Assembly: GCF_003054265.1 (NCBI RefSeq)
Contig: NZ_QBKT01000001.1
Span: 124,001 to 188,000, forward strand
Length of the DNA stretch: 64,000 bases
Direction: 5' to 3'
Source of the DNA: Kordia periserrulae
Lineage (GTDB): Bacteria; Bacteroidota; Bacteroidia; Flavobacteriales; Flavobacteriaceae
In this document: one piece after another, positions 1 through 64,000 of the stretch
Position numbering within the stretch: position 1 is the first letter of the stretch
Layout: every line of letters begins with the position of its first letter
The notes under the pieces: model-generated
The model's input: only the letters and a program-made list of their open reading frames with translations
What the model was told of the DNA's origin: nothing
Databases searched by the model: none
Program-made: the position numbers and the translations under genes

Positions 1-572
1 ACGCCGCCAATCATGAGCAACGCAATTTTGTCACCGTGTTCATTGAGCATTGCTTCCAAATCTTCCATGCGTAAGAGTTCTTCACCTTCGCGCGGTTTCC
101 ATTCAAGCATTCCTTCTTTCGGATCGAAACCGTGAAATTTAAGTTGCGATTCTACCGCATATCTGTCGGATGGAAAGGCATCACTTTCAATCACGATTTT
201 GTATTTGGTTTTTGTCGGTTGATAAAACGACACCATCAATAAGTGAAGATTTGTGGTGAGCGTATTCATAATCACGACTTCGATAGGTTTTGCGCCTACT
301 ATTTTTGCCATGTTTTCCGTGAGAAACTCGTGATACGGCATCCACGGATTTTTCGCATCAAAATGTCCTTCTACGCCTAAATTTGCCCAATCGTTCAACT
401 CTTGTTGAATATATTCTTGCGTGATTTTAGGTTGTAATCCGAGCGAATTTCCACAGAAATACAACCATTCGTTTCCGTCAGCATCTTTGGGAATGTGAAA
501 TTTTGTTCGGTAGTTTTTTAAAGGATCTTTTGCGTCTTGTGCTTGCGCAAACGCCAATGTATTTTGAAACAT
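1..572 (-). CDS. kynU: Kynureninase, 5' part (runs off the left edge)
   Basis: PLP-dependent hydrolase of tryptophan catabolism that splits kynurenine into anthranilate and alanine. About 190 N-terminal residues are present; the gene continues past base 1. Visible family landmarks are the N-terminal stretch with YFCGNSLGLQP, then LNDWANLGVEGHF, the MNTLTTNLHLL segment and the ESDAFPSDRYAVESQ segment, all in the order seen in kynureninases. The ATG at 572 is preferred to an in-frame ATG at 608 because a TAnnTTTG promoter box on the same strand (591-598) lies between them and because family members begin close to this point. It is divergent from the O-methyltransferase gene. The PLP lysine is beyond the window edge, so catalytic completeness cannot be judged. 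Confidence 0.88.
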   Translation of the reverse strand, partial: MFQNTLAFAQAQDAKDPLKNYRTKFHIPKDADGNEWLYFCGNSLGLQPKITQEYIQQELNDWANLGVEGHFDAKNPWMPYHEFLTENMAKIVGAKPIEVVIMNTLTTNLHLLMVSFYQPTKTKYKIVIESDAFPSDRYAVESQLKFHGFDPKEGMLEWKPREGEELLRMEDLEAMLNEHGDKIALLMIGG

Positions 573-590
573 GTGCAATGCTATTTTTAC

Positions 591-598
591 CAAAAATA
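591..598 (-). promoter_or_regulatory. Candidate -7 promoter box for kynU
   Basis: Read on the minus strand this is TATTTTTG, matching the Bacteroidota -7 consensus TAnnTTTG. It ends 18 bases upstream of the kynureninase ATG. No clear -33 element was identified. Confidence 0.4.
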
Positions 599-673
599 CG
601 TATTCCATTTTGGTAATAAAAAAGATATCTGTCATTTTGTAATTACTTTTGGTTCGATTCTTTTTTTAATCAA

Positions 674-681
674 TATTTTTG
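674..681 (+). promoter_or_regulatory. Candidate -7 promoter box for the O-methyltransferase gene
   Basis: TATTTTTG matches the Bacteroidota TAnnTTTG box, with a TTTG at 648-651 as a possible -33 element (22-base spacing) and the ATG 15 bases downstream at 697. Confidence 0.45.
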
Positions 682-696
682 CAAAAATCAAAAGTC

Positions 697-1338
697 ATGC
701 ATTTTATTCCAGAAGCTTTAGACGAATATGTAGTTGCACATTCGGAAGACGAACCAGCATTATTGAAAGCACTTACCAGAGAAACGTATCAGAAGGTGTT
801 GCAACCACGCATGTTGAGCGGACATTACCAAGGACGTTTGTTGAGTATGCTGTCTAAATTAATCGCGCCGAAAACTATTTTGGAAATTGGAACGTACACA
901 GGCTATTCAGCGTTGTGTTTGGCGGAAGGCATGAGAGCTGATGGTACATTGCACACCATTGACATCAACGAAGAACTGCACGATTTTCAACGCAAGTATT
1001 TCGATGCTTCTGACTATGGCAATCAAATTCATCAATATACAGGAAATGCTTTGGAGATTATTCCTGCAATGGACATGCGTTTTGATTTGGTGTTTATTGA
1101 CGCCGATAAACCGAATTATCCAGCCTATTTTCATGCGATTATTGAAAAGATGCAACCGAATGGCGTGATTTTGTCGGACAATGTTTTATGGAGCGGAAAA
1201 GTGATTCAATCAGTACAGAAAAACGACATTTCCACAAAAGCGTTGTTAGAGTATAATCAACTTTTAAAAGACGATGCACGTGTAGAAACGGTTGTATTAC
1301 CGATTCGCGATGGTTTGACGATTAGTAGGGTTGTTTGA
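697..1338 (+). CDS. SAM-dependent O-methyltransferase (Methyltransf_3 / caffeoyl-CoA OMT-like family)
   Basis: Cytosolic class I methyltransferase of 213 residues, the usual size of bacterial family-3 O-methyltransferases. It shows the SAM-binding motif I (ILEIGTYTGYSALCLAEG, near residue 60), the acidic motif HTIDINEE, the metal/substrate segment DLVFIDADKPNY, and the typical LSDNVLWSGKV strand. The physiological acceptor (catechol-like small molecule or modified tRNA nucleoside, as proposed for some relatives) cannot be read from sequence. The ATG at 697 is preferred to an in-frame ATG six codons upstream because the promoter box at 674-681 would overlap the longer start. Transcribed alone; divergent from kynU. 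Confidence 0.85.
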   Translation: MHFIPEALDEYVVAHSEDEPALLKALTRETYQKVLQPRMLSGHYQGRLLSMLSKLIAPKTILEIGTYTGYSALCLAEGMRADGTLHTIDINEELHDFQRKYFDASDYGNQIHQYTGNALEIIPAMDMRFDLVFIDADKPNYPAYFHAIIEKMQPNGVILSDNVLWSGKVIQSVQKNDISTKALLEYNQLLKDDARVETVVLPIRDGLTISRVV

Positions 1339-1340
1339 CA

Positions 1341-1493
1341 GGTGTTGGGTGTTGGGTGTTGGGTTTTGGGTGTTGGGTTTTGGGTGCTTTTTTGGCGATT
1401 TGTTAATTTGTTTTTTGTTTTTCTTGACTCTTGACTCTTGAATCCTGACTCTTGATTCTTGATTCTTGATTCTTGATTCTTAAATCATGACTC
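1341..1493. repeat. Heptamer-mosaic intergenic repeat, locus 1
   Basis: Two runs with a strict 7-base beat. The first (1341 to about 1387) is built from GTGTTGG and GTTTTGG units; the second (1423-1493) from about ten units of CTTGACT, CTTGATT and variants. Between them is a T-rich spacer with TTTGTTAATTTG. The same order of blocks recurs at 21103-21229. It lies directly after the O-methyltransferase stop codon. Confidence 0.85.
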
Positions 1494-1574
1494 GTTTTCA
1501 TTTTGTATTTTAAATTTCAATATTATATTATAGCCAATTAGTCATACGTTTTATGTTTTAAACTAATTAGATAG

Positions 1575-3278
1575 ATGATTGCTTTTCACAATTTGCTGCG
1601 AATCAGAAGCGCATGGATGGTTATTTCGTGTGTCTTTTTGTGTTTGCAATGCAGTTGTGTTTCTAGTGGAGAAAAAGAATATGTTATTGAAAACGGTGTT
1701 TTGGATATTTCGGCGTGGAATACTAACACTGAAGCTATTGCTTTACAAGGAGCCGCACTTTTTTACTGGAAACAATGGGCAAAAGATGAGAACGGAAATT
1801 TTGATGCTTCTTTGTTGAAGAAAGCGGATACCATTAATGCGAGTACTTTTTTATGGTCGCATATACGCAACGAAAAACGTGGCTATGGAACATTACGCTT
1901 TGCCATACAACAAAAGCGTCCTCAAAAGCTTGTCCTTGAAATTCCGAGACTTCTTGGAGCGGCAGAGGTTTGGATTAATGGCAAATTGGTGAAGTCGCAT
2001 GGTCAAATTTCAAAAAATGCCGCTGAAGAAAAGATTGACGGAAGACCGCTAGAAATCATTTTACCACAAGAACCTTTTTTAGATATGGTTTTCTTGATAT
2101 CGAATCATAAACATCGTTTGGGTGGCGGCATTGCGTTGGCTTCTAAAATTAAAACCAAAGAATACTACCAAGAAACGAAACTGTCAAAACCATTGATAGA
2201 AGGCATTATTACTTTCTTGATTTTGCTGTTTGGCATGTATCAAATCATCCACTTTTTTAGTTTTCCGACTTACAAATATTATTTATATCTGGGACTGTTT
2301 TGCCTTATTGGTGCTTCTCGACAGTTGTTTGTGGGCGAAAATTTAATTTATTCTTTTTATCCTGAAATTTCGTTTGATTGGGTACAAAAAATGCGATATA
2401 TCGGCTATTACGGCGGATTGCTTTCGGTGTTCATGTATCATGCGGTGTTGTTTCCTGGTTATTTTCATAAATACTTAATCGTAGCCATCAAGATTATTAC
2501 AAGTATTGGAATTTTATATGTAATTGTCGTACCAACTTACTACACTACTTTAAGTGCGCCTATTTTTCAGGTGTTAGGATTGTTCTATGTTTTCTTAGGA
2601 TTCTATCAGATACTCATGGCAATTAAAGACAAACGCCCGTATGCGATTGGCATGTTCATCAGTATGTCGATTACCGCTTTTTTATTAGCGAATGATCTTT
2701 TAATTGCGATGTTGTTTTTGAAAACAGAATTTTTAGTGATTTATGGATTGTTGTTTTATGTTGGTTTTCAGATTGTATTGAACAATCGAATTCAGAAACA
2801 AACCGAAAAAAAACTAGCAGCATTGGCGTTTGACATTCAAAATATGTCTAAAAATATTCAGCAGAAGCAAGAGGAAATTGTGCAGTTACGCTCAGAAACT
2901 TTTCAACAGTTAAAATCGAAAGAGAAATTAGTAGAAAACCTGAAAAAAGTAGCTTCCAAAGACGAATCTATTAGTATTCAAAACTTGATTGTGAATTTAA
3001 AATCAGAATTGCTAGAAGATTCGCAACTCAACAGAATTAAAAATGATATTGAAACGCTGAATCATGAATTTGCCGAACGTCTTCTTTTAAAACATTCCAA
3101 CTTGACTAAAACAGACATCGAAATCTGTTCGTACATTCGTCTTTCGTTAAGCAGAAAAGAAATTGCCAAACTTCGTTTTACCACCGTAGAAGCTGTTAAA
3201 AAATCGAGAAGTCGTTTGCGCAAAAAAATGAATCTTTCTCCAGAAAAAAATCTAGACGAGTATATCAAATCCATTTAA
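1575..3278 (+). CDS. 7TM-DISM sensor protein with coiled coil and C-terminal LuxR-like helix-turn-helix
   Basis: Predicted membrane signalling protein of 567 residues. N-terminal signal with a Cys-rich lipobox-like end (FLCLQCSC, near residue 28); an extracytoplasmic beta-rich domain (about 40-185) of the 7TMR-DISM type with the segment LGAAEVWINGKLV; about seven hydrophobic segments (about 190-400); a long coiled coil (about 405-490); then a C-terminal domain with TDIEICSYIRLSLSRKEIA and a basic helix VEAVKKSRSRLRKKM that fits a LuxR/GerE-like helix-turn-helix. No histidine-kinase or cyclase domain is present, so it seems to couple outside sensing directly to DNA binding from the membrane. 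An internal ATG at 1617 is an alternative start. Ligand and targets are unknown. Confidence 0.75.
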   Translation: MIAFHNLLRIRSAWMVISCVFLCLQCSCVSSGEKEYVIENGVLDISAWNTNTEAIALQGAALFYWKQWAKDENGNFDASLLKKADTINASTFLWSHIRNEKRGYGTLRFAIQQKRPQKLVLEIPRLLGAAEVWINGKLVKSHGQISKNAAEEKIDGRPLEIILPQEPFLDMVFLISNHKHRLGGGIALASKIKTKEYYQETKLSKPLIEGIITFLILLFGMYQIIHFFSFPTYKYYLYLGLFCLIGASRQLFVGENLIYSFYPEISFDWVQKMRYIGYYGGLLSVFMYHAVLFPGYFHKYLIVAIKIITSIGILYVIVVPTYYTTLSAPIFQVLGLFYVFLGFYQILMAIKDKRPYAIGMFISMSITAFLLANDLLIAMLFLKTEFLVIYGLLFYVGFQIVLNNRIQKQTEKKLAALAFDIQNMSKNIQQKQEEIVQLRSETFQQLKSKEKLVENLKKVASKDESISIQNLIVNLKSELLEDSQLNRIKNDIETLNHEFAERLLLKHSNLTKTDIEICSYIRLSLSRKEIAKLRFTTVEAVKKSRSRLRKKMNLSPEKNLDEYIKSI

Positions 3279-3460
3279 AACATTGCATTTTTCTGAATTT
3301 TTCTCCTTGTAAGCGTATTTTTTTACGATACTTTTATCTTGCTAACTACCTAAATGCAAGTTTCTTACAAAGTTGTCCCCTACGGTGTACCCTCTTCATT
3401 TTTTAAGAATATACATGAGTCGCATACATTTACCGTGCTTTAATTAAAAGAAGCGTATGT

Positions 3461-3610
3461 ATGATGCGACGTTTATTCAAAAACATATTTAAAGTTCCTA
3501 AAAAACAACTGACACCTCTTGAAGAGTTAGAAAAAAGAAAGAACGAAATGCAACTCCAATTACACCAGTTGGAAGAGATAGAAAACGAGCTTAGAAACAA
3601 ATCAAATTAA
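3461..3610 (+). CDS. Small charged coiled-coil protein (49 aa), unknown function
   Basis: A 49-codon reading frame beginning ATG ATG and ending at 3610, 25 bases before the M4 metalloprotease gene. After a basic N-terminus (MMRRLFKNIFKVPKK) the peptide is a long amphipathic helix rich in Glu, Lys, Leu and Gln (LTPLEELEKRKNEM and on) with a clear heptad pattern. No signal peptide. Its position suggests it is co-transcribed with the protease, but nothing links it to a known family. A relationship to short coiled-coil proteins such as the LapA/SlyX type is only a resemblance in composition. Confidence 0.5.
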   Translation: MMRRLFKNIFKVPKKQLTPLEELEKRKNEMQLQLHQLEEIENELRNKSN

Positions 3611-3635
3611 TTATACACCTACGAAAGATTAACAC

Positions 3636-6600
3636 ATGAAGAATTCAATTTTACTAACCTTAGTATGCCTTATTTTTAGTAATGCAACTGCGCAAGATGG
3701 TTCTTTTGGAAAAATTCCCTTAACCAAAGTTTCCGCTAGTCAACAAAAATCGACACCACTAAGTATTTTATTCAACGATTTACAACCAGTTTCAGGAACT
3801 GAATTTCGACTAAAACATTCAAACAAAGATGCTGCTAACAATGTACACTTAACGTATCAGCAGTATTATAATGGTGTTAAGGTTGAACTTGGAGTGATTA
3901 AAGTACACCAACAAAACGGACAAACGATTTCATATAATGGCGCCTATTTTCCTGTGCGTAGCCTGTCAACTTCAGCATTTTTACCGAAAAGTCAACTGGA
4001 AACAACTGCGAAACAATTTTTAAAAACACAAAATATTTTTTGGTTTTCGGGTACGGAATTGGCAACGAACGTCATACCAAATCCTGAAAAAGTCATCATT
4101 CCCAACAGAAAAGCAGGAACAATACACATGGCGTATGCTTTAAATGTGGGTACTTCCAATCCTGAGTTGCAAATGGGAACCTTGTATGTAGATGCTACTT
4201 CTGGAAAAGTACTTCGCTATAAAAATCGTTTGTTTCAGTGTTTTGAGGAAGAAAATCACAGCTCTTTTTCCACCGATGAAGAACATACACATACATCAAT
4301 TCCTTTCGCAAGCGGAACTGCTGCAACTGTATATTCAGGTTCGCAAACATTTGACACGGAATTGGATAACTCAAACTACATTTTAGAAGATTTTAGCAGA
4401 GCAACGGGAACCAACTGGAATTTAAGCACACAGGGTTTGGGTTATAAAACAGGAATTTTTACCGTAGACCTACGAAATAGTACCGACCTTCAAAGCACTT
4501 TATACGATTTTACAGATGCTGATAACAATTGGACAGCCGCAGAAATGAGCAGCAACGAAGACCAATATGCGTTGGATACACAGTGGGGAACAGAACTTGT
4601 ATATGATTATTGGAAAAATGTACATGGACGAAATAGTTATGAAGGCTCCAATGCTTCCATTCTGTCGATTATGCATTATGGAAGTAATTATAACAATGCG
4701 GCTTGGGGCGCACTTTCTGACAATGTGGGTTATATGATTTACGGTGATGGTTCGGGCGCTTATACACCATTTACTTCGCTGGATGTTGTTTCACACGAAA
4801 TTGGTCACGGAGTTACCAATAGTACGGCAAGCTTGGATTACGAATTGGAATCAGGAGCGCTCAACGAGAGTCTCTCCGATATTTGGGCAATGGTGATTGA
4901 AAATTATGCCAATACCAACAACGGATTGAGTAAGGATTTCTCCTTAATCAACGAAGAAAATGGCGGTGGCGCTATTCGTTCTATGTCTAGTCCGAATACG
5001 TATGGACAACCTGATACGTATGGCGGAACGTTTTGGACAGATGTTTCATCTTGTACGCCAAGTAGTGCGAATGATTATTGTGGTGTACATACCAATAGCG
5101 GCGTGCTGAATTATTGGTTTTGGCTACTCTCACAAGGTGGAACAGGCACCAATGATTTAGGAGATTCATTCAGCGTTACTGCTATTGGAATGGACGATGC
5201 TGCAGCCATTGTGTGGCAAATGCAAAATAATTATCTCACCGCAACTTCTGATTATGCAGACGCAAGAACAGCAGCGATTCAAGCAGCTATTGATTTGTAT
5301 GGTGAATGTTCTGCCCAAGAGCAACAAGTGACAAACGCTTTTTACGCAGTTGGTGTTGGCAATGCGTTTTCTAAATTGACAGCAACAGTAACTAGTAATC
5401 CGAGTGATGAACGAATTTGTGAAACCACTGCTGCAAGTTTTACCGCGGCTGGAAACGATTACACAGGATTGCAATGGCAAGTCAATGATGGAAACGGTTG
5501 GGTAGATTTGAGTGATGACAGCACCTATTCAGATACCAATCAATTGACAATGAATATTAGCAATGCGCCGTTTAGTCTGAATGGATACGAATATCGCATA
5601 GCGTTTCAGTCAGATTGTGGGGAAACCTATTCAAATGCCGCTATACTGACAGTGATGGAATATCCTGACGCTACTATAACCACACAAGATGCTGTATGCG
5701 ATACCGACTCAGGCGAAATTACGTTTGCTTTTCCTGATAATGATGCCAGAACCAATATTGAATTTAGTATAGATGGTGGAAGTACGTATCCGTACAATTA
5801 TAGCGATAATACAGGCTCAGGTACCGTAACAGGTTTGGCAGCAGGAACCTACGATGTTTTTGTACGATGGGGAAATGATGAATGTGCTGTAGATATGGGA
5901 CAATATACTATTGTAAATTTATGCTATACTGCCATTCCCGATGCAAACTTTGAAGCTGCTTTAGATGCGTTAGGCTACGATGATATTTCTGGCGACGGAC
6001 AAGTGCCAACCTATTTGATTGAAACACTTACTTCTTTAGATGTATCTAATAAAAACATCTCAGATATTACAGGAATTGAAGATTTTACGAGTTTACAAAC
6101 GTTAGACATCAGTGACAATACAATGAGCGCCATCGATATAAGCACTAATATTTCTTTAACGAGTTTGAGTGCGCAAGACAATAATTTAACAGCCATCGAT
6201 GTCAGTAATAATACAAATCTAGTCACTTTAGGTATCGCCCGAAATTCAATTACGAGTTTAGATGTTTCTAACAATACGCAGCTCTCTGAACTATACGGAG
6301 CAAGTAATTCCATCACCAGCGTCGATTTGAGCAATAATCCCAACTTAACCATCGTTGGATTGAACCCTAATGCACTTACAAGCTTAAACGTTCAAAATGG
6401 AAATAATACAGCCATTACTACTTTTGCCATTAATGGTAATCCTAATTTAACCTGTGTATTGGTAGATGATGCTGCGTATAGTACTACGAATTGGACAATT
6501 GTTGACTCGCAAACATTTTTTAATGAAGTTATTTGTTATGAAGAATATACGACTATTCCAGATGCTAATTTTGAAGCGGCACTAGATGCGTTGGGCTATG

Positions 6601-9314
6601 ATGATATTTCAGGTGACGGACAAGTGCCGACAGCGTTGATTGAAGTGCTAACTTCGTTAAATGTAAGTAGCTCAGGCATTACTGATTTAACTGGAATTGA
6701 AGATTTTACAGCACTGGAATCATTGATTGTTTCTAGCAATTCCCTCACTACAATTAACACAAGTACTTTAGTAAATCTTGACCAAATTTGGGCGACTGGA
6801 AATGACCTTACAAGTTTGGATTTCAGCACCAACGTATTGCTTGACGATATTAGAGTTGAAAACAACGAATTGACATCAATCGATTTGAGCAATCAACCAA
6901 ACTTGCAAATTTTACAAATCAATGTTAACAGTTTAACAGCGCTTGATGTATCTAACAATCCACTACTTGTGCGACTTCGATTGAATTCAAATAGTGTTAC
7001 AAGTTTAGATTTAACAAACAATACAGTATTAAATGAATTTAGAGCCAATGATAATGGTATGACTGATTTGAATGTTCAAAACGGAAACAATAGCAACATT
7101 AGTACGTTTACCGTTACGGCAAATAATTTAACTTGTATATTGGTAGATGATGCCGCATATAGCACGACCAATTGGACTTCTATTGATAGTGGTGTTGTTT
7201 TTTCAGAAGTGTATTGCGGCAATTATACCGCTATTCCAGACAGTAATTTTGAAGCGGCTCTTGAAACACTGGGTTACGATGATATTTCTGGAGATGGACA
7301 AGTCCCTACCAATTTGATTGATACCATTACCTTTTTAAGTGTAGATGATAATGCGATTGCAGATTTAACAGGTATTGAAGACTTTGTATCGCTTGAAAGT
7401 TTGAATATTGGAAACAACCTTTTGACCAATTTGGATGTATCTAATCAAACTAACTTAAAAAGTTTAGACCTGAATAATAATCAAATCGCTTCTCTAGATA
7501 TATCTGCAAACACGCAATTAGAATATTTACGAATTGATTTTAACAACTTCACAACTATTGACATAAGCAATAATCTATTATTAGAAACATTCATCTTTAA
7601 TAACAATGGATTTACAGAACTTGATGTATCAAATCACCCAAATATTATAGAATTTAATGCTAATTATAATGATTTAAGTTCGCTAAATTTTAAAAACGGC
7701 AACAATACGAATGTTACACAATTCACTGCGATAAGCAATCCAAATCTTGAATGTGTTCTAGTAGATGACGCCACCTACAGTACTACCAACTGGACAAATA
7801 TTGACGCGCAAACATCTTTTAATGATGCCTTTTGCTATACAGAATATACTTTAATACCTGATGCTAATTTTGAGGCGGCACTTGAAGCGCTTGGCTATGA
7901 TAATATTTCTGGAGATGGACAAGTACCAACCCTTTTAATTGAAAGCATTACCTCATTAAACGTAAACAATCAAAACATTGCTGATGCTACAGGTTTGGAA
8001 GACTTTACAGCGTTACAAGAGTTATTTATCAGAGGCAACAACTTATCAAGTCTTGATATTTCTAATTTGATAAATCTGGAGAAAATCTGGGCACTGAATA
8101 ACAGCTTAACGTCATTAGACATGACCAACAATCCGTTATTAGAAGATGTGAGAATAGAATACAACAATATAACAAGTCTTGATTTTAGCAATCAACCCAA
8201 TTTAAGTATTCTTCAAATTGACAACAATCTACTTACAGAACTTGATGTGTCAAACAATCCAGCAATTACAAGGCTTCGTGCAGAAAACAACTTCATTACT
8301 TCACTTGACTTGTCAAACCTTTCAGTGTTAAATGAATTGAGAGTTTCAAATAATGTCTTGACATCTTTGAATGTTCAAAATGGAAACAACACAAATATTA
8401 GCACATTTTCTGTAAATTCAAATGACCTGTATTGTATTTTAGTAGACGATGTAGATTATAGCACTACCAACTGGACAAATATAGATGCAGATGTAAGCTT
8501 TACTGAAACCTCGTGCGATTATGTAATTGTAGATATTGATGTATTCTTGCAAGGTGCGTTACTCAATCCAAATACAGGAGAAGAAAGCTTAATGCGCGAC
8601 GATTTACGAGCAGGTTCTTTGCTAAATACCACTTCGCCTTATTCGGATAGTATTACTGTTCCTCAATCCATAACACTTACCGATAACGGTTCTGATAGTA
8701 TGGTAGATTGGGTTTGGGTAGAATTACGCCATAAAAGTATAGATACACTGTTTATCGCTGGACAATCTGCTGTGCTGCAACGCGACGGAGATGTTGTTGC
8801 TAATACTGATGATTTGGCTACACCTTTAACCTTTGATGGAGTTGCTCCAGATGATTATTACGTCGTAGTCAAACACCGAAATCATTTGGCAATTATGACA
8901 TCGAGTCCAATTTCTTTAAAAAATGGAGCTACAACGATTAATTTTACAGATGCTACCAATGAAATCACCTATGGAAGCAATGCACAAACTACCTTTGGAA
9001 TGCCCACAGATACATTCGCAATGTGGAGTGGAAATACCAACGAAGATTCAGTAGTGCAATACTCAGGAACCGATCCTGATACGCCAACCATTCTTTCGGA
9101 AGTATTGAACGATTCTGGAAATTTCTTAAACTTTCCAACATACGCCATCAATGGATATAATGTGAATGATATTGATTTGGACGGAACAGTGCAATACTCC
9201 GGTACCGATCCTGATACGCCGTTTATTTTGCAAAATGTATTAGCACATCCTTCAAATTTCCTCAATTTCAGCACGTATCAAATTGAAGAACAATTACCAG
9301 AAAACAATGATTAA
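3636..9314 (+). CDS. Giant secreted M4 (thermolysin-family) metalloprotease with four LRR modules
   Basis: Exported zinc endopeptidase of 1892 residues. Signal peptide (1-20, ending ATAQ), FTP/PepSY-type propeptide region (about 30-220), then the M4 catalytic domain with HEIGH at 387-391 and the third zinc ligand in ALNESLSD (E411). Residues about 590-763 hold two Ig-like segments. Four internalin-like leucine-rich modules follow, starting at 764, 971, 1197 and 1404 (207, 226, 207 and 225 residues), each opening with a conserved IPDxNFEAALxxLGYDxISGDGQVP-like cap and closing with a LVDDxxYSTTNWT block. The C-terminal region (1629-1892) ends in two copies of YSGTDPDTP followed by LP, not a standard T9SS tail. 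M4 members normally end near 550-750 residues, so most of this protein is binding region. A partner gene follows 19 bases later. It probably degrades extracellular protein while the LRRs hold a surface or substrate (inference). Confidence 0.9.
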   Translation: MKNSILLTLVCLIFSNATAQDGSFGKIPLTKVSASQQKSTPLSILFNDLQPVSGTEFRLKHSNKDAANNVHLTYQQYYNGVKVELGVIKVHQQNGQTISYNGAYFPVRSLSTSAFLPKSQLETTAKQFLKTQNIFWFSGTELATNVIPNPEKVIIPNRKAGTIHMAYALNVGTSNPELQMGTLYVDATSGKVLRYKNRLFQCFEEENHSSFSTDEEHTHTSIPFASGTAATVYSGSQTFDTELDNSNYILEDFSRATGTNWNLSTQGLGYKTGIFTVDLRNSTDLQSTLYDFTDADNNWTAAEMSSNEDQYALDTQWGTELVYDYWKNVHGRNSYEGSNASILSIMHYGSNYNNAAWGALSDNVGYMIYGDGSGAYTPFTSLDVVSHEIGHGVTNSTASLDYELESGALNESLSDIWAMVIENYANTNNGLSKDFSLINEENGGGAIRSMSSPNTYGQPDTYGGTFWTDVSSCTPSSANDYCGVHTNSGVLNYWFWLLSQGGTGTNDLGDSFSVTAIGMDDAAAIVWQMQNNYLTATSDYADARTAAIQAAIDLYGECSAQEQQVTNAFYAVGVGNAFSKLTATVTSNPSDERICETTAASFTAAGNDYTGLQWQVNDGNGWVDLSDDSTYSDTNQLTMNISNAPFSLNGYEYRIAFQSDCGETYSNAAILTVMEYPDATITTQDAVCDTDSGEITFAFPDNDARTNIEFSIDGGSTYPYNYSDNTGSGTVTGLAAGTYDVFVRWGNDECAVDMGQYTIVNLCYTAIPDANFEAALDALGYDDISGDGQVPTYLIETLTSLDVSNKNISDITGIEDFTSLQTLDISDNTMSAIDISTNISLTSLSAQDNNLTAIDVSNNTNLVTLGIARNSITSLDVSNNTQLSELYGASNSITSVDLSNNPNLTIVGLNPNALTSLNVQNGNNTAITTFAINGNPNLTCVLVDDAAYSTTNWTIVDSQTFFNEVICYEEYTTIPDANFEAALDALGYDDISGDGQVPTALIEVLTSLNVSSSGITDLTGIEDFTALESLIVSSNSLTTINTSTLVNLDQIWATGNDLTSLDFSTNVLLDDIRVENNELTSIDLSNQPNLQILQINVNSLTALDVSNNPLLVRLRLNSNSVTSLDLTNNTVLNEFRANDNGMTDLNVQNGNNSNISTFTVTANNLTCILVDDAAYSTTNWTSIDSGVVFSEVYCGNYTAIPDSNFEAALETLGYDDISGDGQVPTNLIDTITFLSVDDNAIADLTGIEDFVSLESLNIGNNLLTNLDVSNQTNLKSLDLNNNQIASLDISANTQLEYLRIDFNNFTTIDISNNLLLETFIFNNNGFTELDVSNHPNIIEFNANYNDLSSLNFKNGNNTNVTQFTAISNPNLECVLVDDATYSTTNWTNIDAQTSFNDAFCYTEYTLIPDANFEAALEALGYDNISGDGQVPTLLIESITSLNVNNQNIADATGLEDFTALQELFIRGNNLSSLDISNLINLEKIWALNNSLTSLDMTNNPLLEDVRIEYNNITSLDFSNQPNLSILQIDNNLLTELDVSNNPAITRLRAENNFITSLDLSNLSVLNELRVSNNVLTSLNVQNGNNTNISTFSVNSNDLYCILVDDVDYSTTNWTNIDADVSFTETSCDYVIVDIDVFLQGALLNPNTGEESLMRDDLRAGSLLNTTSPYSDSITVPQSITLTDNGSDSMVDWVWVELRHKSIDTLFIAGQSAVLQRDGDVVANTDDLATPLTFDGVAPDDYYVVVKHRNHLAIMTSSPISLKNGATTINFTDATNEITYGSNAQTTFGMPTDTFAMWSGNTNEDSVVQYSGTDPDTPTILSEVLNDSGNFLNFPTYAINGYNVNDIDLDGTVQYSGTDPDTPFILQNVLAHPSNFLNFSTYQIEEQLPENND
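5925..8519 (+). repeat. Four in-gene LRR modules in an A-B-A'-B' pattern
   Basis: Module starts lie at 5925, 6546, 7224 and 7845. Lengths alternate 621, 678, 621 and 675 bases. Modules 1 and 3 share the same internal layout, as do modules 2 and 4 (both contain EKIWA/DQIWA, NQPNLxILQI and NVQNGNN in the same places), so a pair of modules seems to have been duplicated as a block. Confidence 0.8.
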
Positions 9315-9333
9315 TCCTAAAATACCTACAACA

Positions 9334-10146
9334 ATGAAAATTCAAAAAATAACAGCTATTTATATTTTAATTGTATCATTCTTTACAGTACAATTACACG
9401 CGCAAGATGGTTATACCTATACATTGATTGATAATGGAGGGTACAGCTATACTATTGGAGCTGTTCCAAACACTAGTACAAATACCTTTGCCACTTCCAT
9501 TCAGAGTTATGGCTTTACCATCATTATTCCAGATGGAGTGACCGCAAGTATCACTTCTTCTTTGGGAAATGGTGCCAGTGCTACATTTTTTAATGGAAGT
9601 GATGTTGGCGACAGTTCTATTGATGGATATTTGATTACAGAAACCTTAGGAAGTCCAATTTCCATAGCAGCACCGTCTTCCGGAACCACTACCAACATGG
9701 TAACGATTCAAGTAAATGGTGCGCCAACTTCAGGAACAATGTATATTTTAGAAAATAACTCATCATTGGCAGCAACGGTTACTCCGTTAAAAAGTTTTAT
9801 GTCTGCCGATATGGAAGATGATGGTTCTGCCATGTATTCCAATAGAGTAGACCCAAACGGAACTGGTGTTTCTGGTTCTTCATCAGTTGATTTTTCAACA
9901 TTGTCTGTAACGCAAAATGAATTTCTTGAATTGACCATCTATCCAAATCCAGTAAAAGATATTTTATACCTAACTAGTGTAACGCCAATTACCAAAGTTG
10001 AAATTATAAATACTAATGGACAATCTGTACTCAACAGTACAAGTAACATGGAACAATTAGATGTTTCACGATTGCAAAGTGGTGTTTATTTTTTAAAAAT
10101 ATACCATCAAAAGCATTCCATGACTAAGAAAATTGTAAAGCTATAA
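9334..10146 (+). CDS. Secreted protein with T9SS type A C-terminal sorting domain
   Basis: A 270-residue exported protein. The ATG at 9334 gives a clean signal peptide (MKIQKITAIYILIVSFFTVQ, cleaved after LHAQ); an in-frame ATG further upstream would sit inside the M4 gene. The middle is Gly/Ser/Thr-rich beta sequence with no family I recognise. The end (about 200-270) is a Por_Secre_tail domain: LTIYPNPVKDILYL, KVEIINTNGQSV, LQSGVYFLKI, then a basic KKIVKL end, which marks T9SS export and surface attachment. It starts 19 bases after the M4 protease, so the two are probably co-transcribed and both reach the cell surface. Function unknown. Confidence 0.8.
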   Translation: MKIQKITAIYILIVSFFTVQLHAQDGYTYTLIDNGGYSYTIGAVPNTSTNTFATSIQSYGFTIIIPDGVTASITSSLGNGASATFFNGSDVGDSSIDGYLITETLGSPISIAAPSSGTTTNMVTIQVNGAPTSGTMYILENNSSLAATVTPLKSFMSADMEDDGSAMYSNRVDPNGTGVSGSSSVDFSTLSVTQNEFLELTIYPNPVKDILYLTSVTPITKVEIINTNGQSVLNSTSNMEQLDVSRLQSGVYFLKIYHQKHSMTKKIVKL

Positions 10147-10245
10147 CAAATGCGATTCATGATTTGTTGATGATGATGTTTTTATATTTCAAATCATCTA
10201 CATCAACCTCTTAAATTCCTCAAAATTTTAGTTCAACACATAAAA

Positions 10246-10272
10246 AAACTCTCGCCATTACGACGAGAGTTT
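10246..10272. terminator. Bidirectional terminator hairpin
   Basis: AAACTCTCG pairs perfectly with CGAGAGTTT around a 9-base loop, preceded by an A run and followed by T. It lies between the converging T9SS-tail gene and the subtilase gene and can serve both. Confidence 0.75.
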
Positions 10273-10306
10273 CTCCCTATTTACTAAACTAAATATGCCA
10301 ACTGTT

Positions 10307-11821
10307 CTACTGAACTGCCTGCAATGCGTCTATATTTCCATATCCATATTGTGAGTTTTTGTATGGATAGAAATCTGCAGATTGTTTCAATCTGTTTAAT
10401 ACCTGTGTTTTTGACCAGCCTGGATGTCTAGACCATACTAAAGCCGCGATTCCTGCTGTTGTTGCCGTTGCTACTGACGAACCTCCAACATAATCTGTTT
10501 GTCCGTTGTAATAGCTTAGTACTGGCGTTGTTCTACTTCCGTTACCATGACGTTGCATTACTACGGTAAAATCAATATCGCTTCCTTTGTGGCAAATATC
10601 GCATTCTTTGTAGTAACTTGCATCGGTTACTCCTGTTACAGCAACCGTTTCATCCATCCATGCAGGAAATATCACTCCTACAAAGTTAGTGAAAGTTGTG
10701 GAAGTTCCACCCGCTGCGAAGATTAATTTTCCTCTATTGTTTGCATATCGTACTGCATCTTTGATTCTTCCTACCGAAATGATATGTCCAATAGACATCG
10801 AAATTACCTTTACATCGCTTCTGTTTCCTAAAGCTGTAAGAGCGTTTGCTACCCCTTTTTGTTCGTGATAACCGTCTAAAAGTACATTTTTTGTTCCACG
10901 ATAGCTAATTAAATTTGAATTATATGCAACTCCGACTGGCATTCCGTCGTTATTTCTAGGCGCGGCAGCTACTGCCGTCATGCTTGTTCCGTGTCCACAT
11001 TTGTCATTTGGACCATCTGTTCTAGTGGACCATGGCCAAATTGAATCAACAAAGGTGCCATATTTTTGAACATATCTTCCCGAAGAATATCCGTCGTTAA
11101 AACTTCCATTCATCAAAGAATTGTTTGGTGTCAATCCAGTATCAATCACACCAATACCTACTCCTGAACCTGTGCTGTAACTCCAAGCGGCTGGAATATT
11201 GTGCTTGTAAAACGTCCACGGCACTTTTGCCCCTGGCGCAACGGTTGTATAATCTGCGGAGTTTAATGTTTCAGACTCGTATCCGCAACCTGCTCCAGAT
11301 TTTGCCGTAACTTCATGGTCTAAGTAACGATACCCTGTTGGTTCAATGTAACGAATTCCTTTTTGAGATAGCAAATCGATAACCGTTTCTAAGTCTTCAA
11401 TTTTTACATCAATGATGTTGAGTTGACTATCTTCTTCTATGAGAAAATCTTTGATTGTTTTTTGTCCGTTAGCTTCTACCGTTGCAATGCGTTGTAGAAG
11501 TCGATTTTTAATGCTTTCAGCATTTGAGTTTTCTTTGTTGAAATCATTGTCGTCATTTCCATAACCAATCGTTAGGATTTGATCGCCATGAACGGTAGCA
11601 CTCCATATTGTATGTGCGTCCATGTTTGTCCACTCAAATCGTTCGCGACTGGAAACGGTTTCGTTGATTTTGGCATTGATTTGTGTTGGTGTTAGCGGTG
11701 TTTTTTGTAGCGTTACTACACTGTTTTCTTCTTCTAAGGTTTCGATTGCAGGATCGTTTGAACAAGAAATGACACTAAAAGCCGCCACAAGTACGGCTAG
11801 TCTTAGGTTAAGATTTTTCAT
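10307..11821 (-). CDS. S8 family serine peptidase (subtilase), lipoprotein
   Basis: Exported subtilisin-like protease of 504 residues. Lipoprotein signal with the lipidation Cys at residue 20 (AAFSVISC). A pro-region follows to about residue 200. The catalytic triad is readable: Asp228 in GVIDTGL, His277 in CGHGTS, Ser449 in GGSSVATA, where the usual GTSMA is replaced by GSSVA. Oxyanion-type segment SMSIGH near 341-346. The Cys pair in KECDICHKG may form a disulfide. It ends without a T9SS tail, so membrane anchoring through the lipid is expected. It converges on the M4 protease pair; the two proteases may be part of the same nutrient-scavenging function, but they are not one operon. Confidence 0.9.
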   Translation of the reverse strand: MKNLNLRLAVLVAAFSVISCSNDPAIETLEEENSVVTLQKTPLTPTQINAKINETVSSRERFEWTNMDAHTIWSATVHGDQILTIGYGNDDNDFNKENSNAESIKNRLLQRIATVEANGQKTIKDFLIEEDSQLNIIDVKIEDLETVIDLLSQKGIRYIEPTGYRYLDHEVTAKSGAGCGYESETLNSADYTTVAPGAKVPWTFYKHNIPAAWSYSTGSGVGIGVIDTGLTPNNSLMNGSFNDGYSSGRYVQKYGTFVDSIWPWSTRTDGPNDKCGHGTSMTAVAAAPRNNDGMPVGVAYNSNLISYRGTKNVLLDGYHEQKGVANALTALGNRSDVKVISMSIGHIISVGRIKDAVRYANNRGKLIFAAGGTSTTFTNFVGVIFPAWMDETVAVTGVTDASYYKECDICHKGSDIDFTVVMQRHGNGSRTTPVLSYYNGQTDYVGGSSVATATTAGIAALVWSRHPGWSKTQVLNRLKQSADFYPYKNSQYGYGNIDALQAVQ

Positions 11822-11858
11822 GCTTAATTGTTGATTGGTTAAAATTTTAACGAATATA

Positions 11859-12422
11859 TTAATAAATTCGTAATTTTACTATGCGTGCATTGCAAATTCG
11901 ATGAAATGCAATTCCAATCAAAATACCTACTATAATTCCCGTAAGGATGTCCGACGGATAATGCACGCCAAAGTACAAGCGGCTGTACATGAAAAGCAAC
12001 GGCCATATAACCAAGAGTTTTATCCACGGAAGTGTGTTGTGCAACATTAAAAAGAGAAAGCTTGTCAACGCTACCGAAACCGTAGCATGCCCTGAGAAGA
12101 AACTGTAATTTTTTGGCTGAATGATAATGTTTAAAAATGGCGCTACGGTAGCATCGTTGCATGGTCGCATACGCTCTACACCTATTTTAATGACTTCCAC
12201 AATGAGCAAGGAAAAAAGAAGAATAACAATTCCATAACCTATGATGAGTCGCGCCTGTTTTTTGGGGAATTTTTGGTAGATTTTATAAAAAACAAGCACC
12301 AATATCGGAACCCAATAAATGAATTTGGTTACAAAAAGCCAGAAAGTTTTAAATTGTGAATTCCCTAAATTATTTAGGTAAATGAGAAGTTCTTTATCAT
12401 ATATCAATAGTTCATCGAGCAT
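11859..12422 (-). CDS. PAP2 superfamily membrane phosphatase
   Basis: Integral membrane lipid phosphatase-type protein, 187 residues with about five to six hydrophobic segments. All three PAP2 signature motifs are present: KxxxxxxRP (K79 to P87), SGH (110-112) and SRxxxxxH (S147 to H154). Family members dephosphorylate undecaprenyl pyrophosphate, phosphatidic acid or phosphatidylglycerophosphate; which applies here cannot be read. The start codon shares one base with the tatA stop codon (TAATG), indicating translational coupling. Confidence 0.88.
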   Translation of the reverse strand: MLDELLIYDKELLIYLNNLGNSQFKTFWLFVTKFIYWVPILVLVFYKIYQKFPKKQARLIIGYGIVILLFSLLIVEVIKIGVERMRPCNDATVAPFLNIIIQPKNYSFFSGHATVSVALTSFLFLMLHNTLPWIKLLVIWPLLFMYSRLYFGVHYPSDILTGIIVGILIGIAFHRICNARIVKLRIY

Positions 12423-12694
12423 TAAAATTGCCTTTTGATCGGTCCTGACATGTCTTCTATATCTTCTTTTACTTTATTGATTTCATTTTGAACATCGCCA
12501 GTAATGTCAGTATCTATTCCGTTGTCTTCTGCACTTTTTTGAATTTCATGCTTTATTTCGTTGGTCGCATCTTTTAGTTGACGCATTCCTTTTCCCAAAC
12601 CACGCGCAATTTCAGGAATTTTATCCGCACCAAATACCATCACCACAATCAACATGATTACAAAAATTTCTCCACCACTTATGAATAATACCAT
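12422..12694 (-). CDS. tatA: Twin-arginine translocase subunit TatA/E family
   Basis: Small membrane protein (90 residues) that forms the Tat protein-conducting oligomer. It has the family layout: a short N-terminal transmembrane helix (about 5-22, GEIFVIMLIVVMVFGADKIP), the FGxxKxPE hinge, the amphipathic helix with ARGLGKGMRQLKDATNEI, and a polar acidic tail. The first gene of a two-gene unit with the PAP2 phosphatase. A good -7 promoter box lies at 12715-12722. TatA and TatE cannot be told apart by sequence; TatC is not in the window. Confidence 0.9.
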   Translation of the reverse strand: MVLFISGGEIFVIMLIVVMVFGADKIPEIARGLGKGMRQLKDATNEIKHEIQKSAEDNGIDTDITGDVQNEINKVKEDIEDMSGPIKRQF

Positions 12695-12714
12695 ACGTTG
12701 TTCAAATTAATATA

Positions 12715-12722
12715 CAAATATA
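12715..12722 (-). promoter_or_regulatory. Candidate -7 promoter box for tatA
   Basis: Minus-strand TATATTTG matches TAnnTTTG and ends 20 bases before the tatA ATG at 12694. Confidence 0.42.
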
Positions 12723-12814
12723 ATCAAGTTAATAGAATAGTATGAGGAACTTGTTTAATCTTTTTTCTTTTGCAACGTTGCCATATTTTGATATTTGCAA
12801 TTTGCACCTACAAA

Positions 12815-12840
12815 AAAAGCCAGCAATAACGCTGGCTTTT
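12815..12840 (-). terminator. Terminator after the M1 peptidase gene
   Basis: AAAAGCCAGC pairs with GCTGGCTTTT around a 6-base loop; on the minus strand the stem is followed by a T run. It lies 22 bases past the M1 peptidase stop codon. Confidence 0.8.
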
Positions 12841-12861
12841 GTATGATTGTTGAAACGGTTG

Positions 12862-15132
12862 TTATTGTTTCATTTTGTTTTCTTTGAACTTGTTAAAGTC
12901 TGACTGACCTTCTTCTTTTGGCCATGAATTGTTGGTGGTATCAATATCCGCAGTTTCTAATTTTGGATCTAATTGAATACCTACCAATTCTTTTTCTGAT
13001 GCAACCACTACTGTCGCTTGATTGTCATTTTTTCTCCAGATTTGTACAGGATAACGCATCATTTCTTTGGAACCGTCTGCGTACGTACATTCAAAAATAA
13101 TTGGCATTACCAAACCGCCAGGCTTGTTGAACGCAATTTCATAGAAATATTTAGGATTGCCCATAGCGGCTCTCTCTGCTGCTGTGAAATTGTCCATCAA
13201 ATATTCCTTTAACGGAGCGTTTTCTTCCATATCGACTAACGACTTTCCTTCGTTTTCTTTATTATAATTTTCATTGTCTTCAGGAATAAAATACACCACA
13301 CTTTGATTTCTAATGGAACGCGAACCAACTTGGTATTTCTTTACGCTTTCAATTCCGATATCTACGAAATCTGTGGTGTAAAACCATCCACGCCAAAACC
13401 AATCCAAGTCATATCCTGAAGCATCTTCCATTGTTCTAAAGAAGTCTTCTGGAGTTGGATGTTTAAACATCCAGCGCTGTGCGTAGGTTTTAAAAGCATG
13501 GTCAAACGCTTCGTGTCCCATGATAGTTTCACGTAAAATATTCAATCCTGTTGCTGGTTTTCCATAGGCATTTGGTCCTAATTGATATACGTTTTCAGGA
13601 TTGGACATGATTGGCGATAAACGATCTTGACTCCCTTTCATGTACGGTACAATTTTAGAAGCTTCTCCTCTACGCGACGGATATTTTCCACCAGAAGATG
13701 CAACCGATTCTGGATGCGCTTTCGCGAATTCTTGCTCCGCTAAGTACTGCATAAAGGTGTCTAAACCTTCATCCATCCATCCCCATTGACGCTCGTCAGA
13801 GTTGACAATCATAGGGAAAAAGTTATGTCCAACCTCGTGAATAATTACACTAATCATCCCAAATTTTACACGCTCAGAATACGTTCCATCTTCGCTTGGA
13901 CGTCCGTAATTCCAACAAATCATCGGATATTCCATTCCTTGATTTTTAGCGTGTACAGAAATCGCTTTGTGATATGGATAATCAAACGTGTGTTTTGAAT
14001 AGGTTTTTAAGGTACTTGCTACTGCTTTTGTAGAATATTTTTCCCAAAGTGGATTTCCTTCTTTTGGATACATAGAAACTGCCATCACTCGCTTTCCGTT
14101 GATATCTACCGCTTGCATGTCCCAAATAAATTTACGCGAAGTCGCAAAGGCAAAGTCGCGCACATTTTCCGCATAAAATTCCCACGTTTTCTTTTTATTT
14201 GAAAAGTTTTTTTCTGCTTTTTCTACTTCATCTTGTGTTACAATAATTACGGGCTCATCATAGGATTCTAGCGCGCGTTCGTAACGTTGCATCATTTCTT
14301 TTGAGTAGACTTTCTTTCTGTTTTGCAGTTTTCCTGTAGCATCTAAAACATGATCGGCAGGCACCGTAATTTTTACATTGTAATTCCCAAATGGTAAGGC
14401 AAATTCACCATTTCCCCAAAATTGATAGTTTTGCCATCCTTCTACATCATTATATACTGCCATACGTGGAAAGAATTGTGCAATGACATACGCATAGTTT
14501 CCATCTTTTGGAAAGAACTCATATCCTGAACGACCTCTTTTCGTAACGTGATTGTTGATATTGTACCACCATTTAATAGAGAATGATACTTTATCGCCAG
14601 ACTTTAATGGTGTTGGCAAGTCAATTCGCATCATAGTTTCGTTGATGGTAAACGACATTGGTCTTCCTTTGTCATTTTTTACATAATCAATATTAAAACC
14701 ACCATCAAACGGATCAGCAACATAACTTCCTACAAATGTAGACGCTCTTTGCAAACGCGGAAAGCTTCCGCCATTTTTTAATTTTGCTTGCGAATTTTTA
14801 GCACGGATGTTTTGATCTAATTGTACCCAAAGATAGGCTAAATCGTCAGGGGAATTGTTGGTGTATGTAATGGTTTCGACTCCGTATAATTTTTGATTTT
14901 TGTCATCAAGCTCAATTTCCATTTCGTAATCGGCTTGCTGTTGGTAGTATGCCTTTCCAGGAGCTCCAGAAGCTGTTCTGTACATATTTGGCGTTGCAAA
15001 CTCTTGATACAGCTGTCTAAATTTATTGTTGTTGGTATGTCCCTGCGGCTTTTTATCTTCTGTTTCCTGCGCTACAGCAAGATTTGCGCCTATAAATAGG
15101 AACGCTAAGATGTAGAAATGTATTCGTTTCAT
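12862..15132 (-). CDS. M1 family zinc metallopeptidase (gluzincin aminopeptidase)
   Basis: Exported aminopeptidase-type enzyme of 756 residues with a signal peptide (1-21, ending NLAVAQ). Zinc site HEVGH at 432-436 with the third ligand E455 in WMDEGLD, the exact HExxH-18-E spacing of M1. The GAMEN-like exopeptidase motif is present as GMEYP at 399-403, a variant common in Bacteroidota members. The N-terminal beta-rich domain spans about 65-270. The catalytic fold plus a C-terminal segment of about 150 residues matches the family length. Preceded by a DUF6702 gene on the same strand, a common neighbour in this class. Confidence 0.9.
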   Translation of the reverse strand: MKRIHFYILAFLFIGANLAVAQETEDKKPQGHTNNNKFRQLYQEFATPNMYRTASGAPGKAYYQQQADYEMEIELDDKNQKLYGVETITYTNNSPDDLAYLWVQLDQNIRAKNSQAKLKNGGSFPRLQRASTFVGSYVADPFDGGFNIDYVKNDKGRPMSFTINETMMRIDLPTPLKSGDKVSFSIKWWYNINNHVTKRGRSGYEFFPKDGNYAYVIAQFFPRMAVYNDVEGWQNYQFWGNGEFALPFGNYNVKITVPADHVLDATGKLQNRKKVYSKEMMQRYERALESYDEPVIIVTQDEVEKAEKNFSNKKKTWEFYAENVRDFAFATSRKFIWDMQAVDINGKRVMAVSMYPKEGNPLWEKYSTKAVASTLKTYSKHTFDYPYHKAISVHAKNQGMEYPMICWNYGRPSEDGTYSERVKFGMISVIIHEVGHNFFPMIVNSDERQWGWMDEGLDTFMQYLAEQEFAKAHPESVASSGGKYPSRRGEASKIVPYMKGSQDRLSPIMSNPENVYQLGPNAYGKPATGLNILRETIMGHEAFDHAFKTYAQRWMFKHPTPEDFFRTMEDASGYDLDWFWRGWFYTTDFVDIGIESVKKYQVGSRSIRNQSVVYFIPEDNENYNKENEGKSLVDMEENAPLKEYLMDNFTAAERAAMGNPKYFYEIAFNKPGGLVMPIIFECTYADGSKEMMRYPVQIWRKNDNQATVVVASEKELVGIQLDPKLETADIDTTNNSWPKEEGQSDFNKFKENKMKQ

Positions 15133-15195
15133 TAGGTTTTTAAAATAGGTTTGTGGTTTTGAAGCCCTAAAAATAACTATTTTAAAAAGTTTTTG

Positions 15196-15696
15196 TTAAA
15201 ATTTTAACAAACCTTTATCGTTTTGCCTCACAAGTAGTAAGCTTTTGCGCGAATTATTGATTTTTACGTGTACCAAATTCTGTTGATCTTCTTCTATTTC
15301 GTAAAGCAATCCGTTTTCAATGGTGAGCGATTGTACCGAATCAATCGCTACAATTTCTAGATAGCAAACCGTAACATCGTCTTCGTATTTTTTTCCGATA
15401 AAATTGAATGATTTTGCTTCTCCATTCACCCAAATTTTAATTTTTTTGGTCAAATATTTTTGCATAAGATTTTCTACTTCCGCAACATTTTTTTCGGTAG
15501 TCAATTCTTCTTGCAAGTCATACCGTTCTTTTAACACACGCTGAAAATCATCGATAAAGATTCGCGTGGTTATTTGTAATGCTTTGTTTGTTTCGCTGTA
15601 TTCAATATTGGTAACGCTTACATAAAATTTATGCAAGGTGGTAAATCCGAAGAACGGAACTATCAAAAAGAATAGAAGAAATCTCTGTAGTTTCAT
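15196..15696 (-). CDS. DUF6702 family exported protein
   Basis: About 166 residues with an N-terminal signal (MKLQRFLLFFLIVPFFGFTT, then LHKFYVSVTNIEY), the typical start of the DUF6702 family. The body is beta-rich, with DDFQRVLKERY, a KIKIWVNG strand and YLEIVAID. The family has no known function; its members lie beside M1 peptidases in many Flavobacteriia, as here (63 bases between the two). In-frame ATG codons at 15711 and 15744 are alternatives, but 15696 gives the best signal peptide. Confidence 0.72.
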   Translation of the reverse strand: MKLQRFLLFFLIVPFFGFTTLHKFYVSVTNIEYSETNKALQITTRIFIDDFQRVLKERYDLQEELTTEKNVAEVENLMQKYLTKKIKIWVNGEAKSFNFIGKKYEDDVTVCYLEIVAIDSVQSLTIENGLLYEIEEDQQNLVHVKINNSRKSLLLVRQNDKGLLKF

Positions 15697-15776
15697 AAAG
15701 TTAAACGACATTTTAGGTCTGCCACAAAGATATCCAAAAAGCATTCCAATTGTAGAAATTTTGAATAGGAAGTGAT

Positions 15777-16544
15777 TTAATTTTTAGTTGTAGCAATTGA
15801 TTTGAGATATTCTTTGCTATGTTTCACCATGAAATCAATCATTAAAAATTCGTTTTTCTCTAAAAAGATATCTTCCGAAGGCATTTGGTCGTCACAATAA
15901 TATAGAAAAGCGCTAATGTTCTCTTTTGGAATGCCTAAGTTTTCCGTGAAAAATTCATCCTCATAACGATTGCGAATTTCGTTAAAGCTTGTACGCTCGT
16001 AAATCGGCTTTGCCTTTTCTTTCTTTTTCCCTTTTCCTTTAAAAATGGCATTCACTAACATTCCCACCAAACCTATAATATTGGCACCGCGAAATTCTGC
16101 CTGTCCCATCGCTTCGTTTCGAACTTGCGAATAACGGTCGTCCGCAAATTGATAATCTTGGTACTTGACGATTTGCTCTTCTTGAAAATCAAGAAACTTA
16201 TCTTTATTTTCTGGACTTATCACTACTTCGTCCAACTCCTCTACTTTATCCTTCACTTCTACGACCAAGCGATTGTTTTCTATGATTTTGTCAGTAATTA
16301 CAATTTCTTTTATGGTATATTGAACCGAAGAAAAAATCAAAATATCATCTTTTTTAGCTAAAATTTCAAATTCTCCTTTTTGATTGGTTGTGGTTCCTGT
16401 ACTCGTCGTATTGTTGATAATATTCACATTGGGCACTTTTACATCTCTGTATACCACAGCACCGCGTAAAATTTTGCGTTCTGCATCTTGCGCAAGCATT
16501 ATGGTAGAAATCAAAAGTGAAAACAGAAGTAATTTTAGTTTCAT
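15777..16544 (-). CDS. CarboxypepD_reg-like domain protein, exported
   Basis: 255 residues with a signal peptide (MKLKLLLFSLLISTIMLAQ). Residues about 22-105 form the carboxypeptidase-regulatory-like beta sandwich (ILRGAVVYRDVKVPNVNIIN, NQKGEFEILAKKDD, VEELDEVVIS), the fold that also fronts TonB-dependent receptors. No receptor plug or barrel follows. The C-terminal half is charged and helical with a lysine-rich patch (FKGKGKKKEKAKPI). Probably periplasmic or outer-membrane associated; role unknown. It lies 81 bases upstream of the DUF6702 gene on the same strand and may be co-transcribed. Confidence 0.75.
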   Translation of the reverse strand: MKLKLLLFSLLISTIMLAQDAERKILRGAVVYRDVKVPNVNIINNTTSTGTTTNQKGEFEILAKKDDILIFSSVQYTIKEIVITDKIIENNRLVVEVKDKVEELDEVVISPENKDKFLDFQEEQIVKYQDYQFADDRYSQVRNEAMGQAEFRGANIIGLVGMLVNAIFKGKGKKKEKAKPIYERTSFNEIRNRYEDEFFTENLGIPKENISAFLYYCDDQMPSEDIFLEKNEFLMIDFMVKHSKEYLKSIATTKN

Positions 16545-16686
16545 AGCAATTGGTATTATTGGTTAAATAGTTTCAATTTTTAATTATATAAAGAACTTAC
16601 TTTTTGTACTTAAAAAAATGTCAACAGACATTAAACTTTTGTTAAAAGCTTTTAATGATTATTTTTACACATAGAATTGATTTTTC

Positions 16687-17391
16687 ATGAAAAACCTCAT
16701 CATTGCCAGCACATCTACCGTTCACGGAAGTGCGCCATTAAGCTATTTACTTGACAAACTTTCCTTGTTTTATAAAGATACGGAAGAAATTTTATTTATC
16801 CCATACGCGCGTCCAGGCGGAATTACACATGACGAATATACCGCTGCCGTAAGTAAACCTTTTAATTCTATTGGAAAAAATGTACGCGGTGTACATACGT
16901 TTGAAAATCCCGCACAAGCCATTGCCAATGCCAAAGGACTTTTTACAGGTGGCGGAAATACCTTTTTATTAGTTTCACAATTGTATGCGAATGAAGTAAT
17001 GCAACCGCTACGAGAAGCTATTTTTAATGGCACACCGTATTTTGGAACAAGTGCAGGAAGTAATATTTGCGGACTTACCATGCAAACGACCAATGACATG
17101 CCAATTATTTATCCGCCAAGTTTTAAAACCTTGGGCGTGATTCCTTTTAACATCAATCCGCATTATTTAGATCCGATGGAAGGCAGTACGCACATGGGCG
17201 AAACTCGTGAAACACGCATTAAAGAGTTTCACAAATTCAACACGCTTCCTGTAGTCGGAATTAGAGAAGGTAGCTGGATTCGCGTAAAAGGTGATAACAT
17301 TCGATTGGAAGGCCCACACAGCGCACGTATTTTTGAGCAAGATAAAACACCGTACGAACTGGAAACAGGTTCAGAAATTATATTTCCATAA
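16687..17391 (+). CDS. pepE: Dipeptidase PepE (peptidase S51, aspartyl dipeptidase)
   Basis: Cytosolic serine peptidase that hydrolyses dipeptides with N-terminal aspartate. The 234 residues match the family length. Nucleophile Ser122 in FGTSAGSN, His159 in NINPHYLDP, acidic residue E194 in GIREGSW where the family has Asp/Glu, and the FTGGGNTFLL turn near 87-94. Single gene with a strong terminator directly after the stop codon, followed by a tRNA gene on the other strand. Confidence 0.9.
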   Translation: MKNLIIASTSTVHGSAPLSYLLDKLSLFYKDTEEILFIPYARPGGITHDEYTAAVSKPFNSIGKNVRGVHTFENPAQAIANAKGLFTGGGNTFLLVSQLYANEVMQPLREAIFNGTPYFGTSAGSNICGLTMQTTNDMPIIYPPSFKTLGVIPFNINPHYLDPMEGSTHMGETRETRIKEFHKFNTLPVVGIREGSWIRVKGDNIRLEGPHSARIFEQDKTPYELETGSEIIFP

Positions 17392-17393
17392 AA

Positions 17394-17420
17394 AAAGCCG
17401 ATTCGGACTGAATCGGCTTT
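17394..17420 (+). terminator. Terminator after pepE
   Basis: AAAGCCGATTC pairs perfectly with GAATCGGCTTT around a 5-base loop (GGACT). It begins 3 bases after the pepE stop and ends just before the tRNA-Gly 3' end on the opposite strand. Confidence 0.82.
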
Positions 17421-17422
17421 GG

Positions 17423-17498
17423 TGGAGCGAGAGACCGGGTTCGAACCGGCGACATTCAGCTTGGAAGGCTGACGCTCTACCAACTGAGCTACTCTCGC
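17423..17498 (-). tRNA. tRNA-Gly (anticodon TCC)
   Basis: Minus-strand 76-base cloverleaf. Acceptor GCGAGAG pairs with CTCTCGC; D-arm AGCTCAGTTGGTAGAGC; anticodon stem TCAGC/GCTGA with loop CTTCCAA, anticodon TCC (reads GGA and GGG); T-arm with GGTTCGAACCC; discriminator T; CCA encoded in the genome. All canonical positions are filled. Confidence 0.96.
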
Positions 17499-17549
17499 AT
17501 TAGCGGATGCAAATATAGAAAAATATGACTTCTATTTCCAAATGTTTTT

Positions 17550-17975
17550 TTAGATTTTTTTTAAAAAATGATAGCCGCGCGCCACAAATCCCTGATTATA
17601 ATAGAATTTATGCGATGGAAAGTTTTCGATATACGTATTGAGTTCAATCGTAGTCACACCTTTTTCTTTTCCGTAAGCTTCAATCCATTGAAACAATGTG
17701 GCACCAATTCCTTTACTTCTGTAGGCATCTTCAATATACACATGGTCTGGCTCTAAACTTTTTCCACAATAATGACGCGTCATGCTCCACAATCCGAAAC
17801 AACCAATGAGTTGATCGTGGTCGTAAATAGCAAAGGCTTCATAATTTTGAGACAACATTTCTTCAAAACGTGCTTGTAATATATCCATTGGAACCTTTTG
17901 TTGATTCATAATATCCAAATACGGCAAAATAATGGACGCTTCTTCTTTGGAAAGTGATTTAAACGTAATTTGCAT
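17550..17975 (-). CDS. GNAT family N-acetyltransferase
   Basis: Single-domain acetyl-CoA-dependent acetyltransferase of 141 residues. Motif A is visible as VYIEDAYRSKGIGATLFQWIE (the R-S-K-G-I-G loop binds acetyl-CoA pyrophosphate), with a preceding beta bulge HDQLIGCFGLWSM and a C-terminal NFPSHKFYYNQGF, where a Tyr near the family's general-acid position is present. Substrate unknown. Divergent from a second GNAT gene. Confidence 0.82.
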   Translation of the reverse strand: MQITFKSLSKEEASIILPYLDIMNQQKVPMDILQARFEEMLSQNYEAFAIYDHDQLIGCFGLWSMTRHYCGKSLEPDHVYIEDAYRSKGIGATLFQWIEAYGKEKGVTTIELNTYIENFPSHKFYYNQGFVARGYHFLKKI

Positions 17976-18036
17976 ACGAATTCTTTTTTGTTCAAAATTA
18001 ATTCATTTCTACAAAACACAACTCCCAAATTAGTGA

Positions 18037-18044
18037 TACTTTTG
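18037..18044 (+). promoter_or_regulatory. Candidate -7 promoter box for the second GNAT gene
   Basis: TACTTTTG matches TAnnTTTG; the ATG at 18069 is 24 bases downstream. It supports that start over an in-frame ATG at 17970. Confidence 0.42.
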
Positions 18045-18068
18045 AGTATTTGTATCAATTTTGTGACT

Positions 18069-18521
18069 ATGGAAACTTCCAATTACACCATTAAAGAAAT
18101 TACCGCAACAACTGCTTTTGAAGTGCGCCATCCTGTGTTGCGAGAAGGAAAACCGATTGAATCTTGCCATTTTGCTGGCGATGATTTGCCCACGACTTTC
18201 CATTTAGGATATTACACAAACGAGCAACTTGTAGGCGTCGTTACCTTGATGAAAAACAATCACGCAGAAATTAACCGTAAACATCAGTATCAACTGCGTG
18301 GCATGGCGGTGTTGACCAATTTTCAAAAACGCGGCATTGGTGATGCACTAGTAAAAAAAGCAGAACAAATGATTCTCGCTCGTGGCGGAATGTTTATTTG
18401 GATGAACGCACGCGAAATAGCGGTACGATTTTATGAAAAATTAGGCTATGAAAAACACGGAACACCTTTTACCATTCCAAAAATAGGACTGCATTTTGTG
18501 ATGATAAAATCGTTGGAATGA
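18069..18521 (+). CDS. GNAT family N-acetyltransferase
   Basis: 150-residue acetyltransferase. Residues VRHPVLREGKPIESC at the front and QLRGMAVLTNFQKRGIGDALVKKAE (motif A with Q-K-R-G-I-G) are typical of the small GNATs of this kind, with FIWMNAREIAVRFYEKLGYE as motif B. The ATG at 18069 (METSNYTIKE) follows a good promoter box. A longer in-frame start at 17970 would overlap the start of the divergent GNAT gene and adds a hydrophobic, unlikely N-terminus. Substrate unknown. Confidence 0.82.
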   Translation: METSNYTIKEITATTAFEVRHPVLREGKPIESCHFAGDDLPTTFHLGYYTNEQLVGVVTLMKNNHAEINRKHQYQLRGMAVLTNFQKRGIGDALVKKAEQMILARGGMFIWMNAREIAVRFYEKLGYEKHGTPFTIPKIGLHFVMIKSLE

Positions 18522-18601
18522 ATATTAACGCCTTTTTAACGCTTCTACAGCAGTAAAAAGCGTACTTTTTCAACAACAATCATCAATCAAAAATATTTTT
18601 T

Positions 18602-19570
18602 ATGAAAAAAATCGTCTTTATCCTCTTGTGGACGAGTCTGCAATTGTGTGCGCAAAATTCACCAAACATTGCCTTTGAAAACAATTCAGCAACAGCCAAA
18701 ATTTTTATAGAACTTCCTGAATTTAAAAATATCAATCTACGTGATATTGCCATTTCGCCCAAGTATGATGAAATTTTCTTCACGCTTGACGCGCCTAAAA
18801 ATGCATTTCGAACCATTTTAACTTCCAAAAAAGTAAACGGACAATGGACCGCTTTTTCGATTGCTTCGTTTTCTGGAAACTACCACGATATTGAACCAGC
18901 TTTTTCTCCTGACGGGAAGAAGTTATTTTTTGCTTCTAAACGTCCTATTAATGTTGAAAAAACGCCTAAGAAAGATTATGACATTTGGTTTGTTACCAAA
19001 GAAAATGGTGTTTGGAAACATCCGACACGATTACCCGAAACTATCAATTCAGACCAAAACGAATATTATCCTTCTATCACAAATGACGGCGCTATTTATT
19101 TTACTGCTGAACGACCTGACGCAAAGGGAAAGGAAGATATTTACAAAAGTGAATTTAAAGACGGAAGCTATCAAACACCTGTAAGTTTAGGTACTGGCGT
19201 CAATACAAAAACGTATGAATACAATGCGTATGTGAGTCCCGATGAATCCTTTATTATTTTTGGTTCGTACGGTAGAAAAGGAAGTTTGGGTCGTGGTGAT
19301 TTGTACATTAGCTTTCGCAAAAATGCTGTTTGGCAAGACGCAATTCACTTAGGAAATTTCGTTAATTCCAATCAAATTGATTACTGTCCGTTTGTTACGT
19401 TTGATAAAAAATATTTCTTCTTTACCAGCGAAAAAAGTACGATTCAACCTGCATATAAAAACCTGAGTATGGAAAAATTGAAAGCAATTCTAAATGATGG
19501 AAGCAACGGAACTTCAAAAATTTACTATCTTTCGTTTGATAACTTATTAAAATCGCTTTCACTTGAATAG
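18602..19570 (+). CDS. Exported PD40 / WD40-like beta-propeller protein (TolB-like repeats)
   Basis: 322 residues with a signal peptide (ending LQLCAQ). The body holds several PD40-type propeller blades: DIEPAFSPDGKKLFFAS, NEYYPSITNDGAIYFTAER, EYNAYVSPDESFIIFGS and IDYCPFVTFDKKYFFFTSE. Such proteins act in the periplasm or at the outer membrane as binding scaffolds; the partner is unknown. The M15 peptidase gene begins inside its last codons, so the two are coupled and may act together in cell-wall biology (inference). Confidence 0.78.
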   Translation: MKKIVFILLWTSLQLCAQNSPNIAFENNSATAKIFIELPEFKNINLRDIAISPKYDEIFFTLDAPKNAFRTILTSKKVNGQWTAFSIASFSGNYHDIEPAFSPDGKKLFFASKRPINVEKTPKKDYDIWFVTKENGVWKHPTRLPETINSDQNEYYPSITNDGAIYFTAERPDAKGKEDIYKSEFKDGSYQTPVSLGTGVNTKTYEYNAYVSPDESFIIFGSYGRKGSLGRGDLYISFRKNAVWQDAIHLGNFVNSNQIDYCPFVTFDKKYFFFTSEKSTIQPAYKNLSMEKLKAILNDGSNGTSKIYYLSFDNLLKSLSLE

Positions 19571-20294
19571 AAAAGATTTCACAAAACTCTTAGGATTGGG
19601 CGCAGTGGCTTTACATAGCCTTCCCAGTTTCGCGTTTCAGCAACCACAATTACCTACTGAAGAATTGATTGGCAAAGGAAATCCGACCGTTTTTGGCGAT
19701 GGTTTTTCGTTGCGAAAAGAAGCCTATGATGCATTTGTAAACATGCGCGCTGCGGCTGCAAAAGATGGTTTTTATATTCATGTAGTGTCAAGTTACCGCA
19801 ATTATGCGCATCAAAATCGTATTTGGGAACGCAAGTACAAACGTTACACAACACAAGGATTATCGCCTGAAAAAGCGATTAAAAAAATCATTGCATATTC
19901 TACCATTCCAGGAACTTCCAGACACCATTGGGCAACTGATATTGACATTATTGATGCGAATGCAACGTACAGTGGCGATGCGTTGGTTCCAAAAAAATTT
20001 CACGGTGACGGACCGTTTTGCAAATTGCGTGAATGGTTAGAAAAAAACGCAAACTCCTTCGGTTTTTATATTGTTTACACTGACAAACACGACCGAAAAG
20101 GGTTTAAATATGAGCCGTGGCACTACAGTTATGCACCACTTTCCAAACCAATGCTAAAAGCGTATCGAGAATTAGACATCAAAACCATGCTACAAAAAGA
20201 AAAATTGATGGGCAGTACGCATTTCAGCGAAGCTTTTATCCATTCGTATATAAACGAAAATATTTTGGACATCAATCCTGAACTTTTATCGTAG
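19563..20294 (+). CDS. M15 family D-alanyl-D-alanine carboxypeptidase (VanY-like)
   Basis: Zinc carboxypeptidase of peptidoglycan, 243 residues. Zinc-site motifs are SRHHWATDIDI (the SxHxxGxAxD class motif with W in place of G) and EPWHYSY; the VVSSYRNYAHQNRIW segment is typical of VanY/DdcY proteins. It starts with TTG at 19563, overlapping the upstream stop by 8 bases; no ATG is available that keeps the N-terminus. That N-terminus (NRKDFTKLLGLGAVAL) looks like a Tat signal in which the twin arginine is R-K; tatA occurs nearby. Export to the periplasm fits its role. Confidence 0.83.
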   Translation: MNRKDFTKLLGLGAVALHSLPSFAFQQPQLPTEELIGKGNPTVFGDGFSLRKEAYDAFVNMRAAAAKDGFYIHVVSSYRNYAHQNRIWERKYKRYTTQGLSPEKAIKKIIAYSTIPGTSRHHWATDIDIIDANATYSGDALVPKKFHGDGPFCKLREWLEKNANSFGFYIVYTDKHDRKGFKYEPWHYSYAPLSKPMLKAYRELDIKTMLQKEKLMGSTHFSEAFIHSYINENILDINPELLS

Positions 20295-20333
20295 GTTTTG
20301 TACTTTTAAGAAACGCATCGTATTGACAGAATT

Positions 20334-21092
20334 ATGAGAGGAACTAATGTAAAAATCAGATTGTTGATTGGACTCGCCATTGTCGCTTTTGCTTTTTTTA
20401 AAAAATGTGCCAATCGTGAAATGAACGAATATACAGGTCGCACACAAACCATCAGTATGACCACCGAAGAAGAAATTGCGCTTGGGTTTCAAAATAGAGA
20501 AGCCATGGCGCGACAATATGGCGGTTTGTATCCTGATGCTGGCGCGCAAGCACGGGTAGATATGATTGGTGAAAAACTGGTAAACATGAGCATGGCAAAA
20601 GAATCGGGCTATCAATTTGAATTTCATTTGTTGGCGGACAATCGTTCTATAAACGCCTTTGCATTGCCTGGCGGACAAATTTTTATCACAAATGCACTTT
20701 ACAGCAAACTCGATGATGCACAATTGGCAGGCGTTCTCGGTCATGAAATTGGTCATGTGTTGGGAAGACATTCTGCGGAGCGCATTGCAGAATCTGATTT
20801 TTGGCAAACGGTCACTACAGGCGCTTCTGTTGGTGCTGATATGGGAAATATGGTCGGAAGCATCGGACAACAAAAATTACTAAAAAATGGACGTGAAGAT
20901 GAATTGGAAAGTGACAAACTTGGCGTAGCATTGATGATTTATGCAGGTTATGACCCTGAAGCTATGATTGAAGTGATGAAAATCTTGAAAGCTGCCGTAG
21001 GACCTAACAGAGTTCCTGAGTTTCAAAGTACACATCCCGATCCTGAAAATAGAATTCAGAAAATCAAAGAAGTAATTGAAGAGTATCAGTGA
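20334..21092 (+). CDS. M48 family metallopeptidase (periplasmic BepA/LoiP-like)
   Basis: Membrane-attached zinc peptidase, 252 residues. One N-terminal hydrophobic segment (about 8-22, IRLLIGLAIVAFAFF), then the catalytic motif HEIGH at 137-141 and the third ligand in DELESDKLGV (E192). SINAFALPGGQIFITNAL is the diagnostic M48 strand. A Cys follows the hydrophobic segment (KKCAN), so lipidation is possible but the lipobox is poor. The family handles quality control of envelope proteins. It starts 39 bases after the M15 gene on the same strand. Confidence 0.88.
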   Translation: MRGTNVKIRLLIGLAIVAFAFFKKCANREMNEYTGRTQTISMTTEEEIALGFQNREAMARQYGGLYPDAGAQARVDMIGEKLVNMSMAKESGYQFEFHLLADNRSINAFALPGGQIFITNALYSKLDDAQLAGVLGHEIGHVLGRHSAERIAESDFWQTVTTGASVGADMGNMVGSIGQQKLLKNGREDELESDKLGVALMIYAGYDPEAMIEVMKILKAAVGPNRVPEFQSTHPDPENRIQKIKEVIEEYQ

Positions 21093-21102
21093 TTTTTTTT
21101 GG

Positions 21103-21229
21103 GTGTTTGATGCTAGGTGTTAAGTGTTGGGTGTTGGGTCGCTTCGCTTTTTGTTTTTTTGTTTTTTGTTTTTCGTCGATTTGTCAATTCGTCTTGACTC
21201 TTGACTCTTGATTCTTGATTCTTGTTTCT
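21103..21229. repeat. Heptamer-mosaic intergenic repeat, locus 2
   Basis: Units in phase: GTGTTTG, ATGCTAG, GTGTTAA, GTGTTGG, GTGTTGG, then GTCGCTTCGCTTTTT, a T-rich spacer with GATTTGTCAATTCG, then CTTGACT, CTTGACT, CTTGATT, CTTGATT (21193 on). Same block order as the locus at 1341-1493. Confidence 0.85.
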
Positions 21230-21331
21230 CAATTAATCCCAAAAACCACTACCAAAACGGTGGTGAAACTGTAATTGATTGCGTGTTTTTCTCAGTATAT
21301 TCTGCCCATTAACCTTTTTAATTTTATAATC

Positions 21332-21508
21332 ATGAAGAAAAAAGTAAATCAATTACGATTAAACAAGAAACAAGTAAGCCTTTTAAATGCGGATGCTGTA
21401 AAAGGAGGATATCCTGTTAGATGGACAAATGCATGTCCTGAAGAAACCGTACAAATCACTATGTGCTATGGAGCCATTCGATGCCAAAAATGGCCAGAAC
21501 AACCATAA
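21332..21508 (+). CDS. RiPP-like precursor peptide (58 aa)
   Basis: Short peptide with the N-terminal leader MKKKVNQLRLNKKQVSLLN, which matches the LxLNKxxIS/VS leader of Bacteroidota ribosomal natural-product precursors, then a GG site (AVKGG) and a 32-residue core with three cysteines and four Thr/Ser (WTNACPEETVQITMCYGAIRC). The ATG at 21332 is preferred; an upstream in-frame ATG adds an unrelated hydrophobic stretch. It stands alone between repeat locus 2 and a strong terminator. No modification enzyme or transporter is next to it, so product and function are unknown. Confidence 0.65.
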   Translation: MKKKVNQLRLNKKQVSLLNADAVKGGYPVRWTNACPEETVQITMCYGAIRCQKWPEQP

Positions 21509-21522
21509 AATAATAATCTAAA

Positions 21523-21552
21523 AAAAGCCGTTTCCTCTCAGAAACGGCTTTT
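21523..21552. terminator. Bidirectional terminator
   Basis: AAAAGCCGTTTC pairs perfectly with GAAACGGCTTTT around a 6-base loop, with A and T runs outside. It lies between the converging RiPP-like and ankyrin genes. Confidence 0.82.
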
Positions 21553-21573
21553 TAATGTGAACTAATTTAGTGA

Positions 21574-21966
21574 TTATTTTGAAGCGTTCTCCAATACTTT
21601 CTTTGCGTCCAATGCTTTTGAAATTTTGGCATAATCGACAGCAGTGTGTCCTTGATTATCCTTAATATCTACTTTAGCACCATTTTCTAATAATAATTTG
21701 ATAATTTCAACTCGGTTAAAACGAGCTGCATACATTAACGGTGTTTTTCCATTGGATATTTTGTTGACATTCTCGCCAAATTGAATCATTTTCTTTACCG
21801 TTTCAAAATCGCCTTTTGCAATCGCAATACAAAACGAATTGACTTTAGTAACATTTGTTACTTTTACTTTGTACGTTTCAGTTGATTCGGTGTTCTTTTC
21901 AGTTGCGTTAGCCGTAGTGAATGATGCTCCTACTATAAGAGCCATCATAAAGATTGTTTTTCTCAT
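21574..21966 (-). CDS. Exported ankyrin-repeat protein
   Basis: 130 residues. Signal peptide (MRKTIFMMALIVGASFTTANA). Two full ankyrin repeats and a partial third are readable: NSFCIAIAKGDFETVKKMIQFG, then NGKTPLMYAARFNRVEIIKLLLENGA, then DNQGHTAVDYAKIS. Such small periplasmic ankyrin proteins bind other proteins; the partner is unknown. An ATG 14 codons upstream is in frame but would precede the signal peptide with a polar stretch, so 21966 is preferred. Confidence 0.82.
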   Translation of the reverse strand: MRKTIFMMALIVGASFTTANATEKNTESTETYKVKVTNVTKVNSFCIAIAKGDFETVKKMIQFGENVNKISNGKTPLMYAARFNRVEIIKLLLENGAKVDIKDNQGHTAVDYAKISKALDAKKVLENASK

Positions 21967-22100
21967 AATGTTGTTGTTTTTTAATTGATGATTACATGAC
22001 CTTTTCAAAACTGGTCACACCAAATAGACGACACTTCTCAAAAAATGTTGCAACAAAAATTCAATTATAACACTTCCTTAACTATTTGCTATCAAATCTG

Positions 22101-22158
22101 TTAAGACGCTCTTAATTTCTTAAATCACATTAAGATTTTATACAGAGATTCTTAAGAA
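22101..22158. promoter_or_regulatory. Array of TTAAGA / TCTTAA half-sites
   Basis: TTAAGA-CGC-TCTTAA (22101-22115) is a perfect 15-base palindrome. A TCTTAA at 22118-22123 and a TTAAGA at 22130-22135 form a second, outward-facing pair with 6-base spacing, and TTCTTAAGAA (22149-22158) is a third perfect palindrome. Repeated half-sites of this kind look like binding sites for a dimeric regulator of gpmI or of the ankyrin gene; no regulator can be named. Confidence 0.45.
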
Positions 22159-22247
22159 TTGTTTAATAATTTTTTTTTGACGCTTTTACAGAAAAAACAG
22201 TCTTTTACTGTGAATTTGATAATCCCATACAAAAAAACCGCGTTTTT

Positions 22248-22255
22248 TAGGTTTG
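22248..22255 (+). promoter_or_regulatory. Candidate -7 promoter box for gpmI
   Basis: TAGGTTTG matches TAnnTTTG, 56 bases before the gpmI ATG; the palindrome at 22257-22275 would fall on the transcription start. Confidence 0.4.
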
Positions 22256-22256
22256 C

Positions 22257-22275
22257 ATTGTGTTATGTACACAAT
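22257..22275. promoter_or_regulatory. Palindrome at the presumed gpmI transcription start
   Basis: ATTGTGT and ACACAAT flank a 5-base spacer. It abuts the -7 box, so it may be an operator or a 5' mRNA hairpin. Confidence 0.35.
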
Positions 22276-22311
22276 TACACTTATTTTTATTTTTTTAAAA
22301 AATTATATCGC

Positions 22312-23829
22312 ATGAATAAGAAAGTCATTTTAATGATTTTAGACGGATGGGGAAAATCGCCCGATCCAAAAGTTTCTGCCATTGCCAACGCCAATGTTCC
22401 GTTTATCAATAGTTTATACACGAACTATCCAAATGCCAATTTATTGACCGACGGCATGAATGTAGGTTTGCCTGATGGTCAAATGGGAAATAGTGAAGTT
22501 GGACACATGAATTTGGGTGCAGGACGCATTGTATATCAAGATTTAGCTAAAATTAATTTAGCCATTCAAAATAGCACTTTAAAGGACGAAGTGGTTCTAA
22601 AAAATGCCTTGCAACACGCCAAAGAACGCAACAAAGCTGTTCACTTATTAGGACTTGTTTCCGATGGTGGTGTGCATTCGCACATCAAACATTTAGAAGG
22701 TTTGGTACAAATTACGCACAGTTATGATTTGGACAATGTGTTTATACATGCTTTTACCGATGGTAGAGATGTCGATCCGAAATCTGGGAAAGGTTTTATT
22801 GCGCAAACAGAAGCATTCTGCCAAAAAGCAACTGCCAAACTCGCAACTGTTACAGGACGCTATTATGCGATGGACCGTGACAAACGTTGGGAACGTGTAC
22901 AATTGGCATACAACGCGCTCGTTCACGGACAAGGAAAACTGAGTTCCAACGCCACACAAAGCATTCAAGAAAGTTACGATGTTGGTGTCACGGACGAGTT
23001 CATCAAACCGATTGTAATGACAGATGAAAATGGACAACCAATTGCAAAGATTCAAGCTGATGACGTGGTGATCTTTTTTAATTTTAGAACCGATCGCGGG
23101 CGTCAATTGACAGAAGCCTTATCGCAAAAAGACTTTCCAGAATTTGGCATGAAAAAACTGCCGTTGTATTACGTAACGATGACCAATTACGATGCTTCTT
23201 TTGAAGGAATTCATGTCGTATTCAACAAAGAAAACATCAAGGACACACTTGGAGAAGTATTGGCAAAACATGGAAAAAAACAAATTCGTATTGCGGAAAC
23301 TGAAAAATATCCGCATGTGACGTTTTTCTTTAATGGCGGACAAGAAACACCGTTTGAAGGAGAAGAACGCATTTTATGTCCATCACCAAAAGTAGCTACG
23401 TACGATTTAAAACCCGAAATGAGCGCATACGAAATTCGCGATAAAATTATTCCTGAGTTGAAAAAAGAAGTGGCAGATTTTGTTTGTTTAAACTTTGCCA
23501 ATCCAGATATGGTGGGTCATACGGGCGACTTTCAAGCTGCCGTAAAAGCCTGTGAAGTAGTTGATACTTGTGCAAAAGCCATCATAGAAACGGCACAAAA
23601 GCACGGGTATAGCACCATTGTGATTGCCGACCATGGAAATTGCGATACGATGATCAATCCTGACGGAAGTCCAAACACCGCGCACACAACCAATCCTGTG
23701 CCAATTATTTTGGTCGATGAAGACATCAAACAGGTACACGATGGTGTTTTGGGCGACATTGCACCGACCATCTTACAAATGATTGGAATTCCACAACCTA
23801 AATTAATGACACAAAAATCGCTTATTTAA
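22312..23829 (+). CDS. gpmI: 2,3-bisphosphoglycerate-independent phosphoglycerate mutase
   Basis: Glycolytic/gluconeogenic enzyme that interconverts 3- and 2-phosphoglycerate with two Mn ions. 505 residues, standard length. Alkaline-phosphatase-type metal sites: D11 in MILDGWGKS, nucleophile S61 in MGNSEVGHMNLGAGR, and late ligands in ANPDMVGHTGDF and IADHGNCD. The ATG at 22312 (MNKKVILMILDGWG) is the family start; the frame is open 51 codons further upstream, but that stretch is Phe-rich and includes the promoter palindrome. Its stop overlaps the start of the next gene by one base (TAATG). Confidence 0.96.
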   Translation: MNKKVILMILDGWGKSPDPKVSAIANANVPFINSLYTNYPNANLLTDGMNVGLPDGQMGNSEVGHMNLGAGRIVYQDLAKINLAIQNSTLKDEVVLKNALQHAKERNKAVHLLGLVSDGGVHSHIKHLEGLVQITHSYDLDNVFIHAFTDGRDVDPKSGKGFIAQTEAFCQKATAKLATVTGRYYAMDRDKRWERVQLAYNALVHGQGKLSSNATQSIQESYDVGVTDEFIKPIVMTDENGQPIAKIQADDVVIFFNFRTDRGRQLTEALSQKDFPEFGMKKLPLYYVTMTNYDASFEGIHVVFNKENIKDTLGEVLAKHGKKQIRIAETEKYPHVTFFFNGGQETPFEGEERILCPSPKVATYDLKPEMSAYEIRDKIIPELKKEVADFVCLNFANPDMVGHTGDFQAAVKACEVVDTCAKAIIETAQKHGYSTIVIADHGNCDTMINPDGSPNTAHTTNPVPIILVDEDIKQVHDGVLGDIAPTILQMIGIPQPKLMTQKSLI

Positions 23830-24425
23830 TGACGCAAAAACTTTTAATTATTACTGCTTTTTTATGTTGTTTACATGTTAAAGCTCAAGAAAATCTTTCC
23901 TATGGAGTTTCTGTAGGGACAAATGTATATTCAATGCTCACTGATAGAAACACAAGCTTTAATTCAAATGGTTCGTTTTCCATTCCTGAATATGCGGGAT
24001 TATATATAGGAGCATACGGAAATTATCAATTAAACAATCATTTTGGTGTTGTTGCTGACGTTGCTTATGAGCAGCGGACTATTGATATTGTCCCAAGAGT
24101 AAAACTGAGTTTTATAAGTATTAGTCCAAAAGTAAAATTTGATGTTAACGGAAGTTATAATCAAGGTTTTTATCTAAAATCAGGATTGCGCTATTCGATG
24201 CTCACTACTGCGGAAACTTCTGATGGAGGTATCGATGTAAAAGAAGCTTATAAAAATGGGCTTTTCAGTTTAAATTTTGGAATGGGAACTGATTTTGCAA
24301 ATATTTTAGGTTTAGAATTAATTTTCGACTATTCCCTTGCAGATGCTTTTGATGTAGACGTAAAATCCAAACTATTAGGTGCATACGCACTTTTAACAGT
24401 TGATATTGAAAAACTTATTAAATAA
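23829..24425 (+). CDS. Outer-membrane beta-barrel protein (porin-like, OmpA/OprF-size barrel)
   Basis: 198 residues with a signal peptide (ending LHVKAQ). Alternating hydrophobic strands (YAGLYIGAYGNYQLNNHFGVVADVAYEQR, FYLKSGLRYSML, LFSLNFGMGTDF) end in a final strand YALLTVDIEKLIK, the build of an eight-stranded outer-membrane barrel. Translationally coupled to gpmI (one-base overlap) and followed at once by a thioredoxin-like lipoprotein. No specific function can be read. Confidence 0.72.
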   Translation: MTQKLLIITAFLCCLHVKAQENLSYGVSVGTNVYSMLTDRNTSFNSNGSFSIPEYAGLYIGAYGNYQLNNHFGVVADVAYEQRTIDIVPRVKLSFISISPKVKFDVNGSYNQGFYLKSGLRYSMLTTAETSDGGIDVKEAYKNGLFSLNFGMGTDFANILGLELIFDYSLADAFDVDVKSKLLGAYALLTVDIEKLIK

Positions 24426-24431
24426 ATGTTC

Positions 24432-25013
24432 ATGAAAAAATTAAGCTATATCCTAATCGCACTTGTATTTTTTGCGTGTAAAGACGGAAAAAAGACAAAT
24501 TCGACAGAAAATACCGAAGACAAAAAAGAAATTGAAATCACCAAAGAAGTGATTAACGAAGAAGAAGAAGCATTGCCAATTATTGTAGGTACGCAAACGC
24601 GCGAAGCCATTTCTTCCGAACCGTACGACAGTTGGTTTGCGCCTACGTACGCAACCTATCCTGTAGATAAAGAAACTGCAGAAAAAGTACAACCGTTGAT
24701 GACAGATGTAAGCGTGAAAATTTTTATGGGAACTTGGTGCGAAGACAGTCAACGCGAAGTGCCGCAGTTTTACAAAATTTTGGACAAAATGAACATCAGT
24801 AATGACATCATCACATTAATCACAGTTGATGAAGACAAAACGACTCCTGAAAATTTAGAAGAAGGATTGAACATCACCAACGTGCCAACATTTATCTTTT
24901 ACAAAGACGGAAAAGAAATCAATCGTATTGTGGAGTCGCCTGTAACTTCTTTAGAAAAAGACATGCTGAGTATTTTATCTGGCGAAGACTATACCCACAT
25001 CTATGCTGAATAG
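24432..25013 (+). CDS. Thioredoxin-like lipoprotein with a single-Cys active site
   Basis: 193 residues. Lipoprotein signal (LSYILIALVFFAC, Cys 14), a Lys/Glu-rich linker, then a thioredoxin fold from about residue 75. The active site reads GTWCEDSQRE: the usual CxxC is C-E-D-S, leaving one catalytic Cys. The cis-Pro loop is ITNVPTFIFYKDGKE. Monothiol sites of this type are seen in thioredoxin-family proteins of Bacteroidota and argue for isomerase, glutathionylation-like or non-redox roles (inference). An ATG two codons upstream (24426) is an equal alternative start. In one run with gpmI and the barrel gene. Confidence 0.78.
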   Translation: MKKLSYILIALVFFACKDGKKTNSTENTEDKKEIEITKEVINEEEEALPIIVGTQTREAISSEPYDSWFAPTYATYPVDKETAEKVQPLMTDVSVKIFMGTWCEDSQREVPQFYKILDKMNISNDIITLITVDEDKTTPENLEEGLNITNVPTFIFYKDGKEINRIVESPVTSLEKDMLSILSGEDYTHIYAE

Positions 25014-25027
25014 TTGGTAATTCTTTG

Positions 25028-25035
25028 TAGCTTTG
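25028..25035 (+). promoter_or_regulatory. Candidate -7 promoter box for the HAD-map pair
   Basis: TAGCTTTG matches TAnnTTTG; the ATG at 25057 lies 21 bases downstream. Confidence 0.42.
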
Positions 25036-25056
25036 CAGGCACAAAATGGAAGTGGA

Positions 25057-25467
25057 ATGATTGTGAAAGAAAGCTTACTGATTGCTATTGATTTTGACGG
25101 TACTATTGTTGATGATGGGTATCCTAAAATTGGATCGCCCAAAATTTTTGCATTTGAAACTATGAAACGCTTGCAGCAAGATGGACATCGGCTTATTTTA
25201 TGGACCTACAGAAGCGGTAGAAAATTGGAAGAAGCTGTTCAATTCTGTGCTGATAATGGTATTGAATTTTATGCGGTAAATAGCAGTTATCCTGAAGAAG
25301 TATTTGATGGAAAAGTAAGTAGAAAAATCAACGCTGACTATTTTATTGACGATAGAAATATTGGTGGATTTATTGGTTGGGGAAAAGTATATCAAATCCT
25401 TACAAACGAATCACCAGACGAAAAATTAACAAAGAAAAAAGGATTGTTTTCCTTTCTGAAGAGATGA
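25057..25467 (+). CDS. HAD-family hydrolase (BT0820-type phosphatase)
   Basis: Small haloacid-dehalogenase phosphatase, 136 residues without a large cap. Motif I is AIDFDGTIVDD (Asp nucleophile), motif II near ILWTYRSGR, and the acidic motif IV is YFIDDRNIGG. This matches the one-domain HAD group typified by Bacteroides BT0820. Substrate unknown. The ATG at 25057 (MIVKESLL) follows a promoter box; a TTG at 25033 is in frame but would overlap the box. The stop overlaps the map start (ATGA). Confidence 0.82.
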   Translation: MIVKESLLIAIDFDGTIVDDGYPKIGSPKIFAFETMKRLQQDGHRLILWTYRSGRKLEEAVQFCADNGIEFYAVNSSYPEEVFDGKVSRKINADYFIDDRNIGGFIGWGKVYQILTNESPDEKLTKKKGLFSFLKR

Positions 25468-26270
25468 TTATACCAAAAACACGAGAAGAAATTGAATTGA
25501 TGCGCGAAAGTGCGTTGATTGTCTCCAAAACGTTAGGAATGTTGGCCAGCGAAATTAAACCTGGCGTAACTTCGTTATATTTAGATAAATTGGCGGAAGA
25601 ATTTATCCGCGATCATGGTGCGATTCCTGGATTTTTAGGCTTATACGATTTTCCAAATACGCTGTGTATGAGCCCAAATGCACAAGTCGTTCACGGAATT
25701 CCAAACAACGAACCGTTGCAAGAAGGTGATATTATTTCCATCGATTGTGGCGCAATTAAGAATGAATTCTACGGCGATCATGCCTACACGTTTCCTGTCG
25801 GCGAAATTGCTCCCGAAATGGAAAAGCTATTAACAGTTACAAAAGAATCTTTGTATGTAGGTATCCGCGAGTTCAAAGCTGGAAATCGCGTAGGCGATGT
25901 TGGTTTTGCCATTCAAAAGCACTGTGAAGCACACGGATATGGTGTGGTTCGTGATTTGGTAGGTCACGGATTGGGACGTAAAATGCACGAAGACCCTAAC
26001 ATGCCAAACTACGGACGTCGTGGACGTGGAAAGAAATTTATTGAAGGTATGGTTGTTGCCATTGAACCGATGATTAATATGGGCGTAAAAGAAATTAAGT
26101 TTTTACGTGATGGCTGGACTGTGTTGACGAAAGACGGAAAACCAAGTGCACATTTTGAACACGATGTAGCCTTAGTCAACGGAAAACCTGAATTGTTGTC
26201 TACCTTCAAATATATTTATGAAGCGTTGGGCATTGAAAGTAATGAAGAAGACGAATTCAGACAAGCGTAG
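25464..26270 (+). CDS. map: Type I methionine aminopeptidase
   Basis: Removes the initiator methionine from nascent proteins. 268 residues. All five metal ligands are readable: D94 (IDCGA), D105 (YGDHAYTF), H168 (VGHGLGRKMHED), E201 (AIEPMI) and E232 (HFEHDVAL), with the substrate His77 in VVHGIP. The ATG at 25464 overlaps the HAD stop by four bases, a coupled pair; the frame is open upstream, but that part reads through the HAD gene. A methyltransferase gene follows 15 bases later. Confidence 0.95.
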   Translation: MIIPKTREEIELMRESALIVSKTLGMLASEIKPGVTSLYLDKLAEEFIRDHGAIPGFLGLYDFPNTLCMSPNAQVVHGIPNNEPLQEGDIISIDCGAIKNEFYGDHAYTFPVGEIAPEMEKLLTVTKESLYVGIREFKAGNRVGDVGFAIQKHCEAHGYGVVRDLVGHGLGRKMHEDPNMPNYGRRGRGKKFIEGMVVAIEPMINMGVKEIKFLRDGWTVLTKDGKPSAHFEHDVALVNGKPELLSTFKYIYEALGIESNEEDEFRQA

Positions 26271-26285
26271 CTAGCAAATACATTG

Positions 26286-27050
26286 GTGAGAACACTTTTT
26301 AAATACATATTAAATACGATTCCGCGACCATTTTTAATTAAAATGAGTTATTGGATTCGTCCTATCATCACATTTGTATTAAAAGGAAACAGTTATACTG
26401 ATCCAATTGATGGCAAAAGTTTTCGAACGTTTTTATCGTATGGATATGCTATTAATCGCGAAAATGCCTTGTCGCCCAGTACGTTCTCGTTAGAACGCCA
26501 TCGATTGTTATGGTTGTATTTACAAAACGAAACGGACTTTTTTACCAAACCACAAAAAGTACTGCACTTTGCACCTGAACAAGCCTTTTATAAGCGTTTT
26601 CGCAATCAGGAGAACTTAGATTATACGACGACCGATTTGTATTCGCCGCTTGCAGATGTGAAAGCTGATATTTGCAATTTGCCTTTTGAAGATGATGCTT
26701 TTGATACGATTTTATGCAATCACGTGTTGGAACATATTCCTGATGATACTAAAGCTATGCAAGAATTGTATCGCGTCCTAAAACCAGGTGGTATGGCGAT
26801 TTTGCAAATTCCACAAGATTTGGAGCGCGAAACTACGTTTGAAGACGATTCGGTCACCGATAAAAAAGAACGCACGAAAATTTTCGGTCAATACGATCAT
26901 GTACGTGTGTATGGATTGGACTTTTTTGACAAACTTCGCAACGTCGGATTTACCGTAAAAGAAGAGGATTACACTGCAAATTTCACTCCCGAAGAAATTG
27001 AACGCTATTGTTTGATGGAAGGTGAAATTATTCCTGTTTGTTTTAAGTAG
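26286..27050 (+). CDS. Class I SAM-dependent methyltransferase (Methyltransf_11)
   Basis: 254 residues. The methyltransferase fold includes KADICNLPFEDDAFDTILCNHVLEHIPDD (motif II with the LEH of Methyltransf_11), LYRVLKPGGMAILQIP (motif III), and a C-terminal YDHVRVYGLDF. Motif I is atypical: KVLHFAPEQAFYKRF in place of LDxGxGxG, as in the group of Flavobacteriia homologues with an N-terminal RPFLIKMSYWIRP segment. The start is GTG at 26286 (a TTG one codon upstream is the alternative); there is no suitable ATG before residue 20. Substrate unknown. Confidence 0.8.
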   Translation: MRTLFKYILNTIPRPFLIKMSYWIRPIITFVLKGNSYTDPIDGKSFRTFLSYGYAINRENALSPSTFSLERHRLLWLYLQNETDFFTKPQKVLHFAPEQAFYKRFRNQENLDYTTTDLYSPLADVKADICNLPFEDDAFDTILCNHVLEHIPDDTKAMQELYRVLKPGGMAILQIPQDLERETTFEDDSVTDKKERTKIFGQYDHVRVYGLDFFDKLRNVGFTVKEEDYTANFTPEEIERYCLMEGEIIPVCFK

Positions 27051-27056
27051 GTATTT

Positions 27057-27290
27057 TTAGGTTTTGGGTTTTGGGTGTTAGGTCGCTGGCGCTTTTTGGC
27101 TGTTGGCTGTTGGCTGTTGGCTGTTGGCTGTTGGCTGTTGGCTGTTGGCTGTTAAAGATACTTTTTCATTTTAGATTTTGAGTTTTACATTTTAAATTTT
27201 GTTATTCGTTATTTGTTATTCGTTGCTGGTTGCTGGTTGCTGGTTGCTGGTTGCTGGTTGCTGGTTAAAAGTACTTTTTTAATTTGTATT
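27057..27290. repeat. Heptamer-mosaic intergenic repeat, locus 3
   Basis: Order: GGTTTTG units; GTCGCTGGCGCTTTTT; eight perfect copies of GGCTGTT (27098-27153); a 51-base spacer with TTTTGAGTTTTACATTTTAAA (27154-27204); three GTTATTC-type units (27201-27221); six perfect copies of GTTGCTG (27222-27263); a short T-rich tail. The spacer recurs twice in the locus at 63450-63765. Confidence 0.9.
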
Positions 27291-27665
27291 TTGTTTTCAA
27301 TTCAAACTCTCAGTTATTTCACTACACAAACAAAAAAGACTCCATCATACGATGAAATCTTTTTCTCTTAGAAAGTTACTCATGCTTTCTTTTTAAAAAC
27401 TAGTTGTTGAAGTTGATTACTGCCCTACTTCGTTTCACTTGTGATAAGCTCTTATTTTTTGTTTTGATGTAAATATACATTTGAATATGTTTTGAGTGCA
27501 CAATCAGTTGCTCAAATGCAGATTTGAATTTTTGAAATGTAGACTTCCGCAAATCATCGGTTGTAGCGCTTCAACTATTTTAAGCTAAGCATTCTCAGAA
27601 GAAGAAACTTAAAAAAGGTCATTAGAAAAACTAATGACCTTTTGATTATTGTGGGCATAATTGTT
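27291..27665. other. Rest of the 615-base gap before the first Cys-rich RiPP gene
   Basis: AT-rich, with no believable gene on either strand. It holds an imperfect stem (27333-27366, CATC/GATG with A and T tails), which might end transcription from the methyltransferase gene, and the terminator at 27614-27642. Confidence 0.5.
27614..27642 (-). terminator. Terminator after the first Cys-rich RiPP gene
   Basis: AAAGGTCATTAG pairs perfectly with CTAATGACCTTT around an A5 loop; on the minus strand the stem is followed by T residues. It lies 23 bases past the stop codon at 27666. Confidence 0.8.
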
Positions 27666-27908
27666 TTAGCAAATCCCTGGATCACAAGAAAAAGTACGTT
27701 CGCATTCAAATCCTTGTGTAGGACATCCTATAGTGCCGCAGTTTTGGTTGGTTCCACAGCCAACTGTACACGCTGCAGAATAACACAACGTATTTGCATC
27801 TTGTATGCATGATTCTGTTCCTCCACCAGAGATTCCTTGTGTTTTAAAGTTTGAGATTAAGTTCTTGTTTAATGATAAGCTACTTTGTTTAAAATTCTTT
27901 TTTTTCAT
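27666..27908 (-). CDS. Cys-rich RiPP (class I lanthipeptide-type) precursor, 80 aa
   Basis: Leader MKKKNFKQSSLSLNKNLISNF followed by a GG-type site (QGISGGG) and a core of about 50 residues with nine cysteines (SCIQD, LCYSAAC, GCGTNQNC, GCPTQ, FECERTFSC, GIC) and many Ser/Thr. Leader and layout match the Bacteroidota precursors annotated as class I lanthipeptides. The second member of a tandem pair on the minus strand with 98 AT-rich bases between them. No LanB, LanC, radical SAM or peptidase-transporter gene is in the window, so the maturation partner must be elsewhere or absent. Confidence 0.72.
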   Translation of the reverse strand: MKKKNFKQSSLSLNKNLISNFKTQGISGGGTESCIQDANTLCYSAACTVGCGTNQNCGTIGCPTQGFECERTFSCDPGIC

Positions 27909-28006
27909 GACTTTTATTTTAAAGTTACGCTAAGAATATACTTAAAATACAGCGACTTATCCTTGTATACGCCACACTAATAGTACACGAAAACCGTATT
28001 TAACAT

Positions 28007-28255
28007 TTAGCAAATACCGTTTGGCTCGCAAGATATGGATGGAATACATAATTCTGTAGGCGCACAATCTTCTGTGTATGGACATCCTAAAGCTGTTTGG
28101 CAGGTTCCTGTCAACGCGCCGCAATTGGTGTCAGCATCTGCAAAACACGAAAATGTACGTACCAGCGTTCCTCCTTTTAATTTTGCTGTAGAAAAGTTTG
28201 AAATAACGCTTTTGTTTAAACTAAGTCCGTGGTGTTTTAGGTTCTTTTTTTTCAT
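28007..28255 (-). CDS. Cys-rich RiPP (class I lanthipeptide-type) precursor, 82 aa
   Basis: Leader MKKKNLKHHGLSLNKSVISNF is almost the same as that of the downstream gene; the cleavage site is KLKGG; the core has eight cysteines (FSCF, TNC, GTC, GCPY, EDC, ELC, ISC, GIC). Both cores end in SC(D/E)PxGIC-like residues, so they are paralogues with the leader and the core C-terminus most conserved. On the minus strand; the ApbE gene lies on the same strand upstream, 136 bases away. Confidence 0.72.
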   Translation of the reverse strand: MKKKNLKHHGLSLNKSVISNFSTAKLKGGTLVRTFSCFADADTNCGALTGTCQTALGCPYTEDCAPTELCIPSISCEPNGIC

Positions 28256-28391
28256 GATATGTGATTTTTAAATTAATACCTTAAAGATAGTTTCTACTTT
28301 AAGGATTTTTTTATTTAAAAACCTCACCATTAGTATTCTAAAACCCTAATTAACATACTGTGTATGTTTTAAGATTCTTTTTCGCGTTGAA

Positions 28392-29423
28392 TTAAAAGTC
28401 GGTAATGATTAAGTTTTGAAAACCGTTGGTTGTATATTTTTGAATGTTTCCATATTCGTCTCTACTGACAATATATGCGTCCACATCGTTCAACTCGCTG
28501 AGTAGTTTTTTTGTTTTGTCATACGGCATTACCATAAATGCAGTCGCATACGCATCTGCTTTCATACAGTTATCCGCAATCACCGAAACGCTCAATACAT
28601 TGTTTTTCATAGGATAGCCTGTTTTGGCATTTAAGATATGTACGTAATGGTCACCAGTTTCAGGATCTACTCTGTATTTTCGGTAGTTTCCAGAAGTTGC
28701 CATGGCTTTGTTTTCTAGCGTAATGTATTCAATGTATTGTCGCTCGCTAGACTCTTGCACGGGACTGTCAATAGCAACTGTCCATTTTTTTACTTTTTTG
28801 GTGTTTTTTCCTTTGGTTAGAATCTCGCCGCCAACTTCAATGATATAGTTTTTTATTCCTTTCTCATCAAACATTTTACCAATTAAATCAATAGCATATC
28901 CTTTTCCCAGTGAGTTAAAATCAAAAGTTAATGAAGGATGTTCTTTGTACACTTTTCCTTCTTCCGAAATACGCACTTTATCAAACCCAGTAAACGCCAT
29001 AATGCTGTCTACTTGCTGTTTTGCAAGATTGTTTATTGGTTTTTCTGGACCAAATCCCCACGCATTTACCAACGCGCCCACAGTTGGGTCAAAGAAGCCG
29101 TCTGTTTTTTCATAAACTTCTCTTGAAAAATTATATACTTCACGAAAATATTCGTCAATCACTACATCTTTTTCGTTTCTGTTAATCCGTGAAATATCAG
29201 AGGTTGGAATGTAGGCAGACATCGATTTATTGACTACGTGAAATATGTTTTCAATAGCATCTTGGTAGTCTTCGCCTTCTTTTTGAATTTCGTATTGAAT
29301 ATTGTATGTTGTACCAAGTGCAAATCCTTGGTTTTTATGCATCAGTACCTCTTTGGGTTTTTCAATGCACGACGTTAGTAGAAAAGCTATACATATGTAT
29401 AGGGGAAATGTAATTGCTTTCAT
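28392..29423 (-). CDS. apbE: FAD:protein FMN transferase ApbE (flavinyltransferase), lipoprotein
   Basis: Mg-dependent enzyme that attaches FMN covalently to a Thr in target proteins, chiefly NqrB and NqrC, whose genes lie upstream. 343 residues. Lipoprotein signal with Cys 19 (AFLLTSCIEKP). Family landmarks: GFALGTTYNIQYE, NKSMSAYIPTSDISRIN, DPTVGALVNAWGFGP, FNSLGKGYAIDLIG, NYIIEVGGEIL, KAMATSGNYRKY, HILNAKTGYP and the metal-site end MKADAYATAFMVM. It follows the small Nqr-associated gene after six bases, so these two form a unit. Confidence 0.93.
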   Translation of the reverse strand: MKAITFPLYICIAFLLTSCIEKPKEVLMHKNQGFALGTTYNIQYEIQKEGEDYQDAIENIFHVVNKSMSAYIPTSDISRINRNEKDVVIDEYFREVYNFSREVYEKTDGFFDPTVGALVNAWGFGPEKPINNLAKQQVDSIMAFTGFDKVRISEEGKVYKEHPSLTFDFNSLGKGYAIDLIGKMFDEKGIKNYIIEVGGEILTKGKNTKKVKKWTVAIDSPVQESSERQYIEYITLENKAMATSGNYRKYRVDPETGDHYVHILNAKTGYPMKNNVLSVSVIADNCMKADAYATAFMVMPYDKTKKLLSELNDVDAYIVSRDEYGNIQKYTTNGFQNLIITDF

Positions 29424-29429
29424 TTGTTG

Positions 29430-29792
29430 TTATAGTATTTGTATTAAACCATCATAATCGAGTATGTATGGTTGGTCTTTCATGACTTCTTCTAGTGGAT
29501 TTTCTGCATTTCCGAGTCCGACACCAGCATAATAGAGTTCCGCTTCAAACTTTTCTACATGCTGTTTAAAGGTTTCCATCCATATAGCGTCGTACTCTTT
29601 TGGATCTTCAGGGTACATAACTGCTTTGACCAACACAAACTTTTTTTTGTTGTGTTTATCAATACAGACAAATTGTGGATGTTTGTTGAGTTTGCTGTTA
29701 ACAGCCAAGAATTCAAATCCTTTTTCCTCCAATTCCTTTCCTACAATATTCATTGCAAGGTTATGCAATTCCTGTTTTGTGAGTTTTTCCAT
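29430..29792 (-). CDS. Small Nqr-associated protein (annotated in relatives as NqrF-related)
   Basis: 120-residue cytosolic protein with no ferredoxin or flavin motif: it has neither the Cys cluster of NqrF nor a nucleotide loop. It reads as a small alpha/beta protein with FVCIDKHNKKKFVLVKAVMYP and the acidic C-terminus VMKDQPYILDYDGLIQIL. In Flavobacteriia a gene of this size sits between nqr and apbE and is often labelled subunit F by neighbourhood. It is six bases from apbE. The name is context-based; the function, possibly in flavinylation or assembly, is not known. Confidence 0.6.
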   Translation of the reverse strand: MEKLTKQELHNLAMNIVGKELEEKGFEFLAVNSKLNKHPQFVCIDKHNKKKFVLVKAVMYPEDPKEYDAIWMETFKQHVEKFEAELYYAGVGLGNAENPLEEVMKDQPYILDYDGLIQIL

Positions 29793-30013
29793 TAGTAGAA
29801 TTCACTAACCAACACACTACGAATGTACTCGTTTATTGGTCGTCTTGATTTTTATTTTATGTTTTGTATTGAAATTCGATAAAGTGTTCAATTTTTCCTT
29901 TTAACTGAAAATCAACACAAAGATACTTTAATTTCAGCGGATTTGATAGTATTCTCAATGGTAAGCACATAAAAAAAAGGAGTGTCTTTTTAGAACAATC
30001 CTTTTGCGATATT

Positions 30014-32788
30014 TTATTCTTTATCAAGATCATATCCGAGATTGACTCCTTTTTCAGAGCGCGGAACACCTTTGGTCATCCAAATCGGCGCTGGCGCATC
30101 TTTTAGGTAATGATCAAAAAATTGCATCATTCTGATGGATAAATCTTGCTTGTTTTTCATTTTTCGTAGATTGTGCTCTTCGTTATTATACACCAACATC
30201 CAAACGGGCTTTTTCAATCGGCGCATGCCCATGAAAAGTTCAATTCCTTGATAATACGGTACAGCACCATCATTGTCGTTATGCATGATAAGTAACGGCG
30301 TTTCTACATTTGGCAAGTGAAATAACGGTGAGTTTTTTACGTATAAATCAAATCCGTCCCACAAATCCGTCCCGATACGACTTTGGGTTTTTTCATATTG
30401 AAACATTCGACTCAGTCCACTTCCCCAGCGAATTCCGCCATACGCAGAAGTCATGTTACTCACGGGAGCTCCAGCCATAGCAGCTCTAAATTTGTTTGTT
30501 TTTGTGATGAGATACGCTACTTGATAACCGCCCCAACTCTGCCCTTGAATTGCCATACGACTACTGTCGATATAGCCTGTTTTTTCCATCATTTCTACTC
30601 CAGAAACCACGCAGTTATACGCGTCATCACCAGGTTGTCCTGTGTTGTAAACGATGTCTGGAACGAATACAATATAATCGTTGCTCACTAAATAGGTTCT
30701 ATCAATAGTTGAAGCACTTGGTCTTGGCGAATAATGATTGTGAAATCCATCTGAGCTTTTTTCGTAGAAATAGGTAACTAGTGGATATTTTTTTGATGCG
30801 TCAAAATCTTCGGGTTTGTACACAGTGCCTTCAAGTTTTGTACCGTCGTACGCGTTCCACGATACCAATTCGGCAGTTCCCCATTTAAAATCTTTTTCAT
30901 GAGGATTAACGTTTGTGATTTTAGTATGCGATTTAAAACTATTCGTCGTTACGTATACATCTTCAAAGTCTTTAAAATTTTGTTTGGTAAAAGTTACGAC
31001 ATCAGCTTCTAATGCTTTTTTAAAGTCCATGATGAGATATGTATCTGGCTTAATCTTCTCTTTCAGCTTGCCATTATCATTCAATAAATAAACACCTATT
31101 GCTTTGTTTTTTTCGTTAAAACCCTTAATTAAAAGTTTGTCATCAACATACGTGACTAACAAAGGATTTTCTCCTAATCTTCTCGTTCTATAGACTATTT
31201 TATTTTCTGTACCGTTTTTGGTGATGTTTTTTGGCTGGGTTTTTCCATCTAATGAAACTTGCCAAATATCGTACTGACTGTTGAGTAAGAGGTTTCCATT
31301 TTTATCAAAACCACCAGAGCCATACGCCGAAGCTGGGGCAGGAACATCATTTTCTACATCTTGAAAATCTGCAGCAATGTTTTGTGTCATGTTGTGCTTT
31401 TTCAATGTATGTAGGTTTATTGAAATCCAGTCGTTGGTATCTATATCAAAGTAGACTCCATAATTTCCATCCACAGAAATGTCCATTCGTACTTGCACCT
31501 TTTTTAAAACCAGTTTCTTTTCACCTGTTTCCAAATTGATGGCATATATATCACGTTCCCAAGGCATTTTCCACGTTTCAATAGCATACGGCGAATAGTC
31601 AACTCCAATCGCAAAAGTGTTCATGTATTTATCGAATAGTTCAACTGCATCAATAACATCGTCTTGCAATTTCACAATACGATTTTCGTTGATATGATAC
31701 ACATACAAGCGATTGTCTTCTTCTAAGTTTTTTTTGTTTACTTTTTGCCTTGGCTGTGTGATTTCATCTTTCCAATTCCAAACATCTACCTGTGGAATTT
31801 CATCATCGAGTAAGGTGGTGTCTTTTTTGTGAATGCTTTTTACTTTTGTGAAGAAATATAAATGCTCCAAATTTTCAGAGAAAAACAATTGTTTTGACCC
31901 ACTTAATGTTTGACCTTTTCCGAAAACTGCTTCTTCGTTATCAGCAAGTATTTTTAATCTATTGTCTTTATACAAGTATAATTTATGCGGTACGGAATCC
32001 GTTTTTGTAGAATCTCTATCTGCAATAAAAGCCAATCGATTTCCTTGTTTGTTGACAGCTAGTTTTTTGTAATCGTAGCGAGATGTATCAATAATTATCT
32101 TAGTTTTTGTCGCAGTATTATACGCATATACACCTTTTGCCTTCTTTTTACGTTTGTCATGTTTTTTAGTATAGTAGAATGTGTTTCCTTCTTCGGGAAT
32201 TACAACATCTTTGATGTTGAATAACGTATCTTGTTGTTTGCTGCTTAAATGATATACAAGCGCATAGTTGTTTTTCCAAGCTGGCAGACTGTCTCCTTTG
32301 ATAGAATCTTTGTGGTTTTTAAATTTTTCTACAACCAGATAATCACTGTTCTTTTTAGGAAGTTTGAACGATTTTACGCGTGTAATGGAATCATAGATAC
32401 TATTATTTTCCGCATCGTATATGTAGAGTACTTCTTTTTTTCTATCCTCTTCTTTTACCTTGCTTTTCTTTTCGAGCCGTTGAGTTTGATACTTGACTTT
32501 TTTCTGAAAGATGATAAATTTTTCATCGTACGAAATGACACTTTTGCTTCCATTGAAAAAACGCGCTGTTTTTTTGGTTTCTGTATTGTACACTTGCAAA
32601 TATCCATCGCCGCGTTCTGTACGTGTTATGATTTCAGAGACAATCAGCTTTCCTTTGTTAGAAATTTTGGTTTTATCCACTATTTTCCAAAGATCATAAT
32701 CGTTATGTGTAATTGCTTTTTTTTGTGCAGTAGTTATTCCAAAAGAGAAAAATAATAGGAATAGTAGGGAGAATATTTTTTTAGTCAT
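30014..32788 (-). CDS. S9 family peptidase (prolyl oligopeptidase/dipeptidyl peptidase type)
   Basis: Exported serine peptidase of 924 residues. Signal peptide (ending GITTAQ). Residues about 30-640 form the beta-propeller region; residues about 650-924 are the alpha/beta-hydrolase domain. Catalytic residues: Ser751 in GQSWGGYQ, Asp840 in HNDNDGAVP, His872 in EEHNLRK. It lies between nqrF and the small Nqr-associated gene, but the nqr operon ends in its own terminator (32874-32898), so the peptidase is a separate unit and its position is probably incidental. Confidence 0.9.
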   Translation of the reverse strand: MTKKIFSLLFLLFFSFGITTAQKKAITHNDYDLWKIVDKTKISNKGKLIVSEIITRTERGDGYLQVYNTETKKTARFFNGSKSVISYDEKFIIFQKKVKYQTQRLEKKSKVKEEDRKKEVLYIYDAENNSIYDSITRVKSFKLPKKNSDYLVVEKFKNHKDSIKGDSLPAWKNNYALVYHLSSKQQDTLFNIKDVVIPEEGNTFYYTKKHDKRKKKAKGVYAYNTATKTKIIIDTSRYDYKKLAVNKQGNRLAFIADRDSTKTDSVPHKLYLYKDNRLKILADNEEAVFGKGQTLSGSKQLFFSENLEHLYFFTKVKSIHKKDTTLLDDEIPQVDVWNWKDEITQPRQKVNKKNLEEDNRLYVYHINENRIVKLQDDVIDAVELFDKYMNTFAIGVDYSPYAIETWKMPWERDIYAINLETGEKKLVLKKVQVRMDISVDGNYGVYFDIDTNDWISINLHTLKKHNMTQNIAADFQDVENDVPAPASAYGSGGFDKNGNLLLNSQYDIWQVSLDGKTQPKNITKNGTENKIVYRTRRLGENPLLVTYVDDKLLIKGFNEKNKAIGVYLLNDNGKLKEKIKPDTYLIMDFKKALEADVVTFTKQNFKDFEDVYVTTNSFKSHTKITNVNPHEKDFKWGTAELVSWNAYDGTKLEGTVYKPEDFDASKKYPLVTYFYEKSSDGFHNHYSPRPSASTIDRTYLVSNDYIVFVPDIVYNTGQPGDDAYNCVVSGVEMMEKTGYIDSSRMAIQGQSWGGYQVAYLITKTNKFRAAMAGAPVSNMTSAYGGIRWGSGLSRMFQYEKTQSRIGTDLWDGFDLYVKNSPLFHLPNVETPLLIMHNDNDGAVPYYQGIELFMGMRRLKKPVWMLVYNNEEHNLRKMKNKQDLSIRMMQFFDHYLKDAPAPIWMTKGVPRSEKGVNLGYDLDKE

Positions 32789-32873
32789 TTTGCGCTGTAA
32801 TAATAATGTCTAAATATAAGTAGAATATTTCTTATTGATAAAGCATCAAATGTTAATATAGTTCCCATAAAAA

Positions 32874-32898
32874 AAGGACCGCAGTAATTGCGATCCTT
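32874..32898 (-). terminator. Terminator of the nqr operon
   Basis: Minus-strand AAGGATCGCA and TGCGGTCCTT form a 10-bp stem with one G-T pair, loop ATTAC, then a T run. It lies 25 bases past the nqrF stop codon. Confidence 0.75.
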
Positions 32899-32922
32899 CT
32901 ATATATTAAAAAATATGATTTT

Positions 32923-34236
32923 TTATCCTCCGAAGTCATCAAATCGGATGTTCTCATCTGGAATACCGAAGTCTTCTCCCATTTTTTGAACGGCTTGGTT
33001 CATTAAAGGTGGTCCACAGAAGTATAATTCAATATCTTCTGGTGCTTCGTGATGGTTTAGATAGTTATCAATTACACAGTTGTGAATGAATCCGACAAAA
33101 CCGTCTCCTGCTTCGTCATTGATATCTTTTTTAACTTTCCAGTTATCTTCTTCTAACGGCTCAGAAAGTGCCATATAGAACTTGAAATTAGGGAAATCTC
33201 TTTCCAATTCTCTGAAGTGTTCAATATAGAATAACTCACGCTTAGAACGTCCTCCGTACCAATACGTAACTTTTCTTCCTGTTTTTATGGTTTTGAATAA
33301 GTGATATAAATGAGAACGCATTGGCGCCATTCCTGCTCCACCTCCAACATATAACATTTCTGCATCCGACTCGTTGATAAAGAATTCTCCGTAAGGTCCA
33401 GAAATCGTTACTTTATCACCTGGCTTTTGCGCGAAAATGTACGATGACGCTACACCTGGATTTACATTCATCCATTGGTTTTTAGCTCTGTCCCATGGCG
33501 GCGTAGCAATACGAACGTTCAACATAATTTCACGTCCTTCTGCTGGGTATGAAGCCATAGAGTACGCACGCTCAACCGTTTCATTATTTTTCATCACTAA
33601 AGGCCATAATCCAAATTTATCCCACTCTGCTTGGAATTTATCTGGTGTTTCATGCTCTTCTGGATGCGCAGTAATGTCAATATCTTCGTATTTGATTTCG
33701 CATGGAGGAATTTCAATTTGAATATATCCTCCAGCTTTGTATCCCATATCTTCTGGAATTTCAACAACAAATTCTTTAATGAAAGAAGCTACGTTATAGT
33801 TACGAACAACCACAGCTTCCCACTTTTTAATTCCAAATACTTCTTCTGGAATGGTGATGTTCATGTCTTGTTTTACTTTTACCTGACAAGCCAAACGCGC
33901 TCCGTGTTGTAATTCTTTACGTGTAAAGTGTGGTGTTTCTGTTGGCAAGGCTTCTCCTCCACCTTCTAGTACATGACATTCGCACTGAATACATGTTCCA
34001 CCACCACCACAAGCAGATGGTAAAAATATTTTTTCGCTACCAAGTGTAGATAGTAACGTTCCTCCTGATGCAACTTCTATTTCTCGTTCACCATTGATGG
34101 TAATTTTTACGGGACCCGATGGTGATAATTTTTGTTTTACGTACAACAATAATGAAACCAATACTAATATGATTAGTAAGAAGGCTGCAACTGTAGCAAT
34201 GACTGTTCCTGTTGTACTTGCTTGTAATATCATCAT
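32923..34236 (-). CDS. nqrF: Na+-translocating NADH:quinone reductase subunit F
   Basis: NADH-oxidising entry subunit of the Na+ pump, 437 residues. One N-terminal membrane helix (about 10-33), a 2Fe-2S ferredoxin domain with C76, C82, C85 and C117 (SACGGGGTCIQC, LACQV), an FAD-binding domain with RAYSMASYP, and an NADH domain with YVGGGAGMAPMRSH and a final FDDFGG. Last gene of nqrABCDEF, two bases after nqrE. Complete and intact. Confidence 0.97.
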   Translation of the reverse strand: MMILQASTTGTVIATVAAFLLIILVLVSLLLYVKQKLSPSGPVKITINGEREIEVASGGTLLSTLGSEKIFLPSACGGGGTCIQCECHVLEGGGEALPTETPHFTRKELQHGARLACQVKVKQDMNITIPEEVFGIKKWEAVVVRNYNVASFIKEFVVEIPEDMGYKAGGYIQIEIPPCEIKYEDIDITAHPEEHETPDKFQAEWDKFGLWPLVMKNNETVERAYSMASYPAEGREIMLNVRIATPPWDRAKNQWMNVNPGVASSYIFAQKPGDKVTISGPYGEFFINESDAEMLYVGGGAGMAPMRSHLYHLFKTIKTGRKVTYWYGGRSKRELFYIEHFRELERDFPNFKFYMALSEPLEEDNWKVKKDINDEAGDGFVGFIHNCVIDNYLNHHEAPEDIELYFCGPPLMNQAVQKMGEDFGIPDENIRFDDFGG

Positions 34237-34238
34237 GA

Positions 34239-34958
34239 TTAATTAATTACTTTTGTATTGTTAGCGATTTCTTTTGCTGTACTATTGTCTTGAATAGTTT
34301 CTGTTTGAGCGGTGTTGTCTTTTGCTTCTTCCGCTTCGTCTCCGCCAGTTAACATTCCACCAAAACTCATAAATCCGATAGCCATTAAACCTGTGATGAT
34401 GAAGGTAATTCCCAATCCTCTTAAGGGTGCAGGAACGCTAGAGTATCTGATTTTTTCACGAATTGCTGCAATTGCCAAGATAGCTAAAAACCATCCGATT
34501 CCTGAACCAACTCCGTACGTTGTTGCCAATCCTAAGGTTGCGATTTCGCGAGATTGCATGAATAACGAACCTCCTAAGATAGCACAGTTTACCGCGATTA
34601 ATGGTAAAAAGATACCCAACGAGTTGTATAGTGATGGTGAAAACTTCTCTACAATGATTTCTACTAATTGTACCATGGTTGCAATGGTAGCAATAAACAT
34701 GATAAAGGATAAGAAACTAAGGTCGTAATCCGCATATTCTGCTCCTAACCATGATAAGGCACCAGGTTGTAAGATGTATTGATCTAGCAACCAGTTTAAA
34801 GGTACTGTAATGGCAAGTACAAAGATTACTGCAGCTCCCAATCCGACAGCAGTAGATACTTTTTTAGATACAGCAAGGTACGAACACATTCCTAAGAAGG
34901 TTGCAAATACCATGTTGTCTATGAATATTGATTTGAAAAATAATTCTACGTGTTCCAT
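34239..34958 (-). CDS. nqrE: Na+-translocating NADH:quinone reductase subunit E
   Basis: Hydrophobic membrane subunit of the Na+ pump with about six helices, including the conserved Cys of [18 protein letters not shown] and the CAILGG half ([13 protein letters not shown]); these two Cys positions hold the 2Fe-2S cluster with NqrD. 239 residues, about 35 longer than the classic Vibrio protein because of a polar acidic tail ([15 protein letters not shown] onward) of unknown role. Preceded by the 77-base gap holding a heptamer fold-back, the only wide gap in the operon. Confidence 0.96.
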
Positions 34959-34972
34959 ATTTTTTTGTTTTT

Positions 34973-35035
34973 AGTTGTTTGTTATTTGTTGTTTGATGTT
35001 TCCAACAACCAACAACTAGCAACTGTCAACTAAGT
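34973..35035 (-). repeat. Nine-heptamer fold-back between nqrD and nqrE
   Basis: Exactly 63 bases, nine units on a 7-base beat (plus strand: AGTTGTT, TGTTATT, TGTTGTT, TGATGTT, TCCAACA, ACCAACA, ACTAGCA, ACTGTCA, ACTAAGT). The first half is near-complementary to the second. In the transcript AGTTGCTAGTTG onward can pair with the distal arm for 18 of 23 positions around a 6-base loop. It starts at the nqrD stop codon and ends 14 bases before the nqrE ATG. Confidence 0.7.
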
Positions 35036-35668
35036 TTAGTCTTCGATTAATGCTCTATTTCTTGAACGTTGCACCCAAATAATGATTCCTACCACGATTA
35101 ATGCCATAGGCGATAACAACATGAATCCGTTGTTTTCATAACCGTATGCATATAATCCTGTTTTTGCTACTGGATCACCTAATATTTGTATTCCTAATAA
35201 AGTTCCAGAACCTAGCAACTCTCTAAAGAAACCTACAATGATTAAGATGATAGCGTATCCTAAAGCATTTCCAATTCCATCCAAGAATGATCTCCACGGT
35301 CCATTTCCTAAAGCAAAGGCTTCAAAGCGTCCCATAATGATACAGTTGGTAATAATCAGTCCTACAAAGGCTCCTAGTGTTTTACTCAATTCGTAGGCGT
35401 ATGCTTTTAGTACTTGATCTACAATAATTACTAAGGTTGCTACTACGATTAACTGTACAATGATTCGAATTTTTGAAGGAATAATGTTTCTCATTAATGA
35501 GATAACCACGTTTCCTACTCCCATTACGAAAAGTACGGAGATAGACATTACTATCGAAGCTTCTAATTCTGCTGTAATCGCTAATGCAGAGCAAATTCCT
35601 AATACTTGAATGGTAATAGGGTTGTTGTCTGTTAACGGATCTAAAATTAACTTACTATCTTTTGCCAT
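35036..35668 (-). CDS. nqrD: Na+-translocating NADH:quinone reductase subunit D
   Basis: Integral membrane subunit, 210 residues with about six helices, paralogous to NqrE. The conserved Cys positions are in VLGICSALAIT and LIITNCIIMGRFEAFA, which with NqrE hold the iron-sulfur centre. GNGPWRSFLDGIGNALGY is the typical central loop. Three bases after nqrC, so co-translated. Confidence 0.96.
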   Translation of the reverse strand: MAKDSKLILDPLTDNNPITIQVLGICSALAITAELEASIVMSISVLFVMGVGNVVISLMRNIIPSKIRIIVQLIVVATLVIIVDQVLKAYAYELSKTLGAFVGLIITNCIIMGRFEAFALGNGPWRSFLDGIGNALGYAIILIIVGFFRELLGSGTLLGIQILGDPVAKTGLYAYGYENNGFMLLSPMALIVVGIIIWVQRSRNRALIED

Positions 35669-35671
35669 GAC

Positions 35672-36424
35672 TTACCCTTTGTTTTTTAATTGTTTGAAAT
35701 ATGGCACATACAGCCTTAAATCTTTTTTAATCATCGCTGATACTCCGTCGCCCGTAATGGTTGCTCCTGCAATAGCATCAACTTCGTAATCATTTTTATC
35801 TTCGTTAGTAGGATCGGCATTTGTTTTAGAAACTGTGATTCCTTTAAAAACTCCTGCTTCCGTTAATAGACGCTCTCCATAGAAATCGTCCATAAAGTAA
35901 CGCTGCTTGATGTTGGCACCTAATCCTGGCGTTTCACCTTTGTGATCGAAGTACACACCTTGCACTACCATATCTTTATCCATAGCTACATATCCCCAAA
36001 TAGCATCCCATAGTCCTTTTCCACGAATTGGCGCGATATAGAATGTTTTTCCATCTTTTTCTCCGACAAACAAAGGCAATCTACGCGTTTTTCCTTCTTT
36101 CGCTCTCGTTTGCTCTTTCTTCACATCAATTAGATATGCTTCTTTATCTTCTTTTACTTGTCCGTTTTCAATAACCAATTGTTTGGTAATGTATTTTTCA
36201 AACAACTTAGGCGCTTGTTCTGTAGAAACAAAATTGGCAGCACCATCAGTATTATTGTTAACACCCATAGTATATAGGATGTTTTGCTGTTTTTCCAAAC
36301 GCTCATTTTCTTGAATAATTGGTCTAAATGTAGAAGCCAAATATGCAAGTATTGCTCCCACAACCAATACCATTCCAACGGCGAATAAGACGGTATATGT
36401 GTTTTTATCTGTTCTTTTTTCCAT
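35672..36424 (-). CDS. nqrC: Na+-translocating NADH:quinone reductase subunit C
   Basis: Subunit with one N-terminal helix (about 12-30) and a periplasmic FMN domain, 250 residues. The covalent-FMN motif is IAGATITGDGV with T222 as the flavin acceptor, preceded by YEVDAIAG; the usual S of [S/T]GAT is A here. GETPGLGANI is the conserved domain turn. ApbE, encoded downstream on the same strand, is the enzyme expected to load it. Confidence 0.95.
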   Translation of the reverse strand: MEKRTDKNTYTVLFAVGMVLVVGAILAYLASTFRPIIQENERLEKQQNILYTMGVNNNTDGAANFVSTEQAPKLFEKYITKQLVIENGQVKEDKEAYLIDVKKEQTRAKEGKTRRLPLFVGEKDGKTFYIAPIRGKGLWDAIWGYVAMDKDMVVQGVYFDHKGETPGLGANIKQRYFMDDFYGERLLTEAGVFKGITVSKTNADPTNEDKNDYEVDAIAGATITGDGVSAMIKKDLRLYVPYFKQLKNKG

Positions 36425-36426
36425 CG

Positions 36427-37635
36427 TTACGCTGTTTTAACTTTTAGACGTTTCATTCTTTTCTTCACGTTTCCTTGAATCACATAGTGATCAATGGTTG
36501 GTGCAAATACATTCATTAAGAGAATGGCTAAGAATACACCTTCTGGATAGGCTGGATTGAATACGCGAATCATAATAGAGATGAATCCTATTAAGAAACC
36601 GTAAATCCATTTTCCTTTATTCGTTTGAGCTGCGGTTACTGGATCAGTTGCCATATATACAGCACCGAACAAGATACTTCCGATAATTAAATGCTGCCAG
36701 AAAGGCACACTCATCAATCCGTAAAATTTACTTGTATCAGAAATCCATCCTGCATCTACAACTCCGTTGAAAATTAATCCCATCACCAAAGCACCAATTA
36801 CGGTACTCAACATAATTCTCCAACTTCCAATTTTGGTAAAGATTAAGAATAACGCTCCTATGATGATTAAGAATTTAGACGTTTCTCCCACAGAACCAGG
36901 AATCAATCCCCAAAACATATCCCATTGATCTATATTTGGCAATGTTGAGTTTTGCGCATACGCTCCTAAAAGTGTTTCTCCAGAAATGGCATCTGCTGTT
37001 CCTGCTCTTTCTACGGCTTCACTTACCCAAACTTTGTCTCCTGACATCCACGTTGGATAGGCAAAGAATAAAAAGGCTCTGATGGTTAATGCAGGATTTA
37101 GAATGTTCATTCCTGTTCCACCAAAAACTTCTTTTCCAATCACAACACCAAAAACAACTGCTACTGCCAACATCCATAATGGAATATCCACTGGAACAAT
37201 TAATGGCACTAACATTCCTGTTACTAAGTATCCTTCTTCAACTTCATGACCTTTGATAACGGCGAATAAAAACTCTACCGCTAGTCCAACACCGTACGAT
37301 ACAATAACCAATGGCAATACTTTCCAAGCTCCGTGAATTAAGTTATCGAACGTCCAAAATGTACTTCCTAAAAATCCATTAGAAGCTTCAATTTCACCTG
37401 TAGCTAAAAAATGTTGATATCCTGCGTTGAAAATCCCGAAAATTAAACATGGAACTAATGCAAGAATCACCGTATTCATCGTACGCTTTAAGTCGTCTGC
37501 CGCTTTGATGTGCGTTCCACCGTGCGTAGTTTCGTTAGGTAAGTATAAAAATGTATGCAATGCATTGAATGCAGGCGCCATTTTTTTGCCTTTATACTTT
37601 TCTTTTAAATTGTGTAATTTTTCTTTTAAGCCCAT
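36427..37635 (-). CDS. nqrB: Na+-translocating NADH:quinone reductase subunit B
   Basis: Largest membrane subunit, 402 residues with about ten helices; holds riboflavin and a covalent FMN. The NILNPALTIRAFLFFAYPTWMSGDKVW segment is diagnostic. The FMN-acceptor site aligns with AISGETLLGAY: the motif is S-G-E-T (218-221), not S-G-A-T, with T221 retained. The end reads PTIDHYVIQGNVKKRMKR. Two bases separate it from nqrC. Confidence 0.96.
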   Translation of the reverse strand: MGLKEKLHNLKEKYKGKKMAPAFNALHTFLYLPNETTHGGTHIKAADDLKRTMNTVILALVPCLIFGIFNAGYQHFLATGEIEASNGFLGSTFWTFDNLIHGAWKVLPLVIVSYGVGLAVEFLFAVIKGHEVEEGYLVTGMLVPLIVPVDIPLWMLAVAVVFGVVIGKEVFGGTGMNILNPALTIRAFLFFAYPTWMSGDKVWVSEAVERAGTADAISGETLLGAYAQNSTLPNIDQWDMFWGLIPGSVGETSKFLIIIGALFLIFTKIGSWRIMLSTVIGALVMGLIFNGVVDAGWISDTSKFYGLMSVPFWQHLIIGSILFGAVYMATDPVTAAQTNKGKWIYGFLIGFISIMIRVFNPAYPEGVFLAILLMNVFAPTIDHYVIQGNVKKRMKRLKVKTA

Positions 37636-37639
37636 AGCT

Positions 37640-38989
37640 TTATCCTATTTCTTTAAGCATTAAATCTAAACCTTCTCTAATTATTTTTTGATGCGGTTGT
37701 TTAGACACACATACAAATTCTGTCAATGCAAAATCTTCTGGAGCTACTTCATACATTCCTAATGCTTCCATTTCGTCTAAGTCAGCATACATACATGCTT
37801 TTAAGGTTTGCATTGGATAAATATCTAATGGAAATACTTCTTCGTACGTTCCTGTAGTTACGAACGCTCTGTGTTCTCCGTTTGTATTGGTAGTAAGGTC
37901 GTATTTTTTCTTCGGATTCAACCAAGAGAATGTAAATGCTCTCGACACACTTACTTTGTCAAAAACGGGCTTGTTCCATCCGAAGAATTCGTAATCGTCA
38001 CCTTCTGGAATTGCCGTAATTTGGTTGTCATAAAATCCTAATGCGCCATCAGCTCCTTCATTACGTCCTGATAATACATTTCCACTGATAACTCTTGTAT
38101 TGTCAAGGTTGATATTATCTGCAACGATATCTTTAATGCTCGCTCCTGCAATGGCGGTTACGTATTGTGGTTTTGTAATTTGCGAACCTGTTACTGCAAT
38201 CGTTCTTGTTGCATTAAACTTACCTGTAAGCAATAGTTCACCGATAATTACTAAATCTTTCGCTGCGACTGTCCACACCACTTCTCCTTTGTTTACAGGA
38301 TCAATTTTATTGATGTGCGTTCCAACATTTCCTGCTGGATGCGGTCCAGAAACCGTATGCGAAGTTGTTCCTGCTACGTTTGCCAATGGAGAATTTCCAC
38401 CTTTTTTCGTAACAACATGAACGCTTCCTTCTGTAAGTTTCGTCAACGCTGTCAATGCTGCTAACAACTCTTCTTCCTTTCCTGCTAATGTGTAATCCAA
38501 ATCAGCAGCCAAAGGCGCGCTATCATATCCAGAAACAAAAATTGCTTTAGGAGATTTTGTAGGATTAGCAATCACAGCATACGGACGTTGTTTGATGAAT
38601 GGCCAACATCCTGCCGCTAGCAAATGCTCTTTTACCTCATCACCAGACATGTTTGCAACATCTTTTTTTCCGAAATCGTGATGTGTTTGTGTTGCATCTG
38701 CCAAAATTCTAATCTCTAAAATTTTTCGCTTTGCGCCACGAACAATTTCTGAAACCTCTCCACTTACTGGAGAAGGAAAAAGTAATGTTTCGTCTAATTT
38801 AGAATGGAATAATGCCTCACCGGCTTTTACTTTGTGACCAACTTTCACCAACATTTTAGGAATGATACTGTGAAAATCCTCGGGCTTTATCGCATAATAA
38901 CTACTCGCTTTTGCTGCTACCGTAGTTTTTTCTGCTTCGCCAACAAGCTTAATATCTAAGCCTTTTTTTATGCGAATGTCTTTTGACAT
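37640..38989 (-). CDS. nqrA: Na+-translocating NADH:quinone reductase subunit A
   Basis: Peripheral cytoplasmic subunit that binds ubiquinone/menaquinone analogues, 449 residues. Typical segments: IKKGLDIKLVGEAEK at the N-terminus, KVKAGEALFHSKLDETLLFPSPVSGEV (biotinyl/lipoyl-like fold), ISGNVLSGRNEGADGALGFYDNQITAIPEG, and a C-terminal helical part. First gene of the operon, with a -7 promoter box at 39018-39025. Spacing to nqrB is four bases. Confidence 0.96.
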   Translation of the reverse strand: MSKDIRIKKGLDIKLVGEAEKTTVAAKASSYYAIKPEDFHSIIPKMLVKVGHKVKAGEALFHSKLDETLLFPSPVSGEVSEIVRGAKRKILEIRILADATQTHHDFGKKDVANMSGDEVKEHLLAAGCWPFIKQRPYAVIANPTKSPKAIFVSGYDSAPLAADLDYTLAGKEEELLAALTALTKLTEGSVHVVTKKGGNSPLANVAGTTSHTVSGPHPAGNVGTHINKIDPVNKGEVVWTVAAKDLVIIGELLLTGKFNATRTIAVTGSQITKPQYVTAIAGASIKDIVADNINLDNTRVISGNVLSGRNEGADGALGFYDNQITAIPEGDDYEFFGWNKPVFDKVSVSRAFTFSWLNPKKKYDLTTNTNGEHRAFVTTGTYEEVFPLDIYPMQTLKACMYADLDEMEALGMYEVAPEDFALTEFVCVSKQPHQKIIREGLDLMLKEIG

Positions 38990-39017
38990 AGTTTATGAAT
39001 TTTATCTAAAAATCGTG

Positions 39018-39025
39018 CAAATTTA
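39018..39025 (-). promoter_or_regulatory. Candidate -7 promoter box for the nqr operon
   Basis: Minus-strand TAAATTTG matches TAnnTTTG, 28 bases upstream of the nqrA ATG. The intergenic region is shared with the divergent Plug gene. Confidence 0.45.
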
Positions 39026-39155
39026 AACATTTATACACTCATCTAAAAGCCAATAGATAACTATAAAATTTATTTATACTGATTCTAAATTATTAATTTA
39101 AAGCTGCGTTTTACTACTAGAAATAGCTCAGATATTATTAGGCATGCATTTTGCG

Positions 39156-39163
39156 TATCTTTG
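39156..39163 (+). promoter_or_regulatory. Candidate -7 promoter box for the Plug gene
   Basis: TATCTTTG matches TAnnTTTG, 16 bases before the ATG at 39180. This box makes the in-frame ATG at 39144 unlikely as a start. Confidence 0.5.
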
Positions 39164-39179
39164 TAAAAATTTTCAATTC

Positions 39180-40433
39180 ATGATTACTCGTATTTTCACT
39201 GTTTTTTCATTGTTTTTTGTACTGTGTATGTATGCACAAGTAGCACCACTTGAAGAAGTAGAACCACCTTATTTTATTAAAAGTATTGATTTGATTGGCA
39301 CAAATCAGGGCGACCAGTTTCCTGTGCTACAATTAGGAGAACCATTGCGAGTAACGTTTGACGATGTCAATGGCGATGAAGCTGACTATTATTATAAAAT
39401 AGTGCATTGCAACTACGATTGGACACCTTCCAATCTGGCGAAAGCGCAATATATGCGTGGCATGGACAATCAGCGAATTATTAATTATGAAAATTCATTC
39501 AATACACTGCAATTGTATTCCAACTATCGCTTGACGATTCCGAATCAGTTTACAACCTTGTTATTGACAGGAAATTACATGCTTTCCATCTACAACGACG
39601 ATGACGAATTGATGTTTTCACGAAAATTTATCATCTATGACAATATAGTTGGCGTTGGCGCTGCTGTTCACCGAACTCGAGATTTAAGTACGATTCAAGA
39701 AGATCAACTGATTCAGTTTGAAATCAACGTTCCAAATATGCAATTGCGAAATCCAGAACGCGAACTCAAGGTTGCTATTTTAAAGAATTACCGCTGGAAA
39801 ACAGCTATTACCGATATTAAACCACAATATACACTAGGAACTCGATTTGTATATCGCTACAATACAGAAACCGCTTTTAAAGGCGGAAACGAATATTTGA
39901 ATTTTGAAAATAAAGAAATTCGCGGTGGAAATGTGAGCGTAGCAAGTATTGAACTCCGCGATTTGTATCACAATTATTTACATACCGATATTACTCGTGC
40001 TGGGCAACCATATACGTTTAACCCCGATATTAATGGCGATTTTGTAGTGAATACCATTGTTGGTGAAGATCCTTCGATTGAAGCTGATTATGCGGTGATT
40101 CACTTTTCGTTACAAAATTATATGGATTTGACAGGCAGCAAAGTATATGTTGTGGGACGATTTAACAATTATGCCATCAGCGAGGAAAATCAACTGTTTT
40201 ATAACCCAGAAACGGACTTGTACGAAGCGCAACTATTGATGAAGCAAGGGTTTTATAATTATAAATACGTTGTCGTCAATGAAAAAGGTGACGTGGACGA
40301 AACCAAAATCAGCGGTTCTAATTTTGAAACTGAAAACGATTATTTAATCATTGTATATTTTAGAAAGTTTGGCGAAATTTACGATCGTGTTATTGGAATT
40401 GGAACTACGAATTCTAGCGTAATTAAAAATTAG
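39180..40433 (+). CDS. DUF5103 family protein, T9SS plug protein
   Basis: Exported protein of 417 residues. Signal peptide (MITRIFTVFSLFFVLCMYAQ). The family PF17116 (DUF5103) is known from Flavobacterium, where the member called Plug closes the periplasmic side of the SprA translocon of the type IX secretion system. Readable family landmarks: EPPYFIKSIDLIG, KIVHCNYDWTPSNL, YENSFNTLQLYSNYRLTIPNQ, GNYMLSIYND, and KVYVVGRFNNYAISEENQL near the C-terminus. The window also has PorT and T9SS cargo, so secretion is active in this organism. Divergent from nqrA. Confidence 0.82.
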   Translation: MITRIFTVFSLFFVLCMYAQVAPLEEVEPPYFIKSIDLIGTNQGDQFPVLQLGEPLRVTFDDVNGDEADYYYKIVHCNYDWTPSNLAKAQYMRGMDNQRIINYENSFNTLQLYSNYRLTIPNQFTTLLLTGNYMLSIYNDDDELMFSRKFIIYDNIVGVGAAVHRTRDLSTIQEDQLIQFEINVPNMQLRNPERELKVAILKNYRWKTAITDIKPQYTLGTRFVYRYNTETAFKGGNEYLNFENKEIRGGNVSVASIELRDLYHNYLHTDITRAGQPYTFNPDINGDFVVNTIVGEDPSIEADYAVIHFSLQNYMDLTGSKVYVVGRFNNYAISEENQLFYNPETDLYEAQLLMKQGFYNYKYVVVNEKGDVDETKISGSNFETENDYLIIVYFRKFGEIYDRVIGIGTTNSSVIKN

Positions 40434-40556
40434 AAAATCAGGCTTTTACCTAAAATTCGTTAAAATTTTAACAAGCTTTAAAAATATAACTATAAAATTT
40501 GTATTTTTGAGTACACCTCGATAAATACTTTTATTAGTAAACAGCAAACATAGCAA

Positions 40557-40943
40557 ATGATTCAACAGGTAACGAGAGGCATAAAAATTTCCGTAGAAAC
40601 TAGTTTTGAAGGTACTTTTTTCAAAAACTATAAAATGCATTTTGCGTTTGGTTATCAAATTACGATTGAAAACCAAAGCAAAGATTCTGTGCAATTAACT
40701 TCTAGACATTGGCAAATTTTTGATGCTCTTAACAACATCGAACTTGTAGATGGCGAAGGTGTGATTGGCAAAAAACCTGTCTTAAAACCAGGAGAATCAC
40801 ACACCTATCAATCAGGTTGTTTGCTCGCCTCTCCAATCGGTGCCATGCGTGGACATTACAATATGGTGAACTTTACAACGACCAAAAAATTCCGAGTTTT
40901 CATTCCGACATTTAAGTTGTGTGCGCCTTTTGCGTTGAATTAG
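40557..40943 (+). CDS. apaG: ApaG (Co2+/Mg2+ efflux-associated) domain protein
   Basis: 128-residue single-domain beta-sandwich of fibronectin-III type. The family strands are visible: GIKISVETSFE, HFAFGYQITIENQSKDSVQLTSRHWQIFDA, VIGKKPVLKPGESHTYQSGCLLASPIGAMRGHYNMV. ApaG homologues are tied to Co2+ resistance and polyphosphate binding in enterobacteria, but the molecular role is unsettled. Single gene followed by degenerate heptamer repeats. Confidence 0.9.
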   Translation: MIQQVTRGIKISVETSFEGTFFKNYKMHFAFGYQITIENQSKDSVQLTSRHWQIFDALNNIELVDGEGVIGKKPVLKPGESHTYQSGCLLASPIGAMRGHYNMVNFTTTKKFRVFIPTFKLCAPFALN

Positions 40944-41180
40944 GTGTTGGATGATAGGTGTTAGGTCGCTTCGCTTTTAGGTTTTGATTCCGTATTATAC
41001 TTTATTTTCTCTCTTTATTTAATCGCTAGATTTCTCTTGTCGATTTTTTGTATTTTTATGTTGAATTTTAAATGTTGGATGTTGAGTTGTTGTTCTTTTT
41101 CAACATCAATACTAAAATACCAAAGCGTCAGCGTATCTAACCATCTAAAAATCTAAGCGCAGCAAAGTCAAGTCTAAACA
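40944..41180. repeat. Mixed heptamer and octamer repeat between apaG and the HTH regulator
   Basis: First, five 7-base units (GTGTTGG, ATGATAG, GTGTTAG, GTCGCTT, CGCTTTT), then a degenerate spacer with TTTTATGTTGAATTTTAAATG, then an 8-base beat: GTATCTAA, CCATCTAA, AAATCTAA, GCGCAGCA, AAGTCAAG (about 41138-41177). The octamer part resembles the element at 54080-54267. Confidence 0.6.
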
Positions 41181-41181
41181 A

Positions 41182-42144
41182 TCATTCAAAATCCAATACG
41201 TTTTCTGCTTCAATCAAATACTGTAGTGCTTCAATCTTTTTATACATTTTGTTGAAAAAAATTCGCTGTTCTTTTTTGCCTGCGGCAGATAATAATTTGG
41301 AATTCCGCATTTGTCGCTGTAAATGTTCATCTACTTGTGAGAGTGTTTCGGTGTCGCTGGTTTTGTAGTACGAAAGAACAGTATACGGCACAAAAAGCGT
41401 TTTGATGCTTGGCGTCTTTACCAACACCGTATTGTTCATCAGTAATAATTCGTTGTAAAATAAACGATAGTTAGTGTCATTCGTGACTTTCAGTTCAATC
41501 ATTTCAACTAATTGCCGTACATCGTCACACAACTGCAACGCCATTTTTTCAGAAAGTAAGGTCGATTTGTAATAAAAGTGAATCTGTTTTAACGTACTAT
41601 TAATGGTGGTGATATCCCAAATTTCCGTGACTTTTAAATTTGCATACAATTCTCCCAATTGAGAAGCCGCTGTAACCAACGAAACTGATGGCGCAAAATT
41701 TTCAAATGGAACGACTTTTTGATTGTCGCTCAGCAATTGCAACCACACATACATTTTAAAGCGTGACAATACATTGTTTGACGATGTATAAAAAATAGGC
41801 AAATCTTTCGCCGAGTAAATGATTTCAGAATCTTTCATCGCCAAAATCTGTTGTAAATTTTGATGCGACGCTTTAAAGTAGGCTTCCAAATCTTCTTGTG
41901 AAGAAATAGTTTGCGTTTTTTCTACTGCAATTACCTGTTGTTTTCCAACGGCAAATAGTTGATCTAAGGATATATTAAAATGATGCGCTAACGCAACTGC
42001 TTCTTCCAACGATAATTTACTTTTCAAACTGGTACGTCGGTGCGCGGCATCATAGCTAATATCCAATACTTCAGCTACGACTTCAATTAATGAAGAATTT
42101 TCAGGTAAAGCTTCTTTAAGTTTTGACAGAAAAAATGCTTGCAT
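41182..42144 (-). CDS. Helix-turn-helix transcriptional regulator with large sensor-like C-terminus
   Basis: 320 residues. An N-terminal HTH of XRE/BetR type (about 15-65, EVVAEVLDISYDAAHRRTSLKSKLSLEEAVALAHHFNISLDQLF) followed by about 250 residues of mainly helical sequence with no named domain. This layout is a common Flavobacteriia regulator type; its ligand is unknown. The ATG at 42144 (MQAFFLSKLKEA) starts right before the HTH; an in-frame ATG ten codons upstream is possible. Separate from its neighbours by repeat DNA on one side and a 75-base gap on the other. Confidence 0.75.
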   Translation of the reverse strand: MQAFFLSKLKEALPENSSLIEVVAEVLDISYDAAHRRTSLKSKLSLEEAVALAHHFNISLDQLFAVGKQQVIAVEKTQTISSQEDLEAYFKASHQNLQQILAMKDSEIIYSAKDLPIFYTSSNNVLSRFKMYVWLQLLSDNQKVVPFENFAPSVSLVTAASQLGELYANLKVTEIWDITTINSTLKQIHFYYKSTLLSEKMALQLCDDVRQLVEMIELKVTNDTNYRLFYNELLLMNNTVLVKTPSIKTLFVPYTVLSYYKTSDTETLSQVDEHLQRQMRNSKLLSAAGKKEQRIFFNKMYKKIEALQYLIEAENVLDFE

Positions 42145-42219
42145 GCTATTTGTGATTTTCACAAAAATAAACATTTAGTCATTTAAAATTACTCTTAAAT
42201 TGCACTAACAACAATAAAT

Positions 42220-43233
42220 CTAGGTCACAAGCAATTGATAATCTTCTTGAAAAGTAAAGAAAAACACCGTATCATCTTGCAACACAGAACAAAACGCACA
42301 GTTAGAATCGTAGATAAATTTGTATGGTTGTTCCCAATCAAAATCTGGATTGTTTACCTTGAAAATTCCGTCAACATCTACATTTCCGTTAGGAGAAATT
42401 CGGCGAATGCGATAACAATATGTTTTTGCAGGCAAAGGAAATAGTTCAAACCAAACTCCTGCGCCAATTCCCGGAAGCCATTGTGCATTTTCTGAAAGTA
42501 TCGTCAATTTTTTCGGCTGTAGGTTTCCTTCTATAGTAGGCTCAAAATCTTTTAAACGATCTAAAAAACAACGTCTTGTTACTTTTCTCGCCGTCGAATT
42601 AAAAAAACGAATTTCATCTCCCGAAACCTCATAACAATGCACTTCTGTACTTGCTAAAACAACATTTCCAATCGTACTCGGCGTAAACCATTTCGACTGT
42701 TTGAGACGTTTTTTTATGGTGGAATTTGTGGTAGCGGAAATAATCGTATCCGTAACAAATCGCGCGCAATTGGAAGCATTTTTGTCAAACGCTGCATATT
42801 TTGTCGCACCTTTTCGCATATAATACTGAATAAAAGTAGCCGCAGCATCGTAATCCACTTGATTGCAAATAGAAGCCATCATTTTTCCTTCACCATGTGT
42901 TAATTGTGGATTATTGGCTAAAAAGTGTAAAATTTCCTCTAAATTGACAATTTCGCCATTCCGAATCGTGGCTTTTAGCGGAAAATCCAATTCTCTATCG
43001 CGTTCTTTGGAACGCACACGACCGTACGACAATTTCGTCACATAACGACCGAAGTCATAATACGCAAGTTCACCGCTGACTTTTTCAATCAATACCAACG
43101 CGGCATGTCCTGCACGCACGTAGTTTTTAGTGCCCATTCCCATAAAACGCAAATAAGGAGAATACCATTCTGTAGACGTTCTTACAACAGTTTCAGGATA
43201 TGCCAACACCAATATAATCCCCGTATTATTCAT
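42220..43233 (-). CDS. DUF6695 family protein
   Basis: 337-residue protein of unknown function. The front half has a papain-like/NlpC-type look: GHAALVLIEKVSGELAYYDFGRY, then ASNCARFVTDTIISA, where Cys and a later His could form a catalytic pair (inference only). The back half contains TRRCFLDRLKDFEP and WLPGIGAGVWFELFPLPAKTY. Start at 43233 (MNNTGIILVLAYPETVV); it overlaps the end of the upstream NRDE gene by eight bases, so the two are translationally coupled and may share a pathway. Confidence 0.65.
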   Translation of the reverse strand: MNNTGIILVLAYPETVVRTSTEWYSPYLRFMGMGTKNYVRAGHAALVLIEKVSGELAYYDFGRYVTKLSYGRVRSKERDRELDFPLKATIRNGEIVNLEEILHFLANNPQLTHGEGKMMASICNQVDYDAAATFIQYYMRKGATKYAAFDKNASNCARFVTDTIISATTNSTIKKRLKQSKWFTPSTIGNVVLASTEVHCYEVSGDEIRFFNSTARKVTRRCFLDRLKDFEPTIEGNLQPKKLTILSENAQWLPGIGAGVWFELFPLPAKTYCYRIRRISPNGNVDVDGIFKVNNPDFDWEQPYKFIYDSNCAFCSVLQDDTVFFFTFQEDYQLLVT

Positions 43234-43954
43234 GCAAGGTTTGTATCGAATTGAAACTAAGTTCGCTTGTTGCATCTGTCATCAAATGGTGATATTTCAT
43301 GGAAAGTATTTCGGTTGTTTTTTCTATTTGTGTGATACTAACGGTTTTCACGAAAAATCGGTCCATAATCACATCTACCTCAGGATTGCCAATGCCTGCC
43401 GTTTTGTGAAAGCGCATTACCGATGCAGCATTTAAAATATTTTTCTGTTGGAAATCTGAAAACCAATCGCGGCGCAACTGTTTCATATCTTCAGAATACA
43501 ACATTGAAGACGACCAAATATGAGGTGTTTCTAACGGTAGCTTTTGAAAGTGTTTTTGCGCGCCATCCCAAACCAATTCGAAAAGTTGCAACGAGGTGTT
43601 CCAATCGACGATGATTATTGTAAATGGTTCAATTTTATGGAGATTGTAATCTGTAACGGATTTTTCAATATGTGTACTCGTCAAAAAATCTTTTACCACA
43701 ATTCCACGACTGTGCCGATATGCAGGCAAGCGTTTATGCGCAGTAAATCCAGCATTCAACAAACAAACCGCACGTTTTTGATTGCTCATGCCAATCCAAG
43801 TGCCACCTCCAACTTTATCTTTGGGATATACTATTTTAGCATTAGCTGTTGAATATATTGCTGGCTTTATAGTTTCTCGAGCAGGCGATTCGTCACGATT
43901 TGACGTGAGTACAAACGCATCATTTCCTTGGTAAACAAAACTAACAGTACACAT
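43226..43954 (-). CDS. NRDE family protein (TANGO2-like)
   Basis: 242 residues starting MCTVSF, with NRDE at 19-22 (TSNRDESPAR) and GGGTWIGMSN further on, the marks of the NRDE/TANGO2 family. These have an N-terminal-nucleophile-type fold where Cys2 is the likely nucleophile after Met removal (inference from the family). The eukaryotic relative is linked to lipid and heme metabolism; bacterial members have no settled substrate. The ATG at 43954 is chosen because it exposes Cys2. Co-translated with the DUF6695 gene. Confidence 0.82.
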   Translation of the reverse strand: MCTVSFVYQGNDAFVLTSNRDESPARETIKPAIYSTANAKIVYPKDKVGGGTWIGMSNQKRAVCLLNAGFTAHKRLPAYRHSRGIVVKDFLTSTHIEKSVTDYNLHKIEPFTIIIVDWNTSLQLFELVWDGAQKHFQKLPLETPHIWSSSMLYSEDMKQLRRDWFSDFQQKNILNAASVMRFHKTAGIGNPEVDVIMDRFFVKTVSITQIEKTTEILSMKYHHLMTDATSELSFNSIQTLHE

Positions 43955-44116
43955 AGTCGTTTTGGTCTTTCTTTGGGCGAACAACTTACAAAATTTTCAT
44001 CAGAAACAGGCAAAAACTGTGAATTCTGTAATTCATCAAAAAATAACATCCTGATTATTGTAAAAACCCTAAAAATGACTAAAAACGCATATTCCTGTAA
44101 AGGTGCTTTTTTTTTG

Positions 44117-44124
44117 TATCTTTG
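44117..44124 (+). promoter_or_regulatory. Candidate -7 promoter box for pruA
   Basis: TATCTTTG matches TAnnTTTG, 41 bases upstream of the pruA ATG, just after an upstream T run. Confidence 0.5.
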
Positions 44125-44165
44125 CAGCTTTAAATTCTAATCAAAATACAAATAAAAATATCACT

Positions 44166-45791
44166 ATGGGAAAAGGATTTTTTCAAGTTCCAACAGCCAT
44201 TAACGAACCTGTAAAATCGTATGCACCTGGCAGTCCTGAAAGAGCTGCTGTTATCGCACAATACGAAGCATATTTTAATGGAAATGTTGATGTGCCAATG
44301 TACATTGGAAGTGAAACTGTAACAACTGGAAATACAAACAATATGACACCTCCACACGACCATCAACACGTTGTGGGAACGTATCATTTAGCAGAAAAAA
44401 AGCACGTAACACAAGCTATTGAAGCGGCTTTGGAAGCTAGAAAAAAATGGGCACAGTTAACATGGGAACAACGTGCAGCTATCTTTTTAAAGGCTGCTGA
44501 ATTAATCGCAGGACCTTACAGAGCAAAAATCAACGCAGCTACGATGATTGCGCAATCAAAAACAGTACACCAAGCAGAAATTGATGCCGCATGTGAGTTG
44601 ATTGACTTTTTACGTTTTAACGTAGAATTTATGTCACAAATTTACGAAGAGCAACCAGATTCTGCAGAAGGCATTTGGAATCGTGTTGAATACCGACCAT
44701 TAGAAGGATTTGTATATGCAATTACACCATTCAATTTTACTGCGATTGCTGGAAATTTACCTGCAAGTGCTGCAATGATGGGAAATACCGTAGTTTGGAA
44801 ACCTAGTGATAGTCAAATTTTCTCAGCAAAAGTGATTGTTGATGTTTTTAAAGAAGCTGGCGTACCTGATGGTGTCATCAATGTAGTATATGGTGATCCT
44901 GTGATGATTACCGATACTATTTTAGCAAGTCCAGATTTTGCTGGAGTGCACTTTACAGGTTCAACCTATGTTTTTAAAGAATTGTGGAAAAAGATTGGAA
45001 ATAATATTCACACATATAAAACCTATCCTAAAATTGTAGGTGAAACTGGCGGAAAAGATTTTATTATTGCGCATCCAAGTGCAAATGCTAAACAAGTCGC
45101 TACCGGAATTTCACGTGGTGCATTTGAATTTCAAGGACAAAAATGTAGTGCAGCTTCACGCGTGTACTTGCCAAAATCTATCGCAAATGAGGTGTTAGAG
45201 TATGTAAAAGAAGATATTGCTTCTTTCAAAATGGGTTCTCCTGCTGATTTGAGTAATTTTATTACTGCGGTAATTCACGAAGGTTCTTTTGATAAATTGG
45301 CAAAATATATTGACCAAGCAAAAGCGGACGCTGATGCGGAAGTGATTGCTGGTGGAAATTACGATAAATCGAAAGGGTATTTTGTGGAACCAACAGTGAT
45401 TTTGACCACAAATCCAAAGTACACTACGATGGAAACAGAATTATTCGGTCCAGTAGTTACGGTATATGTGTACGAAGATGCCGATTGGTCAGAAACTTTA
45501 CAATTGGTTGACGGAACTTCTGAATACGCTTTAACAGGCGCTGTATTTTCTGGAGATCGTTACGCAATTGACGAGGCTACCAAAGCCTTGGAAAACTGTG
45601 CTGGAAACTTCTATATCAATGACAAGCCAACAGGTGCGGTTGTAGGACAACAACCTTTTGGTGGCGCAAGAGCTTCTGGAACCAATGACAAAGCAGGTTC
45701 TGCACAAAACTTATTGCGTTGGGTTTCTCCACGATTAATCAAAGAAACTTTTGTAACTCCAACAGACTATAGATATCCGTTTTTAGGGTAA
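44166..45791 (+). CDS. pruA: L-glutamate gamma-semialdehyde dehydrogenase (P5C dehydrogenase)
   Basis: Last step of proline degradation: oxidises glutamate semialdehyde to glutamate with NAD+. 541 residues, the size of single-function PruA. Catalytic Cys327 in GQKCSAASRVY; the general-base Glu293 in VGETGGKDF; nucleotide segment VHFTGSTYVFKEL; Asn190 in TPFNFTAI. The start at 44166 (MGKGFFQVPTAINEP) is the family start and follows a promoter box. A strong terminator follows. Proline dehydrogenase is not in the window. Confidence 0.96.
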   Translation: MGKGFFQVPTAINEPVKSYAPGSPERAAVIAQYEAYFNGNVDVPMYIGSETVTTGNTNNMTPPHDHQHVVGTYHLAEKKHVTQAIEAALEARKKWAQLTWEQRAAIFLKAAELIAGPYRAKINAATMIAQSKTVHQAEIDAACELIDFLRFNVEFMSQIYEEQPDSAEGIWNRVEYRPLEGFVYAITPFNFTAIAGNLPASAAMMGNTVVWKPSDSQIFSAKVIVDVFKEAGVPDGVINVVYGDPVMITDTILASPDFAGVHFTGSTYVFKELWKKIGNNIHTYKTYPKIVGETGGKDFIIAHPSANAKQVATGISRGAFEFQGQKCSAASRVYLPKSIANEVLEYVKEDIASFKMGSPADLSNFITAVIHEGSFDKLAKYIDQAKADADAEVIAGGNYDKSKGYFVEPTVILTTNPKYTTMETELFGPVVTVYVYEDADWSETLQLVDGTSEYALTGAVFSGDRYAIDEATKALENCAGNFYINDKPTGAVVGQQPFGGARASGTNDKAGSAQNLLRWVSPRLIKETFVTPTDYRYPFLG

Positions 45792-45812
45792 TATTTTCAA
45801 ACTCATATAACA

Positions 45813-45837
45813 AAAAGCCAGCAAATTGCTGGCTTTT
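45813..45837. terminator. Terminator between pruA and the small RiPP-like gene
   Basis: AAAAGCCAGCA pairs with TGCTGGCTTTT around a 3-base loop, with A and T tails. It can serve pruA on the plus strand and the small gene converging from the minus strand. Confidence 0.8.
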
Positions 45838-45922
45838 CACTTCTTTAGTTATTGGTATTATTAGCTAATTGTTTAGCTATACTTAAAAAGCTATACAAAT
45901 AGCTCTTTTAAAATATTCTTAC

Positions 45923-46084
45923 TTAGCGGCAGAAATAAGAAATGCATACATAATTTCCATCATCATCAATGTACCATTCTTTCGTTAAATCTGTTGGTCC
46001 TCTTTGTCCTTTAACTTTTTCTACATCAAAATTGGAGATGACTTTTCTATTTAACTGCAAATTTGACAACTTTCTTTTTTTCAT
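45923..46084 (-). CDS. Short RiPP-like precursor (53 aa)
   Basis: A 53-codon minus-strand frame from ATG at 46084 to TAA at 45923. The leader reads MKKRKLSNLQLNRKVISNF, matching the LxLNKxxISNF leader of the RiPP precursors at 27666-28255 (same length to the ISNF end). A KG step (EKVKG) takes the place of GG, and the core is acidic with only two cysteines (DDDGNYVCISYFC, last residue R). Too few Cys for the same rings as the paralogues. No modification enzyme is next to it. Reliability rests on the leader similarity and the lack of competing frames. Confidence 0.62.
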   Translation of the reverse strand: MKKRKLSNLQLNRKVISNFDVEKVKGQRGPTDLTKEWYIDDDGNYVCISYFCR

Positions 46085-46163
46085 AGTATTATAATTTTTA
46101 TGATTAACACTTAAAGCTACTAAGAAAAAACTATGTTGCAGTAAGGTTTTACCTTATAAAAAC

Positions 46164-46192
46164 AAAAAGACAGCTACGAGAGCTGTCTTTTT
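46164..46192 (-). terminator. Terminator after the Omp28 gene
   Basis: AAAAAGACAGCT pairs perfectly with AGCTGTCTTTTT around ACGAG; a T run follows on the minus strand. It lies 46 bases past the Omp28 stop. Confidence 0.82.
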
Positions 46193-46237
46193 TATAAAGA
46201 ATTAAATACGATAATTCTAGCTAATTATATGTTTTCT

Positions 46238-47563
46238 TTAGTTTGCTAAGAAGTCAGAATCTGCTTCTGCTGTCCCTGTTTTAGAGAATGCTGCGTTGAT
46301 TACTTTGTTGTCAGCACCAACAATCATAGCGATTACAGAAACTTTTGAACTGTCAGATACATTTCCTGGCATTGCAATATCAAAAAACTCTGTATGTTTT
46401 TGTCCTGCTGCTGTGCTTCCTGCTGGAATAGCATCTCCCAACACATTTGTAATAGAGTGTCTTAATGTATGATTGTGAACGAAGTTTGTGATTGGATCTA
46501 CACCTCCGTAGTAAGTTGTGTAGTTTGCTTGTGAAGCTACAATGCCATCTTCTAATACCATTACTACTAATTTTGCTCCTGATGTGTTTTGTGCAAACGC
46601 TGCACTCACATATACTTGCAAGTTGTTTCCAACTACCATAGAATTTAAAGACAATCCTGAAGATGTAGTTCCAGTTGCTAAGTTTGTTGCTTGCGCTACG
46701 TTACTTGGCTCTGGGAATGTCCACTCTTGATCTCTGTTGATAACTGCTGTTGGATAACTTCCTCCTGGATTGAATTGACTTACCAATGTTTGGCTGTATG
46801 AGTTTTGCATGTTATCACCACTGTGTGCTCCTACTGCAAAAACTCTGTCTGATTGCGCTTCTACTTGTTCAATAGCGTATGATACTCTTGGACACCATCC
46901 GCACCAAGTTCCTGTAAAGTCTTCAATAACTGCCATTTTAGCAAATGTTGCTGGAGCTGTTTCTCCAGTTACAGGTAAGTTAAATACTCCAGAAGTCAAA
47001 CCGTCTTTTGACGCTGTTACTTCTAAATCTCCCATAGCAGTCACCATCATTGCATGACCACTGATTTGGTTTCCATTTACTGTTAACGTTGCAGAATCTG
47101 TAATTGTGTAATCGTTTCCAGAAGCATCTGAACCAATCACGGTAAAACTTGCAGTATCTCCTACTTTTACACTTGTATCGTTACTTTCTACTCGTAATGC
47201 TGTAATTACTGGAGGCGTTACCTCAACACTAATAGCACCACTGTTGATTTGTTGATATTGCGCTGTAATTTGATACGTTCCTGTAGCAGTTGGCGTAAAA
47301 TCTAGTCCTGAAATAGCACTATTATTTACTCGAATTGTTGAACTTGATGATACATTAGACCCATCATTTGCTGTTACCGTAAAAGTAATAGACCCGCCCA
47401 ATTCGATGGAATTTTGACTTGCAGTCACTGTAATAGAAGTAATTCCTGATCCGCCACCTGGATTTGTAGGTTCGCCTGGCTCGTTATCAGAATCACTACT
47501 GCAGGAATACATAAATAACGCAGCAACGACAAGCATACATTTAAAAAGATTTTTTGCTTTCAT
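46238..47563 (-). CDS. Omp28-related outer-membrane lipoprotein with thioredoxin-like motif
   Basis: 441 residues. Lipoprotein signal with Cys 21 (ALFMYSCSSDSD), an acidic/Gly linker, two Ig-like/BIG-type beta domains (about 40-200; TASQNSIELGGSITFTV and NDTSVKVGDTASFTV), then the Omp28 domain, which opens with a thioredoxin-type site FTGTWCGWCPR (CxxC). Omp28 proteins are outer-membrane redox-active or adhesin proteins in Bacteroidota. Divergent from a TlpA-like gene and a DUF6029 gene; the same three families sit together in many Flavobacteriia. Confidence 0.85.
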   Translation of the reverse strand: MKAKNLFKCMLVVAALFMYSCSSDSDNEPGEPTNPGGGSGITSITVTASQNSIELGGSITFTVTANDGSNVSSSSTIRVNNSAISGLDFTPTATGTYQITAQYQQINSGAISVEVTPPVITALRVESNDTSVKVGDTASFTVIGSDASGNDYTITDSATLTVNGNQISGHAMMVTAMGDLEVTASKDGLTSGVFNLPVTGETAPATFAKMAVIEDFTGTWCGWCPRVSYAIEQVEAQSDRVFAVGAHSGDNMQNSYSQTLVSQFNPGGSYPTAVINRDQEWTFPEPSNVAQATNLATGTTSSGLSLNSMVVGNNLQVYVSAAFAQNTSGAKLVVMVLEDGIVASQANYTTYYGGVDPITNFVHNHTLRHSITNVLGDAIPAGSTAAGQKHTEFFDIAMPGNVSDSSKVSVIAMIVGADNKVINAAFSKTGTAEADSDFLAN

Positions 47564-47696
47564 AAGTTTTTTTTGGTTTATAAAGTTTAGTTAATTGGTA
47601 TAATTGGCGTCTAATTTATATTAAATTTTTGTTAAAAAAAAGAAAAATCTAACAAACAGTAAATCAATAAAATAACCTATCATTTATATAGAGAAT

Positions 47697-47783
47697 ATGG
47701 AGAAACCACCAAAAATGATTTATTTTATTTTTCTTGTTTTTTTAACGTTAGCTTTTATATATTTACAAAATTCTCACTATTAA
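47697..47783 (+). CDS. Possible 28-residue single-membrane-helix micropeptide
   Basis: ATG at 47697, stop at 47783, 11 bases before the TlpA-like gene. Product: a short basic head (MEKPPKMIY) and one very hydrophobic helix (FIFLVFLTLAFIYL), then QNSHY. The size and position suit a small membrane-anchored partner or leader for the thioredoxin-like gene, but a chance frame cannot be excluded. Confidence 0.35.
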   Translation: MEKPPKMIYFIFLVFLTLAFIYLQNSHY

Positions 47784-47794
47784 ACTAAAAAAAT

Positions 47795-48283
47795 ATGAAG
47801 TCAATTATGAGTTTTGTTGCGGTATTTCTACTGTTTACAATACAAGCTACTGCTCAGAAGGAAATTCCGAATGTTGAAGTCAAAAATTTAGACGGAACTT
47901 CGCTAAACATGAATCAAATTACGCAAGAAAAAGGCGTGAAAATTCTCAGTTTTTGGGCAACATGGTGCGTGCCTTGCATTAATGAATTGGATGCTATTAA
48001 TGAAGTATATGAAGATTGGCAAGATGAAACGAATGTAGAATTGATTGCCATTGCTACAGACGATTCAAGAACTAAAAAAAGAATCAAGCCGTTGATAAAT
48101 GGTAAAGGATGGGAATACAAAATTCTTTTAGATGACAATCAAGATTTACAACGCGCTTTAAATATTACCACAATTCCTCACGTAATTGTTATTAAAGATG
48201 GAGAAATTGTTTTTCGCCATACAGGATATTTTCCTGGCGCAGAAAATCAGTTGTATGATGTCGTAAAGAAAAATTCAAAATAA
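47795..48283 (+). CDS. TlpA-like periplasmic disulfide reductase
   Basis: 162 residues with a signal peptide (ending IQATAQ). Thioredoxin fold with active site ATWCVPCINELD (CVPC), and a cis-Pro ITTIPHVIVIKDG. It likely keeps Cys pairs of exported proteins reduced. It sits between the Omp28 gene (divergent) and the DUF6029 barrel gene (47 bases downstream, same strand), so Omp28 and this reductase may work on the same redox step. Confidence 0.88.
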   Translation: MKSIMSFVAVFLLFTIQATAQKEIPNVEVKNLDGTSLNMNQITQEKGVKILSFWATWCVPCINELDAINEVYEDWQDETNVELIAIATDDSRTKKRIKPLINGKGWEYKILLDDNQDLQRALNITTIPHVIVIKDGEIVFRHTGYFPGAENQLYDVVKKNSK

Positions 48284-48330
48284 ACCATCTACAAACAGCT
48301 AACCTAACACTAAACTAACTACATATTTTC

Positions 48331-50010
48331 ATGAAGAAACTAATTTACCTTTCTTTAGCATTGGTATGCACTGTCGGATTTGCACAAAATCCCGACGAAG
48401 AAGATAAAAAAGATTGGGGAAGACTCACTGGCGGATTTGAATCTATTGTTCAATGGTATAACGATGACACAAGCTTAGGAAAATTCGCCGAAGAAGAACA
48501 TGTTCGTTCCAATAACTATTTAAAATTAGATTACAATTACGGAAATTGGTTTGCGGGAATGCAGATAGAATCGTACGCGCCAATGCCATTATTGAATTAT
48601 TCTCCAAAACTAGACGATTCTGGCGTAGCATTATATTATGCAATGTATCGCTCCAAAAAATTAGAAGTGACTGTCGGGCATTTTTACGAGCAATACGGAA
48701 GCGGACTGATTTTACGTGCTTGGGAAAACAGACCACTCGGAATCAACAATGCTTTTAGAGGTGCACGTGTGAAATTTGATCCTTCCAATTCGGTATCACT
48801 TTCTGCTATGTACGGAAGACAGCGTGACGGTTTTGATGTGTCGAATGGTGATATTTATGGATTTAATTCCGAATTTGATTTATCCAAACTACTCAAATTG
48901 GAAAGTTCAACAGTTTCTGCCGGATTTAGCTATGTAGGACGTAAAGAAGACATTCCTGAAGAATTTCAAAACGGAGAATTTGACGAATTGACCAATTCCT
49001 TTTCTGCACGATTGGATTATTCTGGCGAAAGCTTTTACTCGGGAATAGAATATATCGTTAAAGACAAAGACATTATTGTAAACTCACAACGTTTCATAGA
49101 AAATTTTGTAGAAAATGGAAGTGCCTTATTGCTCAACTTCGGATATTTTAAACAAGGTTTAGGAATTGATGCAACGTTCCGTAGACTCGAAAATATGAAC
49201 TTCTTCTCCGAAAGAGAAGCTGCCGGAAATGTATTCAACGAAAATATTGTCAATTACTTACCAGGATTGACCAAACAACACGATTATTTACTGACCAATA
49301 TTTACGTGTATCAAGCACAAGCTGCTATCACGGTTCCTGATCCGTCATTGTTAAAATACGGTGAAATTGGTGGTCAAATTGATGTGTTTTACAATTTTGA
49401 AAAAGGAACACCAATTGGTGGAAAATACGGAACTAAAGTTGCGGTAAACGCTGCGTATTGGGCTGGATTGAAAGGAGATTTCAACTTTACAGACAGAGAT
49501 GCCAACATTGACTATTTCGGATTTGGACAAAAATACTTTTCAGAATTTAGTTTGGAAGTCCGTAAAAAATGGAGTCGCAAGTGGCAAAGTATTTTTTACT
49601 ATGTAAATCAATACTACAACCAACGTTTTATCACGGATCAGCGCGGTGTGGTAAACTCAAATATTGGTGTGGTAGAATCTACCTACAGAATCAACTCCAA
49701 ACAATCGGTTCGTGCAGAATTACAACATTTATGGACGCAAGACGATAACGGAAGTTGGGCTGGAGCAACGTTGGAATTTAATGTAACACCAAGATTATCA
49801 TTTTATGTAAACGATATTTACAATTACGGAAACGACGTAGAAGACGAGCAAATTCACTTTTACAATGCAGGAGGAAGTTATGCTAGAGGCGCTACTCGAT
49901 TTGCCATCAATTACGGAAGACAGCGTGGCGGATTGATTTGCGTGGGAGGAGTTTGTCGTTTTGTACCACAAAGTACTGGATTGACAGTAAACATTACCAC
50001 AGCATTTTAA
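48331..50010 (+). CDS. DUF6029 family outer-membrane barrel protein
   Basis: 559 residues with a signal peptide (ending VCTVGFAQ). Most of the sequence is alternating beta strands with aromatic girdle residues, for example YLKLDYNYGNWFAGMQIESYAP, SFYSGIEYIVKD, SLEVRKKWSRKWQSIFYYVNQ, and a C-terminal strand STGLTVNITTAF with a terminal Phe, as in outer-membrane barrels. A Cys pair near the end (GLICVGGVCRFV) could be a client of the TlpA/Omp28 neighbours. DUF6029 has no known function. Ends before the inverted-repeat element at 50048. Confidence 0.78.
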   Translation: MKKLIYLSLALVCTVGFAQNPDEEDKKDWGRLTGGFESIVQWYNDDTSLGKFAEEEHVRSNNYLKLDYNYGNWFAGMQIESYAPMPLLNYSPKLDDSGVALYYAMYRSKKLEVTVGHFYEQYGSGLILRAWENRPLGINNAFRGARVKFDPSNSVSLSAMYGRQRDGFDVSNGDIYGFNSEFDLSKLLKLESSTVSAGFSYVGRKEDIPEEFQNGEFDELTNSFSARLDYSGESFYSGIEYIVKDKDIIVNSQRFIENFVENGSALLLNFGYFKQGLGIDATFRRLENMNFFSEREAAGNVFNENIVNYLPGLTKQHDYLLTNIYVYQAQAAITVPDPSLLKYGEIGGQIDVFYNFEKGTPIGGKYGTKVAVNAAYWAGLKGDFNFTDRDANIDYFGFGQKYFSEFSLEVRKKWSRKWQSIFYYVNQYYNQRFITDQRGVVNSNIGVVESTYRINSKQSVRAELQHLWTQDDNGSWAGATLEFNVTPRLSFYVNDIYNYGNDVEDEQIHFYNAGGSYARGATRFAINYGRQRGGLICVGGVCRFVPQSTGLTVNITTAF

Positions 50011-50047
50011 AAATTCATACACATCCCAACCAACTAACTACTTAAAT

Positions 50048-50183
50048 ACGAGGCTGTTTTTAAAAGTCCAATCTTCGTCAAACCGAACTTGATTCGGTTT
50101 CTCATAACAGTGAGAAATCAGTGTGATGGGATTCTGAGTCAAGCTCAGAATGACGTTAGAAATACTTTTAAAAACAGCCTCGT
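50048..50183. mobile_element. 136-bp MITE/REP-like element with perfect 20-bp terminal inverted repeats
   Basis: Terminal inverted repeats ACGAGGCTGTTTTTAAAAGT (50048-50067) and its exact complement at 50164-50183. Inside are further hairpins: AAACCGA/TCGGTTT (50080-50100) overlapping TTCTCA/TGAGAA, and ATTCTGAG/CTCAGAAT (50131-50151). No coding capacity and no clear target-site duplication. It fills the gap between converging DUF6029 and rsmG genes, ending six bases before the rsmG stop, so it may also terminate both transcripts. Confidence 0.6.
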
Positions 50184-50189
50184 TCATTT

Positions 50190-50819
50190 TTATGGCTTAT
50201 ATTTTAACGGAAGATGTACTACTTTTTTCGTTTCAAAAAAATCTTCTTCAAAATAATCGGAAATCGCATACAATGTAGCTTTGGGAAAATCTTGCAACTC
50301 TTCAGTTAAGTCGCCGCCTTTTAAATATAAAATTCCGTTTTTCAATTCGTGTTGTTGTTTTTTGGCAACTTTTTTACGAACCCATTTTACAAAATCAGGC
50401 ATATTGGTTACGGCTCTGCTCACAATAAAATCGAATTCGCCTTTCACTTTCTCCGCACGTAAATGATACGCAGAAACATTGGTCAAACCTATACGTTCTG
50501 CAACGGCTTGTACGACTTTTATCTTCTTTCCAATCGCATCTACCAATACAAATTTTACCTCTGGAAACAAAATTGCTAGTGGAATTCCTGGAAATCCGCC
50601 GCCTGTTCCCACATCCAATATTTTTGAGCCTGCTGCAAACGATTGAACTTTTGCAATAGCCAACGCATGCAGTACATGACGCAGATACAATTCGTCAATA
50701 TCTTTGCGAGAAATCACGTTAATTTGCGCGTTCCATTCCTTATATAAATCTTCCAGCTGCTCAAATTGTTCGATTTGAGTGTCTGTTAAATCTGTAAAAT
50801 ACTTTTGTATAATTTCCAT
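50190..50819 (-). CDS. rsmG: 16S rRNA (guanine(527)-N7)-methyltransferase
   Basis: SAM-dependent methyltransferase (209 residues) that makes m7G527 in 16S rRNA. The N-terminal helix and YKEWNAQINVISRKDIDELYLRHVLHAL are diagnostic; motif I is ILDVGTGGGFPGIPLAILFPE, followed by FVLVDAIGKKIKVVQAVAERIGL and FDFIVSRAV. The C-terminus (KKVVHLPLKYKP) is complete. A -7 promoter box lies at 50828-50835. Confidence 0.95.
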   Translation of the reverse strand: MEIIQKYFTDLTDTQIEQFEQLEDLYKEWNAQINVISRKDIDELYLRHVLHALAIAKVQSFAAGSKILDVGTGGGFPGIPLAILFPEVKFVLVDAIGKKIKVVQAVAERIGLTNVSAYHLRAEKVKGEFDFIVSRAVTNMPDFVKWVRKKVAKKQQHELKNGILYLKGGDLTEELQDFPKATLYAISDYFEEDFFETKKVVHLPLKYKP

Positions 50820-50827
50820 AATTAGCG

Positions 50828-50835
50828 CAAAACTA
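50828..50835 (-). promoter_or_regulatory. Candidate -7 promoter box for rsmG
   Basis: Minus-strand TAGTTTTG matches TAnnTTTG, 8 bases before the rsmG ATG, which would give a near-leaderless transcript. Confidence 0.38.
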
Positions 50836-50935
50836 CTCTTTATTTACGATTTAATAAATTTATTATTTTCAAATTGCAAATTTTACAATATATTGTACTA
50901 GTTTTACCTCAAACATAGATTAAATAGCTTTTTAT

Positions 50936-51982
50936 ATGTCGAAAAAAAATGTAGATCAAGAAATTAAAGAAGCATTGAAAAATTGGAGATCTATCGTCTC
51001 TAAATACAGAAAAAAAAGTACAAAAAAAGCCATTGGGCAAATGGCATCTTCTTTTTTACCATTTATTGCCGTTTGGGTATTGATGTATTTTACCCTTGAA
51101 TTTTCACTAACGCTGACCATTTTATTGGGAATCTTAAACGCCTTCTTTTTGGTGCGAATTTTTATCATTCAACACGATTGCGGACACGGTTCTTTTATAA
51201 AATCGCAAAAAGCAAGTGATATTATTGGATATGTGTGTAGTGTATTTAGCTTTTTACCATTCAAATATTGGGCAGTAACGCACACATTTCATCACGGACA
51301 TAACGGACAGTTAGAAACGCGACAAGTTGGCGACATGCCTACGTTGACCGTAGAAGAATTCCGCGCAAAAAGCTGGTGGGGACGCTTCAAATACAAAGTT
51401 TTCAGAAGTCCCATCGTAATTTTCGTAATTGCGCCTGCGTACTATTTAATTGTGACAACCAAGTATCCGTTTTTGCAATTTAACAAATGGAAAAAAATCA
51501 CGTTGACACTTTTAAAAGACAACCTCATCATCATCATTCCATATTTAATTATTGGGTATTTTGTAGGTTGGGCAAACTTTTTTGCGGTGCAATTTATCAT
51601 CTTATTCTTCTTCGGAATCATTGCGTTTTGGTTTTTTTACATTCAGCATCAACATGAGTTTTCGTATAAAAAGTGGAAAAAAGATTGGGATTTCTTGCTA
51701 TCTGCAATCAAAGGAAGTACGTATTTAAAATTACCACGAGTAATGGAATGGTTTACAGGTCACATCGGCATTCACCACATTCACCATTTAAATAGTAGAA
51801 TTCCAAATTACAATCTAAAAAAGTGTATTACAGAAAATAAAATTTTATCAAAATACGTAACTACTTTGTCCTTTAAAGACGGATTGAAAATGATGTTTTT
51901 AAAATTATGGGATGAAGAACAACAGCGTATGATTACGTTTAGAGAATACTATAGACTCGAAAAAGTTCGCTTTTCTAATTAA
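50936..51982 (+). CDS. Membrane fatty acid desaturase
   Basis: Di-iron membrane desaturase, 348 residues with about four to six hydrophobic helices. The three histidine boxes are present: HDCGH (80-84), HTFHH (116-120) and HHIHH (280-284), with the PNYNLKKC segment after the last. The family inserts double bonds into acyl chains using O2. It overlaps the 3' end of the converging membrane-protein gene by eight bases. Confidence 0.9.
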   Translation: MSKKNVDQEIKEALKNWRSIVSKYRKKSTKKAIGQMASSFLPFIAVWVLMYFTLEFSLTLTILLGILNAFFLVRIFIIQHDCGHGSFIKSQKASDIIGYVCSVFSFLPFKYWAVTHTFHHGHNGQLETRQVGDMPTLTVEEFRAKSWWGRFKYKVFRSPIVIFVIAPAYYLIVTTKYPFLQFNKWKKITLTLLKDNLIIIIPYLIIGYFVGWANFFAVQFIILFFFGIIAFWFFYIQHQHEFSYKKWKKDWDFLLSAIKGSTYLKLPRVMEWFTGHIGIHHIHHLNSRIPNYNLKKCITENKILSKYVTTLSFKDGLKMMFLKLWDEEQQRMITFREYYRLEKVRFSN

Positions 51983-52712
51983 AGAATATAAAATACATTC
52001 TAATTGCAATAATAAGTACCACATAAGCAATTGAAATATAGAGCAACGGCTTTGCGATGACTTCGTAAAGCCGTTTTTTAATGCGTTTGATCGATTTGAT
52101 AAATTCCACATAAAGTAATGCATAGCACACAAATAACAACACGCCCAATCCTTCTGTGATTCCAAAATGAAATTGCAATTTTAGTATGTGAAAATATGCT
52201 ACAGCGTGTGATAAGAAAAAAACAAATAGTAATACTATAGATGCTGTAGACCTAAGGTTTCTCAAAGTTAAATCGAGCGTATAAAAAAACTCATAAAAAG
52301 AACTCGGTGCAACAGTAGAAGAAACAATTAACAATTTTTCATTTCCTTTCTCAACATTCATATCTTTTCGTTCTTCGCGCCATCTTTTTCCTTTAAAAAA
52401 AGGATTGAATTTCAATTCTTTATCGATCATATTTCTTTTTAAAACATATTCGATAAAATGTGAACCTAGTATTCCAAAAACGACTAACAAGCTTACTGCG
52501 ATTACACCATGATACACGGAAGGATTCAATCCATCCAACTCAAAAAAGATAAACTTTTTAGGCACTACATTCATAAAATACAACCCGAAAAAAGTAACAA
52601 CAACTAGAATAAAGACCAAATAGTCAAGTCGTTTTTTAACACTTATGATGCGACTAATTAAATTCTCTAGAAAAAACTCTTTAGAAACTTCTTGATTGTT
52701 ATTATTTTCCAT
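51975..52712 (-). CDS. Predicted membrane protein, unknown family
   Basis: 245 residues. Hydrophobic segments at about 28-47, 68-88, 155-175, 183-205 and 222-243, five helices or so, with a charged central loop between the second and third (FKGKRWREERKDMNVEKGNEK). I do not recognise a family. Its stop is eight bases inside the desaturase gene, convergent. Divergent from the aminotransferase. It may be a small stand-alone gene with no clear partner. Confidence 0.6.
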   Translation of the reverse strand: MENNNNQEVSKEFFLENLISRIISVKKRLDYLVFILVVVTFFGLYFMNVVPKKFIFFELDGLNPSVYHGVIAVSLLVVFGILGSHFIEYVLKRNMIDKELKFNPFFKGKRWREERKDMNVEKGNEKLLIVSSTVAPSSFYEFFYTLDLTLRNLRSTASIVLLFVFFLSHAVAYFHILKLQFHFGITEGLGVLLFVCYALLYVEFIKSIKRIKKRLYEVIAKPLLYISIAYVVLIIAIRMYFIFFN

Positions 52713-52768
52713 AATAAAATACTTTTGTGATTATTGAAAACTATCTTTCATCCTAAAACAAAAATAAC

Positions 52769-52776
52769 TAATTTCG
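52769..52776 (+). promoter_or_regulatory. Possible -7 promoter box for the aminotransferase
   Basis: TAATTTCG differs from TAnnTTTG at one position; the ATG is 38 bases downstream. Confidence 0.3.
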
Positions 52777-52814
52777 CAACGTTCAGTAATTAAAAAAAGA
52801 AACAACACACAACC

Positions 52815-53999
52815 ATGGCATTATTATCTGAAAGAGTTTTAAATATGTCTACTTCTGCTACGTTAGCAATGGCAGCGAAAGCACGAGAACTAAAAAATGA
52901 AGGAAAAAATATTATTGGGTTAAGTTTGGGTGAACCCGACTTTAACACACCCGATTTTATCAAAGAAGCTGCCATACAAGCCATCAATGACAACTACAAT
53001 AGTTACACGCCTGTAGATGGATATGCAGAATTGAAAGATGCTATTATTCAAAAATTTAAGCGAGATAATAACTTAACATACACGCCAAATCAGATTGTAG
53101 TTTCTACAGGAGCTAAACAATCGCTTGCAAACGTGGCAATGGTATTACTGAATGATGGTGACGAAGTCATTCTTCCTGCGCCTTTTTGGGTAAGTTATAG
53201 CGACATTGTAAAATTGGCAGAAGGAGTTCCAGTAGAAGTATCAACTTCAATTGAAACCGATTTCAAAATGACGCCTGAACAATTGGAAGCTGCCATTACA
53301 CCAAAAACAAAAATGATTTGGTTTAGCTCGCCGTGTAATCCAAGTGGTTCGGTATATAGTGAAGCAGAATTAAGAGCTTTAGCGGCTGTTTTAGAAAAAC
53401 ATCCAAATATATATGTGGTTTCTGATGAAATTTACGAACACATCAACTTTACAAGCGAGCATTTTAGCATTGCGCGAATTCCATCTATGTATGATCGTAC
53501 TATTACGGTAAATGGTGTTTCCAAAGCCTTTGCTATGACAGGTTGGCGAATTGGTTATATCGGTGGTCCTGAAAAAATAGCAAGAGCTTGTAATAAAATT
53601 CAAGGACAAATTACAAGTGGAGCCAATTGTATTGCGCAACGCGCTACCATTGCAGCTTTAGAAGCTTCAACAGATAAAATACAATACATGATAGACGAAT
53701 TCTTAAAACGTAGAGATATCGTTTTAGAATTGCTTCAAGAAATTGAAGGGTTCAATGTCAATGTTCCTGAAGGTGCTTTTTATGTATTTCCAGATATTTC
53801 CTCATTCTTTGGAAAAACCTTGCGTGGAAAAACAATCAACAATGCTACAGACTTCTCTACGTATCTGCTAGAAGAAGCTTTGGTAGCAACTGTAACGGGA
53901 GAAGCGTTTGGAAACCCAAATTGCATTCGAATTTCGTATGCCGCTTCCGAAGCAGAACTGCGTCAAGCAATACAACAAATAAAAGAAGCATTGCAATAA
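52815..53999 (+). CDS. Class I pyridoxal-phosphate aminotransferase (aspartate aminotransferase type)
   Basis: 394 residues, cytosolic. Typical fold-type-I sequence: GLSLGEPDFNTPDFI near the N-terminus, the PLP lysine K237 in NGVSKAFAMTGWRIGYIGG, substrate Arg near the end in NCIRISYA, and SSPCNPSGSVYS. It belongs to the 1-beta aspartate aminotransferase group found across Bacteroidota. Single gene with its own terminator and a divergent membrane-protein neighbour. Confidence 0.93.
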   Translation: MALLSERVLNMSTSATLAMAAKARELKNEGKNIIGLSLGEPDFNTPDFIKEAAIQAINDNYNSYTPVDGYAELKDAIIQKFKRDNNLTYTPNQIVVSTGAKQSLANVAMVLLNDGDEVILPAPFWVSYSDIVKLAEGVPVEVSTSIETDFKMTPEQLEAAITPKTKMIWFSSPCNPSGSVYSEAELRALAAVLEKHPNIYVVSDEIYEHINFTSEHFSIARIPSMYDRTITVNGVSKAFAMTGWRIGYIGGPEKIARACNKIQGQITSGANCIAQRATIAALEASTDKIQYMIDEFLKRRDIVLELLQEIEGFNVNVPEGAFYVFPDISSFFGKTLRGKTINNATDFSTYLLEEALVATVTGEAFGNPNCIRISYAASEAELRQAIQQIKEALQ

Positions 54000-54024
54000 A
54001 AGTATATTTCTGTAAGTAGAATCT

Positions 54025-54055
54025 AAAAGCTGTTTTTCTTTGAGAAACAGCTTTT
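54025..54055 (+). terminator. Terminator after the aminotransferase
   Basis: AAAAGCTGTTT pairs with AAACAGCTTTT around a 9-base loop, then a T run. It lies 25 bases past the stop codon. Confidence 0.8.
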
Positions 54056-54279
54056 TTTTGCCAACAAATAAGCAAAAAGCATCTAAAAAGTCTAAAGCGA
54101 AGCGTTTCTAACAATTCTAAAAACAAAAACCTTAAATCATTAAATTGAGCGAAGCGAAAGCAGAACATCTAAAAAGTCTAAAATTCCAAAGCGAAGCGTT
54201 TTTAACAATTCTAAAAACAAAAACCTTAAATCATTAAATTTTTGAATCCTTGAATGGAGCGAAGCGACAAAAATCAAAT

Positions 54280-54316
54280 GAGCCAAAAAATGTGTGATAA
54301 GTACATTTTTTGGCTC
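54280..54316. terminator. Long perfect hairpin after the octamer repeats
   Basis: GAGCCAAAAAATGT pairs perfectly with ACATTTTTTGGCTC (14 bp) around a 9-base loop. It lies just past the 3' end of the small membrane-protein gene on the minus strand. Confidence 0.65.
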
Positions 54317-54328
54317 GGTTGAGATTAA

Positions 54329-54673
54329 CTAAATAATATTAAGTATTAAAAGTGAAATTGTCAAAATAGCACCACTAAACATGATAATGGTGTTGGGAAA
54401 CTTTCGTTCGTAACGCCAAAAAAACTCTTTAATCCCAAAGAATAAAAAAGTATTGAAGGCATAAAAAATAACAATACAATACGTGAGATCAATTCCAAAG
54501 AGCGTCTTTGCTGGTGTTGCAGTATCAACAGTAATATCCATGTTGGTAAAAATCATAATTACCGTACTTGTTAGCAATATGACAGTAGCCAACCAACAGA
54601 ATTCCAAAAAATTAAACTTCTTTAGCATTCGTTCTCTAACTTTTGTTTCACGAAGTAAATTTCCAAAAAACAT
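54329..54673 (-). CDS. Small predicted membrane protein, unknown
   Basis: 114 residues with three hydrophobic helices (about 25-44, 62-81 and 95-113) and charged loops. I do not recognise a family. An internal ATG at 54628 is an equal start and would remove a polar N-terminus (MFFGNLLRETKVRER). Alone, between the hairpin at 54280 and a small TM-protein gene. Confidence 0.5.
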   Translation of the reverse strand: MFFGNLLRETKVRERMLKKFNFLEFCWLATVILLTSTVIMIFTNMDITVDTATPAKTLFGIDLTYCIVIFYAFNTFLFFGIKEFFWRYERKFPNTIIMFSGAILTISLLILNII

Positions 54674-54787
54674 CTAAAATTCAAAAGGGGTTTTTTCCCC
54701 TTTTTTGTTGGAAAACTCTGAGTGAACTAACGAAATTGCGACTAAAACTATACTTTTAAGTACTAAAATTTTTAACGAGCATAAAAA

Positions 54788-54815
54788 AACCGTTTCAATA
54801 CAATTTGAAACGGTT
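54788..54815 (-). terminator. Terminator after the small TM protein gene
   Basis: AACCGTTTCAA pairs perfectly with TTGAAACGGTT around a 6-base loop, with a T run on the minus strand. It lies 27 bases past the stop codon. Confidence 0.8.
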
Positions 54816-54841
54816 ATATATTATTTGATATGAAGTATCGT

Positions 54842-55099
54842 TTACAGAAAAGCAATTGCATATGCTAAGATGAAAACTGATACTTTTAAAATAGCTCCTG
54901 CAGCTGGCGTAAATCGATGTTGATTGGTACGTATGCGTTGCTTTAATCCAAATAAAGAGCTAGATTCTACATTGCGAAAGTTCTCTTTTGCTTTTTCTTT
55001 GTAGTTAGAAGTTAAAATACCTACATATCCTAAATCCTCTGTTCTTTCGATGGGTTCTGTGCGAACCAACATTGTGTGTGTTAAATTTGTTGTTGTCAT
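54842..55099 (-). CDS. Small protein with one C-terminal membrane helix, unknown
   Basis: 85 residues. A polar, mixed-charge stretch (MTTTNLTHTMLVRTEPIERTED and on, with RIRTNQHRFTPAAG) followed by one hydrophobic end (AILKVSVFILAYAIAFL). This is a tail-anchored layout. The ATG at 55099 is preferred to an in-frame one 15 codons upstream. No family recognised; likely a lineage-specific small gene. Own terminator. Confidence 0.55.
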   Translation of the reverse strand: MTTTNLTHTMLVRTEPIERTEDLGYVGILTSNYKEKAKENFRNVESSSLFGLKQRIRTNQHRFTPAAGAILKVSVFILAYAIAFL

Positions 55100-55205
55100 G
55101 ATGATTGTTTTTTTTTGATTGATACAAGTATGACGAAGCAACAACTATTTTGTTACACGTAGCTGTAAAAAAATTTGAAAAATTATTCTTTTAAAACTCT
55201 AGAAA

Positions 55206-56702
55206 CTAACGGTTTCGCCAGAAAATTGGCGTCAACAGGATTAAAACAGTAAACAATTCCAAGCGTCCAAGAAGCATTAAAAACGCACACCACCATTTTC
55301 CAAAAGAAGGTATGGAATTGTAATTTTCAAGCGGATTCAAATCGCCCAATGCGGGACCGACATTTCCCAAAGAAGAAGCTGCGCCACCAATGGCAGATTC
55401 AAAATCCAATCCTACAAATCCTAAAACCAACGCACCAATAATAAACAACAACATGTAAAGAATGAAGAATCCTAAGATATTGTACACAATATGTTCTGAA
55501 ACCGATTTGTTGTTGTATCGTACAGGAATAATCGCGCGTGGATGTAATGTTCGTTTAAATTCTAACAAGCCGTTTTTAATCATTAATAAATGCCGCACAA
55601 CTTTTACACCACCCGAAGTAGAACCTGCAGAACCACCAAGAAACATCAATCCGAAGAAGAAAATAGTTAAAAAGGTAGTCCAACTTGTAAAATCAGCGGT
55701 GACAAATCCTGTGGTCGTAATGACGGCGACGACAGAAAACAACGAATGTCGAAAGCCACTTTCCAATTCGCCATACACCATCGGATGATAGTCAGACGGT
55801 TGCACATTAGCCTGTGTATATACGATTACGGTTGCTATCAAGGTAAATACGATGACAAAAATTGCGTAGAACCGGAATTCTTCATCGCGAAATACTTTTT
55901 GTATTTTTCCTTTAAACGCGAAGTAACTCAACACAAAGTTGGTTCCTGCCAAAAACATAAAGAAAATGATGATATACTGAATCATCGGATTGTCGTTCCA
56001 ATACGCAATACTCGCATCTTTCGTAGAAAATCCTCCTGTTGACAAGGTACACAACGCGTGATTTATCGCATCAAAAAAGGACATTCCTGCGACTTGCAAT
56101 AAAATGGTTTCCGCTATGGTATATCCTACGTAAATCAGCCATAAACGCTTGGCTGTATCGGTAATTCGCGGATGCAATTTATCTGCACTTGGTCCTGGCG
56201 CTTCTGCAGCAAATAACTGCATTCCTCCTATTCCCAGTAATGGTAAAATAGCAATGGCTAACACAATAATTCCCATACCGCCAATCCAGTGTGTCATGCT
56301 TCGCCAAAAGAGAATACCTTCTGGCAAACCTTCAATTTTTTCTAAAATTGTGGCGCCAGTAGTAGTATAACCCGACATGGTTTCAAAAAAGGCATTGGTA
56401 AATTTCGGGATGGTTTTGGTAAATATGTACGGAAATGTTCCCGAAAGGGACATAAAAATCCAACCGAACGTCACGACAATATATCCTTCACGCTTTTTGA
56501 TTTCTTTTTTGTGGTCTTTGGTCGTCAACATAAAAAGCGCACCTGCAATAATGGTAACCAATCCTGCAAGAAAGAGTTTAAAAGTCACACCATCTTCATA
56601 CAGAAAACTGACCAAAGTAGCTAGTAGCATAAATCCGCCATTGCAAATCAACAGCAGTCCCATCAAATGAAATATGATTTTATAATTGACTTTCATTTTC
56701 AA
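55206..56702 (-). CDS. trkH: TrkH family potassium uptake protein
   Basis: K+-translocating membrane subunit, 498 residues, about ten helices with four pore-loop repeats. Selectivity-filter segments are visible as SGYTTTGATIL, CTLSTGGFSTKD, ITTTGFVTAD and AASSLGNVGPAL, the TTG/SGG-type filter of TrkH/KtrB. Starts three bases after the trkA stop; the two form the pump operon. Confidence 0.94.
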   Translation of the reverse strand: MKMKVNYKIIFHLMGLLLICNGGFMLLATLVSFLYEDGVTFKLFLAGLVTIIAGALFMLTTKDHKKEIKKREGYIVVTFGWIFMSLSGTFPYIFTKTIPKFTNAFFETMSGYTTTGATILEKIEGLPEGILFWRSMTHWIGGMGIIVLAIAILPLLGIGGMQLFAAEAPGPSADKLHPRITDTAKRLWLIYVGYTIAETILLQVAGMSFFDAINHALCTLSTGGFSTKDASIAYWNDNPMIQYIIIFFMFLAGTNFVLSYFAFKGKIQKVFRDEEFRFYAIFVIVFTLIATVIVYTQANVQPSDYHPMVYGELESGFRHSLFSVVAVITTTGFVTADFTSWTTFLTIFFFGLMFLGGSAGSTSGGVKVVRHLLMIKNGLLEFKRTLHPRAIIPVRYNNKSVSEHIVYNILGFFILYMLLFIIGALVLGFVGLDFESAIGGAASSLGNVGPALGDLNPLENYNSIPSFGKWWCAFLMLLGRLELFTVLILLTPIFWRNR

Positions 56703-56705
56703 TGC

Positions 56706-58055
56706 TTAAAGAAACATGCGTTCTACTTTATTGATGGATTGCGGCAAACTACAAACCACAATTCGGTCACCCGATTTGATATGGAAATCGCCCAAAGCAA
56801 TCAATCCTTCACCTTCACGAATTACGCCGCCAATAATAGCTGAGCGAGGAAAATCAAGGTCTTTTATTTTTTTATCGCATACGCGAGAGGTTGGTTTTAC
56901 AACAAATTCTAACAATTCTGCATTCAAGTTGTTTACACGCGTCATATCGACCACATCACCTTTACGAATGTGGCGAAATATATTGTTTGCTGCTAACAGT
57001 TTTTTATTGATAAGTGTATCTATTCCGATAGATTGAGAGAGTTGGAAATAATCCATATTTTCCACCAATGCAATGGTTTTTCGGATGTTTTTAGTTTTAG
57101 CAACCAAACACGACATGATATTGGTTTCGGAGTTTCCTGTCACCGCAATAAATGCATCCATATCGTATATTCCTTCTTCTTCTAGCAATTCCACATTGCG
57201 TCCGTCACCTTGAATAATCATGGCATTTGGCAATTCATCAGCTAGTTCAAAAGCTTTGTTTTTGTCTTTTTCGATTAATTTTACTTTGAAACGGTTTTTG
57301 CATAAATCTCTTGCCGTTTTATAACCGATATTACTTCCGCCGAGAATCATGACATTTTTAATATCTTCTCGTTGTTTTCCAATCAATTTATACAACTCTT
57401 CCACACCTTCTTTTGAGGTGATAAAATACACCTGATCGCCTTCTTTAAAAAGCGTATCTCCACGTGGAATGAGTGTATATTGCGTTCCAAATCGTTGAAT
57501 CGCAATCGGCACAAAGTGTAATTCTGGAAAAATCCGCGCGGCTTCTTTCACGCTTTTCCCCACAAAAGGTGCGGTACGTTGCAAAATGGTTCCTACCATA
57601 GTAAGCGCACCTTCTTCAAACTCGTAACTATCGTTAAAAGCCGATTGATCTAACAATAATTTTATCTCGGCAGCCGCTAATTTTTCAGGAGAAATCAACT
57701 CATCAATTCCCAAATCTGAAAATTGGAGTTCTTCCTGATAACTGATAAACTCTGTATTAGAAATTCTTGCGATGGTTCGCTTACAACCCAATTGTTTCGC
57801 AAGTACGCAAATGGTAATATTTGTAGTTTCGGAAGACGTTACTGTGATTACTAAATCAGCTGAAGAAACTCTCGCTTCTTTCAAAATACGAATAGAAGTT
57901 GCATCACCTTTAATCACACGAATATCTAAATGTGTATCCGCATAATCCAAATTCTCTTTGTTGCAATCTATTAGCGTTATATCTTGTGATTCGTAAGAAA
58001 GTAGTTTCGCTAAATGATATCCTACTTCACCAGCTCCCGCAATTATAATTTTCAT
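56706..58055 (-). CDS. trkA: Trk system potassium transporter TrkA
   Basis: Cytosolic regulator ring of the K+ transporter, 449 residues. Two RCK/KTN halves each start with a Rossmann NAD motif: IIIAGAGEVGYHLAKLL at the N-terminus and MILGGSNIGYKTARDLC at about 236; each is followed by a TrkA_C domain (YTLIPRGDTLFKEGDQVYFIT and GEGLIALGDFHIKSGDRIVVC). The promoter box 58081-58088 precedes it. Confidence 0.95.
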   Translation of the reverse strand: MKIIIAGAGEVGYHLAKLLSYESQDITLIDCNKENLDYADTHLDIRVIKGDATSIRILKEARVSSADLVITVTSSETTNITICVLAKQLGCKRTIARISNTEFISYQEELQFSDLGIDELISPEKLAAAEIKLLLDQSAFNDSYEFEEGALTMVGTILQRTAPFVGKSVKEAARIFPELHFVPIAIQRFGTQYTLIPRGDTLFKEGDQVYFITSKEGVEELYKLIGKQREDIKNVMILGGSNIGYKTARDLCKNRFKVKLIEKDKNKAFELADELPNAMIIQGDGRNVELLEEEGIYDMDAFIAVTGNSETNIMSCLVAKTKNIRKTIALVENMDYFQLSQSIGIDTLINKKLLAANNIFRHIRKGDVVDMTRVNNLNAELLEFVVKPTSRVCDKKIKDLDFPRSAIIGGVIREGEGLIALGDFHIKSGDRIVVCSLPQSINKVERMFL

Positions 58056-58080
58056 CGAGTTAACTTATTGAAAAAGTACA

Positions 58081-58088
58081 CAAATATA
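58081..58088 (-). promoter_or_regulatory. Candidate -7 promoter box for trkAH
   Basis: Minus-strand TATATTTG matches TAnnTTTG, 25 bases upstream of the trkA ATG. Confidence 0.45.
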
Positions 58089-58194
58089 AGGCAAAAAAGC
58101 GATTATTCACTAATACTTTTCATGTTGAATATCAGTTTTGTATATCTACCATAAATTATAGCCGTTGCAATACTACATTGACAATAGGATTGAG

Positions 58195-58202
58195 TATATT
58201 TG
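58195..58202 (+). promoter_or_regulatory. Candidate -7 promoter box for ubiE-porT
   Basis: TATATTTG matches TAnnTTTG, 14 bases before the ubiE ATG at 58217. Confidence 0.45.
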
Positions 58203-58216
58203 CCAAAATTTCCAAT

Positions 58217-58945
58217 ATGTCAAAAAATGTAACACCATACAAAGAGTCCAATCGTGGCAAGAAAGAGCAAGTTACAGAGATGTTTGATACCATTTCAGAG
58301 AATTACGACGGCCTAAATCGTGTGATTTCTTTTGGTATTGATGTAAAATGGAGAAAAAAAGTGGTAAAATTAGTTGGCGACACCAATCCAAAAAGCGTGT
58401 TAGACATTGCCACGGGAACAGCCGATTTAGCAATTAATCTTGTTAAAACTGGCGCTGAACGCATTGTTGGCCTAGATATTTCGCCAGGAATGTTGGAAGT
58501 CGGCAAGCAAAAAATCAAGAAAAAAGAGTTGCACGATAAAATTGAAATGGTGTTGGGCGATGGCGAAAAGTTACCTTTTGAAGACAATTCGTTTGATGCC
58601 ATAACCGTAGCATTTGGCGTGCGAAACTTTGAAAATTTAGAACAAGGCTTGCAGGAAATTTACAGAGTTTTAAAACCGAAAGGAATTTTTGTCGTGTTGG
58701 AAACTGCTGTTCCAACAAAAACGCCTTACAAACAGTTTTATCGTCTCTATTCAGGGAGAATCTTACCTGTGATTGGAAAGTTGTTTTCTAAAGACAATGC
58801 AGCGTACGGATATTTGTCAGAATCGGCAGCCGCTTTTCCTTTTGGAGAAAACTTCAACAATATTTTACGAAAAATTGGGTTTATAGATGTGAAAGATAAA
58901 CCACAAACGTTTGGTGTAGCGAGTATTTACACCGCAACAAAGTAG
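58217..58945 (+). CDS. ubiE: Demethylmenaquinone methyltransferase (MenG/UbiE)
   Basis: C-methylation step of menaquinone biosynthesis, 242 residues. Motif I VLDIATGTADLAI, then GLDISPGMLEVGKQK, DGEKLPFEDNSFDAITVAFGVRNFENL (the family signature), and YGYLSESAAAFPFGENF near the C-terminus. The quinone is the electron acceptor for Nqr (encoded at 32.9-39 kb). It is six bases from the porT gene, a conserved pair in Flavobacteriia. Confidence 0.95.
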   Translation: MSKNVTPYKESNRGKKEQVTEMFDTISENYDGLNRVISFGIDVKWRKKVVKLVGDTNPKSVLDIATGTADLAINLVKTGAERIVGLDISPGMLEVGKQKIKKKELHDKIEMVLGDGEKLPFEDNSFDAITVAFGVRNFENLEQGLQEIYRVLKPKGIFVVLETAVPTKTPYKQFYRLYSGRILPVIGKLFSKDNAAYGYLSESAAAFPFGENFNNILRKIGFIDVKDKPQTFGVASIYTATK

Positions 58946-58950
58946 ATTTT

Positions 58951-59670
58951 ATGAGGAAGATTTTGTTCATCATCTGTTGTATGTTTGCGTTTCAGTCTGC
59001 GCATTCTCAATTATTTAGCAAGAAAAAAGTACAAAACGATGCCAGTGGCGGAAACGGTCAAATAGACAATAATACGCTTACTTGGGGTTATTTTTTAGGA
59101 TTTAATAGTTACGATTTTAAATTTACCTACAATCAAAATCCAGATGCTATACAACTAAAACCGCAACTTGGCTTTAATGTAGGATTGGTGGGTGATGTAA
59201 AGTTGAATAATTATATGAATTTGCGCTTGGAGCCAGGAATTTACTTTACCACACGTAATATTGAATATCCAGAAAGTTACGGTTTGACAGATCCTGTGGA
59301 TAGATTGCGCGAAATAAAATCGAGTTATGTGCATATTCCGTTGTTATTAAAAATTGGCACAAAACGTATCAACAACTTTAAGCCGTTTATTGTGGGCGGA
59401 TTTTCTACCTCGATTAACTTATCGAGCAACGAAAAAAATCCTGATGACAATAGTAACAATCAGTTTCGAATGAAACAGCGAACGTTTTATTACGAATTAG
59501 GTTTTGGGGTTGATTTTTATTTGTACTACTTTAAATTTACACCTTCAATCCGCGGTGTTTTTGCGTTGAATGATGAATTGGTGCGTGACCGCGATCCAAA
59601 CAGTCCGTGGACGAGCAATATTCAAAAAATGCAAACGCGCGGAATTTTTATTAATTTTACGTTTCAATAG
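58951..59670 (+). CDS. porT: PorT family protein (T9SS-associated outer-membrane barrel)
   Basis: 239 residues. Signal peptide (ending QSAHSQ). Eight-stranded-type barrel with strands WGYFLGFNSYDFKFTY, LGFNVGLVGDVKLN, LRLEPGIYFTTRN, FVVG-like FKPFIVGGFSTSINL and the final GIFINFTFQ with a terminal aromatic. PorT (SprT in Flavobacterium) is an outer-membrane component needed for T9SS function and gliding. Coupled to ubiE with a five-base gap, as in many relatives. Confidence 0.84.
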   Translation: MRKILFIICCMFAFQSAHSQLFSKKKVQNDASGGNGQIDNNTLTWGYFLGFNSYDFKFTYNQNPDAIQLKPQLGFNVGLVGDVKLNNYMNLRLEPGIYFTTRNIEYPESYGLTDPVDRLREIKSSYVHIPLLLKIGTKRINNFKPFIVGGFSTSINLSSNEKNPDDNSNNQFRMKQRTFYYELGFGVDFYLYYFKFTPSIRGVFALNDELVRDRDPNSPWTSNIQKMQTRGIFINFTFQ

Positions 59671-59695
59671 CATCTCGACTGCGCTCGATGTGACA
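59671..59695. repeat. REP-like GC-rich word after porT
   Basis: CATCTCGACTGCGCTCGATG is an imperfect palindrome (TCGA arms around CTGCGC). Related TCGACT.CGCTC words are scattered in intergenic DNA of Flavobacteriia. It lies one base after the porT stop codon. Confidence 0.45.
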
Positions 59696-59706
59696 TATTA
59701 CTTCGC

Positions 59707-60135
59707 ATGAAAAAGTACCAACTTTTAATTGATAATGATTTAGAAGTCAGGATAGATCATATTGACCAATGGTTTACCTATAGTGGATTGCTAGAAGGAT
59801 TACCAACAAACAGGCTTAACACAATGATACTGGAACGAACGAAAGAGGAAGCTAAAGAACGCTTTCATTCAGATGCCGTCTATCTTATTGAGCCTACACA
59901 AACTCCTATTGAATATGAAGGTAGATATGTTTTTGGGAAACCGATGCAACTTCCTTCAATTACTTGTGTCTGTAGCGTTGCTAGTTCTGAAGTTTTCAGG
60001 AATAAAGAAATGCATGGCTCTCATTTAATAATTATTTGGCTTCAGGAAGATTATGCCTTTCCTATTGAAGAAACTATTATCGAAAAAATAAAAGAAATTC
60101 CTTTTCGCAAAATTTGTAAAGAATTTGAATATTGA
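59707..60135 (+). CDS. Hypothetical protein (142 aa)
   Basis: Cytosolic, no signal or membrane helix, acidic alpha/beta protein. Visible stretches: MKKYQLLIDNDLEVRIDHID, NTMILERTKEEAKERFHSDAVYLIEP, SITCVCSVAS and HLIIIWLQEDYAFPIEETIIEKIKEIPF. I do not recognise a family. It lies between porT and a converging RNA methyltransferase, with its stop one base from that gene's stop. Codon use looks like its neighbours. Confidence 0.6.
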   Translation: MKKYQLLIDNDLEVRIDHIDQWFTYSGLLEGLPTNRLNTMILERTKEEAKERFHSDAVYLIEPTQTPIEYEGRYVFGKPMQLPSITCVCSVASSEVFRNKEMHGSHLIIIWLQEDYAFPIEETIIEKIKEIPFRKICKEFEY

Positions 60136-60136
60136 T

Positions 60137-60868
60137 TTAAGTAAACTCCATACGTTTAAACTCATTCAACAAAATTCCGGTTGCCATCGCAACATTTAAA
60201 CTTTCGGTTTGTTGGAAGTCTCCGAAACGTGGAATCGCTATTTTTTCGGTGATGAATGTTGAAATTTCTTCAGAAACACCATTGGCTTCGTTGCCCATAA
60301 CGAGAATTCCATCTTTCGGCAAGTTAGTTTTGTACACATTAGTACCGTCCATAAAAGCACCGAAAATTGGCAAGTTGGTTTCTGATAAGTATGTTGATAA
60401 ATCTGTATAGACAACTTCTACACGTGTCAAAGAGCCCATGGTTGCTTGAATCACTTTCGGATTGTAGCAATCGACGGTAGTTTCTGAACATACGAGTTGT
60501 TTCACGCCAAACCAATCGCACAAACGAATGATGGTTCCTAAGTTTCCAGGATCGCGAATTGCATCAAGCACAACGATTAATCCTTTTTGTTGTGAAAAAG
60601 TTGCTTCATGAATTTTAAACAGCGCCAAGGCTTTGTTCGGTGTTTTTAAAAAGCTGACTTTTTTCAGTTCGGCTTCGGAAACCAACGTTGCGTCTACATT
60701 TTCTTCAAACAAAAATTCATCGGTTGTAAACAAAGTGTCCAATTCAAAACTAGAATCTAGAAACTCCTGAATCACCTTTTTTCCTTCTGCTACGAAAAGT
60801 CCGGTTGATTTTCGGTACTTTTTTTGATGTAGACTCGTTATTATCTTTATTTGTCTTTTGCTAATCAT
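60137..60868 (-). CDS. TrmH/SpoU family RNA 2'-O-methyltransferase
   Basis: 243 residues. N-terminal substrate-binding domain (about 1-85, IISxxxQKKYRKSTGLFVAEGKK style) and the SPOUT knot domain with VVLDAIRDPGNLGTIIRLCDWFG, GILVMGNEANGVSEEI (motif 2) and IPRFGDFQQTESLNVAMATGILL (motif 3). Targets rRNA or tRNA ribose; exact site unknown. Divergent from the TamL gene. Confidence 0.9.
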   Translation of the reverse strand: MISKRQIKIITSLHQKKYRKSTGLFVAEGKKVIQEFLDSSFELDTLFTTDEFLFEENVDATLVSEAELKKVSFLKTPNKALALFKIHEATFSQQKGLIVVLDAIRDPGNLGTIIRLCDWFGVKQLVCSETTVDCYNPKVIQATMGSLTRVEVVYTDLSTYLSETNLPIFGAFMDGTNVYKTNLPKDGILVMGNEANGVSEEISTFITEKIAIPRFGDFQQTESLNVAMATGILLNEFKRMEFT

Positions 60869-60878
60869 CCAAATAGTT

Positions 60879-60886
60879 TAATTTTG
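60879..60886 (+). promoter_or_regulatory. Candidate -7 promoter box for the TamL gene
   Basis: TAATTTTG matches TAnnTTTG, 20 bases upstream of the TTG start at 60907. Confidence 0.45.
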
Positions 60887-60906
60887 AATTTGTAAAACAC
60901 CTCTTA

Positions 60907-63447
60907 TTGAAATCCTTTTTAGCAAAAATATCATTATTTATTATAATTGGCGTGTACGTTACTTCTTGTAATTCTATCAAATATGTAAAAGAGGATGAAT
61001 TACTGTTGACGAAGAACGAATTAACGGTCAACGGAGAAGTGTCTAGCGACCCTGATGCGTTGAGTCAAATGTACCAAAAACCGAACAGTCGACTTTTAAA
61101 TTTTCCGCTGCGACTGCACATTTATAATTTAGCTGAAAAAAATTCTGATTCTACCTATCAAGCTTGGCTCGATAGAAACCCGAAACGCCGTCAACGTTTG
61201 AATAACGCGCTTTCAAAAAAGCAAGTTCGCGAGCTTGGAAATTACAAAACGGGCTTTAATAAATGGTTGCAAAAAACAGGAGAAGCGCCTGTCATTATCG
61301 ATCAAAAGAAAACCAAAAAAACGACCAATCGACTCAAAGTATATTATCAAAATAAAGGCTATTTTAATGCGAATGCCGATTTTGAAGTGATTCCTTCCGA
61401 AAAAGAACGTCGCGCAAGCATTCAATATCGTGTCGATACCGGAAATCCGTATTTTTTAGACAGTATTCAAGTTGCTATCAAATCACCTGATTTAGATTCT
61501 ATTTACAATTTATACAAAGATGCATCATTCTTAAAGCAAGGAAAACAGTACAATACGGGCGATTTTTACGACGAACGCGAACGCTTGACAGTACTTTTTA
61601 GAAATTCGGGAATTTATAATTTTCAGTTAAACTCTATCAAACCTACAGTCGGAATTGATTCTACAGGAAACGATTATAAACTACCTGTTTTATTAAAGAT
61701 TAATAATTTGAACGAGCGCAAAGGCGATAGCATTGTGGAAACAGAATACAAAGTGCATCGCATTAAAGAAGTAAATATTTATACCGATTATACGTTTGCC
61801 AATTCGCGTTCAAAATTTATTGATTCGGTTCAGTATGACGATTTTACAATTTATTCAAATGATAAATTGCGTTTTCGTCCAAAAGCGATTACAGATGCTG
61901 TATTTATGCATGCTGGCGATATTTATCGCGACAACGACCGAACACTTACGTACAAGCACATCAACAACTTGCGAACGTTTAAATATCCGAACATTCAGTA
62001 CGAATATGCCAATGACAGTCTGACGGATTTGATTGCGAATATTTATTTGCAACCACGAAAGAAGTTCTCTTTAGGTTTTGATATTGACATTACGCATTCC
62101 AACATTCAGGATTACGGTTTTTCGTTTAGTACGTCGTTGATTAGCAGAAATGTTTTTCGCGGTGCAGAAACGCTCGAAATTGCTGCTAGAGGAACTTTAG
62201 GAGCATCGAGAGATGTGGCCGATTCGGAAGACCAATTCTTTAATATTGCGGAGATTGGCGTCGATTTTAGATTGAATTTCCCGCGATTTTTCTTTCCGTT
62301 CAATACTGACAAAATTATTCCGAAATACATGTTGCCAACCACTGTTTTATCGCTCGGAACGAGCAATCAGCAGAATATTGGACTCGACAGACAAACCTTT
62401 ACAGGATTTATTCGCTACAACTGGCAACCTACCAAAAAGAACACGTTTAACTTGGAATTGTTCAATCTGCAATTCATCCGAAACCTGAATACGAGCAATT
62501 ATTTTAACGTATACACCAGTTCGTACGACCGATTAAACTCCGTGGCGCAAAGCTCCAATTATATTGATAATGACGAATCGCTCAATATCGCTTCTGGACA
62601 AACCGACCAGTTTATCGAAGACGTAATTTCTAACAACTTTGAAGTCACGCCAAGCGAGCTTTCTACCGTTTTGAGTGTGAATCAGCGAAAATTTCGATTG
62701 ACGCAAGACAACTTGATTGCAGCTTCAAAAATCAACTTTCTCCATAACAGCAAAGAAAACATTGCCGACAATACGTTCTTTCAGTTTAGAACCGAATTGG
62801 AATTGGCGGGTAACTTTTTATCTGCGATTGCAGGCGTGGCGAATTTGGAAAAAGATAGCAGAGGAAAATACGAGCTTTTTGGAGTTCCGTTTACGCAATA
62901 CATCAAAACGGAATTTGACTATATCAAACACTGGGAACTCTCACGAAAAGAAGATGTGTTGGCATTTCGCACCTTTTTCGGAATTGCAATTCCGTATGGA
63001 AACTCTGAAAACATTCCGTTTGCTCGAAGTTATTTTGGCGGTGGTTCTAATGACAATCGCGCGTGGGCAGCGTATCAGTTAGGTCCTGGACGTTCGGCGA
63101 GTCTACTCGATTTCAACGAAGCCAATTTAAAACTTACCACCAATTTGGAATATCGTTTTGATTTGTTCGGAAGCTTTAAAGGCGCGCTTTTCGCGGATGC
63201 TGGAAATATTTGGAATGTATTTGATGATATAGAAGACGAAGACCAAAAATTCAACGGATTTGATTCGCTTCGCGACATTGCCTTAGGAACAGGTTTCGGT
63301 TTGCGCTACGACTTTAGCTTCTTCGTGTTGCGTTTTGATATTGGTTTCAAAACCTACGATCCTGCCTATCCGATTGGCAATCGTTGGTTTAATGATTACA
63401 ATTTTGGAAACGCGGTCTATAATATTGGGATTAATTATCCTTTCTAA
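60907..63447 (+). CDS. tamL: TamL: lipid-anchored TamA/BamA-family outer-membrane assembly factor
   Basis: 846 residues. The start is TTG at 60907; it is the only start that keeps the lipoprotein signal (FIIIGVYVTSCNSIK, Cys near residue 21), since the next ATG is at residue 55. POTRA-type segments (about 100-400, LKVYYQNKGYFNANADFEV, IQYRVDTGNPYFLDSI, ERLTVLFRNSGIYNF) precede a 16-stranded BamA-type barrel with the family loop-6 motif and last strand FGNAVYNIGINYPF. TamL is the Bacteroidota lipoprotein form that works with TamB to insert outer-membrane proteins. Divergent from the TrmH-type gene. Confidence 0.9.
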   Translation: MKSFLAKISLFIIIGVYVTSCNSIKYVKEDELLLTKNELTVNGEVSSDPDALSQMYQKPNSRLLNFPLRLHIYNLAEKNSDSTYQAWLDRNPKRRQRLNNALSKKQVRELGNYKTGFNKWLQKTGEAPVIIDQKKTKKTTNRLKVYYQNKGYFNANADFEVIPSEKERRASIQYRVDTGNPYFLDSIQVAIKSPDLDSIYNLYKDASFLKQGKQYNTGDFYDERERLTVLFRNSGIYNFQLNSIKPTVGIDSTGNDYKLPVLLKINNLNERKGDSIVETEYKVHRIKEVNIYTDYTFANSRSKFIDSVQYDDFTIYSNDKLRFRPKAITDAVFMHAGDIYRDNDRTLTYKHINNLRTFKYPNIQYEYANDSLTDLIANIYLQPRKKFSLGFDIDITHSNIQDYGFSFSTSLISRNVFRGAETLEIAARGTLGASRDVADSEDQFFNIAEIGVDFRLNFPRFFFPFNTDKIIPKYMLPTTVLSLGTSNQQNIGLDRQTFTGFIRYNWQPTKKNTFNLELFNLQFIRNLNTSNYFNVYTSSYDRLNSVAQSSNYIDNDESLNIASGQTDQFIEDVISNNFEVTPSELSTVLSVNQRKFRLTQDNLIAASKINFLHNSKENIADNTFFQFRTELELAGNFLSAIAGVANLEKDSRGKYELFGVPFTQYIKTEFDYIKHWELSRKEDVLAFRTFFGIAIPYGNSENIPFARSYFGGGSNDNRAWAAYQLGPGRSASLLDFNEANLKLTTNLEYRFDLFGSFKGALFADAGNIWNVFDDIEDEDQKFNGFDSLRDIALGTGFGLRYDFSFFVLRFDIGFKTYDPAYPIGNRWFNDYNFGNAVYNIGINYPF

Positions 63448-63449
63448 TT

Positions 63450-63765
63450 GGGTTTTGGGTGTTGGGTTTTGGGTGTTAGGTTTTTGGTGTTGGGTTGCTG
63501 GTTGCTGGTTGCTGGTTGCTGGTTGCTGGTTGCTGATGAAAATACTTTTTAATTTTATATTTTGAGTTTTACATTTTAAATTTCGTTATTCGTTATTCGT
63601 TATTCGTTATTCGTTATTCGCTAATTTTTCACTCTTAACTATTCACTCATAACTTTTAACTTGATTACTGATTACTGATTACTGGTTGCTGGTTGCTGGT
63701 TGCTGGTTGCTGGTGAAAATACTTTTTAATTTTACATTTTGAGTTTTACATTTTAAATTTCGTTA
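63450..63765. repeat. Heptamer-mosaic intergenic repeat, locus 4 (the largest)
   Basis: Order: GGTTTTG/GGTGTTG units; six perfect GTTGCTG copies (63494-63535); a 51-base spacer (63538-63588) with TTTTGAGTTTTACATTTTAAA; five perfect GTTATTC copies (63585-63619); a stretch of CACTCTTAACTATT type; three TGATTAC copies (63662-63682); four TGGTTGC copies (63683-63710); the same 51-base spacer again (63715-63765), with one substitution. Confidence 0.9.
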
Positions 63766-63966
63766 AAAGGCAAGTGATTCTCGATAGAAAATTTGTATCG
63801 AGATGTACTTTCAAGTTCCATATCAATTTCAAATTCAACTTCAAGTTCAAATTCCAACAACACTAAAACGTTTGCGCCCACAAACAACTAAAAATGAACG
63901 CAGAACTGCATAAAAACTCACTACAATTTTATTACATTTGTAATCCAAACAAAAAAACCAAAGACG
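63766..63966. other. Rest of the gap upstream of the probable aldolase gene
   Basis: The first part has a 12-base-spaced TTCAAGTTC/TTCAAATTC cluster (about 63808-63860) on a 6-base beat. The second part is AT-rich with the promoter box 63933-63940. No gene on either strand. Confidence 0.5.
63933..63940 (+). promoter_or_regulatory. Candidate -7 promoter box for the probable aldolase gene
   Basis: TACATTTG matches TAnnTTTG, 26 bases before the ATG at 63967. Confidence 0.45.
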
Positions 63967-64000
63967 ATGAGTCATAATATCAAACCAGGAGTTGCTACTG
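63967..64000 (+). CDS. fbaA: Probable class II fructose-bisphosphate aldolase, first 11 codons only
   Basis: The gene enters at the right edge: ATG followed by SHNIKPGVAT. This N-terminus fits the start of class II fructose-bisphosphate aldolases in Flavobacteriia, where the gene often lies beside the TamL gene. Eleven residues are too few for certainty; the remaining sequence is outside the window. Confidence 0.55.
   Translation, partial: MSHNIKPGVAT

Follow-up and report, generated by a model that had tools for sequence, protein, structure and literature searches.

Tandem heptamers are the units of the STRR repeats of heterocystous cyanobacteria. An initial annotation of the DNA analyzed here likened its arrays to these repeats; tandem heptamers occur in both, and the host phylum differs. 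As a lead this was fair, although more closely related repeats have been published (PMC4679880, PMC4060949). The annotation also knew of no named class in Bacteroidota. We likewise found no name; however, heptamer repeats have already been published, Bacteroidetes included (PMC4679880, PMC4692102, PMC4060949), and they are therefore a known kind of sequence.

TAACTGA repeats are described in Beggiatoaceae, Cyanobacteria and five Bacteroidetes, and in Gramella, Aequorivita and Elizabethkingia other heptamers lie in the same intergenic regions (PMC4679880). In Guaymas 'Maribeggiatoa', Table 1 of that paper gives 147 of 170 TAACTGA sets as directed at start codons and 12 at stop codons; on our own reading, these directions would correspond to the polarity reported below, pointing at the gene edge. 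The Kordia arrays resemble these repeats in being heptameric, intergenic and multi-copy, with extra heptamers mixed in as in some Bacteroidetes. By contrast, the TAACTGA repeats as presented there have one dominant word and lie mostly before start codons, whereas the DNA analyzed here uses 33 words, mostly after stops, and has a common core. TAACTGA accounts for just 1 of 99 intergenic runs (L183:2453-2509, 8.1 copies, 3 nt beyond a stop codon), and the nearest gene edge is a stop codon for 43 of 65 independent arrays and a start codon for 22. Xanthomonas and Nostoc carry GGGAATC and GGGGA(C/T)T repeats, which share with the Kordia arrays inverted pairs and a length that varies between species (PMC4692102). 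In that account they are G-quadruplex words of one type per organism; the DNA analyzed here has many words plus a core, and GGG runs are missing from most of the 33. A survey of simple sequence repeats scored heptamer repeats (7n3) above normal in Bacteroidetes (0.75; PMC4060949 Table 2). It counts perfect repeats; mosaics, core and gene-edge polarity are features of the present arrays. The mosaic around a common core and the polarity at gene edges look new. Where these publications treat the repeats, unit length and any role are left unexplained.

Seven-base arrays in the window

The window is a 64,000-nucleotide stretch (contig C1, 124001-188000) of a Kordia periserrulae draft genome of 4.73 Mb in 38 contigs, hereafter the host. 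Arrays were present at every place that the initial annotation named, including two loci (34964-35035 and 40944-41090) that are degenerate, as it had claimed. The parts are as follows.

1341-1386, + strand: GTGTTGG-type array (exact run GGTGTTG, 3.4 copies, 1341-1364), 3 nt after the stop of a methyltransferase gene (679-1338)
1422-1493, + strand: CTTGACT/CTTGATT array (exact runs TCTTGAC, 2.9 copies, 1422-1441, and TCTTGAT, 4.6 copies, 1450-1481)
21099-21139, + strand: TTGGGTG-type heptamers (exact run GTGTTGG, 2.3 copies, 21124-21139), after the stop of an M48-peptidase gene (20334-21092)
21138-21147, + strand: GTCGCTTCGC block
21155-21173, + strand: TTTTTTG array, 2.7 copies
21192-21229, + strand: CTTGACT/CTTGATT array (exact runs TCTTGAC, 2.9 copies, 21192-21211, and TCTTGAT, 2.7 copies, 21206-21224)
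27060-27076, + strand: GGTTTTG array, 10 nt past the stop of a methyltransferase-like gene (26283-27050)
27082-27092, + strand: GTCGCTGGCGC block, between arrays
27096-27153, + strand: TTGGCTG array, 8.3 perfect copies; other words occupy the same place in two relatives, G010 and G009
27155-27199, + strand: copy of an AT-rich core, 93% identity to copy 1
27201-27224, + strand: GTTATTC-type array
27222-27266, + strand: GTTGCTG array, 6.4 copies
34964-35001, + strand: degenerate TTTGTTG array reading away from a minus-strand Rnf/Nqr-family gene (34239-34958), 6 nt from its start codon
35003-35031, - strand: degenerate GTTGTTG-type words that run away from the stop codon of gene 35036-35668
40944-40974, + strand: degenerate GTGTTGG/GTGTTAG words, then GTCGCTTCGC, directly after the stop of an ApaG-domain gene (40557-40943)
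63448-63496, + strand: degenerate TTGGGTT/TTGGGTG-type heptamers, 1 nt after the stop of an Omp85-family gene (60907-63447)
63493-63535, + strand: GTTGCTG array (exact run GGTTGCT), 6.1 exact copies
63536-63584, + strand: AT-rich core, copy 1 (AAAATACTTTTT...TTTTAAATTTC), dispersed in Kordia
63582-63620, + strand: GTTATTC array (exact run TTCGTTA), 5.6 exact copies, adjoining core copy 1 on its 3' side
63662-63684, + strand: TGATTAC array, 3.3 copies, passing in phase into the next array
63682-63714, + strand: second GTTGCTG array (exact run CTGGTTG), 4.7 copies
63714-63761, + strand: AT-rich core, copy 2, 98% identity to copy 1

Judged by eye, the arrays at 34964-35001 and 35003-35031 face each other in an inverted arrangement. 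The neighboring genes of the window loci (two methyltransferases, M48 peptidase, Omp85-family, ApaG-domain, Rnf/Nqr subunits) have no common theme, and Rfam at gathering scores returned one tRNA in the window and no known RNA family at the arrays. Beside the last array region, at 63809-63856, lies a separate imperfect repeat with 18-base and 6-base periods (TTCAAATTCCACATCAA-like), which is not heptameric.

The seven-base beat is specific and intergenic

We surveyed self-matches by lag in the window and 40 evenly spread 20-kb stretches of the host (864 kb, 18% of the genome, about 100 kb of it intergenic). Exact runs of at least 14 matches, which at lag 7 correspond to at least three copies, numbered 25 in intergenic DNA versus 2 in coding DNA at lag 7. 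Lags 4-6 and 8-12 gave 0-2 intergenic runs, and three order-3 simulations gave none at lag 7. The lag-7 excess that the initial annotation had proposed as a check is thus present across this sample, and so are the intergenic placement and the beat that it described. At a threshold of 12 matches, the intergenic DNA of the window held 12 lag-7 runs, compared with a mean of 0.01 and a maximum of 1 in 200 order-2 simulations. With a unit of exactly seven bases above chance, the arrays belong among bacterial heptanucleotide simple sequence repeats. At the same threshold, a pooled count over host stretches (20 of them picked for holding arrays) and samples of three other Kordia genomes (G009, G002, G010) gave 130 lag-7 runs, compared with 9 for lag 8 and 0-2 for lags 5, 6 and 9-12. 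By place, 99 of 108 runs of at least 12 matches were intergenic, 4 lay in genes and 5 at stretch ends. The 99 intergenic runs use 33 words, consistent with the described combination of several word families. Perfect runs of 4-8 copies exist as reported, but several families have just 2-3 exact copies. Outside exact runs, array-bearing regions retained a decayed beat, with a lag-7 identity of 0.355 compared to 0.305 in other intergenic DNA; lag 8 was raised too (0.333 versus 0.308).

Different words had been said to lie in phase. This was so for 15 of 16 pairs of abutting or nearly abutting words but for only 3 of 10 array pairs at least 8 nt apart; the common beat is therefore strict only locally. 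Higher-order units of 14 bases made of two words, such as CTTGGCT-CTTGATT, also occur. Seven-base arrays are thus real and strong in this genome, and sparser in the three other sampled Kordia. Arrays lie within about 0.3 kb of contig ends at the starts of contigs C8, C12 and C16 and at the end of C9. Long arrays are the probable cause of such breaks in the assembly, and their copy numbers are accordingly uncertain. Beyond what the initial annotation contained, the arrays have an outward polarity, a TTG/TTA constraint, a conserved core flanked by many of them, and words that are replaced between species.

Arrays recur around a conserved AT-rich core

The core is about 48 nt long and itself follows the seven-base beat (AAAATAC TTTTTCA TTTTACA TTTTGAG TTTTACA TTTTAAA TTTC). 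A local search returned 28 intergenic matches, weak ones included. By eye, a heptamer array lies directly 5' of the core in at least 10 of the 28, with GTTGGCT, GTTGTCT, GTTGTGT, GTTGCTG, GTTAGCT, GTTGTCG, GTTGGGT or ATTAGGG as the word, and several core copies run on into GTTATTC or GATATTC. The recurring layout is a variable array, the conserved AT-rich core and a GTTATTC-type array. On its 5' side the core faces the end of a gene in 16 of the 28 cases and the start of one in 12, indicating that the core, taken by itself, is not tied to stop codons. In a second layout, GTGTTGG-type words are followed by GTCGCTTCGC, with CTTGACT-type words further out; in a random sample of the host, GTGTTGG preceded GTCGC in all four regions containing that sequence and preceded CTTGACT in all four containing that word.

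We scored up to 40 candidates per genome for a 62-nt piece holding the core, leaving out G010. The piece had 21 matches in the host; the nine other Kordia genomes scored had 1-27 apiece (a single weak one in G007), and two of five genomes of other families gave 4 and 2 weak matches. A second spacer had 8 matches in the host and 1-10 in five of the nine other Kordia. At L436 (G000:C2:505000-524900), long intergenic mosaics contain blocks of about 170 nt (GTTGTCAGTTGGTCGC... plus heptamer arrays) that recur several times. One intergenic region of G006 (L451, about 528-1545) holds a core variant specific to that genome in at least five copies; these are spaced about 230-250 nt apart and separated by GTTATTC- and TTGTTGA-like words.

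A core dispersed in this way, with arrays at its borders, could be a mobile element inserting beside gene ends, and the five or more copies in one region of G006, with a core variant of their own, fit that reading. However, in the loci that we read through we noticed neither terminal inverted repeats nor target duplications, and no transposase linked to them. Moreover, in several, though not all, Kordia species the Omp85-family gene is followed, past its stop codon, by G/T-rich or core-like sequence, which suggests descent for the repeat at that locus. We regard insertion of a mobile element as improbable.

Words turn over between sister species

Past the methyltransferase-like gene at 26283-27050, the host carries GTTGGCT (8.3 copies), G010 carries GTTGTCT and G009 carries GTTGTGT, between similar flanks. 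For five host arrays both flanks fell within the sampled parts of G010, a sample selected partly for synteny, and all five positions were occupied by related sequence in which word or copy number had changed. The initial annotation had called for comparing copy numbers between strains and had allowed for an assembly artifact; related repeats at orthologous places in the separate G010 assembly indicate that the arrays are not simply that. A further testable question is what makes an entire array switch its word between sister species.

The flanks of the arrays bear on their direction of growth. The 14 nt on the gene side were more word-like than those on the far side (0.636 versus 0.531), which weakly suggests growth away from the gene. 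Growth toward the gene predicts decayed copies on the far side, yet the far flank was the more word-like in just 25 of 68 cases (71 runs, not all independent), and we rejected it.

Arrays mostly point outward from gene edges

We took gene edges from a hexamer-based gene call, in which starts are predicted rather than annotated, and reduced the 99 intergenic runs of at least 12 matches to 65 independent arrays by counting each orientation once per intergenic region; the 5 runs at stretch ends and the 4 in genes are left out of this set. An array was scored as outward when its G/T-rich strand begins nearer a gene than it ends. By this definition 52 of 65 arrays were outward (p = 5.8e-7), one of them resting on a gene call corrected by hand, and the median gap to the gene was 46 nt on the 5' side compared to 186 nt on the 3' side. 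The part of the set not chosen by word (the window and the evenly spread stretches) gave 27 of 29 outward (binomial, about 8e-7), compared with 25 of 36 in the part that came from word searches. Outward arrays had a stop as the nearest edge in 34 cases and a start in 18; for inward arrays the numbers were 9 and 4. With the threshold unchanged, the relatives gave 8/9 (G009), 7/7 (G010) and 3/6 (G002) outward, pooled 18/22 (p = 0.0022). At a looser threshold of 10 matches, without the hand correction, the counts were 26/33 in the host, 9/10 in G009 and 6/9 in G002.

Part of this polarity may come from background composition. Array-free start codons have an outward G/T lean of 0.60 in the first 15 nt; past array-free stop codons the outward G/T fraction is 0.504 in the first 30 nt and 0.53-0.55 at 31-60 nt. 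Because stops lack a lean in the first 30 nt, composition could explain the cases at start codons but hardly those at stop codons, and we rejected it as the sole cause. The polarity would also in part follow from the layout, if a G-rich array is always the first block. Between co-directional genes, the G/T strand was the sense strand in 16 cases and the A/C strand in 21, indicating that polarity follows gene edges and not transcript sense.

A scan for GGTTGCTGGTTGCTGGTTGCTGG across bacteria returned at least 118 stretches; the 80 named ones among those listed come from many phyla. Among the matches listed that were intergenic, with a clear strand and neighbors on both sides, 61 of 81 GTTGCTG arrays pointed outward (p = 2.8e-6), with a start as the nearest edge for 31 and a stop for 30. 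For the Bacteroidota among the matches listed, the count was 15 of 23. Arrays of other words in the same listed loci gave 15 of 27 outward and no support for the polarity. A cruder test of the 118 loci listed placed 53 in crude open frames; of the rest, 35 were outward and 10 inward within 60 nt. In the open-licence literature searched, we found no statement of one direction rule for all heptamer repeats. It is possible, if doubtful, that a general rule holds across words and phyla, in which the A/C-rich strand would have its 3' end toward the gene edge and the array would extend away from the gene. If so, a common process aware of gene boundaries would make or keep the arrays, which would then mark gene borders and not be random slippage; should the polarity prove general, it is this finding that specialists would not have expected. 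GTTGCTG arrays also occurred in 19 stretches of a viral collection (L452-L470), one of which, L463, had seven matches.

Nearly all runs contain TTG or TTA

TTG or TTA occurs in 93 of the 99 runs, compared to 70 when letters are shuffled within words (sd 3.8, maximum 83 in 1000 shuffles), and in 60 of the 65 independent arrays versus 46.5 (sd 2.7). Reversed-word controls accompanied the word searches. In K. algicida, the reverse of GTGTTGG gave 9 matches versus 4 for the word itself; in one other search the reversed word gave 15 versus 93; and one further control was uninformative since the word is its own reversal.

For TAACTGA repeats, MacGregor proposed landing strips for a protein (PMC4679880), and the Kordia arrays might serve a protein that binds single-stranded nucleic acid and covers seven bases, for example a cold-shock-domain protein. 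CspB is reported to bind heptamer direct repeats, one protein per heptamer (PMC4679880), and the host encodes a Csp-like protein (L152, 48% identity to CspA). Heptamer repeats score 1.27 in psychrophiles versus 0.48 in mesophiles and 0.00 in hyperthermophiles (PMC4060949 Table 3), which also points this way. Against the landing-strip reading, the consensus of CspB, GTCTTTG or GTYTTTK, was not enriched: 932 and 802 of 1000 letter shuffles were at least as good. On balance we think it improbable that the arrays serve as such landing strips. RNA-binding proteins of the RRM type were rejected as binders, as RRM_1 had no match in the host; the control matched in 2 of 14 genomes. Thermophiles score 0.45 in the same Table 3 (PMC4060949), and the trend from psychrophiles to hyperthermophiles is a possible link with cold.

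Paired words do not generally behave as hairpin arms

Alternatively, each pair of word families might fold into one long G-U rich hairpin in RNA, one family per arm, and so end or protect transcripts. Of seven composites that we folded, three were far more stable than shuffled sequences (z of -4.04, -3.57 and -4.08; 0 of 200 shuffles each), but the other four were not (z from -1.53 to 0.09). Across 35 array pairs, arms from the same locus paired worse than reassigned arms (-3.77 versus -5.55, permutation p 0.994), and the words were no better at self-folding than permutations of their own letters (mean rank 0.63). The arm-reassignment covariation test largely refutes the hairpin as a general rule, and we consider this reading very improbable.

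A proposed origin: slippage-driven mosaics rooted at gene edges

We favor, at about even confidence, the view that the arrays are satellite-like, slippage-driven heptamer mosaics of a Kordia repeat family rooted at gene edges, any function being putative. Arrays would arise and homogenize by slipped replication or unequal exchange in steps of 7, sometimes 14, bases, and the core and blocks would spread between loci by copying; both steps seem likely. That arrays grow outward from the gene edge is a weaker suggestion.

A simpler account is purely neutral slippage, easiest at seven bases, with arrays surviving where they disturb nothing and having neither function nor rooted growth. That polymerase slips most easily by seven bases is an idea of Mrazek 2007, as cited in PMC4679880 and PMC4692102. 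The account agrees with the intergenic placement of 99 of 108 runs, the mixed neighboring genes, words not selected for self-folding and a patchy distribution (arrays of three GTTGCTG units in 5 of 299 genomes of the family, the host included). It also agrees with the preference for convergent regions in the host, where arrays occupy 18 of 85 convergent regions versus 10 of the 218 between co-directional genes and 4 of the 104 between divergent genes. The corresponding counts are 7/33, 5/122 and 0/44 in G009; convergent enrichment was not seen in G002 (2/30, 7/119, 0/39) or G010 (2/32, 10/121, 0/40). However, a polymerase is blind to gene ends, yet 52 of 65 host arrays and, among the matches listed, 61 of 81 GTTGCTG arrays point outward; the TTG/TTA constraint and a core common to many loci need something more. 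Pure slippage is thus a reading that we hold possible but doubt. Polarity, word constraint and attachment to the core raise testable questions: whether a process at gene edges writes the arrays and whether transcript ends are shaped by them.

For the mosaics rooted at gene edges, polarity might be kept because the strand read by transcripts entering the gene from outside is C-rich and G-poor, an idea we rate as rather unlikely. On this idea, and with equally low expectation, Rho could stop incoming antisense transcripts at stop codons, and at start codons the same strand would form an open leader. We rate the satellite-like origin well above this Rho step. The inward-read strand had a median C/G of 3.17 versus 1.00 in controls and exceeded 1.5 in 83% of the 65 arrays. 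Rho utilization sites are described as having C > G over about 78 nt, with cytosines every 11-13 nt (PMC6407284); the inward strand has such an excess of C over G, a comparison that concerns only how it might work. The host genome encodes Rho, and with a C-rich inward strand this makes Rho-dependent termination of transcripts entering a gene possible. Against the Rho step, the C-rich strand lay in the sense direction as commonly as the reverse between co-directional genes (21 and 16), and of the four Kordia genomes sampled the host and G009 have an excess of arrays in convergent regions whereas G002 and G010 have none. Hairpin terminators were fewer beside arrays (2/23, 2/23 and 1/22, compared to 65/292 and 115/522), a difference that is not clearly significant (p = 0.18, 0.18 and 0.06; threshold 9).
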